37,105 nucleotides of DNA from Promethearchaeota archaeon (GTDB lineage Archaea > Asgardarchaeota > Lokiarchaeia > Sigyniarchaeales > SOKP01), in contig RDOA01000038.1 in the NCBI GenBank assembly GCA_011364925.1, positions 1-37,105 of the forward strand, given 5' to 3'. The translations under genes were made by a program, and so were the position numbers. Shown in pieces: positions 1-37,105 of this stretch. The notes beneath the pieces were generated by a model that saw only the letters and a program-made list of their open reading frames with translations, searched no databases and was not told the origin of the DNA. Position 1 is the stretch's first letter. The number at the start of each line of letters is the position of its first letter.

Positions 1-53
1 GTAAGCAATGAATTGCATATATAATTGGTTGATAAAAAAAGAAAGAAGGAGTA

Positions 54-557
54 TTATTCTTCTTTATTGATTTTTTCAGCTAATTTTGTGGCTTCTAAGA
101 GCTTTTTTACTTCGTCTACATCTGGAGGTATAACTTTTGGTAATCCCAGTTGTTCTCTTCTTCTTTCTATCGCCGGTTGCATAGGGATTGCTTTTCCATT
201 CTCTAATATTGTTGAAGCTTGTGTAGTGTAGTAATCAGGAGCTTCACTTTTTTCTACACTGATGTTTTTTAAAATGGTAAAAATCTCTGTGAGTTCTACT
301 TTTTGGGGACATACTTCATCACAAGTATCACAAACTGTGCATCCCCATATGTTAAATGCATTTTCTTTACCAAAGATTTTTTCTTTTAACCCAAGAAGAG
401 CGTCCAGTATTAGTCTTCTAGGATTATAACGACCATTTGTTATTTGTGCCACAGGACAAGCACCACTACAAGTAGCGCATTGATAGCAATAGGCTAATGT
501 ACTACCAATGTCCGATTGGATAATTTGATTCCGAAATTCAAAATCTATGGTTGCCAT
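54..557 (-). CDS. hdrC: HdrC-like heterodisulfide reductase subunit C (two 4Fe-4S clusters)
   Basis: 167-residue iron-sulfur electron carrier. Two complete CxxCxxCxxxCP ferredoxin motifs are visible: Cys24/27/30/34 and Cys73/76/79/83, about 40 residues apart, as in HdrC. In the family HdrC passes electrons between the HdrA flavoprotein and HdrB, which reduces a disulfide or another acceptor. The length is close to stand-alone HdrC (about 160-190 residues) and there are no membrane segments, so it is probably cytosolic. The ATG start lies about 35 bases downstream of a TATA-like box. The stop is close to the window edge, so a partner HdrB or HdrA could follow just outside. A related dicluster ferredoxin subunit (GlpC- or SdhB-like) is the alternative, but size and motif spacing fit HdrC best. 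A thioredoxin gene follows upstream on the same strand. Confidence 0.88.
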   Translation of the reverse strand: MATIDFEFRNQIIQSDIGSTLAYCYQCATCSGACPVAQITNGRYNPRRLILDALLGLKEKIFGKENAFNIWGCTVCDTCDEVCPQKVELTEIFTILKNISVEKSEAPDYYTTQASTILENGKAIPMQPAIERRREQLGLPKVIPPDVDEVKKLLEATKLAEKINKEE

Positions 558-586
558 AATAATTTAGCTATTTTTTTTTAACTTAT

Positions 587-596
587 TTTATATAAA
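587..596 (-). promoter_or_regulatory. TATA-like box upstream of hdrC
   Basis: On the minus strand the sequence TTTATATAAA is preceded by a purine-rich GGAGA stretch that could serve as a BRE. It is centred about 35 bases before the hdrC start codon, so transcription would start a few bases upstream of the ATG with a very short leader. Position and composition fit archaeal promoters, but the whole gap is AT-rich, so chance matches are likely. Confidence 0.4.
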
Positions 597-737
597 TCTC
601 CTTTAAATTTTAAATTATTTCTTTTTACATTACAGTAAGAAAAGTTCTATTTTCCCTAGAAATGAAAAAATAAAAAAAATTCAAGTAATGATAAGTAATT
701 TCTTCAGAAAACGAGATCTCTTGTTTAATACTGAGAT

Positions 738-1103
738 TTATATTATTTTGCTAATGATTTCCCTAATTGTGTCTTCACTTCCCGCCCCTATCATTATCCC
801 ATCTCTCACTAATGGTTGGCCTTGAACTTCAATAATTCCGTTATACAGATCTCCATTTTTAAAGAAGAGTAGCGTAGGAATAGCAGTTATATTAAATCTA
901 TTGCCTAAAGATCTATTTTGGTCCAAATCAATTTTAATTAACTTAAATAATCCTTCTCTATTAAGTTTCTCCAATATTGGACTGAGGAATTTACACGGTC
1001 CGCACCAATTCGTGTATACATCTATTACAACAGGTCCTTCTTTCATATTGTCAGCAATTTTAATGCCAAAATCTTTCAATTCTTCAATTCTTGTCATAAT
1101 CAT
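738..1103 (-). CDS. Thioredoxin
   Basis: 121-residue thioredoxin-fold protein. The active site WCGPC is at residues 33-37, followed by the usual helix, and the cis-proline loop AIPT is at about residues 74-77. It would act as a cytosolic dithiol-disulfide reductant. The fold is complete and has no signal peptide. The C-terminal half carries a slightly longer loop (about residues 85-108, containing GQPLVRDG and GAGSE) than minimal thioredoxins. Two ATG codons lie two residues apart (M1 and M3), and the sequence does not decide between them. Neighbours are hdrC downstream and a gelsolin-like gene upstream on the same strand, separated by gaps of about 165-180 bases, so it may be transcribed alone. 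Its partner reductase is not in the window. Confidence 0.93.
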   Translation of the reverse strand: MIMTRIEELKDFGIKIADNMKEGPVVIDVYTNWCGPCKFLSPILEKLNREGLFKLIKIDLDQNRSLGNRFNITAIPTLLFFKNGDLYNGIIEVQGQPLVRDGIMIGAGSEDTIREIISKII

Positions 1104-1268
1104 CAGAATAACAATTTAGTATTTGAAGAAGTTAGAAAATTTAAATTCTATGTTTATTATTAGTCAAAATAAATATTTAATTGCTTTTATTAGTATCAAT
1201 TATAATCGTTTAAGCTACATTCGGGAAAAATCGTGAATTTTTTTTCACAGTCAAATTAATTAGATGGG

Positions 1269-1871
1269 TTATGAATCCATCGAATGTTTGTCAGCAATTA
1301 CTTTTAATTCAGCTATTAACCAGCAAATTTCTTCATATGTAGATGATGATTGGAATATTTCTTTTGTTTTCTTCTCTATTTCGCTTTTAGAAGCTTTGTT
1401 TGAACCTTTAACAAGTTTCAGTTGCATCTCTGCGAGAAGGCGACATAAGTTTTTGTAAGATAATTCTTTTTTTAACAATTTATGTGCGGCTAGTGTAATT
1501 TCTGCTTCTAAATCTGGAGTTAATCCTGCGTCAATCAATTCCAATGTCTCGTCAAACTGAATTTCTAACTCTGGTCTTCTCTCCAACCCTCGTTTATTTA
1601 GCTCTCCTTTCATCAATGTGTCTTTAATAGCTATAAATGCTCCATATTCCTTATCTTGGTCTATTATCTGAATGTTAGCTGTACTGTCTTTTTCATTATT
1701 TAATAAATTTGTTTTATTTATCGATATTTCTCTTCTCTTCTCAGAAATTTTTGATCCAAACCATAAATATATTGTTTTAGAATCATCAATTAAATACACT
1801 TCGTCATCTCGAAAATAAGCTTTGTTCGTTTTCTTTAGTCCTCCCCTTACACCAACGCTATACAATTTCAT
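1269..1871 (-). CDS. Gelsolin-like domain protein (Asgard eukaryotic-signature type)
   Basis: 200-residue soluble protein. Residues about 2-75 have the pattern of a gelsolin/Sec23-24 repeat: a beta strand and acidic turn (DDEVYLIDD, 22-30), then IYLWFGS (34-40) with the conserved Trp37 and Gly39, a charged helix, and a strand ending IQIIDQDKEYG (67-77). In eukaryotes such repeats bind actin and calcium; multi-repeat Asgard gelsolins are known to act on actin filaments. Here only one repeat is visible, followed by a helical C-terminal region (about 110-195) with two similar helical stretches (LCRLLAEMQLKL and ICWLIAELKV). Those stretches look like an internal duplication or a dimerisation module. 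No actin gene is in the window. The gelsolin reading rests on pattern similarity, so actin binding is inference. Confidence 0.68.
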   Translation of the reverse strand: MKLYSVGVRGGLKKTNKAYFRDDEVYLIDDSKTIYLWFGSKISEKRREISINKTNLLNNEKDSTANIQIIDQDKEYGAFIAIKDTLMKGELNKRGLERRPELEIQFDETLELIDAGLTPDLEAEITLAAHKLLKKELSYKNLCRLLAEMQLKLVKGSNKASKSEIEKKTKEIFQSSSTYEEICWLIAELKVIADKHSMDS

Positions 1872-1948
1872 TTGTCATTCCACTTTAAATTATTTTTCTG
1901 CCAAAAACATTCTCAACCCATTTCAAAAAAGAATAAAAAATTAGATTA

Positions 1949-2596
1949 TTAGATTTTTAAAGATTTTGCCGACAATATTTCTACCCTTATATTTGGATCT
2001 TTCTTCGCCATAATATCTTTGAATGAATTTAAATCCTTATCCCAATTGTGCATTGGAACCACTATCTCAGGTTGTATGTCAACAGCTGCATCACTAGCCT
2101 CTTCAAAATCCATAGTATAAGTTCCTCCACAAGGAAGTAAAGCAACAGTTATCTTCCTATTCCTTAAATCTTTCATTTCAGGAATTCTCTCCGTGTCACC
2201 CGCGTGATACACGCTTTTACCAGCCGATTCTATTATAGTTCCCGTCCAATGATTACTTTTAGGATGGGTAGGTTTATTGATTGTATATGCTGGAAAAAGT
2301 TCTATAGAAAAATCTTTATAAGCGAACTTTTCTCCAATTTCCAAACCTTGACCATTAAATTTTTTTAAGCTACTCTCTATGCTAGCGGGACCTAATAGTA
2401 CAGTATCGTCTCTCCATATTTTCTTAATATCTGATTTCGAAAAATGATCCCCATGTGTATGGGACGATACTATAATATCGGCTTTCTCTTCTCCGTCTTT
2501 AATGTGATATGGATCTAAATATATGATCCTTCCACTAAACATCTTAATTTTAAAGCACGCATGCTGGAGCCAAAATATTTCCATTTGAGTGTCCAT
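1949..2596 (-). CDS. UlaG-like metallo-beta-lactamase-fold hydrolase
   Basis: 215-residue metal-dependent hydrolase of the metallo-beta-lactamase superfamily, UlaG/UPF0173 type. The metal motif SSHTHGDHFS gives HxHxDH at His46, His48, Asp50 and His51. A second block, VYHAGDTE (about 130), supplies the next His and Asp ligands, and VVPMHNWD near the C-terminus gives the last His. Length and the early LDPY motif fit UlaG-like proteins, which range from L-ascorbate-6-phosphate lactonase to uncharacterised phosphodiesterases. The substrate cannot be read from the sequence. An in-frame ATG four codons downstream (MEIFWLQHA) resembles the usual family N-terminus and could be the true start. It is cytosolic and stands alone between a gelsolin-like gene and divergent V4R genes. 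Confidence 0.85.
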   Translation of the reverse strand: MDTQMEIFWLQHACFKIKMFSGRIIYLDPYHIKDGEEKADIIVSSHTHGDHFSKSDIKKIWRDDTVLLGPASIESSLKKFNGQGLEIGEKFAYKDFSIELFPAYTINKPTHPKSNHWTGTIIESAGKSVYHAGDTERIPEMKDLRNRKITVALLPCGGTYTMDFEEASDAAVDIQPEIVVPMHNWDKDLNSFKDIMAKKDPNIRVEILSAKSLKI

Positions 2597-2767
2597 CGTT
2601 ATAACCTCTTTTTTTAAGAAATCTAAAGTAACATGTCTATAAATGATTTACTAGATTATAATTCTAACTTGAAAAACATACTAATCATCTATAAATTGAA
2701 TTGAAAATATTAATATTGATGCCGATTTTTCATTAATTATTCAAACTTTTGCACCTAGAATGATTGA

Positions 2768-3271
2768 ATGATGAATTTAACAAGAGAAGATTTGATACAA
2801 TCAGACGCAACAATGAATCAAATGCGTAATATGGTTTATCACTTAGTAAGATTTATGAAAATCAACGGTATATCTGAAACAAAAGAAAACCTACGAAAGA
2901 TGGGACGAAATATTGCTTTAACTTATCTACAATATTGGAAACCAATTGAACAGGTAACTAAAGCAAATTTGACTAGTGTAATAACTACAATTTATAAAAA
3001 AATATTAAACAGCTCCGTTTCAGTAGTACTTGATGAAATTAATAATATCGTTATTGTGAAAGATAACGACTGCTCTCTATGTAAATACCAATTCAACGAT
3101 ATTGATGTCGCGGGATGTGAAGTTATAGTGGGAATGATATCAGAAATGATTTCTCAAATTAATAAAGAAAATCCTCTGATTGTTTTACAACCACGCGATA
3201 TTATAGAATCTCGAACATTTGGACACAAAGCCTGTGTCCAAAGTTTTAAATACAAAGAGGGGGGCGTTTAA
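2768..3271 (+). CDS. V4R / TRAPP Bet3-like domain protein (first of pair)
   Basis: 167-residue protein with the layout of a V4R/TRAPP-Bet3-fold domain: an N-terminal helical part with a conserved-looking RKMGRNIALTYL segment (43-54), a central helix and strand region, then CSLC (102-105), a further Cys at 117 and a final Cys at 156. Its downstream neighbour has the same order (LGKKAA helix, CPLC, CG, then C) in the same relative places, so the two support each other as paralogues. In eukaryotes the Bet3 fold builds TRAPP tethering complexes; in prokaryotes V4R domains bind small hydrophobic ligands, and the Cys pattern could bind metal. The role here is unknown. It is separated from the next gene by only two bases, so co-translation is likely. 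The start is the first of two adjacent ATGs. Confidence 0.6.
   Translation: MMNLTREDLIQSDATMNQMRNMVYHLVRFMKINGISETKENLRKMGRNIALTYLQYWKPIEQVTKANLTSVITTIYKKILNSSVSVVLDEINNIVIVKDNDCSLCKYQFNDIDVAGCEVIVGMISEMISQINKENPLIVLQPRDIIESRTFGHKACVQSFKYKEGGV
3257..3264 (+). promoter_or_regulatory. Strong Shine-Dalgarno for the GTG start at 3274
   Basis: GAGGGGGG lies nine bases before the GTG at 3274, inside the last codons of the upstream V4R gene. It is one of the few strong purine ribosome-binding sites in the window and it decides the non-ATG start of the downstream gene, pointing to coupled translation of the pair. Confidence 0.65.
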
Positions 3272-3273
3272 AA

Positions 3274-4749
3274 GTGGGTGCAGTTCAATGGTTATTGAAA
3301 AAAATTACGAAAGTTTTCGGAAGGAATACAAATTCCCTTTTTTATGTTCTTCTTTATCGCGAAATTTTAAAGGAAATCAATGAAATTACAAAAGATGAAC
3401 AAGATAGTATTGTAATTCTTAGGGAACTTGGGAAAAAGGCAGCAACTGAATCATGCGAACGACACACCGCTGTATTTAAATGGATGCCGGGGAGTCCAAG
3501 GAAAGTAATTGAATATTTTGAACTTTTATGGGTTGTTGTTTTTGGAAAAGAATTAGAAGAAGGAGATTTAACTTATGAAGAAATTCCTAAAGAAGGTTCG
3601 AAATATAGCGATTATATTGTTAAAATAAAAAGTTGTCCTCTTTGTGCGGGCTACGGACTAGATAATGAAGATACTTTTAATTTTCAAAAATTAATTAACA
3701 AGGATTCAGAAGGTCTCGCGTGTGGGTTAACGGGTATGTTAGAGTCTGTAGCAAATTTCATTTTAAAGATAAAAAGAAGCGATTACCGAATTAATATTAT
3801 TGAACAAAAATGTATATCCAGAGGTGAAGATCAACTTCAATTTATTTGTAAAATATATGATTCCTTAGAGTGGAAAGGGCTGAGTTCTACAAGAATTCAA
3901 GAAAAATTAAAATCGGGTGTAAAATTTGAAGATTCTTTGGAAGAAGACGTTGTTCAAGAAACTAAGTTGGATATTATTGATAAACTTCAAGAAGTTTTAT
4001 CCCTCGATAAAATAGAGGAATTACTTGATGAACCCTTAGAGGGTATTAAAAGTAAAGTCTCTGAGATCATTGAAGATAAATTGAATATGGAAACAGAACA
4101 CTTTTTCGATTACTTTAAAAATTACGAGGATGATCTTCTAAGAATCGTAGGTTACCTCGCAGTCCACTTGTTTAATGAGTACGGTGGATTAATCGAAAAA
4201 ATGTTGGGAAATACTACTTTTGCGAAAATAGCTGGATATCTTTTTAAGCAATTAAGAGAATTTGTGTTATTGTTCGTCCCTATTGATGTAATAAACGACT
4301 ATCATCAACTATTAATAAGCTTTCTTGATGGTTTAGCTCCACCAGAGATGGTAGAGAATGTAAGACAATTTTCAGGCAAGGACGATATGAACTTTGTTTT
4401 TGAAGGCGCTCAAATGGCACTTCAAAACTTAGGCATTGATTTTTCAGAGTTAAAAGATAATGTATGGGAAGAAATAAGAAGAGAGAGAGAAAATGGATTA
4501 ATTTCCTCGGAACAGTCAATGTTAGAAAAAACCGAAGAAAATATCCCTAAAGTTATTAGGATAATGCAGGAAATCTTAATGTTGTTAAGTGATATTTTAA
4601 CGCTTCCTATTCGTGTATTAATTTCAGAAAGTCATTATGGTTTAAAAACAGCAATAAACTCAGTAGTTTCTGAAGAAGAAGGATTGTTTGGTACTATGAA
4701 AGGACGAATCGACACAATTTTCGACTATGTACAAGAAATAAGAAAATAA
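3274..4749 (+). CDS. V4R / TRAPP Bet3-like protein with long helical C-terminal domain
   Basis: 491-residue protein. Residues about 1-200 match a V4R/TRAPP-Bet3-like domain: ELGKKAATES (51-60), an FKWMPGSPRKVIE segment, CPLC (121-124), ACG (149-151) and the typical closing block EQKCISRGEDQLQFIC (177-192), in which a Cys-x-x-x-Gly precedes an acidic residue. Residues about 210-290 are acidic and probably coiled coil. Residues about 290-490 are mostly amphipathic helix with hydrophobic stretches (for example FVLLFVPIDVI and LLSDILTLPIRVLI) that could contact membrane. No clear transmembrane segment was identified. The GTG start is backed by a strong ribosome-binding site nine bases upstream. 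The gene forms a two-gene unit with the smaller V4R gene. Function is unknown; a lipid or small-ligand binding role, or a TRAPP-like scaffold, is inference. Confidence 0.62.
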   Translation: MGAVQWLLKKITKVFGRNTNSLFYVLLYREILKEINEITKDEQDSIVILRELGKKAATESCERHTAVFKWMPGSPRKVIEYFELLWVVVFGKELEEGDLTYEEIPKEGSKYSDYIVKIKSCPLCAGYGLDNEDTFNFQKLINKDSEGLACGLTGMLESVANFILKIKRSDYRINIIEQKCISRGEDQLQFICKIYDSLEWKGLSSTRIQEKLKSGVKFEDSLEEDVVQETKLDIIDKLQEVLSLDKIEELLDEPLEGIKSKVSEIIEDKLNMETEHFFDYFKNYEDDLLRIVGYLAVHLFNEYGGLIEKMLGNTTFAKIAGYLFKQLREFVLLFVPIDVINDYHQLLISFLDGLAPPEMVENVRQFSGKDDMNFVFEGAQMALQNLGIDFSELKDNVWEEIRRERENGLISSEQSMLEKTEENIPKVIRIMQEILMLLSDILTLPIRVLISESHYGLKTAINSVVSEEEGLFGTMKGRIDTIFDYVQEIRK

Positions 4750-4764
4750 AATTAAAAAAAAATT

Positions 4765-5487
4765 TTAAGCTCGTAATCCTAAATACATCAATATAATGCT
4801 AGTAATCATAGCTAATCTTACAATGATTAGCAATGGTCCAGGATAAACTAAGGCATCACCAGCACCAGCAATGGAAAATACAATAAATCCGAATCCTAGT
4901 AATAAGAATTTTTTTCTTAAAACTCCTGTTGATTTAGCAGCTTTTATCAAAAAACCAAGTCCGTGAAAAATTAGGATTGAAACGATGAATAGTGCCATCA
5001 ATAGGAATGTTGGATACAAAGTTACAAAGCTAGAATCTATTATCTCTCCCGCTAGTGGTGGAGGTATATTAAATGTCTCTGTATTATGAAACCATAGAAA
5101 GTATTCAAAAATTAAACCTAACACTAGGTAGATACCTACAATTATCCATTTTCTTTTAGGTGTTAGTAATTCTCCACCAATATACATTGCGCAAACTAAA
5201 GCAGGAGCTATCCATAAATAACTTAAAATACCATACACACCGTAACCCCAACCCCAAAAATCAGTATAAACATTAGTACCGGTTATTATCACTGTGAATA
5301 AATCAGTAGCTGGTCCGAGATACAAAAAACCTATGAAGAAGATGGCTAATCCTAAAATGGTAAGAAGTTTAGCTTTTAGCTTTCTTGCTTTAATAATAGA
5401 GATTAAACCAAATATTATCCCAACTAATACTACGCTTGCAGCTGTTAATCCCTCTAACCAAAAAGTCCATGATGTAGGAAAATACAT
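4765..5487 (-). CDS. Seven-helix integral membrane protein of unknown function
   Basis: 240-residue protein with about seven hydrophobic segments spread along its length: roughly residues 10-30, 40-60, 63-75, 82-105, 113-132, 155-175 and 190-235, the last probably two passes. The first and last helices are short of charge, and positive residues cluster in the loops after helix 1 (KARKLKAK), before helix 5 (PKRK) and after helix 6 (RKK). No catalytic motif was recognised. The layout resembles seven-helix rhodopsins in size, but the last helix has no lysine for retinal, so that identity is not supported. Convergent with the V4R pair (15-base gap). Its ATG start is the only well placed one. Confidence 0.72.
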   Translation of the reverse strand: MYFPTSWTFWLEGLTAASVVLVGIIFGLISIIKARKLKAKLLTILGLAIFFIGFLYLGPATDLFTVIITGTNVYTDFWGWGYGVYGILSYLWIAPALVCAMYIGGELLTPKRKWIIVGIYLVLGLIFEYFLWFHNTETFNIPPPLAGEIIDSSFVTLYPTFLLMALFIVSILIFHGLGFLIKAAKSTGVLRKKFLLLGFGFIVFSIAGAGDALVYPGPLLIIVRLAMITSIILMYLGLRA

Positions 5488-5755
5488 TTTTCAAGATCAT
5501 CCTTTTTTATTATTAAATTTATATAGTTACTATTATAGATTAAAATCCGATGTAAATATTTTTTTCATAAATAAAATTTGAAAAAATATTCCTTTCTTAA
5601 AAATTGAAATAGAATTTTTATTTAAATTTATAGATAATATTCAGAACCTATATCATTTTTTGTAGTGTAAAAATGGAAAAATGGTCTATTCTGGCATTGA
5701 AAGCACTCTCCTCTAAGATTACAAGCAAAATAAACTAATAAAGAATAAAACACAT

Positions 5756-6127
5756 CTAATCTAAAAGTGAAGCAATTCTATTGGAGACGCTTTGAATATT
5801 TAGAAAAACCATTCCTAAACTAGAATTAGGGCTACATAATGTGCACAAAATTGCGTTTTCGCCAGCTTTAGAGAGAATAATTATACCGTTTAAGCCTTCA
5901 ATAAGGATCCTTTTTAATTCCCCCCTATCGAGTTCCTCAACAGCGCGTTCTGAAACGCTCTGAATGGCAGCAGACATGGCTGAAACTATTCCATCGTTCA
6001 CATTCCTACTTAAAACAGAACAAATTGGGAGTCCTTGAACACTAACAATGGCAGAACCTTCAATGTCACTATTCACCGCGGACAGTTTTCGAAGCAGATC
6101 CGTGAGTTCACTAATATTTTCAGACAA
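5756..6127 (-). CDS. Roadblock/LC7 domain protein
   Basis: 123-residue single-domain Roadblock/LC7 protein. Visible hallmarks are the N-terminal helix LTDLLRKLSAVNSDIEGSAI, the strand around VSVQGLPICSVL, a central long helix (about 48-68) containing MSAAIQSVSERAVEEL, and two C-terminal strands with IIILSKAGENAILCTL followed by a last helix. The family makes homodimers and heterodimers that dock on small GTPases (MglA/Ras/Rag-like) in bacteria, archaea and eukaryotes, and is amplified in Asgard genomes. No GTPase gene lies in this window, so the partner must be elsewhere. The start is a TTG supported by GGGAGG nine bases upstream. It is monocistronic by position, with gaps of more than 200 bases on both sides. 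Confidence 0.9.
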   Translation of the reverse strand: MSENISELTDLLRKLSAVNSDIEGSAIVSVQGLPICSVLSRNVNDGIVSAMSAAIQSVSERAVEELDRGELKRILIEGLNGIIILSKAGENAILCTLCSPNSSLGMVFLNIQSVSNRIASLLD

Positions 6128-6136
6128 TCGTGATTG

Positions 6137-6142
6137 CCTCCC
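6137..6142 (-). promoter_or_regulatory. Shine-Dalgarno deciding the TTG start of the Roadblock gene
   Basis: On the minus strand GGGAGG precedes the TTG at 6127 by nine bases. No in-frame ATG is available nearby and the Roadblock helix begins right after this codon, so this site supports the TTG. Confidence 0.6.
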
Positions 6143-6347
6143 TAAATTTTGACGAAGGTTTTAAAAACTTTAAAATTAATCGACTCAATTATAAACAAAA
6201 CTAATGAGTGATAAATTTATTACTTATATGATCTATTAAAATTAACTTTATTTAATTATTAATGTTTACCTTATTTTTTCTATTTTATTAAATTTGATAT
6301 CCGTATTTAAAAAATATTTTTATCAATTTCTTCATTTATTGATTTTA

Positions 6348-7328
6348 ATGACTGCTAATAATAATTTAAAAAATCAACCTGCAAAAAAAATCAATAAAGA
6401 AGAAGCAGAAAAAACCGAGGAAGAAGAAAAGAATAAAATTGAATCTTTAAAAAAAGCGGGTGCAATAGCAAAAGAAGCAAAATTGTTTATTAAACCAGAG
6501 ATAAAAATTGGAACAAATATTTTCAATTTAATAGAGAAGGCAGAAGCAAAAATCGTTGATTTGGGTGGGAATTGTGCGTTTCCTATAAATGTAAGTATAA
6601 ACAACATTGCTGCCCACTATACATCTCCTATAAAGGACGATGAACTTACCATAAACGATGGAGATATCGTGAAAATCGATTTAGGTGTTCACATCGATGG
6701 TTATATTGTAGATACTGCTTTTAGTGTAACGTTTAGCGATGATCCAGCCCTTGAAAATATAATTCAAGCAACAGAAGTAGCTCTAGAAGCGTCAAAAATG
6801 ATGGTAAAACCAAAAATTAACACGAGAGAAATGGGTAAAAAGATCGAAGAAATCGTTAAAGGATTTAAATACAATCCAATTAAAGAGTTGGGCGGACACC
6901 AGATTGAACGGTGGACAGTCCACGGGAAAAAACAGCTCCCTGAATTGGGTACTCAAGGTGGCGATATCATGGAAGCAGGAGAGGTCTATGCTATTGAAAT
7001 TTTTGCATCAACAGGAGAGGGTACGATTCATAACACTAATTATTCCTATATATACGAATTGAATCCTTATGCGGGAAGAGTACCGCTACGAAGAAAAACC
7101 TCTAAACAAATATTGGGGCATATTAATAAAAATTATAAAACTCTTCCTTTCGCAGAAAGATGGTTAGCAAAAGATTTTAGATTAGGCGTTGTTTTTGGTT
7201 TGCAAGAATTAGTACAACAGGGAAAAATTAAAGCTCACTATGTTCTGGCGGAACAGAAAGGAGAATTTGTTGCCCAGAGTGAAGAAACAATATTAATTAC
7301 AGAGGATGGGTGTGAACAACTTACATAG
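6348..7328 (+). CDS. map: Type II methionine aminopeptidase
   Basis: 326-residue enzyme that removes the initiator methionine from nascent proteins. All metal ligands of the pita-bread fold are visible: Asp111 (KIDLGV), Asp122 (YIVDTAFS), His184 (LGGHQI), Glu217 (AIEIFAS) and the C-terminal Glu in QSEETILI. His90 in NNIAAHY is the substrate-side His. The helical insertion between the last two ligands, typical of type II, is present. The open frame continues upstream to a TTG at 6294, but that would add a hydrophobic segment absent from the family, so the ATG at 6348 is chosen. Residues 5-45 form an extra Lys/Glu-rich N-terminus (NKEEAEKTEEEEKNK) not usual in archaeal enzymes and reminiscent of the charged leader of eukaryotic MetAP2. 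Confidence 0.95.
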   Translation: MTANNNLKNQPAKKINKEEAEKTEEEEKNKIESLKKAGAIAKEAKLFIKPEIKIGTNIFNLIEKAEAKIVDLGGNCAFPINVSINNIAAHYTSPIKDDELTINDGDIVKIDLGVHIDGYIVDTAFSVTFSDDPALENIIQATEVALEASKMMVKPKINTREMGKKIEEIVKGFKYNPIKELGGHQIERWTVHGKKQLPELGTQGGDIMEAGEVYAIEIFASTGEGTIHNTNYSYIYELNPYAGRVPLRRKTSKQILGHINKNYKTLPFAERWLAKDFRLGVVFGLQELVQQGKIKAHYVLAEQKGEFVAQSEETILITEDGCEQLT

Positions 7329-7365
7329 TAATGCGAGAATTAACTAGAATATCGTTAGATTTCAC

Positions 7366-8481
7366 ATGAAAAGACTAAAAATTTGTTTAGTTTCTTTAAC
7401 AGTTTCTCCTGATAGTGCTGATGGAGAAGCTAAGGTAGTTAGAGCGCTTTTTGAGCACTTAAAACACCAAGGTCATGATGTTACACTAATTACTGGAATG
7501 TGGAATAAAGATTTAGGGGAACCAGACATAATTCAATTTAAACTCATTAAAAGGAGATTTTTTTGGGTTCCTCATTTTTATTATAGAGTAATTAAATTCT
7601 TAAGAAAGAACAACTTCGATATTATTCACGCTAATAGTGCAAAAGCAGCACTACCAATTATTTTAGCAGGACGAACAAAATTCCTATGTACAATTCACGA
7701 TTTCACTCCTTTTGAAACAGAACTTACAACTATCCCAATAGAAAGACTATTAATAAAATTTGTCTCAAAAAGAGCTTCAAAAATTATAACGGTTTCAAAT
7801 TTTGTTAAGACAGAATTCTATCATTATATCCCAAAACTTGATAAAAATAAGATTGTCACTATTTATAATGGTATCGAAGAAAAGTATAAACCATATCCTG
7901 AAGAGGCTCAGCGATTAAAAGAAAGATTGAAAATCAAAGGACCAATACTCTTATATATCGGGAGAATAACTCCTTACAAAGGAGTAAAATATATAATTGA
8001 GGCTTACAAAAGAGTTAAAGCTGAGCTCCCCACAGTAAATTTAGTAATTGGGGGAAAGCCAGATTATTTGATGGAGAAAGAGTATGTTAATTGGAACGAA
8101 TTATATAATGACATACTTTTTACTGGATTTTTACCCGAAGACGAACTTGCTTATTATTTTTCGATGGGTGATATATTTCTTACTTATTCTTCATCATCCG
8201 AAGGATTTGGTTTAACACCCTTAGAAGCGATTGCATGTGGGACTCCGGTTATATGTTCATCACTTACAGTTTATAGAGAAATACTAGGAAACAACGCTAT
8301 TTTTGTTCCCCCTAAGGATTCGATAAAATTAGCTACTAAAATCCTTCATCTTTTAAGCAATAAGGAATTAGGAGAAAGTATGGTAAAAAACGCTCAGACT
8401 TTTATTAAGAAATACAGCTGGAATATGGTTGGGGAAAGATTAGAACAAGTGTATAAAAAATTTCTAAACAGCGAAGATTAA
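7366..8481 (+). CDS. GT4-family glycosyltransferase (GT-B fold)
   Basis: 371-residue glycosyltransferase. The N-terminal Rossmann half contains the usual VRALFEHLKHQGHDVTLIT helix and strand (residues 26-44) and FDIIHANS. The linker YNGI (167-170) opens the C-terminal half with LLYIGRITPYKG (Arg200 and Lys205 contact the nucleotide-sugar phosphates). The retaining-transferase signature EGFGLTPLE with Glu279 and Glu287 precedes AIACGTPVI. The family transfers a sugar from a nucleotide donor onto lipid-linked or protein acceptors on the cytosolic face. Donor and acceptor cannot be read. It lies 37 bases after map and converges with the DUF354 gene (2-base gap). Given the nearby Alg7-like and ribophorin I-like genes, a role in lipid-linked oligosaccharide assembly is plausible inference. 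Confidence 0.93.
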   Translation: MKRLKICLVSLTVSPDSADGEAKVVRALFEHLKHQGHDVTLITGMWNKDLGEPDIIQFKLIKRRFFWVPHFYYRVIKFLRKNNFDIIHANSAKAALPIILAGRTKFLCTIHDFTPFETELTTIPIERLLIKFVSKRASKIITVSNFVKTEFYHYIPKLDKNKIVTIYNGIEEKYKPYPEEAQRLKERLKIKGPILLYIGRITPYKGVKYIIEAYKRVKAELPTVNLVIGGKPDYLMEKEYVNWNELYNDILFTGFLPEDELAYYFSMGDIFLTYSSSSEGFGLTPLEAIACGTPVICSSLTVYREILGNNAIFVPPKDSIKLATKILHLLSNKELGESMVKNAQTFIKKYSWNMVGERLEQVYKKFLNSED

Positions 8482-8483
8482 TT

Positions 8484-9581
8484 TTAAATCTCTTCTTTCA
8501 CATGATTGAAACAAATTTCGTTTGGATTATCAAATTTCATGATTTTTTTTTTAAATGTATCGTTAAATCTATCAGTGCTTGGCTTTGATGATAATATTTC
8601 GATAGACTTATTTACGATATCTTCGATTTCCCTCATATGATTCAAAGGAAAGCCGTTTTCTATTAAAAATTGTTCCTGAGGCGCTGTATCTCCTGGAAAA
8701 AATTCTATGCTTGGTATATTTAAGAGGCTTGACTCACGAACGATTGTTCCACCTCCACTAATTACTAATGCACTATAATAGCATAAATCCACCATATTTG
8801 GCATATACCTAGTAATTATAACGTTTGGATTATCAGCATAACTATGTAATTTCTTTTTAAGAAAATCCTCTTGCTTTTCTGTTCTTACTATTAAGTAATA
8901 CTTTAGATCAGGACATTGGACATATATCGGTGGAAAGAATTGGCTAATTAATGTCTCTTCGGGTTTAAGCTTATTAATAAAATAACTTGCAAAACTCGGT
9001 TCAGTCCGAATAATGACAAATTTTCCTTTTTCTAAGGAATATGTATTTAGAACTTCAGGATTTGGTTCATAATCGTTAAGCCATGCTATTTCATCAATAC
9101 CATTGTACTTTATTAACTTATTTGGCTCTGCGTGAAGTTTCACGTACCATTCTTCTGGAACACATGCAGGAATTATAATCTTATCTAAATATGGAAATAT
9201 CAGCTTACACACAGGAATGTTACGAGGTTCGTCATTATAACCTATCGAAGGAATTTTTAATCCGTAAGAGATCCTCGCACCCTCAACAGATGAAAAGGTA
9301 ACAAAATAATCGGGTTTGAAGTCAGTAACAAATGGAAATAACTCGGTTAAGCGATTTATATAAGTCTCTAATTTATCCTCTAGTTTTTCACCACCATGTT
9401 TTCCTATCTTATGATATTTAATGTGTAAATCATCTAAAATTTGAAATGTTGAATCGTAATCTCTAGCTGTGGTTAATAGTTCTACACCCTCGTTTTGAAA
9501 ATTTCTTATTAAGGACTTGAACATGATTGCTGTTTTTGGTTCTTCAATGTCAATCCAAATTCTTTTATTAGATAAACTCAT
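8484..9581 (-). CDS. DUF354 family protein (GT-B, UDP-GlcNAc 2-epimerase-like fold)
   Basis: 365-residue protein of the DUF354 family, which is widespread in archaea and near polysaccharide genes. Diagnostic blocks: IWIDIEEPKTA (8-18) at the N-terminus, LLTTARDYDST, then YHKIGKHGG (56-64), and a C-terminal half with SGGGTIVRESSLL and PSIEFFPGD, the places where GT-B enzymes bind the nucleotide. The fold is related to UDP-GlcNAc 2-epimerases and to GT-B transferases, but no reaction has been firmly assigned to the family as far as I know. Its ATG start is clear. It is followed 52 bases upstream by a hexapeptide-repeat acetyltransferase on the same strand, suggesting a joint role in making a modified sugar. 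It is not a typical WecB epimerase by length or motif order. Confidence 0.85.
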   Translation of the reverse strand: MSLSNKRIWIDIEEPKTAIMFKSLIRNFQNEGVELLTTARDYDSTFQILDDLHIKYHKIGKHGGEKLEDKLETYINRLTELFPFVTDFKPDYFVTFSSVEGARISYGLKIPSIGYNDEPRNIPVCKLIFPYLDKIIIPACVPEEWYVKLHAEPNKLIKYNGIDEIAWLNDYEPNPEVLNTYSLEKGKFVIIRTEPSFASYFINKLKPEETLISQFFPPIYVQCPDLKYYLIVRTEKQEDFLKKKLHSYADNPNVIITRYMPNMVDLCYYSALVISGGGTIVRESSLLNIPSIEFFPGDTAPQEQFLIENGFPLNHMREIEDIVNKSIEILSSKPSTDRFNDTFKKKIMKFDNPNEICFNHVKEEI

Positions 9582-9633
9582 CTTTCACACAAGATTTGAT
9601 TTTGAAATCAAGATTATAATATTTTATTAATTA

Positions 9634-10389
9634 TCATTTCCAATCTTCAGGTTTTTTCTTTAACAGTTTTGCAGGATTTCCTACAACAATATCGTTCTCA
9701 TTAGTGTTCTTAGTAACTACACTACCTGCTCCAACAATAGTCCCCTTTTTTAATGTAATCCCCGGTAAAATTACTGAATTTGCTCCCAGTGAAACATTAT
9801 CCTCTATTATTGGACCCAGTAGAGCAAATTCTCTTCGCTTCATGTATTTATCATTTGTTAACTTACTGAACGGTCCCATAAAAACATTATTTCCAATTTT
9901 GCAATATAGTGGGATATAAACTCCAGTTTGAATGCTTACCTCCGCTCCTATAACTACATTTCCATCAATTATAGTGTTAGTCCCAATTAAGGAATTATTA
10001 CCAACATTCGTTTTTTCTCTAATCATAACATTATGTCCTGTTTGACATTTTTGACCTATACTCACTTCAGAATAAATTATCGTTCCCGCTCTTATGGTGC
10101 AATCTCTTCCGATTGTTACTAAAGGACTCTGATGTTCTGTGGGTGCTTTTTTTTCTTTTATTATTTGAGATAAATCACCTCGTTGTGGATGACCAATGAT
10201 ACAATTCTCCCCTATATAAGAACCAGCTTGAACCAATGCATTTCCATATATTTTTGCCCCATTGGAAATATAGACATCACTCTCGATCTTTACTCCTTTC
10301 CCTATTGTTGTATAACTATCAATATATGCATTTTCATGAACATTCGCTCTTGGATGTATAAAAGAGAATTTATTTCGTTCTAAATTCAC
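9634..10389 (-). CDS. Left-handed beta-helix (hexapeptide repeat) sugar N-acetyltransferase
   Basis: 251-residue acyltransferase made of [LIV]-G-x-x-x-x repeats nearly end to end (for example IGKGVKI, IGENCII, IGRDCTI, VGNNSLI, IGNNVFM), which form a left-handed beta helix; such enzymes trimerise and use acetyl-CoA. The catalytic-type His is likely in TGHNVMIRE. The closing signature VGNPAKLLKKK is typical of nucleotide-sugar N-acetyltransferases such as WlbB/WbpD, which acetylate UDP-3-amino sugars. The insertion NDKYMKRREFALLGP before the last repeats also fits that subgroup. The start is a GTG; no in-frame ATG occurs before the repeats begin. It neighbours the DUF354 gene on the same strand, so both may modify a UDP-sugar for the cell-surface glycan. 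Serine or maltose acetyltransferases are less likely at this length. Confidence 0.87.
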   Translation of the reverse strand: MNLERNKFSFIHPRANVHENAYIDSYTTIGKGVKIESDVYISNGAKIYGNALVQAGSYIGENCIIGHPQRGDLSQIIKEKKAPTEHQSPLVTIGRDCTIRAGTIIYSEVSIGQKCQTGHNVMIREKTNVGNNSLIGTNTIIDGNVVIGAEVSIQTGVYIPLYCKIGNNVFMGPFSKLTNDKYMKRREFALLGPIIEDNVSLGANSVILPGITLKKGTIVGAGSVVTKNTNENDIVVGNPAKLLKKKPEDWK

Positions 10390-10451
10390 TAAATGATTTC
10401 ACTTTTAACTTATTTTTAGGTGAATAATTTCTTTAAATATTATTAACTTAA

Positions 10452-10745
10452 CTATTTTCCACATTTACAAGGAGAAGAACTACATTTTTTGCATAATTTT
10501 GGATATTTAGCATCTAATGCTTTTTCGAGATCAATACCTAAAATATTTGCAATAGAAACAGTCCAAGCAACGATATCTGATAACTCTTGAGAAATCTTCG
10601 TTTTATCAAGGCTCTTTGAGTTCAAAAGAGTAGCTAATTCTCCAACTTCCTCCACTAACCAGATAAATGTTGAATGAACTCCTCTCTCTAAATCTTTTTG
10701 AAGATAGAGCTCTTTTATTAAATTCTGAAAATCTAATATTTTCAT
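10452..10745 (-). CDS. MazG-type nucleotide pyrophosphohydrolase with Cys-rich tail
   Basis: 97-residue all-alpha NTP pyrophosphohydrolase. The metal-binding pattern is intact: EEVGE (Glu32, Glu33, Glu36) on the second helix and ELSD (Glu54, Asp57) on the third, as in MazG and dCTPase-like enzymes that hydrolyse NTPs to NMP and pyrophosphate. The distinctive part is the C-terminus: Cys85, Cys88, Cys93 and Cys95 in a CxxCxxxxCxC arrangement, which could bind zinc. Small archaeal MazG proteins with such tails exist, but the substrate is unknown; house-cleaning of aberrant nucleotides is the usual suggestion. The ATG start is clear. It lies 31 bases downstream of the Sec61-beta gene on the same strand and is probably cotranscribed. 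Confidence 0.87.
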   Translation of the reverse strand: MKILDFQNLIKELYLQKDLERGVHSTFIWLVEEVGELATLLNSKSLDKTKISQELSDIVAWTVSIANILGIDLEKALDAKYPKLCKKCSSSPCKCGK

Positions 10746-10776
10746 AATTTAGGCATCTAATTTTAAAGAAAAAGGT

Positions 10777-10986
10777 TTAAGTAAATAACCATCCGAAAAT
10801 CCCTAACCAAGCAAATACAACGATTAAAACTAAAGCGACAGCAAAAACCACTGTAGTTATTGGACTAACTTTAATTCCAATCGAGCTATCTTCAAAGAAT
10901 CTCATCAAACCAGCACCCCCCATAGGCATTGGGGCGTTACCACTTCTTCTTTTTTTACGTCTTGATTGAGAACGTTGTGTTGACAT
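10777..10986 (-). CDS. secG: Preprotein translocase subunit Sec61-beta (archaeal SecG)
   Basis: 69-residue small subunit of the Sec61/SecY translocon. It has a basic N-terminus (RSQSRRKKRR), the near-invariant archaeal/eukaryal block GAGLMRFFEDSSIGIKVSP (25-43), and a single C-terminal transmembrane helix (about 45-66) that anchors it in the cytoplasmic membrane with the N-terminus inside. The length is typical. This is a confident identification because the central block is highly conserved. It faces the divergently transcribed ribophorin I-like gene across about 150 bases. Eukaryotic ribophorin I sits in the oligosaccharyltransferase attached to the translocon, so this neighbourhood is suggestive. 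Confidence 0.96.
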   Translation of the reverse strand: MSTQRSQSRRKKRRSGNAPMPMGGAGLMRFFEDSSIGIKVSPITTVVFAVALVLIVVFAWLGIFGWLFT

Positions 10987-11140
10987 TAAATTATGATCAC
11001 AATAATTTACATTTGATTAAATAAAATTAAAACATCAAAAATAATAAGTCTTATCTTGAATTATAAAAAAAAAATTAATAAATTTTTATTAAGGGTATTA
11101 ATTATTGGTAGTTAATTTGAGTAAGAAAAGGCATTTTATC
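10987..11140. promoter_or_regulatory. Divergent control region between secG and the ribophorin I-like gene
   Basis: AT-rich gap of about 150 bases holding the promoters of both genes. For the plus-strand gene the best TATA-like match is TTATAAAAA at about 11061-11069. It would place a transcription start near 11090, upstream of both the TTG at 11105 and the ATG at 11141. No clear operator repeat was seen. Confidence 0.4.
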
Positions 11141-13018
11141 ATGAGAAAAAGAATTAAAATCTTCTTAATATTAGGAATTCTCTCGTTTATTTTTTTATTC
11201 CAATACTTTGGTGGTGATTCCACATATAAATATCAAGATCAAAATGAAAACGAAGTACCAAATATATCGAATAGTTTAGAGGGAGCTGAAAACATTTTAA
11301 TAAATTATATCCTACGCAATACTAATTTAAGTGCCTCGGGTTTGATTAATACGGTAGATACCTTAACTATCTTAAATGAAAACAACAATCCAATTAACTC
11401 AATCCTAATAGGTGTGCCATTAGAGGATGCTAGCAATCTAATTTTCATAAGTGCAAGAAGCGAGGCAAAAAATACTTTAATAGTTGAAAGAAACTATGGA
11501 GTATTGCAAAATTTCGAAATGATAAAAATATATTTTGATGCCCCACTTTTACCATCCCAGGAAAAAACATTATCCGTTAAACAAAGCTACATTAATCATG
11601 TAACCTACGATATAGCTCAGCTCGAAGAAGGAGTAACACAAATAGTAAATTTTAATGGGGTGCTTTGGCCGATATTGCCTTATCGATGTGAAGGAAATAT
11701 AAGATCATTCTATCGCGTACCTAAGGGTATAGAAATATCTGACTATGCAAAATTTGGGGATATGGGCACGGTTGTCCAATTAAACCAACAGGACAGAGTA
11801 TATTATGATCTTGCAAACAGTATAGAATATAATTATCTAGATCCATTGTTAGAAAATTTAAACGGAGCCTATATGACTTATGTTGCTCTAAAAACAACTA
11901 TACAATCCAGTAAAACTGGATTAGAAATTGAAGAAATTAATCGAGAAATTACTGTCTCTCCATGGGGTATCATTAAAAATTTAGAAGAGGTTACTATACA
12001 AAATGTAGGAATTATACAAATAGCATATTTCACATTGAATATACCTAAAGTTGCAAGGAATGTGAGAATTTTCGACGATTTAGGTGAATTGGTTGGAACT
12101 TTGGATACATCTCCGGATGATAATACTTTACAGCTTTTAACTGTCCAACTCAGTCAAAATCGTGTATATCTAATACCCTCTTCAAAGTTTACATTTTCCC
12201 TTGAATATGAATTACAACCTCAAAATTATCTTTCATACAATTGGCTTCAACAGTCCATTTCAATTAATCTTCAAACAACGAGTTATAATTTTCTTATTCA
12301 TCGACAGACAACTAAATTAATTATTGAAGGTTGTAGCACAATTGATTACGCATCATCTCCACCAGAAGCAACTTATAACATTGGTGGTACAAGGGTTCTT
12401 GTTTATAGTTCGGATTTAGTAGGCTCTCTGGAAAAGGATCCCATTTTAATAAAATATACAGTTGACTTATTTGATCTAATTCTTAGACCTATCGTTTTTA
12501 TAATGATTATAGCTGCTTTATGTTCAATTTTTGTGTTGATTATAAAAACCCGAAAGAGAACGGAAGAAGTATCGGAATTCAAAAAAGAGTTCATTCCGTT
12601 GACTGAAATCAGAGAATTTTGTTCTTTATATGAAGAAAAAAATGCTTTAATCTTAGAAATTAGAAAGGCGGAAAGTGAAACAAAACGTAAAAAAATAGGC
12701 AAAAAAACCTATAAAAATCTATTAGCTAAAAATACTGCCAAAATAGACCAAATAAAAGAAGAAATCTTGCCCTTTAAAAAGACATTAATGGAAATAAGCG
12801 AATCTTATAATAATATTATCAAAAAACTTGATGTCTTAGATGCTGAGAGAGAAAGTGTTGACGATAGTTTAAACCTCTTGGAATCTCGGTATAAAAGAGG
12901 GAAATTGCCCTCAAAAGCTGCTTATCAAAAGTTATCAGACGATTTCTTTAACAGAAGGAAGAAAATTGATAGGACAATAGACAAATACATACAACAACTA
13001 AGAAGCTATTTATTATAA
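11141..13018 (+). CDS. Ribophorin I-like type I membrane protein (candidate oligosaccharyltransferase subunit)
   Basis: 625-residue protein from the ATG at 11141; an in-frame TTG at 11105 would add 12 residues. A signal or anchor helix (about 5-24) precedes a large outer domain, a transmembrane helix at about 445-468 (RPIVFIMIIAALCSIFVLII), then a charged, coiled-coil cytosolic tail of about 150 residues. This architecture and length are those of ribophorin I/Ost1. The strongest motif is INREITVSPWGIIKNLEEV (about 266-284), which parallels the R-x-I-x-V-S-x-W-G-x-I segment I recall from human ribophorin I. The tail end (AAYQKLSDDFFNRRKKID) resembles the ribophorin C-terminus. In eukaryotes it supports oligosaccharyltransferase next to the translocon, and homologues are reported in Asgard archaea. 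The next gene follows 20 bases later. The identity is good pattern evidence but not searched. Confidence 0.72.
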   Translation: MRKRIKIFLILGILSFIFLFQYFGGDSTYKYQDQNENEVPNISNSLEGAENILINYILRNTNLSASGLINTVDTLTILNENNNPINSILIGVPLEDASNLIFISARSEAKNTLIVERNYGVLQNFEMIKIYFDAPLLPSQEKTLSVKQSYINHVTYDIAQLEEGVTQIVNFNGVLWPILPYRCEGNIRSFYRVPKGIEISDYAKFGDMGTVVQLNQQDRVYYDLANSIEYNYLDPLLENLNGAYMTYVALKTTIQSSKTGLEIEEINREITVSPWGIIKNLEEVTIQNVGIIQIAYFTLNIPKVARNVRIFDDLGELVGTLDTSPDDNTLQLLTVQLSQNRVYLIPSSKFTFSLEYELQPQNYLSYNWLQQSISINLQTTSYNFLIHRQTTKLIIEGCSTIDYASSPPEATYNIGGTRVLVYSSDLVGSLEKDPILIKYTVDLFDLILRPIVFIMIIAALCSIFVLIIKTRKRTEEVSEFKKEFIPLTEIREFCSLYEEKNALILEIRKAESETKRKKIGKKTYKNLLAKNTAKIDQIKEEILPFKKTLMEISESYNNIIKKLDVLDAERESVDDSLNLLESRYKRGKLPSKAAYQKLSDDFFNRRKKIDRTIDKYIQQLRSYLL

Positions 13019-13038
13019 ACAATATAATTGGTGGCTTA

Positions 13039-13662
13039 ATGAAACCGTGGTTATGTGATATTTTAGCTTGCCCAATAGATAAGTATTACCCTTTAGAGTT
13101 AACCATCTTTTCATACGAAACTATAGAGGATGATTTCAAAAAGATTCTATCAGTTTATGAAGAAAGAGATTTAAATCATATTCAAGCTGAAAATATCATT
13201 GTAATTCAACAGGAAAATGGAGTGATTTATTTAAAAGATGATATTCTTATAGAAAAGAGCCCAATTAATGAGTATATAAATGGAATAAAATCAAGCATCG
13301 AGGAAGTAGAGCGAATATATGATAAATCTCCTTTTGAATTGAGTAAAAAATGTTTTAATATAATCAGAAAAGATATAAAAACTAAAATAGCGAGCTTTAC
13401 AAATTATGATGAATTTGAAAAGCTAAAGAATATATTGCCAGAGCTGTATTTTTTAAATAAGATGAAAACTGAAATTGAAATTGAAACAGGATTGTTGTTC
13501 TGTGCACAATGCAAGAGATGGTATCCAATAATTGAAACAATCCCTCAAATGCTTCCGGATGAGTATAGAAATGAAAAAGAAGAAGTTGAATTCCTCAAAA
13601 CCAATAAAGATTTATTAGATTCTACATTTTTTAATCAAAATTTAAAACCTTACAATTTATAG
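13039..13662 (+). CDS. Trm112-like methyltransferase activator with long insertion
   Basis: 207-residue protein with the split zinc-ribbon of Trm112: an N-terminal half MKPWLCDILACPIDKYYPLE (Cys6, Cys11) and a C-terminal half TGLLFCAQCKRWYPIIETIP (Cys155, Cys158) followed by MLPDE, the classic Trm112 ending. Trm112 binds and activates several S-adenosylmethionine methyltransferases that act on tRNA, rRNA and translation release factor. Typical archaeal versions are about 60 residues; eukaryotic ones are about 125 because helices are inserted between the halves. Here the insertion is about 130 residues and mostly helical, longer than both. The ATG is preceded by GGTGG. It sits between the ribophorin I-like gene and a tRNA gene. 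The call is supported by both zinc halves and by the YPI/IP motif. Confidence 0.8.
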   Translation: MKPWLCDILACPIDKYYPLELTIFSYETIEDDFKKILSVYEERDLNHIQAENIIVIQQENGVIYLKDDILIEKSPINEYINGIKSSIEEVERIYDKSPFELSKKCFNIIRKDIKTKIASFTNYDEFEKLKNILPELYFLNKMKTEIEIETGLLFCAQCKRWYPIIETIPQMLPDEYRNEKEEVEFLKTNKDLLDSTFFNQNLKPYNL

Positions 13663-13675
13663 TCATCATAACCTC

Positions 13676-13777
13676 AGCCCGGTAGTGTAGTGGCCAAGCA
13701 TATGGGGCCTTGAACCCCGGGACCACGGTTCGAAAGTTGTCGAGTCAACTCGATGATCGATATTCCGTGCCGGGCTA
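13676..13777 (+). tRNA. tRNA-Gln (UUG) containing an intron in the T-loop
   Basis: A full cloverleaf can be drawn. Acceptor stem AGCCCGG pairs with CCGGGCT (13770-13776) and discriminator A is 13777. D arm is GTGT/GCAT with G18G19 in the loop. Anticodon stem TGGGG/CCCCG surrounds loop CCTTGAA, giving anticodon TTG for glutamine. The variable loop has four bases. T stem CACGG pairs with CCGTG (13765-13769). The T loop is 36 bases instead of seven because of a 29-base insertion (13735-13763); removing it restores TTCGAAT and a 73-base tRNA. Position 33 is C rather than the near-universal U. CCA is not encoded. It lies 13 bases after the Trm112-like gene, with a T-rich stretch just after it. Confidence 0.9.
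13735..13763 (+). other. Noncanonical tRNA intron at position 59/60 with bulge-helix-bulge fold
   Basis: 29-base intron. A hairpin of nine pairs (13736-13744 with 13749-13757, two or three of them G-U, loop TCAA) is separated from the T stem by a near-canonical bulge-helix-bulge. Bulge AAA is 13733-13735, helix 13729-13732 pairs with 13758-13761 (one U-U mismatch), and bulge ATT is 13762-13764. Cutting after the second base of each bulge gives exactly this intron and a normal seven-base T loop, as expected for archaeal tRNA splicing endonuclease. Confidence 0.8.
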
Positions 13778-13800
13778 TTTTCTAATTTTTTTATATTTTC
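13778..13800 (+). terminator. T-rich terminator after tRNA-Gln
   Basis: Successive T runs (TTTTC, then TTTTTTT at 13786-13792, then TTTTC) directly follow the tRNA 3' end. This matches archaeal intrinsic termination at oligo-T tracts without a needed hairpin. Confidence 0.5.
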
Positions 13801-13912
13801 GCTTTCCTTTAATTTTAGTGCTTTAAAACCATAACTCATCGTTATTATCTCAAATCAATTAAACTAAAACAAAAAATTATATTAGAACAAAATTAATTTT
13901 CTGTAAATACTA

Positions 13913-15313
13913 ATGATTCGGATTTCTAACTTAAATTGGGACATAATTGAGATTTTTTATTTAATAATCATTTTTATTGTTGGCTTTGCTATTACAATGT
14001 TTTTAATCCCCTATGTCATAAAATTTATGAAAAAGAAAGGATTTATTGGGATTGATATCCATAAAAGTTCAAGTCCAGAAGTAGCTGAATCAGGAGGAAT
14101 AGCCTTACTTATTGGAATTGCTGGTACTTCATTATTATTAATTATTTTTTTTCCAAATTTTTTTAATGAAATCTTAATCTTCATTTTAACAGTAGTAGTA
14201 TCTGGGATAATTGGATTTATTGATGATCGAATTAGATTAAAATCGAGATACAAAGTAATCCTGACAATTTTTACTGGTATTCTTATTTTCCTCGCAAATG
14301 TGTCCGGTTTTATTACTATCGAGGCTCCCACAATTCCTTTCCTTGGAAAATTAAGACTAAATATAATATATCCTATCGTTGTTCCGATAATTGTTGCGGT
14401 ATTTGCAAACACTGTTAATATGCTAGAAGGGTATAACGGTGAAGGTTCAGGTACAGCTATAATTGCTTTAATTAGTTTGTTTATTTGCTCAATTTTGTGG
14501 GATTCCGCAGAAGGATTGTTATTTACATTAGTCTCATTAGCCGTTTTAATACCTTTTTATTTTTATAATAAATTTCCCGCCAGACTCTTTCCTGGAGACG
14601 TTGGAACACTTAGTATCGGCGCTATTTTTGCAGGCATCGCTTTATTTGGATCCCTTGAGGCTGCTGTGTTTTGTGCCCTATTGATTCATATTTTTAATAG
14701 CTTTTATGTGTTGTATTCAGTAAAAGGATTTTTCGAGAGTAGTGAAATATTAGGTAATAAAACTGATATCATAATGCTGGAGAATGATCAAATTAAAGCG
14801 TCCGATCAAAAAAGCGCTGCTCTAACACTACCAAGATTGATATTGGCAAAAGGACCTTTAAGAGAACCTGATATAGTTAAGAACATCTATATTATTTCAA
14901 TGGTTTGTGGGTTTATTTCAATTTTAACTACATTATTAATGGTAATAACAGTAAAAAACCAAGATTTTACGATTTTCATCATCCTAGGCTCTATTTTCTT
15001 GGTGATTACGATAATATTACTGTACTTTTTTCCAAGAATTAGAGGTATTGTAATTCTGATGACAATTTTGATTGTGGTTGGCTATATTTATCTTGTTTGT
15101 ATTGAATTATTTATAATGCCATTGAACTTTATAGATATCAACATTTTTGGTTTAATCATTCCAACTAATATCCTCATTTCTTTAATTTTAGTGATCCCAG
15201 GACTTTTGGCTTGGTACTACATCACGATTAAATACTTTTGGTATGAGATAAAAAAAATGAAAAATTCGCTTCAAAGTAATGTTAGTAGTTCGATAGGAGC
15301 AACAGAAATGTAG
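13913..15313 (+). CDS. Alg7/MraY-type UDP-GlcNAc:polyprenyl-phosphate GlcNAc-1-phosphate transferase
   Basis: 466-residue polytopic membrane enzyme of the polyprenyl-phosphate N-acetylhexosamine-1-phosphate transferase family, which loads the first sugar phosphate onto dolichyl or undecaprenyl phosphate. Key blocks are in order: PEVAESGGIALL (55-66) after the first helix, the Mg-binding GFIDD (101-105), NMLEGYNGEGSGTA (169-182) with the conserved Asn and Gly residues, and FPGDVG (226-231) with the catalytic-type Asp229. About ten hydrophobic segments are visible. The NMLEGYNG order resembles eukaryotic Alg7/DPAGT1 (N-x-x-x-G-x-N-G) as well as archaeal AglH. The C-terminus is about 100 residues longer than MraY and contains extra helices. 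It lies in a plus-strand run with the M48 and UbiA genes and probably starts N-glycan assembly. Confidence 0.88.
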   Translation: MIRISNLNWDIIEIFYLIIIFIVGFAITMFLIPYVIKFMKKKGFIGIDIHKSSSPEVAESGGIALLIGIAGTSLLLIIFFPNFFNEILIFILTVVVSGIIGFIDDRIRLKSRYKVILTIFTGILIFLANVSGFITIEAPTIPFLGKLRLNIIYPIVVPIIVAVFANTVNMLEGYNGEGSGTAIIALISLFICSILWDSAEGLLFTLVSLAVLIPFYFYNKFPARLFPGDVGTLSIGAIFAGIALFGSLEAAVFCALLIHIFNSFYVLYSVKGFFESSEILGNKTDIIMLENDQIKASDQKSAALTLPRLILAKGPLREPDIVKNIYIISMVCGFISILTTLLMVITVKNQDFTIFIILGSIFLVITIILLYFFPRIRGIVILMTILIVVGYIYLVCIELFIMPLNFIDINIFGLIIPTNILISLILVIPGLLAWYYITIKYFWYEIKKMKNSLQSNVSSSIGATEM

Positions 15314-15378
15314 TTTAATAGAGCTTTTATTTGTTATTTAAGTTGGATATATATAATTAAGGATTAGTTGATGTAAAT

Positions 15379-17928
15379 TTGAAAATATTCATTCGTTTCG
15401 GTCTATTATTTTTATATTTATTAATTTCCCTCGGTTCTGCGACAGTTTCATATTTTTTAATATGGAATGTTAGATTACCAGAACTTTTAAATGACTGGAC
15501 TTTCTATGTTCTGCTTATTTTTTTCTTATTGTCAATTGAAGAATTATACCGTTGGGCAAAAAATGGCAAAAGGAGCGAATTGAGTGATTTTGTCGCTATT
15601 ATATTCTTCTTTTTTCTTCTATTCTTTTTTTCAAAAGATATTTTAACTTCGATAATGGGTGCCTTTTCAATCTATTTATGGTTTGGAGTGTACGAGTTAA
15701 AAGATTACCCCGTATTAAATAAAATCTTAACAATATCTCTAGTAACATATAATATAATATTTGTTTCAGGAATAGTTTCAAATGTTTTAGGTAATCCAAT
15801 TGTTATTAACACTGCTTTTTCGTTTTCTTTTTGGATTATCCTTATATTAGGTTTTATTCTATTTGGTCGAAAGTACATAGTTATATGGAGATTCATGTCT
15901 CCTGAGTACTTGACATTATTTCTATATATTATTGCTTGGTTAGCCATTGTTTTTGTTACTGAATACACTCCTCTTAACTTTATTTCGGGTAAAGCCTTTC
16001 TTTTTGACTCTTTTTCAATTTGGGAACTTTTCATGAATGTATACATAGTTTTAATAGTAATAAATTGGATCATTTACTTTATTTCAGGGCCGATTTTGGA
16101 TTTCATGCTTGGGATTAAGCCATTAAAGGATAAAAAATTATTAAATTTAATAGAAAAAGTAAAATTAGATATTGGAATAAAAGGAAAAGTAAAGGTAGGG
16201 ATAGGAAACTATCCAATTCTAAATGCCATGGCATACGGTTCGCTTTTTGATAAACGGATTGCTCTTATCGCAGAACACTACAATTTAGTACCAGAAGATG
16301 AGGTTAAAGGTATTGTTGCTCATGAATTGGCACATACGAAAGGAAAACATACTTTAATCTTGACTTTTATTACATCGGGAGATTTGGTTATAAGAATGCT
16401 ATTTGGTATTCCTGCCACATACTACGATTATACTTTCGGGAACCCTCAGCTTCCATTTATTTTATTTCTTCTTTTAAACTTACTCATTTACATTATTTTG
16501 TTTATGTTTGTTAGAATTTTAGAAGGGAAAGCTGATCAAAAAACAAAAAGAATTGGGTATGGGAAGGAGCTGGTAAAAGCGCTTTATAATTTAGAGAGCT
16601 TTTACGCTACTGGGCGTGAATTTGGATTAAATACAATGCTTTTATCTGAAGAAAAAATTACAAAAAATAATGAAATTTTAAACTATTTAGAAACAGCAGA
16701 TTATATTAACAAATCCATAATTAAACCAAAGAGGGGATCTTTGGTAAGTAATATAATAAACTCTCATCCACTTACATACCACAGAATTGCTGCAGTACTA
16801 GATGATTCGTTAAAACCAACAAAAGAAATGCTTCTACCTTTTTTATGCTTAAAAAGATCTTACCAAAAAAAATACGCTAAATTATTTGATGTGGCACGTA
16901 GTAAATTTAAAGAGATCGCTAGCGAGAAATTTAGAGAGTATTTCAACATTAAAGATATCTCTGCTTATATGAACGCAATAAAGAGGCTTGAACTTTATAA
17001 ATTTGAACTCAACCAGGATTTTATATTTATTCATAAGATTACAGGTGAAGTGATCGTAGGAAAATTGGAAAACGTACGATTAATAGATGATGCCTGCGAA
17101 ATTGACGAATATATTGTTAGAGAATTTAAAACTGATAAAAAAGTATTCCTGAGTTCTTCGGAATATTCAAAATCTCATGTTTCACTAAAAGATGATTATT
17201 TTATGGAAAAATTGGGAACCTTGAAGCTTACAGATATCTCCTTAGGTTCAGATCAAAAGAATTCAAAATATATTTTTTCGGATAAAAATGGACAGAAAAT
17301 TTTAAAAAATTTAAAGAAGACAAAATTGCCAAATCCGATATCATTTATAAAATCATTTGCCGATAAAGATGTTTTTTTCACAACGAAAGGTGACACTCTC
17401 GTACTAAGGTGTACAAATGTTCAAATTTCAGATAATTTTAAAGATTCAGAGCTATTTCTCGAAAATTCTCCTGTGAATGAGAAGGCTGACAAGTTCCGAT
17501 TCAAATTTAAAGATTTAATAATAAAACCTAAAAACATTTATATTAATGTAAAAAGAAATGAAAAGGGGTTTAAAACAGAATCTAAAATTTTTGAATGGTT
17601 GATAGAAAAACAACTAAGGACCTACATCTATTTAAAAAAACCTGTCAATAACATACAAATAGGTTATATTCAAGAAATTCATTTTGTTGTTGAAAATTCT
17701 AAGAAAAAACAAAATGGAGGAGAATATGAAAGAGGTAGTTATATTATCATTAAAAATATTTTCGGTGAAACTCAAAAAATAATATACAAATCATTAGAAA
17801 CCGTATCCTTCGAATATATTACGGGGAAAATTCAAAAAAAGTCAGAATCGAGTATTTTTAGCAAGTTAGGATATGTATTGTTGAAAAAATTCAACCCAGA
17901 AAAGATAATTTACCTTAACAAACTTTAA
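15379..17928 (+). CDS. Large membrane M48-family zinc metalloprotease
   Basis: 849-residue protein. The N-terminal about 240 residues carry about seven hydrophobic segments. The M48 catalytic motif VAHELAHTKGKH follows, with His315-Glu-x-x-His319 as zinc ligands and catalytic Glu316. Two more membrane segments lead to LEGKADQ (about 381-387), whose Glu is the third ligand, and INSHPLTYHRI near 460 matches the family's downstream His-Pro block. HtpX and Ste24 enzymes are about 300-450 residues; here a further about 380 residues follow, predicted soluble, strand-rich and Lys-rich, with no recognised domain. The family performs membrane protein quality control or CAAX-type processing. The start is TTG at 15379; the ATG just upstream is closed at once by a stop. 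It stands 28 bases before the UbiA gene. Confidence 0.87.
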   Translation: MKIFIRFGLLFLYLLISLGSATVSYFLIWNVRLPELLNDWTFYVLLIFFLLSIEELYRWAKNGKRSELSDFVAIIFFFFLLFFFSKDILTSIMGAFSIYLWFGVYELKDYPVLNKILTISLVTYNIIFVSGIVSNVLGNPIVINTAFSFSFWIILILGFILFGRKYIVIWRFMSPEYLTLFLYIIAWLAIVFVTEYTPLNFISGKAFLFDSFSIWELFMNVYIVLIVINWIIYFISGPILDFMLGIKPLKDKKLLNLIEKVKLDIGIKGKVKVGIGNYPILNAMAYGSLFDKRIALIAEHYNLVPEDEVKGIVAHELAHTKGKHTLILTFITSGDLVIRMLFGIPATYYDYTFGNPQLPFILFLLLNLLIYIILFMFVRILEGKADQKTKRIGYGKELVKALYNLESFYATGREFGLNTMLLSEEKITKNNEILNYLETADYINKSIIKPKRGSLVSNIINSHPLTYHRIAAVLDDSLKPTKEMLLPFLCLKRSYQKKYAKLFDVARSKFKEIASEKFREYFNIKDISAYMNAIKRLELYKFELNQDFIFIHKITGEVIVGKLENVRLIDDACEIDEYIVREFKTDKKVFLSSSEYSKSHVSLKDDYFMEKLGTLKLTDISLGSDQKNSKYIFSDKNGQKILKNLKKTKLPNPISFIKSFADKDVFFTTKGDTLVLRCTNVQISDNFKDSELFLENSPVNEKADKFRFKFKDLIIKPKNIYINVKRNEKGFKTESKIFEWLIEKQLRTYIYLKKPVNNIQIGYIQEIHFVVENSKKKQNGGEYERGSYIIIKNIFGETQKIIYKSLETVSFEYITGKIQKKSESSIFSKLGYVLLKKFNPEKIIYLNKL

Positions 17929-17956
17929 TTAGATTGGTTCTGTTTAAAAATTTATA

Positions 17957-18895
17957 ATGACCACGAAAATAAGAAGTATTTTCCACCTCTTAAGAATTAG
18001 ACAATATTATAAAAATGTATTAATCTTCGTCAGTCTTTTCTTTAGTTATAAGATTTTTCATCACACACTTTATTTGCCATTAATCTTGGGGTTTATATTA
18101 CTATGCTGTGCTTCCTCATTTAATTATATAATAAACGATATTATAGATATAGAATCTGATAAGCAACATCCGGAAAAAATAAAAAAAAAACCATTAGCAT
18201 CAGGAGAACTCCCCGTATATTTCGCAGTTTTACTCTTAGTAATCATCGTAGGAATTATTGTCCTTTCATTCATTTTCTTAATTCCAAACCTTGGCTTTCT
18301 AATAATGCTTATACTTGTGATATTAACAGGCCAGCTCTATAACCATTTCTTTAAGAATTACGCGTTCATTGACATATTAGTTTTATCGACGGGCTATCTT
18401 TGGAGAGCGTTAGCTGGAGTTGTTATAATCGATGACATCGTTTCTCCATGGCTATTTCTAGCAATTTTCGAAATTGCTATGTTCTTAAGCATCGCTAAAA
18501 GGAGGGGCGATTTGTTGTATCTTGGAAAAGACATAGCCATTGAACATAAAAAGGTATATGACAAATACTCTGTTAAACTTTTAGATCAATTCTATGTTAT
18601 AATTGCAGCTTCATTGTTTATGACTTACTCGCTTTATCTAATAACTAAATTTTTTATTATCGAAGGAGCAATAATAGTTCCAGACTTGCAAGTATTTATG
18701 GTAATTTTCACTATTCCTATTTCTCTCTACATAATAATGCGGTTTATGTATTTAACTTCGTCGAAACCAGAAATAGCAAGGAGAACTGAAAAAGTATTTT
18801 TCGATAAAGGGATCATTATTTCAGGATTGTTACTCTTTCTAATATTGTTTACTGCATATTATTATGATATCATTATAGGATTGATTGAAGGTTAA
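17957..18895 (+). CDS. UbiA-superfamily prenyltransferase, decaprenyl-phosphate phosphoribosyltransferase-like
   Basis: 312-residue polytopic membrane enzyme with about eight or nine helices. The first aspartate motif is NDIIDIESDKQHPEK (60-74) followed by KKPLASGELP; the HP-x-K-x-x-x-P-x-x-G extension is the mark of the branch that includes mycobacterial Rv3806c. That enzyme transfers phosphoribose from PRPP to decaprenyl phosphate. The N-terminal RIRQYYKNVLIF also parallels the R-x-x-Q-W-x-K-N-x-L pattern of that branch. The second region holds AKRRGDLLYLG in place of the usual second aspartate motif. If right, the product would be a lipid-linked pentose donor for surface glycans. Archaeal lipid-making or menaquinone UbiA enzymes are the alternatives. 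It overlaps the convergent M28 gene by four bases and follows the M48 gene on the plus strand. Confidence 0.75.
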   Translation: MTTKIRSIFHLLRIRQYYKNVLIFVSLFFSYKIFHHTLYLPLILGFILLCCASSFNYIINDIIDIESDKQHPEKIKKKPLASGELPVYFAVLLLVIIVGIIVLSFIFLIPNLGFLIMLILVILTGQLYNHFFKNYAFIDILVLSTGYLWRALAGVVIIDDIVSPWLFLAIFEIAMFLSIAKRRGDLLYLGKDIAIEHKKVYDKYSVKLLDQFYVIIAASLFMTYSLYLITKFFIIEGAIIVPDLQVFMVIFTIPISLYIIMRFMYLTSSKPEIARRTEKVFFDKGIIISGLLLFLILFTAYYYDIIIGLIEG

Positions 18896-20082
18896 AGAGA
18901 TTCCATTTCTAAATCCATTTTTAATAAAGTATTATAACATATCGATGTACAACCCTTTAAACTTTCGACTGAGCATTTATCAGGTGTATCTTTGGAAGAA
19001 TGAATAAATCTTGAATCCTTGAATGAATGGAAAAAAGCTATTTGGAACTTTTTACTTTTTCTCTTAAATTTCCTCAATTCTCTGTGGTCGCTTCTAGGTT
19101 CTATCAGTACAGGATATACGATTAAAGGAACATTTAATTCATTTGCAGACTCCTTAATAAGGTTATTCAATTTATCATTCATTTTCCTCCTTCTTACAAT
19201 CCCTACCTTATCGATCAGTCCTAGATAAGTTCCTACCATATCAATATTAATGTTGCACGATTTATTGAGATCATATTTCTGCATTATATCCTTTTTATGC
19301 TCTCGATAAAAATTTTTTGCCCCCTTATTCCCCCATTCCTCCGCACCGGTCCAAAGGAATAAAACATCGATATTTTCTAATGGTTTTCTGTTAATTTCTT
19401 TAGCTAATTCGATTAAAATCGACACCCCACTAGCGTTATCTATCGCTCCATAGGAATTTTGGATCTCATAAACTAATAGAACTATTACAATAATGATAGC
19501 GAACTGAACTAAGGATGATATAATAACCAAATCAAAGATATACTGATTGAATCGATAATATACAAAATCGAGAATAAGTAGTGCTGAAATAAAAATAAGA
19601 AAACCTAAAAACGGCATAATGACGACTCTAAATATAAAAAATAACACTTTTTGAATTCTATAAGGTATTATCGAAGTAAAAGAGTCATAATGGGCAGTAA
19701 AAATAACAAGAGGTCGATGATCGACTTGATTTCTCGCTGGAATAACAGTATATAGGTTTTTAGACTCCTCCTTTTTAATTAAAGTTAGCCTACGTGTCGT
19801 TGCAAATAAATTTTTAACAATATAATAGATAATTATCGCAAGGAATAATCTAAAAATTAATAAGTAGGAAATGAGAAGTGTATAAAATATTCTCATAACC
19901 ATTCTTCTTGCTCCTGTAAAATTAAAATGCTCGATCGTAGAATATATTTGTTCTTTTTCTAATTCCGTTTTAATATAATTTATAGCTTTAGTTTCCCCTT
20001 CAGTTGAAGCATTTCGATTATGCGCTAAATTGTTTACATGCTCTAAAACTTGATATTGATAATCTAAACTTTGATTTATCAT
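18892..20082 (-). CDS. Membrane-associated M28-family zinc aminopeptidase
   Basis: 396-residue peptidase. Metal and catalytic residues of M28 are visible: FTAHYDS (His131, Asp133), GAIDNASGV (Asp215), the Glu pair in TGAEEWG (248-249), NIDMVG (Asp281) and a final His in FIHSSKDTPD (361). Unlike soluble family members, it has a hydrophobic pair near residues 64-95 and three membrane segments at about 145-205, inserted between the first and second metal ligands. The active site would therefore lie beside the membrane. Substrate is unknown; a role in removing N-terminal residues from peptides is family knowledge. The ATG start is clear. It converges with the UbiA gene with a four-base overlap and is divergent from the ABC importer operon across a 428-base gap. 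Confidence 0.87.
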   Translation of the reverse strand: MINQSLDYQYQVLEHVNNLAHNRNASTEGETKAINYIKTELEKEQIYSTIEHFNFTGARRMVMRIFYTLLISYLLIFRLFLAIIIYYIVKNLFATTRRLTLIKKEESKNLYTVIPARNQVDHRPLVIFTAHYDSFTSIIPYRIQKVLFFIFRVVIMPFLGFLIFISALLILDFVYYRFNQYIFDLVIISSLVQFAIIIVIVLLVYEIQNSYGAIDNASGVSILIELAKEINRKPLENIDVLFLWTGAEEWGNKGAKNFYREHKKDIMQKYDLNKSCNINIDMVGTYLGLIDKVGIVRRRKMNDKLNNLIKESANELNVPLIVYPVLIEPRSDHRELRKFKRKSKKFQIAFFHSFKDSRFIHSSKDTPDKCSVESLKGCTSICYNTLLKMDLEMESL

Positions 20083-20510
20083 AAATTGTTGAATACCTAT
20101 TCTGTTTTTAAGTTATTTTAATTAAGAGAAAATGCATGTCAAATTATAAAGATTATTATGTATAAAGTGAAATCTTTTAACCTTTTCTGTTTTCTTTAAT
20201 GTTATATTGCTGTAAATCACACTCTACATCGCAATTTATGATTACAGTGTCCAGAAAAGGTTTTGATAATCTTAACATTAGAAATTTTGGTTTAAGGGTT
20301 CTTTATAACATTATTATTGCATTTTCTCTTTTTTTGAACATATTTCTGAAAATGTATTATTTTAAATGTAAAAAGGATAACGGCGGTAGTCTTTGTACAA
20401 CAATACATAAAAAAAAATAATAACTTTTATAAGTATACGAAACTAGGAAATTACTTAACCAAACATTTAAATTAAAAATTTTTAAACAAAATTTATAATG
20501 TGATTAAAAA
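20083..20510. other. 428-base gap without a convincing gene
   Basis: AT-rich stretch between the divergent M28 and dppA genes. It contains a 73-codon open frame (20199-20420) that lacks a ribosome-binding site and resembles no known protein, and the foldable inverted repeat described separately. The last about 70 bases (poly-A/T with ACATTTAAATTAAAAA and TTTATAATG) should hold the dppA promoter. A TATA-like TATGTATAAAG at 20157-20167 could start a plus-strand transcript near the inverted repeat. Confidence 0.5.
20179..20262. repeat. Nested inverted repeat, candidate structured RNA
   Basis: AACCTTTTCTG (20179-20189) is the exact reverse complement of CAGAAAAGGTT (20252-20262), 62 bases apart. 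Inside, CTGTAA plus TCA (20210-20219, one bulged A) pairs with TGATTACAG (20239-20247). The two helices stack into a long hairpin with an asymmetric internal loop. It could be an RNA element, a regulator site or a relic; the sequence does not say which. Confidence 0.45.
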
Positions 20511-22280
20511 ATGGAAAGGAAAAATATAGTAATAGTGCTTCTTGCGATAGCATTAATCTTTTCTGGTGTAGGAAACATAATCCTCGGTAGCTTCTTGGGA
20601 CTTATTCAACCTACTCCACCTGCGCCAAAACAAGAAGCTATTGTTGCTACAACAAACACTGTAGTAGATCTCGATCCTATGTACGCTTATGATACTGCTT
20701 CTAGCGCGGTAATCGAAAATGTTGCTGAGTCATTATATACAATAAACTGGTCTGATCCAACTTACCCAACTGTCCCATTATTAGCAACGGCGTTGCCTAC
20801 CATCTCACCAGATGGTAAAGAATATACTATTTCTCTTAGACAGGGAGTTTACTTCCACGACGGAACGTTATTCAACGCTTACGTCGCTAAATGGACTTTT
20901 GATAGGTATAATTACTTTATTAACTGGTCTGGTAATTCCTACTATCCTGATGGATATACAGCTGGTGGATACGATTTCCCATTCAATACTTCTTTACCTG
21001 TTACCGTTCTACCAACTCAGACTGCTATCTTATTCAAAACTGCTACTGGGTTGCTACTTATTAATAGGACAGAAGTAGTTTCAGATTACGTAATTAAGAT
21101 CGTGTTGAACGAAGTAAAAGCTTCTTTCATGGCTCTTTTAGGATTTTATGGCACTTCAATGTTATCTCCAAATCACGCTCCACCTCATAGATACTATCGA
21201 AACGACGAGAAGTTAGTAGGAACAGGTCCATTCGAACTTTCGTACATTTTAGCTGATGTCGAACAGAAGATAGTCAAATTCGACAACTATTGGAAAGGGC
21301 CCGCACAACTCGACTCCGTTATTTGGTCTGTTTTTGACGATATAAACACTATGAACCAAGCGTTCTTATCTGGTGATGTTAATGTATTGTTAGGACCGGA
21401 TAGACCATTCTTCACCCAAATTGAAGCTGATCCAAACTTAGACTTGGTTTATGTAGGAAACCTTTTTTCAAGTACCTGGATTACTTTCAATGTTGATCAT
21501 ATTCCCGTTGCTATGAGAAAGGCAATCGCCTACGCGTATAACTACTCGTATATAATTAATGTAGTTTATCTTGGCGATGCGATCAGATGGCCAACCTATA
21601 TACCAATGGGTATACAATATGCCAACTATAGTCTAAACTATCCTACCTTCGATCGAACCTTTGCGAGGAACCTTCTCTTAACTGATCCTACATATGGTCC
21701 GATTTGTGCCGCAGCCGGCTTAACTGCTGCAAGTACAGATGCCCAATGGATTGCTGTTGCTACTGGTCCTAATCCAATTGCTTCCTTTAACTATACCTGG
21801 AATCTCGGAAATACGAAAAGGCAAGGGATGGGAGATAGATTATCGTTTGATCTGCAATACATCGGTGTCGACTTATCGTCCTTAGGTGTCGCATGGGGCG
21901 ACTTGCTCGATGCACTCTTAGTTGATCGCCATAAATTAGATTCGTACTCTCTTGGTTGGGCGCCTGATTATCTCGATCCTGAGAACTGGTTTAACCCAAT
22001 TTGGAGTAACCAATCAGATATCAACGGTGGAAACTATAACGTAAATTATAACCCTGCTACGGCGCCTGCACAAAGACTGATGGACGCTGCGCTCACTGAG
22101 ACTGATCCACAAACAAGAAAGTTAATGTACTGGGAACTTCAAAGAGAAATGGTTGAAGTAGACTATCCTGGAATGCCACTTATCTCAGCCGTCAATTATG
22201 ATGCCTGGGTATCCAATTTCCATGGGTATGTTTCAAACCCTGCTTCTAGAGCGTATTGGTATGGATGCTACTTCAGTTAA
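20511..22280 (+). CDS. dppA: Peptide-type ABC transporter substrate-binding protein (SBP family 5)
   Basis: 589-residue extracellular solute receptor. A hydrophobic N-terminal helix (about 6-30) with a Pro-rich linker (PTPPAPK) anchors or exports it; no lipobox Cys is present, so it is probably held by the helix. The family opening VVDLDPMYAYDTASSAVIE (about 52-70) is followed by LATALPTISPDGKEYTISLR and GVYFHDGT, both standard for oligopeptide/dipeptide/nickel receptors. Near the C-terminus, SLGWAPDYLDPENW is the usual peptide-binding-lobe block. The ligand could be peptides or other solutes; it cannot be told from sequence. It is the first gene of the importer operon and is more GC-rich than its AT-rich flanks. 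A T-rich tract after it may reduce read-through, giving excess receptor. Confidence 0.93.
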   Translation: MERKNIVIVLLAIALIFSGVGNIILGSFLGLIQPTPPAPKQEAIVATTNTVVDLDPMYAYDTASSAVIENVAESLYTINWSDPTYPTVPLLATALPTISPDGKEYTISLRQGVYFHDGTLFNAYVAKWTFDRYNYFINWSGNSYYPDGYTAGGYDFPFNTSLPVTVLPTQTAILFKTATGLLLINRTEVVSDYVIKIVLNEVKASFMALLGFYGTSMLSPNHAPPHRYYRNDEKLVGTGPFELSYILADVEQKIVKFDNYWKGPAQLDSVIWSVFDDINTMNQAFLSGDVNVLLGPDRPFFTQIEADPNLDLVYVGNLFSSTWITFNVDHIPVAMRKAIAYAYNYSYIINVVYLGDAIRWPTYIPMGIQYANYSLNYPTFDRTFARNLLLTDPTYGPICAAAGLTAASTDAQWIAVATGPNPIASFNYTWNLGNTKRQGMGDRLSFDLQYIGVDLSSLGVAWGDLLDALLVDRHKLDSYSLGWAPDYLDPENWFNPIWSNQSDINGGNYNVNYNPATAPAQRLMDAALTETDPQTRKLMYWELQREMVEVDYPGMPLISAVNYDAWVSNFHGYVSNPASRAYWYGCYFS

Positions 22281-22303
22281 AAAAGCAAATTTAAATCAAA
22301 ATA

Positions 22304-22326
22304 TTATTAAAAATTTTTTTTTTATT
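22304..22326 (+). terminator. T-tract after dppA, possible partial terminator
   Basis: An A-rich segment leads into ten consecutive T residues (22314-22323) about 35 bases after the dppA stop. Archaeal RNA polymerase can stop at such tracts, which would let the binding protein be made in excess over the rest of the operon. Confidence 0.4.
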
Positions 22327-22361
22327 ATTTATTATTCATTATATTAATGTTATTATTTTAG

Positions 22362-23207
22362 ATGACTCCTATAAAGAATCCTCCACATAAATTAAAGGCG
22401 TTTAAAAGAGATATTGCTCCTATTGGGTTCTTTTTTGATTTATTCTCAAATGAGAACTATGATTTACCAATTTTACCAGTTCCTATGAGGATTGATAAAA
22501 TAGTTAATGGTCAACCAACTCTCGTCGTTCCTTTAGATTTTCCAAAATTAGATCGTATATGCAATAAATATTCCCTGAATCTTGATTACAATCTATTTTT
22601 TAAAATAGGTATACATAATCTTGTAACAACGGCAAGACGAAAATATAAAGAGATAATAATACATCAATTAAAAGATAAATTTATAATTAATTGGTGGGAA
22701 CAATCCAAATTATTGAAAGCCGAAATCCCGAGTTTAACTAAAGATTTTTCATATATTCTGTCAAAATTCATTAAACTATATTCTAAATTCCTTGAATCCG
22801 ACGATATATCTAATCAAGTAAAATTATTAATTGAATACTGTGAGAAAATCGTTAAATATTTAAAAAGAAGGTTAAAATCCAATTGTATTTTAACATCTAA
22901 AAAAGGAAATACTTTTATTCAGAAGATCTATAACGAAAAAAAAAGGAGGATTTATCCCCAAATTGCCCCAGTTTCAGTTTATAATATTCAAACAGAAGAG
23001 GTGAAAGATATGTATTTTATCCCTTATCTAATATACGATGATCTTATCGATATTTTTTTCTATAATCTTCGGTTATTAAACGATAAAACACCTCATGTCA
23101 ACTTAAAAAGGTTCCAAGAAAATAGTATAATTAATAAAAGACCAAAAATTATTACTGTTAAAAAAGAAGATTTGTTAACCCGTATCGAAGCTGAGACGTT
23201 CTTATGA
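22362..23207 (+). CDS. Unrecognised soluble protein inside the ABC importer operon
   Basis: 281 residues; I do not recognise the family. There is no signal peptide or membrane segment. The N-terminus has a Pro-rich stretch with YDLPILPVPMRIDKIVNG and TLVVPLDFP, then mainly helical, very Lys/Ile-rich sequence (about 60-190), then a short strand-like C-terminal region ending VKKEDLLTRIE. Its base composition is far more AT-rich than the permease genes downstream: 14 G+C in the 60 bases from 22621. It overlaps the next gene by four bases (ATGA), so the two are translationally coupled. It sits between the receptor and permease genes, where no standard transporter component is expected, and a regulatory or assembly role is only a guess. 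Confidence 0.68.
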   Translation: MTPIKNPPHKLKAFKRDIAPIGFFFDLFSNENYDLPILPVPMRIDKIVNGQPTLVVPLDFPKLDRICNKYSLNLDYNLFFKIGIHNLVTTARRKYKEIIIHQLKDKFIINWWEQSKLLKAEIPSLTKDFSYILSKFIKLYSKFLESDDISNQVKLLIEYCEKIVKYLKRRLKSNCILTSKKGNTFIQKIYNEKKRRIYPQIAPVSVYNIQTEEVKDMYFIPYLIYDDLIDIFFYNLRLLNDKTPHVNLKRFQENSIINKRPKIITVKKEDLLTRIEAETFL

Positions 23208-23716
23208 AGATTGAAATTAATAGGCAAGGTAATTTTATACTAGCATGTCTATTCATACACTTTCTGTTTTTTGGTTTTTTATGCAATATTTTTGACAAAG
23301 CTATAGGGGAAAATGTATTATATCTCTATAAAGTTATGTTTCAACCTGTATCGTTTCTTTCTACGCTAATTTTGTTTATAATCGTTTTTATAATGGCGTA
23401 CAGAGAGAAATTTTCCGAATTTAGCATTAAAAATAGTATTTGGCTTGTTCTCGTAATTGTTATCGAATCGTGGATCTGGTATTTCTTTATAAATCCGTCG
23501 ATTTTGGATCCCTCCTATCCCCACGAATATACCTTAGATATGTTCATCAGTACCTTCCTCGATATCTTTCCTGGTTATTTTATCAGATATGAAAGCTATT
23601 TAACTATCTTGATATTGTTAGGGTTTAATTTAGGAACCGCGTTTTTAGCCGGTTTTATTAAAGTAAAAGTTAGAGAGTATAGGAAAAAATTAATGGCTAA
23701 ACCAACTGTAATTTAA
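23204..23716 (+). CDS. Small four-helix membrane protein inside the ABC importer operon
   Basis: 170-residue protein with four hydrophobic segments at about residues 10-30, 48-66, 78-95 and 135-155. The loop between helices 3 and 4 is acidic and aromatic (about 96-130), and the C-terminus is basic (KVKVREYRKK), probably cytosolic. No family recognised. The start ATG overlaps the stop of the preceding unknown gene, and dppB begins 21 bases later after an AGGTGA ribosome-binding site. All of this places it in the same transcript. It might be an accessory membrane subunit of the transporter, which is inference from position only. Confidence 0.68.
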   Translation: MKIEINRQGNFILACLFIHFLFFGFLCNIFDKAIGENVLYLYKVMFQPVSFLSTLILFIIVFIMAYREKFSEFSIKNSIWLVLVIVIESWIWYFFINPSILDPSYPHEYTLDMFISTFLDIFPGYFIRYESYLTILILLGFNLGTAFLAGFIKVKVREYRKKLMAKPTVI

Positions 23717-23737
23717 AAAAAGGTGATTAATTAAAAA

Positions 23738-24790
23738 ATGAGTTTGTTAAAATACATAATTCGAAGAATCTTAATAATGATTCCGGTGTTATTCGGAGCT
23801 ATAACCGTAGTTTTTATCCTTTCAAGGCTGATGCCAGGCGATCCGACCTCTGCCTACTTACCTATTAACGCTTCTGTTGAGCAGCAAGAAGCTATTCGGC
23901 GTTATTTAGGTTTGGATCAACCGATGATCATTCAATATTTTAGATACATTGGAGATTTATTAACGGGAAATTGGGGGTTATCGTCTAACATTTCTAAAGG
24001 CCAACCTGTTTGGGAATTAATATGGGAGCGCTTTCCGCGCACCATGGAACTTACGATATTTGCGATCTTGATTGCTTCCTTAATAGGGATAAGAGCGGGA
24101 GTGTTAACCGCAAAGCATAGAAATAAAGCTCAAGACACCATCGTTAGAGGGTTTGCTTTGGTGGGGGTTTCGATTCCGGTGTTCTGGCTGGGCATGCTTA
24201 TGCAATATTCTTTGACCTACGTGCTCCCAAATTGGATTTACGCTACTTTTGGAGTAGACGTAAAGATATTTCCTGCAACCGGATATAAAACGCCTGGTTA
24301 CCCCGACCCACCGATGATCACTGGGTTTAGATTGATTGATTCACTGATGTCGGGACAGCTCTATTTATTTATCGATTATTTACACCACTTAATATTGCCG
24401 GTAATTGCCTTAGCGTTCATTACCTTAGCTTCGATCACGAGACAAACGCGCTCGAGCATGTTAGAAGTGTTACAACAAGATTATATTAGAACCGCTCGAG
24501 CGAAGGGATGCAACGAAAAAGACGTGGTCCATTCCCACGCGCTGAAAAACGCGTTAATCCCGACGGTAACGATTATTGGGCTTAACTTCGGAGGCTTATT
24601 AGGAGGCGCGGTTTTAACGGAAACGACGTTCAACCTAAAGGGTATGGGAAATCTGATCATTAACGCCATTCGACGCTACGATTATTACGTCATTAACGCC
24701 ACTGTGTTTTTAACGGCGCTCATCTTTGTCGTGGTCAATCTCTTAATGGACGTTATTTACGGATTGCTTGATCCGCGAATTAGATTTTAA
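23738..24790 (+). CDS. dppB: ABC transporter permease, DppB/OppB type
   Basis: 350-residue inner-membrane permease. The N-terminal signature YIIRRILIMIPVLFGAITV with FILSRLMPGDP is the standard DppB opening. Six or more hydrophobic segments follow. The cytoplasmic coupling motif RTARAKGCNEKDVVHSHALK (about 251-270) is the EAA loop that docks on the ATPases, and FNLKGMGNLIINAIRRYDY is the usual C-terminal block. Length is typical or slightly long because of a periplasmic-side loop (about 170-205). It pairs with dppC. The G+C content rises sharply here compared with its neighbours: 30 of 60 bases from 24481. It is preceded by AGGTGA. Confidence 0.95.
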   Translation: MSLLKYIIRRILIMIPVLFGAITVVFILSRLMPGDPTSAYLPINASVEQQEAIRRYLGLDQPMIIQYFRYIGDLLTGNWGLSSNISKGQPVWELIWERFPRTMELTIFAILIASLIGIRAGVLTAKHRNKAQDTIVRGFALVGVSIPVFWLGMLMQYSLTYVLPNWIYATFGVDVKIFPATGYKTPGYPDPPMITGFRLIDSLMSGQLYLFIDYLHHLILPVIALAFITLASITRQTRSSMLEVLQQDYIRTARAKGCNEKDVVHSHALKNALIPTVTIIGLNFGGLLGGAVLTETTFNLKGMGNLIINAIRRYDYYVINATVFLTALIFVVVNLLMDVIYGLLDPRIRF

Positions 24791-24793
24791 TGT

Positions 24794-24800
24794 GAGGAGG
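24794..24800 (+). promoter_or_regulatory. Ribosome-binding site of dppC
   Basis: GAGGAGG, followed by a further AG, lies in the 24-base gap after dppB and ends 14 bases before the dppC ATG. The spacing is longer than usual, but no closer start codon is in frame. Confidence 0.5.
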
Positions 24801-24814
24801 AGTGAAATAAAAAA

Positions 24815-25816
24815 ATGATTGAAGAACACGTAGTAGAAACCTACGAAGAAGAAAGGGAAAAGAAGGGCTATTTTGGTACCATTTTTTCGTGGCTTGGTAA
24901 GAATTTTAAATTCCTTTTTGTCCCGGGGTATATCCCAGAGGACTTAATCAAGCGCAGACAAGATTACGAAATGCTCAGAAGTAAGAGAAAGTTCATTCGT
25001 CGATTGAGATCCGCGTTAACGATGTTTGGAATTGGTCTCATCTTTACGATCGTCACATTTGCCGTGTTTGCGCCATGGATCGCTCAATACTCGTTTTACG
25101 ATTTAACATCGTTTTTCTGGAACGCGTGGCAAGCTCCGAGTAGCACACATCTCGCTGGTACGACCGATTACGGGCGCGACGTGTTAGGAAGATTAATTTG
25201 GGGAGCGAGGTCTTCGCTTACCATCGCACTTCCCGCGCTCTTATTTGCGGTGTTTTTCGGAGTGATCATTGGGATCGTTTCGGGATATTTTGGTGGTTGG
25301 GTCGACGGGATTCTCATGCGAATCATGGACATTTTCTTAGCGTTTCCGGGCATTATCTTGATCTTAGTGATGATTTCCATTTTTGGTCCGAGGATGGAAT
25401 TTTTTATGCTGGCTTACGGGATTTTAGGAGTTGCGGGCTATTCTCGATTGATAAGAGGGAGCGTATTGCAGGCTAAAGAGCTGCCCTACGTTGAAGCGGC
25501 TAGAGTATCCGGAGCAGGCCATTGGCGATTGATTTTTCGACACATCCTCCCCAACACGTTCCAGCCGGTCCTGATCTCGTTCACGTTTGATATTGGGGGG
25601 ATAATCCTCAGTTTAGCTGGTCTAAGCTTTCTCGGGTACGGCGACGCCCATTTAATTGAATGGGGAAACGATATCGCAATCGGACGATATCACTTATACG
25701 ACGCTCCTTGGGCGGCGTTGTGGCCTGGCTTCATGATTGTGTTAACAGTGTTAGGGTTTATGTTGCTCGGAGATGGACTGCGAGACGCCTTAGATCCGAG
25801 GTTAAAGAACTTGTAA
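24815..25816 (+). CDS. dppC: ABC transporter permease, DppC/OppC type
   Basis: 333-residue permease. An unusually long charged N-terminus (about 1-65, rich in Glu, Lys and Arg) precedes the first helix (about 70-92). The rest follows the family: LAGTTDYGRDVLGRLIWGAR (about 111-130), a six-helix core, the EAA loop YVEAARVSGAGHWRLIFRHI and the closing LRDALDPRLKN. It forms the heterodimeric channel with dppB and is coupled to it by a 24-base gap with a GAGGAGG site. Base composition is as GC-rich as dppB and drops immediately after its stop. Two overlapping frames on either strand here are shadows. Confidence 0.95.
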   Translation: MIEEHVVETYEEEREKKGYFGTIFSWLGKNFKFLFVPGYIPEDLIKRRQDYEMLRSKRKFIRRLRSALTMFGIGLIFTIVTFAVFAPWIAQYSFYDLTSFFWNAWQAPSSTHLAGTTDYGRDVLGRLIWGARSSLTIALPALLFAVFFGVIIGIVSGYFGGWVDGILMRIMDIFLAFPGIILILVMISIFGPRMEFFMLAYGILGVAGYSRLIRGSVLQAKELPYVEAARVSGAGHWRLIFRHILPNTFQPVLISFTFDIGGIILSLAGLSFLGYGDAHLIEWGNDIAIGRYHLYDAPWAALWPGFMIVLTVLGFMLLGDGLRDALDPRLKNL

Positions 25817-25845
25817 TAATATATTTTGATAAATGTGAGAAAGTT

Positions 25846-27105
25846 ATGGATACAGAAAAAGAACTAATGACTGTAGACAACACTAAACCCACAGAAATGG
25901 GAAATGATGTGTTACTTAGGGTAAATGGTCTTAAAACTCAATTTTTTACTGAAGAGGGAGTTGTTAAAGCTGTTGATGGCGTATCGTTTAACATATTTCA
26001 AGATGAAGTGCTTGGATTAGTTGGTGAAACTGGATGTGGAAAATCAGTTACGGCGCTATCTATATTACGTTTAGTAAGAGATCCTGGTAAAATTATAGAA
26101 GGCAAGATATTTTTCGATGGTTTAAATTTACTTGAATTAAGCGAAAAAGATATGAGAAAATATCGAGGTAATAAAATTACTATGATATTCCAAGATCCTT
26201 TGAACTCCCTAAATCCTGTTATTAAAGTTGGCGACCAAATAGGTGAAGTATTTATGCTTCATCAGAGAGAAATAATGCAAGATAGATTGGATAAGGAACG
26301 CTTAAGAAGAAAAGAATATAAGCAAAATTTAAAACTATTAACAAAAAGATTGAAAACTGAATCAGAAAGATTGACGAATGACGAAAAACTAGCCTTGGAA
26401 GCAGAAATCCAAGAAATAAAAAAAGAAGATACGGATTACATTGATATAAAAGAAATTGTTAAAGATGCAGCGGCTGAAATGATTAGCAAAGTGGGGATTG
26501 CAGATGCACGAAACATTTTAGATAGGTATCCTCATGAACTTAGTGGCGGTATGAGACAAAGAGTTATGATTGCTATGGCTTTAACTTGTAATCCTAAGCT
26601 ATTAATCGCAGATGAACCCACCACTGCATTAGATGTAACTATTCAAGCTCAAATTTTAGAATTAATGAAAGAATTGAAACAAAATTTTAAAACATCAATT
26701 CTAATGATTACTCATGATTTAGGTATCATCGCTGAAATGTGTGATAGAGTAGCAGTCATGTATAGTGGCAATATTGTTGAGTATGCTCCTTCAGAACAAT
26801 TATTTAAGAATCCACGTCATCCATACACACAAGGTTTAATCGGTGCCATTCCTCGTATTGATAAGCGGGGTCACAAGCTCAAAACCATTAGAGGCATGGT
26901 TCCAAATTTGATATACCCTCCTTCAGGATGCCGATTTCATCCACGTTGTCCTCAACGTCTTGAAGTTTGCGATCAAGTGCGCCCAGAATGGATTGAAATA
27001 GAAAACAAATATTTTATTGCTTGTCATCTTTTTGATGATAAATATAAAGATTCACCTAAATATCAGTGGGAAGAAGAAGAAAAAGAAGAATCTTTTCTAG
27101 TATAG
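25846..27105 (+). CDS. dppD: ABC transporter ATPase, DppD/OppD type, with coiled-coil insertion
   Basis: 419-residue ATPase from the ATG at 25846; the open frame extends back into dppC but no family sequence is there. Walker A GETGCGKS (60-67), Q-loop Gln116, signature LSGGM (232-236), Walker B LLIADE (252-257) and H-loop His290 are all intact. The C-terminal Opp/Dpp tail SGCRFHPRCPQR with conserved Cys is present. Unusually, between the Q-loop and the signature there is a highly charged helical stretch (about 141-200, rich in Lys, Glu and Arg) where relatives have about 20 residues. It probably makes a coiled coil on the helical domain. It partners DppF, 35 bases downstream, to power import. 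Confidence 0.94.
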   Translation: MDTEKELMTVDNTKPTEMGNDVLLRVNGLKTQFFTEEGVVKAVDGVSFNIFQDEVLGLVGETGCGKSVTALSILRLVRDPGKIIEGKIFFDGLNLLELSEKDMRKYRGNKITMIFQDPLNSLNPVIKVGDQIGEVFMLHQREIMQDRLDKERLRRKEYKQNLKLLTKRLKTESERLTNDEKLALEAEIQEIKKEDTDYIDIKEIVKDAAAEMISKVGIADARNILDRYPHELSGGMRQRVMIAMALTCNPKLLIADEPTTALDVTIQAQILELMKELKQNFKTSILMITHDLGIIAEMCDRVAVMYSGNIVEYAPSEQLFKNPRHPYTQGLIGAIPRIDKRGHKLKTIRGMVPNLIYPPSGCRFHPRCPQRLEVCDQVRPEWIEIENKYFIACHLFDDKYKDSPKYQWEEEEKEESFLV

Positions 27106-27140
27106 TATACAAAAAAAATAAAAATGAGCAAAAAAGTAAT

Positions 27141-28199
27141 ATGACTGAAGTAGAACCAAGTGGAAAAATAGACATTTTACCTCCGGAAGACGAAGATGTA
27201 GTCTTATCTGTAAGAAATTTAAAAACTTATTACCCTATTCATGGAGGGTTAATAAAAAGAAAAATCGGAGATGTTAAAGCCGTTGATGGTGTTTCTTTCG
27301 ATTTAAGAAAAAATGAAACTCTCGGTATTGTCGGAGAAAGTGGTTGTGGAAAAACAACAATAGGAAATACTATCTTACATTTAGTACCAGCTACGTCAGG
27401 AGAAATTTATTATCGAGGTAAACGGATTGATCGCAAATTCGAAAAAAAATACAGAAAAAAAATTCAGATGGTCTTTCAAGATCCTGATTCTTCATTAAAT
27501 CCTCGAATGAAAATTGTTGATATTATTGGTGAACCGTTACGACTACTAATAGGTCTAAAAAAAACTAGAGAGATTCGTCAAAGAGTACTTGAATTGTTAG
27601 AAACAGTTTCAATGAAAGTTGAACACTTGGATCGATATCCCCATGAATTTTCAGGTGGTCAGAAACAACGAATTGTAATAGCAAGAGCTTTAGCTTGTAA
27701 TCCGGAAGTAATCTTTTTAGACGAGCCAACTTCTGCATTAGACGTATCAGTTCAAGCCCAAATATTAAACTTATTAAAAGATCTTCAAAGAGAGTTTGAT
27801 TTCTCATATCTTTTTATAACTCATGATCTCAGTGTTATCCAACATATTGCTGATAAAGTTCAGGTTATGTATTTAGGTAAATTCGTGGAAGGAGGGACTA
27901 TTGATGAGGTGTTTTACAATCCAACACATCCATATACTAAAGCTTTATTATCTGCAAGACCCACTTTTGATCCTTCTCTTAGACGTAATAGAATAATACT
28001 TGAAGGAGATGTACCTAGCCCTATAAATCCTCCTTCAGGATGTGCGTTCCATCCAAGATGCCAAGAAATGAATTCACATGAAGGCTGTAGTTTAAATAAT
28101 CCTACAAGAATCGATCTTGGTGGAGATCATTATATGTATTGCAATCCAGTTCTACATGAAGAAAAATCTTTTAAGGGCATGGATTATATCTCAGATTAA
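27141..28199 (+). CDS. dppF: ABC transporter ATPase, DppF/OppF type
   Basis: 352-residue second ATPase of the importer. Walker A GESGCGKT (65-72), Q-loop Gln113, signature FSGGQKQR (170-177), Walker B VIFLDE (190-195) and the H-loop in FITHD are present, as is the family's C-terminal SGCAFHPRC block. The open frame runs back into dppD (to 27066), but the residues before 27141 are a basic, unrelated stretch, so the ATG at 27141 is chosen. Unlike dppD it has no insertion. It is the last gene of the operon; 78 bases follow before the DUF362 gene. Confidence 0.94.
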   Translation: MTEVEPSGKIDILPPEDEDVVLSVRNLKTYYPIHGGLIKRKIGDVKAVDGVSFDLRKNETLGIVGESGCGKTTIGNTILHLVPATSGEIYYRGKRIDRKFEKKYRKKIQMVFQDPDSSLNPRMKIVDIIGEPLRLLIGLKKTREIRQRVLELLETVSMKVEHLDRYPHEFSGGQKQRIVIARALACNPEVIFLDEPTSALDVSVQAQILNLLKDLQREFDFSYLFITHDLSVIQHIADKVQVMYLGKFVEGGTIDEVFYNPTHPYTKALLSARPTFDPSLRRNRIILEGDVPSPINPPSGCAFHPRCQEMNSHEGCSLNNPTRIDLGGDHYMYCNPVLHEEKSFKGMDYISD

Positions 28200-28277
28200 T
28201 TCAATTTTTTAACCTAATTTTATAGTTTTTAAGGTTTAATAAAAAAAATAAATCATAGTATCATTTTATATGTACTT

Positions 28278-29447
28278 ATGTCCAATCAATCAAAAATTTT
28301 TATTCTTAAAACTTCTCCAAAAACGGTATTAGACGATTATATGAAGCTCATGCATTTAGCAGAGTATGAGCATTATTTTCAAAAAGATGAAAAAATCATT
28401 ATAAAACTGAACCTAAGCTGGTCAAAATTTTTTCCCGCTTGTTCTAGCCCTCCGTGGCAAGTAGAAGGCGTATTAAAAACTCTTAACGATGATGGATATA
28501 ATCCTAAGAAAATATTTACTGCCGAAAATAGGACAGTTGTAACAAATATCGAAAAGGGCTTAAAAGGAAATAAATGGCATCCTATCATTAAAAAATATGG
28601 TGCGTGGTTTGTTCCACTAACAAGAATCCCATTTGAACCTTATGAATCTCTTCGATCAGAGTTTATTAATCTTAAAAATAAAAATTTGCATGTTTTGGAC
28701 TCAAAAATTTTTCCTAATGGATTTAAAATTCCACATTTTTATGTTGGCAAACCTATAATCCATCTCCCTACAATGAAGACCCATGGACACACCGGAGCTT
28801 TAGGCGGAGATTTAAAAAAATCTACAGAAGAAATGAAGCATGGTGGTATAACATGTGCCATGAAAAATGCTTTTGGAGGTTTACTCACAAAGCGAAGACA
28901 TTTTAGTCATCAATTTATGTCTGAAGTTTTAGTTGATTTACTTATAATTCAAAAGCAAATACATCCAAACGTTATGGCTATTGTAGATGGGACCGTATGT
29001 GGAGATGGAGCAGGACCAAGAACGATGATCCCCCGTATTAAAAATTATCTTCTCGCAGGATATGATCAGGTTGCTGTAGACACCGTTGTTGCTAAAATGT
29101 TAGGTTTTGAACCATTAAAATTACCTGCCATAAAATTAGCGCACGATGAAGGATTAGGGTGTGGAGATTTCGAAGATATTGAGATGATTGGAGAGGATGT
29201 CTCGAATATAAATTGGAATTTTAATGTAAAGAGAAGTCTTGTAATTTGGGGCGATCAAATGGTGAGAAAAGGACCATTACGTTTTTTAAATCCATTAATG
29301 CACAACAAAATCTTCTTTACTATACCAATATTGAGTTCCTTAGTGTACCATGACATGTTGTGGTATCCAACAATCGGTAAGAAAAGAATTAATAAATTTC
29401 TTGAAACCAATTGGGGACAACTTTTTAAAAGCTATCCTTATAATTAG
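28278..29447 (+). CDS. DUF362 family protein
   Basis: 389-residue protein of the DUF362 family. The diagnostic core is PTMKTHGHTGALGGDLKK (about 168-185) followed by ITCAMKNAFGGLL, and the C-terminal half has IVDGTVCGDGAGPR and LAGYDQVAVDTVVAKMLG, blocks seen across the family. Many DUF362 proteins carry a C-terminal ferredoxin domain with two 4Fe-4S motifs; none is visible here, so this is the short form. No reaction is established for the family as far as I know. It has an ATG start at a typical place and overlaps the convergent TlyA-type gene by 23 bases at the 3' ends. Confidence 0.85.
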   Translation: MSNQSKIFILKTSPKTVLDDYMKLMHLAEYEHYFQKDEKIIIKLNLSWSKFFPACSSPPWQVEGVLKTLNDDGYNPKKIFTAENRTVVTNIEKGLKGNKWHPIIKKYGAWFVPLTRIPFEPYESLRSEFINLKNKNLHVLDSKIFPNGFKIPHFYVGKPIIHLPTMKTHGHTGALGGDLKKSTEEMKHGGITCAMKNAFGGLLTKRRHFSHQFMSEVLVDLLIIQKQIHPNVMAIVDGTVCGDGAGPRTMIPRIKNYLLAGYDQVAVDTVVAKMLGFEPLKLPAIKLAHDEGLGCGDFEDIEMIGEDVSNINWNFNVKRSLVIWGDQMVRKGPLRFLNPLMHNKIFFTIPILSSLVYHDMLWYPTIGKKRINKFLETNWGQLFKSYPYN

Positions 29448-30237
29448 AGAGTAATTTTTTCACATCTCTGAACAACTTTTCGGCAATATGCTCAAAGTTA
29501 AAATTACAATCCTTATCAATCTTTAGATAGAGTAAAAATTCAATTGATCCTCCTTTTCCAAGTAAGGGAGAGACAATTAAATCCTTTGGAAAGAAAGAAT
29601 ATTTAAGACACCATTCTATTAAATTCCTCAAAATTTTCTTTAAAATCGATAAATCCGTTATTTTTTTAAGATGGAGTTCTTCTCGATAATTTGTTTCAAA
29701 AAGTGGTTTAATCAAGACGATTATATCTCCCTTCTTCTTTAAATAATTCTTAATATTTGGTAGAATAAATTTAAGTGAAGAAAATGTCACATCTATGGTG
29801 ACAATGTCTACATTTGTAGGCACTGACTTCAGCTTTCTTGCATCAACACCTAGAAGTTCAATTACCTCGTTTTTTTTACATCTTAACGACGGGTGTAACA
29901 AATCTTTGGCAGTATCAACCGCGTAAACTTTTAATGCTCCTTTTTGTAATAAACAATCGGTAAAACCCCCAATCGAAGCTCCAATGTCAACACACACTTT
30001 ACCTTTAACTACAATTGAAAATTCTTTTAGGGCTGCCTCTAATTTAAGGCCTCCTCTCCCAACATAAGGGAACTTTTGCTTTAATCTAATTATAGAGGTA
30101 TTTTCGATTCTCTTTCCAGGCTTTAGCATTTCCATATCATTTACGACTACATAACCATTTTTAATTAACCATTGTGCTTTCACCCTACTTTCCACAAGTC
30201 TTCTTTCAACTAATAGGATATCTAGTCTTTCCTTCAT
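29425..30237 (-). CDS. TlyA-type rRNA 2'-O-methyltransferase (S4 + FtsJ-like domains)
   Basis: 270-residue enzyme. The N-terminal S4 RNA-binding domain is clear: RLDILLVERRLVESRVKAQW and GYVVVNDMEMLKPGKRI. The Rossmann domain has the SAM motif DIGASIGGFT (84-93). The catalytic tetrad of ribose methyltransferases is complete: Lys65 (GGLKLE), Asp149 (TIDVTF), Lys177 (LIKPLFE) and Glu233 (SIEFLL). TlyA methylates ribose in 16S and 23S rRNA of bacteria; archaeal copies are uncommon, suggesting transfer. The ATG at 30237 is preferred over an in-frame TTG seven codons upstream because family members start MxxRLD. Its 3' end overlaps the DUF362 gene by 23 bases. Confidence 0.9.
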   Translation of the reverse strand: MKERLDILLVERRLVESRVKAQWLIKNGYVVVNDMEMLKPGKRIENTSIIRLKQKFPYVGRGGLKLEAALKEFSIVVKGKVCVDIGASIGGFTDCLLQKGALKVYAVDTAKDLLHPSLRCKKNEVIELLGVDARKLKSVPTNVDIVTIDVTFSSLKFILPNIKNYLKKKGDIIVLIKPLFETNYREELHLKKITDLSILKKILRNLIEWCLKYSFFPKDLIVSPLLGKGGSIEFLLYLKIDKDCNFNFEHIAEKLFRDVKKLLSNYKDSF

Positions 30238-30355
30238 AAATCTTATTTTAGAATGCAAATTTTGAATTGTTTATAATAAGATACGCTCAAAATTATTTTT
30301 AATGCTTAACACAAATCATGAATTTTAAATTCTTTAAGTAAGAAATTAATTGAGA

Positions 30356-30865
30356 ATGTCTAATACTAACTTTGATGACTTATTTTTTTACCAAGTAGTA
30401 AGGGTTAAGAAACATTTCTTTAATACTGAATTAAAATTATCGAACTTCTTTTTTGAGATAACATCAATCTTCCCTGGAAGTATAATTCGCATTAAGAACT
30501 TTGTTTTCTTTTTTGTTAAACCAGAAGATTACTATGTTGCTAAATTAGGATTAAAGAAATTACGCTATTTACTAAAAGAAAAAAAGATTCTAATAATACG
30601 AGAAGACACAACATTAATTAAATTAGTTTTTAGTTTTTTCGAGGATGTGTATATTCACGATGTATTGTTGATTGAAAAGACTACTGGTGTTATATTAGAT
30701 GTAATGTTATTGTTTAAAAAAGACAGAGCAGTTGCGGTAGGAATTGAAGGCGCCTATATTAAGACTATTAATTATATTTTTCGAAATTATATTTCGTTCA
30801 ATTATCCATATAATAAAATGGATGGATCTCCAGTAGAATTAAGGTGTAGCCTTACAACTGTATAG
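30356..30865 (+). CDS. Divergent NusA-like double-KH protein
   Basis: 169-residue protein. Two KH-like units can be laid on archaeal NusA. Residues about 40-82 have PGSIIRIKNFVFFFVKPED, then AKLGLKKLRYLLKEKKILI; residues about 90-142 have FSFFEDVYIHDVLL, then DRAVAVGIEGAYIKTINYIF. Size and order match archaeal NusA, an RNA-binding transcription factor. However, the first GxxG loop is degraded (LGLKK) and the second is GIEG, so RNA binding may be altered. The usual rpl30e/rps12 neighbourhood is absent, which argues for a second, diverged copy. The ATG at 30356 is chosen over the TTG two codons earlier. The identification is moderate: it rests on alignment by eye. It lies divergent from the TlyA-type gene. 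Confidence 0.52.
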   Translation: MSNTNFDDLFFYQVVRVKKHFFNTELKLSNFFFEITSIFPGSIIRIKNFVFFFVKPEDYYVAKLGLKKLRYLLKEKKILIIREDTTLIKLVFSFFEDVYIHDVLLIEKTTGVILDVMLLFKKDRAVAVGIEGAYIKTINYIFRNYISFNYPYNKMDGSPVELRCSLTTV

Positions 30866-30892
30866 ATTAGAATGAGTATTTAATTTGCTTTT

Positions 30893-31987
30893 TCATTTAT
30901 TTATTTTTTCTTCAATCTTTTTAGCTATTTTAAAACTTAATCTTCCTAGTACTGCTTTTAAAGACGCTTTCCAACCCCATACTTTATATATTTGCCTTAA
31001 AATCGCCCAAAATATAAAAAAAGTTATTATAGAGGCAATCCAAATTTGAATCGGGTCAAGGCTTTGATAAAAAATGAAATACAAGAAATTATGCCCTAAA
31101 TAGACCGTAAAAGAGTAATACGAGAAGTAAAAAAAGACGCGATATTTTTTCCGAGTTTTCAATATGTGAAATTCTTCTAATACAATTAAGCCTAATAGAA
31201 TAAGTAAATCAATACCTATTGTATGAATAATCCAAGAAAAACTACCCCTAAATAAAAAATTTGGAAATTTAAATAATATTCCAAAAATAGTTAACCCTAC
31301 GCTTACAAAACCTATGGGAACTATTAATTTTTCCTTGATCTGTTTCCTTCTTTTTTCTAGATCATTGTTATTCCCCAATTCACTAATAACATCTCCAATA
31401 ACGGTTCCAAATAGGACGAAGGGAAAAAATAGCAAAATTGGATCTTGACTATAATCATTATATAGCAAGTGGTAAAGAACACCTTGTATATTAATTTGAT
31501 TTTTGAAAGGATCTAGGATAAAATAAAATAACTCATTTATAAGCCAAATAGAAACTCCAATAATGATTCTATTCTTTTTTGAAACCTTAAACAAGGGCCA
31601 AATTATTAGCAAAGAAACTGCAGCAGTCATTAGCACAAACCAAGTCCAAATCCATGATAAATTGTTTATTGTCAAAGCTATAGCTAGGTTATAGAGTATT
31701 GCAATTGTTAAGAGCAAAAAAGCTCGAATGTAGTAAGAGACTTTTACTCTAAAATAGCTTATTGTTTTTAAATCTTCTACCCGATACATACGGTTGCGAT
31801 ACGATAAGGTAATGCTCACACCAGAAATAAACAAAAATCCAGAGGCACCTATAGAATCGAAAATGCTAAAAGCGAGATCATTTAGCCAAGAAAATTCTGG
31901 TCTGACCCACCAACCTATTAAATGACCAAGGAACATCCACGCCATGCACATTCCACGAAAAATGTCTATGCTTTTAAGTCTCTGCAT
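30893..31987 (-). CDS. Membrane acyltransferase-like protein, copy 1
   Basis: 364-residue polytopic protein with about ten hydrophobic segments. The opening RLKSIDIFRGMCMAWMFLGH (3-22) is the R-x-x-x-I-D-x-x-R-G...H pattern of DUF1624/heparan-glucosaminide N-acetyltransferase-like and acyltransferase-3 proteins, where the His in the first helix is important. Then come GASGFLFISGVSITLSYRNR and a basic C-terminus. These proteins move acyl groups, usually acetyl, across the membrane onto surface sugars. The donor and target are unknown. A second copy follows upstream on the same strand, 214 bases away, so the pair is a tandem duplication. The two families cannot be separated by eye. Confidence 0.75.
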   Translation of the reverse strand: MQRLKSIDIFRGMCMAWMFLGHLIGWWVRPEFSWLNDLAFSIFDSIGASGFLFISGVSITLSYRNRMYRVEDLKTISYFRVKVSYYIRAFLLLTIAILYNLAIALTINNLSWIWTWFVLMTAAVSLLIIWPLFKVSKKNRIIIGVSIWLINELFYFILDPFKNQINIQGVLYHLLYNDYSQDPILLFFPFVLFGTVIGDVISELGNNNDLEKRRKQIKEKLIVPIGFVSVGLTIFGILFKFPNFLFRGSFSWIIHTIGIDLLILLGLIVLEEFHILKTRKKYRVFFYFSYYSFTVYLGHNFLYFIFYQSLDPIQIWIASIITFFIFWAILRQIYKVWGWKASLKAVLGRLSFKIAKKIEEKINK

Positions 31988-32201
31988 ATTTATTAATTAG
32001 ATATTTAAAGATTATTTTTAATAGCTTTTTTTAGCCTCTATGCAATTTACTATTCCAGAATTAAAATATATTTATAACTTATAGCTCGAAAATTTTCAAA
32101 AATTTTAACCCATTACTTTATTTCCCTTAATTCAAAACCTATAGATTTAAAATTAAAATAAAAAATTCAACATTTAATATAAAATTTCAATGAAAATTTT
32201 T

Positions 32202-33317
32202 CTAAAGCAATGAATCTTTGCCATACTTCCAGATTTTGATGGAATCAATTCTTTCTACCATAAAATTTGTAAACTTATTGATTAGAAATTTTATCGATGC
32301 GTATTTATTCCATTTTTTATAAACATACCGAATTAAAAATGTCCATATTATTAGTATGGGAATTACAACAAACCAAATCTCATATATATTGAAAAGTGGT
32401 TGAAATAGAAAGTAGAGGAGATGATGAGAAAAAAAAATAGTAAATGAATAAAATGAAAAAATCTCAAAAAATTTAAATCTTATTTGTAGTTTTGACTCTT
32501 TAAAATCTTTATAATAGACTAAAAAGGCTAATAAAATAAGTTGGATTCCAACAATAAACATATGAGAAGAGAAAGTTGTCTTATTTGAAAAATCTGGAAA
32601 TCTATACAAAAGGCCAAATGATATCAGAAGACTCCCATAAATCCCACTTGGTTTAAGGACTTTATTTTTTATAAACATGTGTTTTTTTTCTAAATCCTCT
32701 ATATTGCCTAACTCGAAGAATAAATCACCTAATACAGTTCCTAAGAGGAGGTATGGAAAGTAAGCTAATATAACATTTTGATCAGGACTGTTGTAAAGAA
32801 AATAGAATATATATCCAAGCATATTTTGTTCATTACTATATGGAGTTAACCAAAATAATACAAATTGGTTACTAATCCAGAATACAAAACAAATAACTAT
32901 TCTAAATAATCGAGATGTCTTTAAGAATATCCAAGCCATGAATAATGAGATTGAAATTGTTTGTATTACAAACCATAACCAAACGCCGGGGAGATCCATA
33001 AAAAGCGTGCCAATAAAGTTCCATAGGGTAGAGATTAGAAGTATGACTAAAGTTCTCAACATATAAGTATTCCTGGCTTTATTCATTGTAAATTCTTGAG
33101 AATTTTTAGCTTTTAACCAATCTCTTTTGTACGAAAGTGAGGCGCTCATCCCCGAAACTAATAAGAATCCTGCGCCACCGATTGGAGCTCCATAGTTCCA
33201 TATTAATTCATATAACCAGAAATCTGTGGGGGAAATCCACCAGTTAACCATATGTCCAAAAGTCATGTAGAATATACAGATACCTCTAAGAATATCAATG
33301 CTTCTAAACCTATTCAT
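32202..33317 (-). CDS. Membrane acyltransferase-like protein, copy 2
   Basis: 371-residue paralogue of the neighbouring gene. The opening is nearly superimposable: RFRSIDILRGICIFYMTFGH (3-22), GGAGFLLVSGMSASLSYKRD and matching downstream segments such as FPYLLLGTVLGDLFFELGN, which corresponds to FPFVLFGTVIGDVISELGN in copy 1. About ten membrane segments are present. The C-terminus is somewhat longer and less basic than in copy 1. Both probably decorate a surface glycan; they may differ in substrate or form a heterodimer. The gap before the next gene contains a palindrome (33389-33413) that could regulate this copy. Confidence 0.75.
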   Translation of the reverse strand: MNRFRSIDILRGICIFYMTFGHMVNWWISPTDFWLYELIWNYGAPIGGAGFLLVSGMSASLSYKRDWLKAKNSQEFTMNKARNTYMLRTLVILLISTLWNFIGTLFMDLPGVWLWFVIQTISISLFMAWIFLKTSRLFRIVICFVFWISNQFVLFWLTPYSNEQNMLGYIFYFLYNSPDQNVILAYFPYLLLGTVLGDLFFELGNIEDLEKKHMFIKNKVLKPSGIYGSLLISFGLLYRFPDFSNKTTFSSHMFIVGIQLILLAFLVYYKDFKESKLQIRFKFFEIFSFYSFTIFFSHHLLYFLFQPLFNIYEIWFVVIPILIIWTFLIRYVYKKWNKYASIKFLINKFTNFMVERIDSIKIWKYGKDSLL

Positions 33318-33388
33318 TTCAGCAAATATCCCTTAAGTTAAGATGAATATCAAAAAAAATCAGTAATAATGATTCCTTTGACATTTTT

Positions 33389-33413
33389 GTGATCATTCCT
33401 AATTTTTGATCAC
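33389..33413. promoter_or_regulatory. Inverted repeat GTGATCA-N11-TGATCAC, possible operator
   Basis: A perfect seven-base inverted repeat with an 11-base spacer lies about 70-95 bases before the start of acyltransferase copy 2. Each arm contains TGATCA, itself a palindrome. The dimension fits a dimeric helix-turn-helix regulator, but it could also be a weak hairpin. No regulator gene is adjacent. Confidence 0.4.
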
Positions 33414-33455
33414 TTTCATTAATTGAAATAATGAAAAAAGTTAAAGTTTATTAAT

Positions 33456-34304
33456 TTATGTTTTATTATTGGTTAAGCTTGTTACTGCACCGCTCAGACT
33501 CAACTCTCCATTTAACACTTTACTTACTATTTCCTTTAATTCCAAAAGATTATCCTCATGATTATTGGTTTTCAATGTTTCTAAATTGTCTTTTTTTAAA
33601 TTTTTATTTTTGATTTGTTCAAATATATATTCGTAATTGTCTAGGTTAACAGAAATACCATTTCTAAAAGCTAAAATTAAAGCTGAAATTTCATCTTTTG
33701 AAATTTTTCGTACTTTTCTTTCTCCAGAAAGTTTGATCTTTGAGGATTTGAATTCGTCTATCAGATATACCATTAGATTTTTTCTACCGTTGAAAATTTT
33801 ATAAATATCATTTACTAGATTAAATGCAATAGGAAGGATGCCTCGTCCTATTTTGAAATTAATTTGTATTAGATTGGGGTTATCCTCTTGAAAGGTTTGG
33901 ATATAGCTCTTTATCGTTCTTAGTAACTCAGGCTTCTCAAAACAGCAATAAGAATTTAGATAAAAGTCATCCAGAAAAATCATCAAACCGAATTTATTAC
34001 CTGGATCTATAGAGAAAGTTAGTGTAGAATAGATCTCTTTATAACCGATTCTATAGGCAGCAATTACTCTTATTAAATACTTATCGAAATTACAATTCTT
34101 TACGTATACAAGGTAATTATCACGACTTCTGACTTCAAGTTTATCGAAATCTTCAGAAGTTGTAAGAATTAGAGACGATAAAGTAGGTATTTTTGCATCT
34201 AAATTAAGTATCTGAAATTCAATCTTATACTTATCTAACGCATTTTTAAGCATGTAAAAAAAATTCAAATCTTCTGTTAAGATATATAAGGATCGATTTC
34301 TCAA
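33456..34304 (-). CDS. Predicted RuvC/RNase H-fold protein, divergent to RadB-like gene
   Basis: 282-residue soluble protein. The centre has an RNase H-like signature: FSIDPGNKFGLMIFLDD (about 97-113) with Asp100 in the first-strand D-x-G position, then strands around INFKIGRG, an acidic VYLIDEF (about 179-185; Glu184), and DEISALILAFR (204-214), which matches the closing acidic helix of RuvC-type enzymes. The N-terminal about 90 residues look like a small alpha/beta domain. The C-terminal about 50 residues are Asn/Lys-rich and helical. No known family was matched. The start is a TTG. It is transcribed away from the RadB-like gene with only 43 bases between, which suggests joint control and a possible role in recombination. 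Nuclease activity is inference. Confidence 0.55.
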   Translation of the reverse strand: MRNRSLYILTEDLNFFYMLKNALDKYKIEFQILNLDAKIPTLSSLILTTSEDFDKLEVRSRDNYLVYVKNCNFDKYLIRVIAAYRIGYKEIYSTLTFSIDPGNKFGLMIFLDDFYLNSYCCFEKPELLRTIKSYIQTFQEDNPNLIQINFKIGRGILPIAFNLVNDIYKIFNGRKNLMVYLIDEFKSSKIKLSGERKVRKISKDEISALILAFRNGISVNLDNYEYIFEQIKNKNLKKDNLETLKTNNHEDNLLELKEIVSKVLNGELSLSGAVTSLTNNKT

Positions 34305-34347
34305 ATTAATATTATAAATTAAATAAATAAATTAAAAATTTTTAATA
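34305..34347. promoter_or_regulatory. Shared divergent promoter of the RuvC-like and RadB-like genes
   Basis: The 43-base gap is almost pure A/T. For the plus-strand gene TTATAAATT at about 34311-34319 lies about 30 bases before the ATG. The minus-strand gene's TATA would be at about 34325-34335. Both transcripts would be leaderless or nearly so, and the two polymerase sites would overlap. Confidence 0.45.
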
Positions 34348-35040
34348 ATGCAATTTCCTCTCTCTAAAATTAGTGAGTTCTTTAAGCCTATCGATATTAA
34401 AGAGGGAATATACTCCGTATGGGGCGATTTTGGTGTGGGAAAAACTACTTATTCGCTTCAAACAGCGAAACTATACGCGTTAAAAAAAAGAAAAATTCTA
34501 TTTATTTACACAAAACCAAACATTCCGTACGATAAAATAAGTTTTGTGTTTGAAAACGCTTTGGAGGCTGTTTTAGATACAATTTCTTTTCAAAAGTTGA
34601 CTACTTTTGAGGAGATGTACAAGTTTATATTTAATTTGGAATTTTTTGTCTTGGAGGATTTAAAATCCAAGAAAAAGGTCTTTAACCTAATCATAATAGA
34701 TTCTATGACAGATCTGTATCGATTGGAATTAAATCGCGAAAAAAAAGGGAAAAACTTTATTCTGAATTTTAAGCTAAATCAGTTGTTAGCTAATCTAGTT
34801 TATTTAAACCAGAAATATGAGATTGAACTTTTGGTTGTTAATGAAATTAGTAGAAGAACTCAGGATGGACAAACTTATGAAGTGGAAAGTGGTGGTAATG
34901 TTATGGATTATTGGGTGAATAATTCTATCAAAATCGAACGAACGGATGTAGTAAACGAACGAAAATTTATTTTGCATAGAGGAAATGATAATAGCTCATT
35001 TGTTATAAATTACAAGTTATCTGAACATGGTTTTGAATAA
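34348..35040 (+). CDS. RadB-like RecA-fold ATPase
   Basis: 230-residue ATPase of the RecA/RadB class. Walker A is GDFGVGKT (26-33) after GIYSVW, and Walker B is LIIIDS (114-119). The region around LLVVNEISRR (161-170) and SGGNVMDYW (181-189) matches the RadA/RadB L2 and polymerisation-side segments, and the short length without an N-terminal helix-hairpin-helix domain fits RadB, an archaeal recombination mediator, better than RadA. A KaiC-like or circadian-type ATPase is the alternative. It is divergent from a RuvC/RNase H-like protein and separated by 71 bases from the fructose-bisphosphatase gene. Confidence 0.78.
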   Translation: MQFPLSKISEFFKPIDIKEGIYSVWGDFGVGKTTYSLQTAKLYALKKRKILFIYTKPNIPYDKISFVFENALEAVLDTISFQKLTTFEEMYKFIFNLEFFVLEDLKSKKKVFNLIIIDSMTDLYRLELNREKKGKNFILNFKLNQLLANLVYLNQKYEIELLVVNEISRRTQDGQTYEVESGGNVMDYWVNNSIKIERTDVVNERKFILHRGNDNSSFVINYKLSEHGFE

Positions 35041-35111
35041 AAAAAATATAAAATGTTATCAATTATAGCTCATTATTCTTAATAGATAACTATTCTTAGC
35101 AAGTTTTTTTC

Positions 35112-36107
35112 ATGAGTGAAAGACGAGAAAATATTAAATTGTCAAGATGGCTGGAAAATGAAGTGCCTTCATCTTTTTCAAATAGAAACGAATTAGTTGA
35201 TATTATTGAAACTATTGCTGAATCCACGATTCCGATTAGAGGTTTATTGGAAAGGGGAATAACTTCTCGAGAAATTGAACAGAGAATGGAAATTGAAAAA
35301 GCAGGAAGTCATTCTATAAATTTATATGGAGAATTCCAAATTCACGAGGATATTTTGACTCACAGCATCATTTTAAAAGCACTTCAGGAAAGTGATATTG
35401 ATTTTTTATTTATCGCTTCTGAAGAAGCTGAACCTGTATTAGGTAAGGGGAAGTTTGGAATCACAATAGATCCCGTTGATGGATCCTCTAATGTTATAGT
35501 AAATAGAACTGTAGGGACAATTGTAGGGATATATAATGAGATGGGCCATATTACTTGTAGTTTCTATGTTCTATACGGAATTTACACTAACCTGATCATA
35601 GCTTTTAATGGTAAAGTTGCAGAATTCATTCTAGATACATCACCCTATAGTATGACTTTTTATCATTATATCTATCAAGAACTAAAAGATTTACCCAATA
35701 ATGAAGAGGAAGGAATAAGGTGTCTAGGAGGAAATTCAACACAGTGGTCGAATAAATGTAAAGCTTATGAAAAAGAGTTAATTAGACGAAATTTTAAAGA
35801 TCGATATAGTGGTAGTTTTGTGGGAGATATACACGCAATAATAAATTATGGGGGCGTATATTCGTATTTCCCTTCCCCAAAAGCTAAAATTCGTATCTAT
35901 TATGAGTGGCTTCCTTTGGCATTTATCATTGAAACTTTAAAGGGAGTTTTCATAACCATCAGTACTGCTGAAAACATCGATGATGTAAAAAGAATAGGAG
36001 ACATTGAACCTTTAACTGCTAGTAATGTTCAAAGAATTCATACGAGAACTTCGGGTGGTTTATTAGGTAGCGAAAAACCAGTGAACCTTTTTCTATCAAC
36101 GATATAA
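35112..36107 (+). CDS. fbp: Class I fructose-1,6-bisphosphatase
   Basis: 331-residue gluconeogenic enzyme that hydrolyses fructose 1,6-bisphosphate to fructose 6-phosphate. The Mg-binding core is DPVDGSSN (120-127) with Asp120 and Asp123, and the upstream metal Glu104-Glu105 is in ASEEAEP. The substrate-side block RYSGSFVGDIHAIINYGG (231-248) and the C-terminal RIYYEWLPLAFIIE (261-274) are family hallmarks. Length is that of class I enzymes (about 330). Most archaea use the unrelated class IV or V enzyme, so this is unusual, though class I is known in some archaea. The ATG is the natural start. It is followed after 27 bases by trm1 on the same strand. Confidence 0.95.
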   Translation: MSERRENIKLSRWLENEVPSSFSNRNELVDIIETIAESTIPIRGLLERGITSREIEQRMEIEKAGSHSINLYGEFQIHEDILTHSIILKALQESDIDFLFIASEEAEPVLGKGKFGITIDPVDGSSNVIVNRTVGTIVGIYNEMGHITCSFYVLYGIYTNLIIAFNGKVAEFILDTSPYSMTFYHYIYQELKDLPNNEEEGIRCLGGNSTQWSNKCKAYEKELIRRNFKDRYSGSFVGDIHAIINYGGVYSYFPSPKAKIRIYYEWLPLAFIIETLKGVFITISTAENIDDVKRIGDIEPLTASNVQRIHTRTSGGLLGSEKPVNLFLSTI

Positions 36108-36134
36108 TTATATACTTAATATTTATAAGACGCA

Positions 36135-37105
36135 ATGGATATTATAAATCAAAATTTTAGAAATAGAGGGTATATCACTAAACAAGAAGGTTCTGTGAAG
36201 TTTCTAATATATGAAACTGACGATGATAAAATTCCTTCTAAATCTATGAATGTTTTTTATAATAAGAGAATGGAAATAAACAGGGATATTTCCATATTAG
36301 CGATTTTAGCATATAATAAACTGTTTAATCAAGAACCACTAGTGATCGTCGACTCAATGGCAGCTTCTGGTATTGGCTCACTTAGAATGTTAAAAAACAT
36401 CAAAAATATTGAAAAATTTTACATTAACGATATCAATCCCGACGCTGTTAAATTAATTGAAGAAAATTTAGAATTGAACAAACTTAAATCTGGAAAAATA
36501 GAATTAGTAAATTTAGATGCCAATCTATTATTTTCTGAGATTTCTCAAAACTCTATAATGCCGAACGTTGTTTCAATTGATCCATTTGGTACACCCAACC
36601 TTTATATTGACTCTGCCCTTAAATCAATAAAAAAAGAAAAAGGTTTACTATGTGTAACTGCGACAGATACAGCAGTGTTATTTGGTGTAAAACCCATGGT
36701 TTGTGTTAGGAAATATATGGCTAAACCGCTTCATACAGATTACTGTAAAGAAATTGGGGCGCGTATATTACTCTCTTTTATTTCAAGAATCGCAAATATA
36801 AATAACATAGGCATCATACCTCTTTTTACTTTTTATGCTAACCATTTTATAAGAGTTTTTGTTCTCACTTTCAAAGGGAAGTCAAAAATTTTAAAAGCAT
36901 TACCAAAAAATTATGGATTTATTGTTCACTGCAAGAATTGCGGGGATCGATCAATAATAGTAGAGAATCTCTTAAAGTTACCTCAAAAGTGCTCAGTTTG
37001 TTCAAGTAATAGTCATCTTTCCTATTCAGGACCTTTATGGGTTGGGGATTTGCATCAAAAGTCATTTTTGCAGGAGTTGGATTTTTTAATTGAGAAATTT
37101 AATTT
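36135..37105 (+). CDS. trm1: tRNA (guanine26-N2)-dimethyltransferase Trm1, 3' end outside window
   Basis: 323 codons are open to the window edge without a stop, so the gene is truncated only by the window. The enzyme makes N2,N2-dimethylguanosine at tRNA position 26. Visible motifs are VFYNKRMEINRDIS (40-53), the SAM-binding DSMAASGIGSLRML (73-86), the catalytic-type SIDPFGTP (147-154), CVTATDTAVLFG (173-184) and a zinc ribbon with Cys266, Cys269, Cys286 and Cys289. GPLWVG near 299-304 is also typical. Archaeal Trm1 is about 380 residues, so about 60 codons are missing. The ATG at 36135 begins 27 bases after fbp. Confidence 0.94.
   Translation, partial: MDIINQNFRNRGYITKQEGSVKFLIYETDDDKIPSKSMNVFYNKRMEINRDISILAILAYNKLFNQEPLVIVDSMAASGIGSLRMLKNIKNIEKFYINDINPDAVKLIEENLELNKLKSGKIELVNLDANLLFSEISQNSIMPNVVSIDPFGTPNLYIDSALKSIKKEKGLLCVTATDTAVLFGVKPMVCVRKYMAKPLHTDYCKEIGARILLSFISRIANINNIGIIPLFTFYANHFIRVFVLTFKGKSKILKALPKNYGFIVHCKNCGDRSIIVENLLKLPQKCSVCSSNSHLSYSGPLWVGDLHQKSFLQELDFLIEKFN

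Follow-up and report, generated by a model that had tools for sequence, protein, structure and literature searches.

Ribophorin I is repeatedly encoded beside candidate lipid-linked-oligosaccharide genes in Asgard and TACK archaea

The window analysed here is a 37,105-nucleotide stretch of contig RDOA01000038.1 from a Promethearchaeota archaeon. About 11 kb of it contains the following genes and features, given with their strand and best profile matches:

7366-8481, + strand: GT4-family glycosyltransferase (PF00534, 2e-36)
8484-9581, - strand: DUF354 protein with a GT-B fold, candidate second-step glycosyltransferase (PF04007, 6e-48)
9634-10389, - strand: hexapeptide (left-handed beta-helix) acyltransferase (PF00132, 7e-35)
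10452-10745, - strand: MazG-like nucleotide pyrophosphohydrolase (PF03819, 1.6e-9)
10777-10986, - strand: Sec61-beta (PF03911, 7.6e-11, above cut-off; NF002318)
10987-11140, no strand: AT-rich divergent intergenic region between Sec61-beta and ribophorin I (from sequence)
11141-13018, + strand: ribophorin I/Ost1 (625 aa from the ATG at 11141, 637 aa from a TTG at 11105; PF04597, 9e-15)
13039-13662, + strand: Trm112-domain protein with a large insert (PF03966, 7e-8)
13913-15313, + strand: Alg7/AglH/MraY-family polyprenyl-phosphate sugar-1-phosphate transferase (PF00953, 2.8e-28)
15029-15268, + strand: C-terminal membrane module of the Alg7-type transferase, residues 373-452 (2e-6 in a small search)
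15379-17928, + strand: M48 metalloprotease membrane protein, a local neighbour (PF01435, 9e-16)
17957-18895, + strand: UbiA-family protein, lipid-phosphate phosphoribosyltransferase-like, a local neighbour (PF01040, 2.5e-18)

Profile matches recovered every gene that the original prediction had assembled into a eukaryote-like N-glycosylation and translocation island, each where it had been placed. The MazG-like, Trm112-domain and M48 genes lie in the same stretch and had not been named. Sec61-beta has a membrane anchor at its C terminus. The NCBIfam model nearest to the acyltransferase is of the NeuD/PglB/VioB type, with a score below cut-off, and that nearest to the UbiA protein is NF008977, a decaprenyl-phosphate phosphoribosyltransferase (6e-48; 163.7 bits, which fails the cut-off of 234).

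The 625-residue protein is ribophorin I/Ost1 by both profile and fold, as had been proposed from its motifs. It matched PF04597 with 55.1 bits against a cut-off of 25, and residues 52-603 of its family profile aligned to residues 29-604 of human OST1, that is, over the whole length (E = 2e-50); the profile also matched yeast Ost1. Fold searches returned human OST1 (9e-31) and 8WHN, the latter at 47% identity and covering the C-terminal domain. AF2 secondary structure, hydropathy and 8WHN together describe an N-terminal hydrophobic segment, a beta ectodomain, a single membrane helix and a cytosolic four-helix bundle.

The Alg7-type gene is the sole PF00953 gene of the genome, which also encodes one STT3 and one DUF354 protein. 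Among PDB structures, the best solved relative of the transferase is DPAGT1 (1.7e-11), and MraY matched at 2e-8. The small membrane protein to which its C-terminal module is related is fused to the transferase in Asgard families f1-f4, whereas other lineages encode it in a small gene of its own.

We counted partners lying within approximately 10 kb of ribophorin I among 23 Asgard families. The acyltransferase was found there in 11 families, the Alg7/AglH-type transferase and the Trm112 gene in 9 each, and DUF354 in 7, with gene orders and orientations that vary between families. The Alg7-type count refers to clusters of full-length proteins and leaves out f12 and f17. In these two families the match by ribophorin I is to a small partner-like membrane protein only, and is weak in f12. 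Within the fetched stretches, some of them short, we did not find an Alg7-type gene around ribophorin I in f8, f10, f11, f13-f16, f21, f23, f25, f27 or f29. A rough binomial estimate puts the chance of such co-location below 1e-5, even assuming six copies per genome; the clustering of the Alg7-type, DUF354, acyltransferase and Trm112 genes is more than chance. A GT4 gene lies near ribophorin I in f1, f2, f3, f12 and f26 and at five TACK loci. Ribophorin genes of TACK archaea sit near an Alg7-type gene, an acyltransferase or a GT4 gene, and in one Brockarchaeote the set is almost complete (acyltransferase, ribophorin I, DUF354, the small protein and the Alg7-type gene). DUF354 and the Alg7-type gene occur together in Bathyarchaeota, Culexarchaeum, Geothermarchaeum and Nitrososphaeria. 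The linkage of ribophorin I to lipid-linked-oligosaccharide (LLO) genes is thus kept across Asgard families and into TACK. The original prediction had named two findings that would count against it, a 625-residue protein outside the ribophorin I family and a lack of conserved linkage in relatives, and the identity and linkage described here mean that it survived both.

Sec61-beta is present in 213 of 228 Asgard genomes and adjoins ribophorin I in f1, f2 and f3 only. Much of the surrounding 15 kb is also kept in these three families, where a roadblock gene and an M24 gene resembling methionine aminopeptidase are among the retained neighbours, so the Sec61-beta/ribophorin I pair may be plain local synteny. 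With its adjacency restricted in this way, Sec61-beta was ruled out as a conserved part of the cluster. UbiA, MazG and M48 were ruled out as parts of the core because they are confined to f1 or to f1 and f3 (MazG neighbours ribophorin I in these two families and UbiA in f1 only). The ancient association with the translocon that had been read from this neighbourhood is therefore unsupported, and the Sec61-beta neighbour is probably a later, lineage-specific arrangement. STT3, which had been suggested as a gene to seek nearby, is encoded once in the genome, but on another contig and outside the cluster; none of the tested cluster families was found in the stretch around it.

Ribophorin I was detected in 220 of the 228 Asgard genomes and in 226 of 398 sampled TACK genomes. 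Its apparent absence from f28 was an artefact of the Pfam profile, as an Asgard profile finds it there. A ribophorin profile built from TACK sequences only matched residues 87-607 of human OST1 (7e-22), and hhalign related the TACK and Asgard profiles at 6.6e-61. In the ribophorin tree, TACK sequences stand apart from those of Asgard archaea and eukaryotes (SH-aLRT 99), and eukaryotes are nested within Asgard. These results suggest that ribophorin I and its pairing with sugar-chain-starting genes predate the Asgard archaea, and that eukaryotes inherited rather than invented them. Ost1 and its link to LLO initiation were probably present in the TACK-Asgard common ancestor and then passed to eukaryotes.

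Most Asgard archaea lack Alg13/14, and a different enzyme might carry out the second step (PMC8993221). An earlier survey noted that few catalytic residues of glycosyltransferases are conserved in DUF354 (PMC4520260), which counts against a transferase role for this family. The AF2 model of the DUF354 protein (pLDDT 93.6) has a GT-B fold, for which the nearest solved structures are UDP-GlcNAc 2-epimerases at approximately 14% identity. Its PF04101 match was only 0.007, below cut-off, and hhalign against Asgard Alg14-Alg13 gave 0.1%, with no relation detected; direct kinship was thereby ruled out, and DUF354 is not of the PF08660/PF04101 family. Among the 228 Asgard genomes, 159 have DUF354, 39 have Alg14 and 4 have both (Fisher P of 1e-17 by genome and 0.07 by family). 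The exclusion is largely one of the f28 clade versus the rest; f10 has both genes, and both are essentially missing from f15, f16 and f19, the last of which has another PF04101 protein. In f28, a search within approximately 1.5 kb of the Alg7-type gene recovered no Alg14-Alg13. Methanogens have DUF354 too, at sites that are not near Alg7-type genes. The genome's own PF04101 protein was ruled out as an Agl24 because its sequence (IGLGHIYRS) resembles that of PseG. The GT-B fold, the frequent position beside the Alg7-type gene and the near-exclusion with Alg14 make DUF354 a candidate for the enzyme that adds the second sugar, which had seemed to be missing from most Asgards.

We consider it fairly probable that the locus as a whole represents an ancient archaeal N-glycosylation cluster, which combines the start of LLO synthesis with an accessory subunit of oligosaccharyltransferase (OST). 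The Alg7/AglH-type enzyme would act at the cytosolic face and transfer HexNAc-phosphate from a UDP-sugar (the substrate being suggested by family) to dolichyl phosphate. DUF354, as a soluble GT-B enzyme that the small membrane protein may tether close to the transferase, would add the second sugar, the job of Alg13/14 or Agl24. GT4 and the acyltransferase may lengthen the sugar, or modify it or its donor. Once the glycan has been flipped, STT3/AglB would attach it to sequons in proteins as they emerge from the SecY/Sec61 channel. Within the STT3-containing OST, ribophorin I would place its beta-rich ectodomain outside the cell, and its cytosolic four-helix bundle would dock the ribosome; homology and fold are established here, and ribosome binding is published for the MK-D1 domain. 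With more hesitation, we propose that ribophorin I arose neither in Asgards nor in eukaryotes but already served in the OST of the TACK-Asgard ancestor, where it was encoded with a self-contained module for LLO initiation in which DUF354 performed the second step, and that Alg13/14 replaced DUF354 in some Asgards and in eukaryotes.

DUF354 could instead be a nucleotide-sugar enzyme related to UDP-GlcNAc 2-epimerases, making a special donor for the Alg7-type transferase together with the acyltransferase and leaving the second step to another glycosyltransferase such as GT4. We regard this as unlikely, even though it accords with the nearest solved folds, with hhalign (92% for DUF354 against the genome's own epimerase), with the modification of nucleotide sugars by acyltransferases of the NeuD/PglB type and with the sugar-nucleotide dehydrogenase or epimerase genes that adjoin DUF354 in some families. 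The UDP-GlcNAc 2-epimerase family has a conserved catalytic histidine, yet no histidine column reached 75% or more among 50 DUF354 proteins. A true PF02350 epimerase is encoded elsewhere in the genome, and the near-exclusion with Alg14 fits a transferase better.

It is quite improbable, in our judgement, that the product of the module is a surface polysaccharide or glycolipid rather than N-glycans, with archaeal ribophorin I serving another role such as ribosome docking only. Phosphoribosyl-type UbiA, acyltransferase and MazG genes do occur in polysaccharide clusters too, and STT3 is unlinked to the cluster. However, the genome has no PF00953 gene besides this one, eukaryotic ribophorin I belongs to the OST, ribophorin I and the Alg7-type gene have neighbours in common across families, and AglH initiates N-glycosylation in Sulfolobus (PMC8993221). 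Plain synteny, kept by descent in one lineage without joint function, would explain the unrelated M24 and roadblock neighbours retained in f1-f3 and the local character of Sec61-beta, MazG, M48 and UbiA. For the cluster core it is already unlikely, and as an account of the whole we give it very little weight, because ribophorin I, the Alg7-type gene, DUF354, the acyltransferase and Trm112 occur together in 7-11 Asgard families, in varied orders and partly in TACK, far beyond chance.

Asgard ribophorin I itself is already published. A 2023 Nature survey lists Ost1 and Ost3 in Asgard archaea as non-catalytic OST subunits reported earlier from prokaryotes (PMC10307638). The MK-D1 OST1 domain binds ribosomes, and the association of Asgard Ost1 with ribosome and translocon was derived from structure and pull-down, not from gene order (PMC11417166). 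Searches for ribophorin in Bathyarchaeota, Thaumarchaeota or TACK found nothing relevant in a literature that excluded preprints and most subscription journals. New relative to the searched literature are the near-universal presence of ribophorin I in Asgard archaea, its wide occurrence in TACK and the TACK/Asgard split in its tree; the genes that recur beside it among 23 Asgard families; and the DUF354 proposal. Accessory OST subunits belong to the signature proteins by which eukaryotes are linked to Asgard archaea. As full-length Ost1 is found in more than half of the TACK genomes sampled, its origin shifts to an earlier date, and its function can be tested in archaea beyond Asgard. If the N-glycosylation reading is correct, DUF354 would be a GT-B family not previously linked to N-glycosylation, and a candidate for the enzyme missing at the Alg13/14 step in Asgards.

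The protein described here shares its full-length profile and fold, single membrane helix and cytosolic four-helix bundle with human RPN1, yeast Ost1 and Prometheoarchaeum MK-D1 OST1 (PDB 8WHN). It differs from these in that its gene adjoins LLO-initiation genes, and the family is here extended to TACK archaea. The Alg7-type transferase belongs to the PF00953 family, as do Alg7/DPAGT1 and archaeal AglH, and is its only member in the genome; it differs from them in a C-terminal extension related to the small membrane protein. Like Alg13/Alg14 and Agl24, DUF354 has a GT-B fold and is located with the first-step enzyme, whereas it belongs to a different family whose distribution is nearly exclusive with that of Alg14. 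The non-hydrolysing UDP-GlcNAc 2-epimerases WecB/MnaA provide the closest solved fold, from which DUF354 is set apart by its lack of the conserved histidine. Sec61-beta has PF03911 and NF002318 in common with its family, whereas only f1-f3 place it next to ribophorin I.

The window spans all of contig C47 (37,105 bases), which belongs to an Asgard genome of 3.92 Mb. Its genes form a minus-strand series, encoding Sec61-beta, MazG, a hexapeptide acyltransferase and DUF354, and a plus-strand series, encoding ribophorin I, Trm112, an Alg7-type transferase, M48 and UbiA; a GT4 gene lies past DUF354. The original prediction was right about the genes that it named. The features discussed here are as follows (f numbers denote the Asgard families compared).

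1269-1871, minus strand: 200-residue gelsolin-repeat protein (PF00626, 7e-5), an Asgard signature protein
8484-9581, minus strand: DUF354, a GT-B-fold protein
10987-11140: AT-rich gap of 154 bases, where the two series diverge
11141-13018, plus strand: ribophorin I (Ost1), 625 residues
13039-13662, plus strand: Trm112-domain protein of 207 residues (versus about 60) owing to a large insert, recurring close to the ribophorin I and Alg7-type genes
13913-15313, plus strand: Alg7-type transferase, the predicted first-step enzyme of lipid-linked oligosaccharide (LLO) synthesis
15029-15268, within the Alg7-type gene: apparent counterpart of a small membrane protein
15379-17928, plus strand: 849-residue membrane protein combining a protease domain of the M48 (HtpX-like) type with an extended C-terminal region, its position kept in f1

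Ribophorin I scored 55 bits against the Pfam profile (cut-off 25). A profile built from 48 Asgard ribophorin I proteins matched human OST1 over residues 29 to 604 (2e-50) and yeast Ost1 (1e-34), and the first nine fold matches of the AF2 model (pLDDT 88.6) were human OST1, yeast OST1 and 8WHN, the solved Ost1 domain of Lokiarchaeon MK-D1. The cytosolic domain resembled that MK-D1 domain at E=2e-35 by sequence and with 47% identity in the structural match, on which grounds the organism is taken to be of Lokiarchaeia type. These results confirm the identity of ribophorin I in this genome, which is not new: Ost1 was reported earlier in Asgard archaea (PMC10307638), and the 8WHN structure has been described together with a pull-down in which the Asgard domain binds the ribosome (PMC11417166). 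We infer that Ost1 assembles with STT3 and SecY.

The Pfam profile alone found ribophorin I in 128 of 228 Asgard genomes; an Asgard profile found it in 220, covering all genera (62/62). Searched with the same Asgard-only profile, TACK genomes picked for carrying DUF354 gave matches in Bathyarchaeota (from 3e-94 to 5e-39), Culexarchaeum (6e-31), Nitrososphaeria (9e-28) and Brockarchaeota (3e-27), and seven euryarchaeal genomes yielded one borderline match only (5e-4). A TACK-only profile matched human OST1 residues 87-607 (7e-22) and aligned with the Asgard profile over 535 columns (6.6e-61). In an even draw, 226 of 398 TACK genomes had a match to a profile that itself contains TACK rows, so that its E-values lack independence and care is needed with the weakest matches. 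A quick maximum-likelihood tree, rooted for drawing only and with several long branches, placed all TACK rows to one side (SH-aLRT 99) and eukaryotes within the Asgard rows, their exact position not being claimed. The pattern fits vertical inheritance from a TACK-Asgard ancestor. Full-length TACK proteins occur at L242:9249-10988 (Brockarchaeota) and at loci L235, L236, L238, L240, L241, L243, L244, L246 and L279-L298. One MAG (G229) carries two very similar ribophorin I genes, L236:8902-10644 and L237:6616-8349, reflecting either a strain mixture or a duplication; an Alg7-type gene lies some 1.4 kb upstream of each.

Across 23 Asgard families, represented by 80 loci (that of the window plus 79 from relatives), ribophorin I lay near an acyltransferase in 11 families, a full-length Alg7-type transferase in 9, Trm112 in 9 (8 by sequence clusters) and DUF354 in 7. 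The chance of each count was below 1e-5 in a simple binomial (20 kb in 3.5 Mb, six copies per genome), which serves only as a guide because families are kin. Gene orders and strands vary among families, which indicates that proximity, not one frozen block, has been retained. In f9, f10, f14, f23 and f29, DUF354 and the Alg7-type gene also pair at a distance from ribophorin I. The proposed glycosylation role of the island is strengthened. The suggestion that a translocon association predates eukaryotes is weakened to a lineage-specific arrangement, since Sec61-beta adjoins ribophorin I only in f1-f3 despite its presence in 213 of 228 genomes.

For the Alg7-type enzyme we infer the substrate. 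A hydrophobic protein of 82-112 residues lies beside its gene or DUF354 in f6, f7, f10, f14, f17, f20, f26 and f29 (for example, L121:11576-11851, L133:11588-11842, L154:5695-5937 and L162:5565-5816). Its C-terminal segment, often W-L-x-x-W followed by K-x-Y/F-F, is also the C-terminus of the 440-520-residue Alg7-type enzyme of f1-f4, and residues about 373-452 of the window enzyme match the small protein (2e-6 in a small search), a provisional match, since both segments are hydrophobic. The protein appears to be fused to the enzyme in f1-f4 and, by analogy with Alg14, might tether DUF354.

The AF2 model of DUF354 is a confident GT-B fold (pLDDT 93.6). Among solved structures, UDP-GlcNAc 2-epimerases come closest to it and glycosyltransferases rank lower, and its profile relatives include processive diacylglycerol glucosyltransferase and KDO transferase as well as 2-epimerases. 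An alignment of 50 sequences shows six invariant residues (R40, R77, R103, D163, R192 and R233), two nearly invariant ones (D117 and E283) and no conserved histidine, so that DUF354 is no ordinary 2-epimerase; a true 2-epimerase is encoded elsewhere in the genome. Because most Asgards were noted to lack Alg13/14 (PMC8993221), the second-step transferase of eukaryotes, and DUF354 is encoded alongside the predicted first-step enzyme, a second-step transferase is our leading hypothesis, at slightly less than even confidence when taken by itself. Of 228 Asgard genomes, 159 carry DUF354, 39 carry Alg14 and 4 carry both, a contrast mostly due to f28 and not significant as family-level exclusion (P=0.07). 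Genomes of f15, f16 and f19 (for example, L088-L091) have ribophorin I and essentially neither protein; f19 has another PF04101 protein. DUF354 of Methanosphaera and Methanobrevibacter (L179-L222), with no Alg7-type gene nearby, perhaps has another role.

A specialist would be surprised by the spread of Ost1 across the TACK group and by its ancient link with LLO initiation. The literature searched held no report of Ost1 outside Asgard, and a 2016 HMM search of prokaryotes gave no promising candidates for non-catalytic oligosaccharyltransferase subunits (PMC4973528). DUF354 and the Alg7-type gene occur together in Bathyarchaeota, Culexarchaeum, Geothermarchaeum, Nitrososphaeria and Brockarchaeota. 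At 20 further TACK ribophorin loci, an Alg7-type gene (3/20), an acyltransferase (3/20) or a GT4 gene (5/20) lay within a few kb. On a brockarchaeote contig, an acyltransferase diverges from ribophorin I, which is followed by a sugar-nucleotide dehydrogenase-like gene, DUF354, the small membrane protein and the Alg7-type gene, an arrangement close to that of the Asgard archaeon Borrarchaeum.
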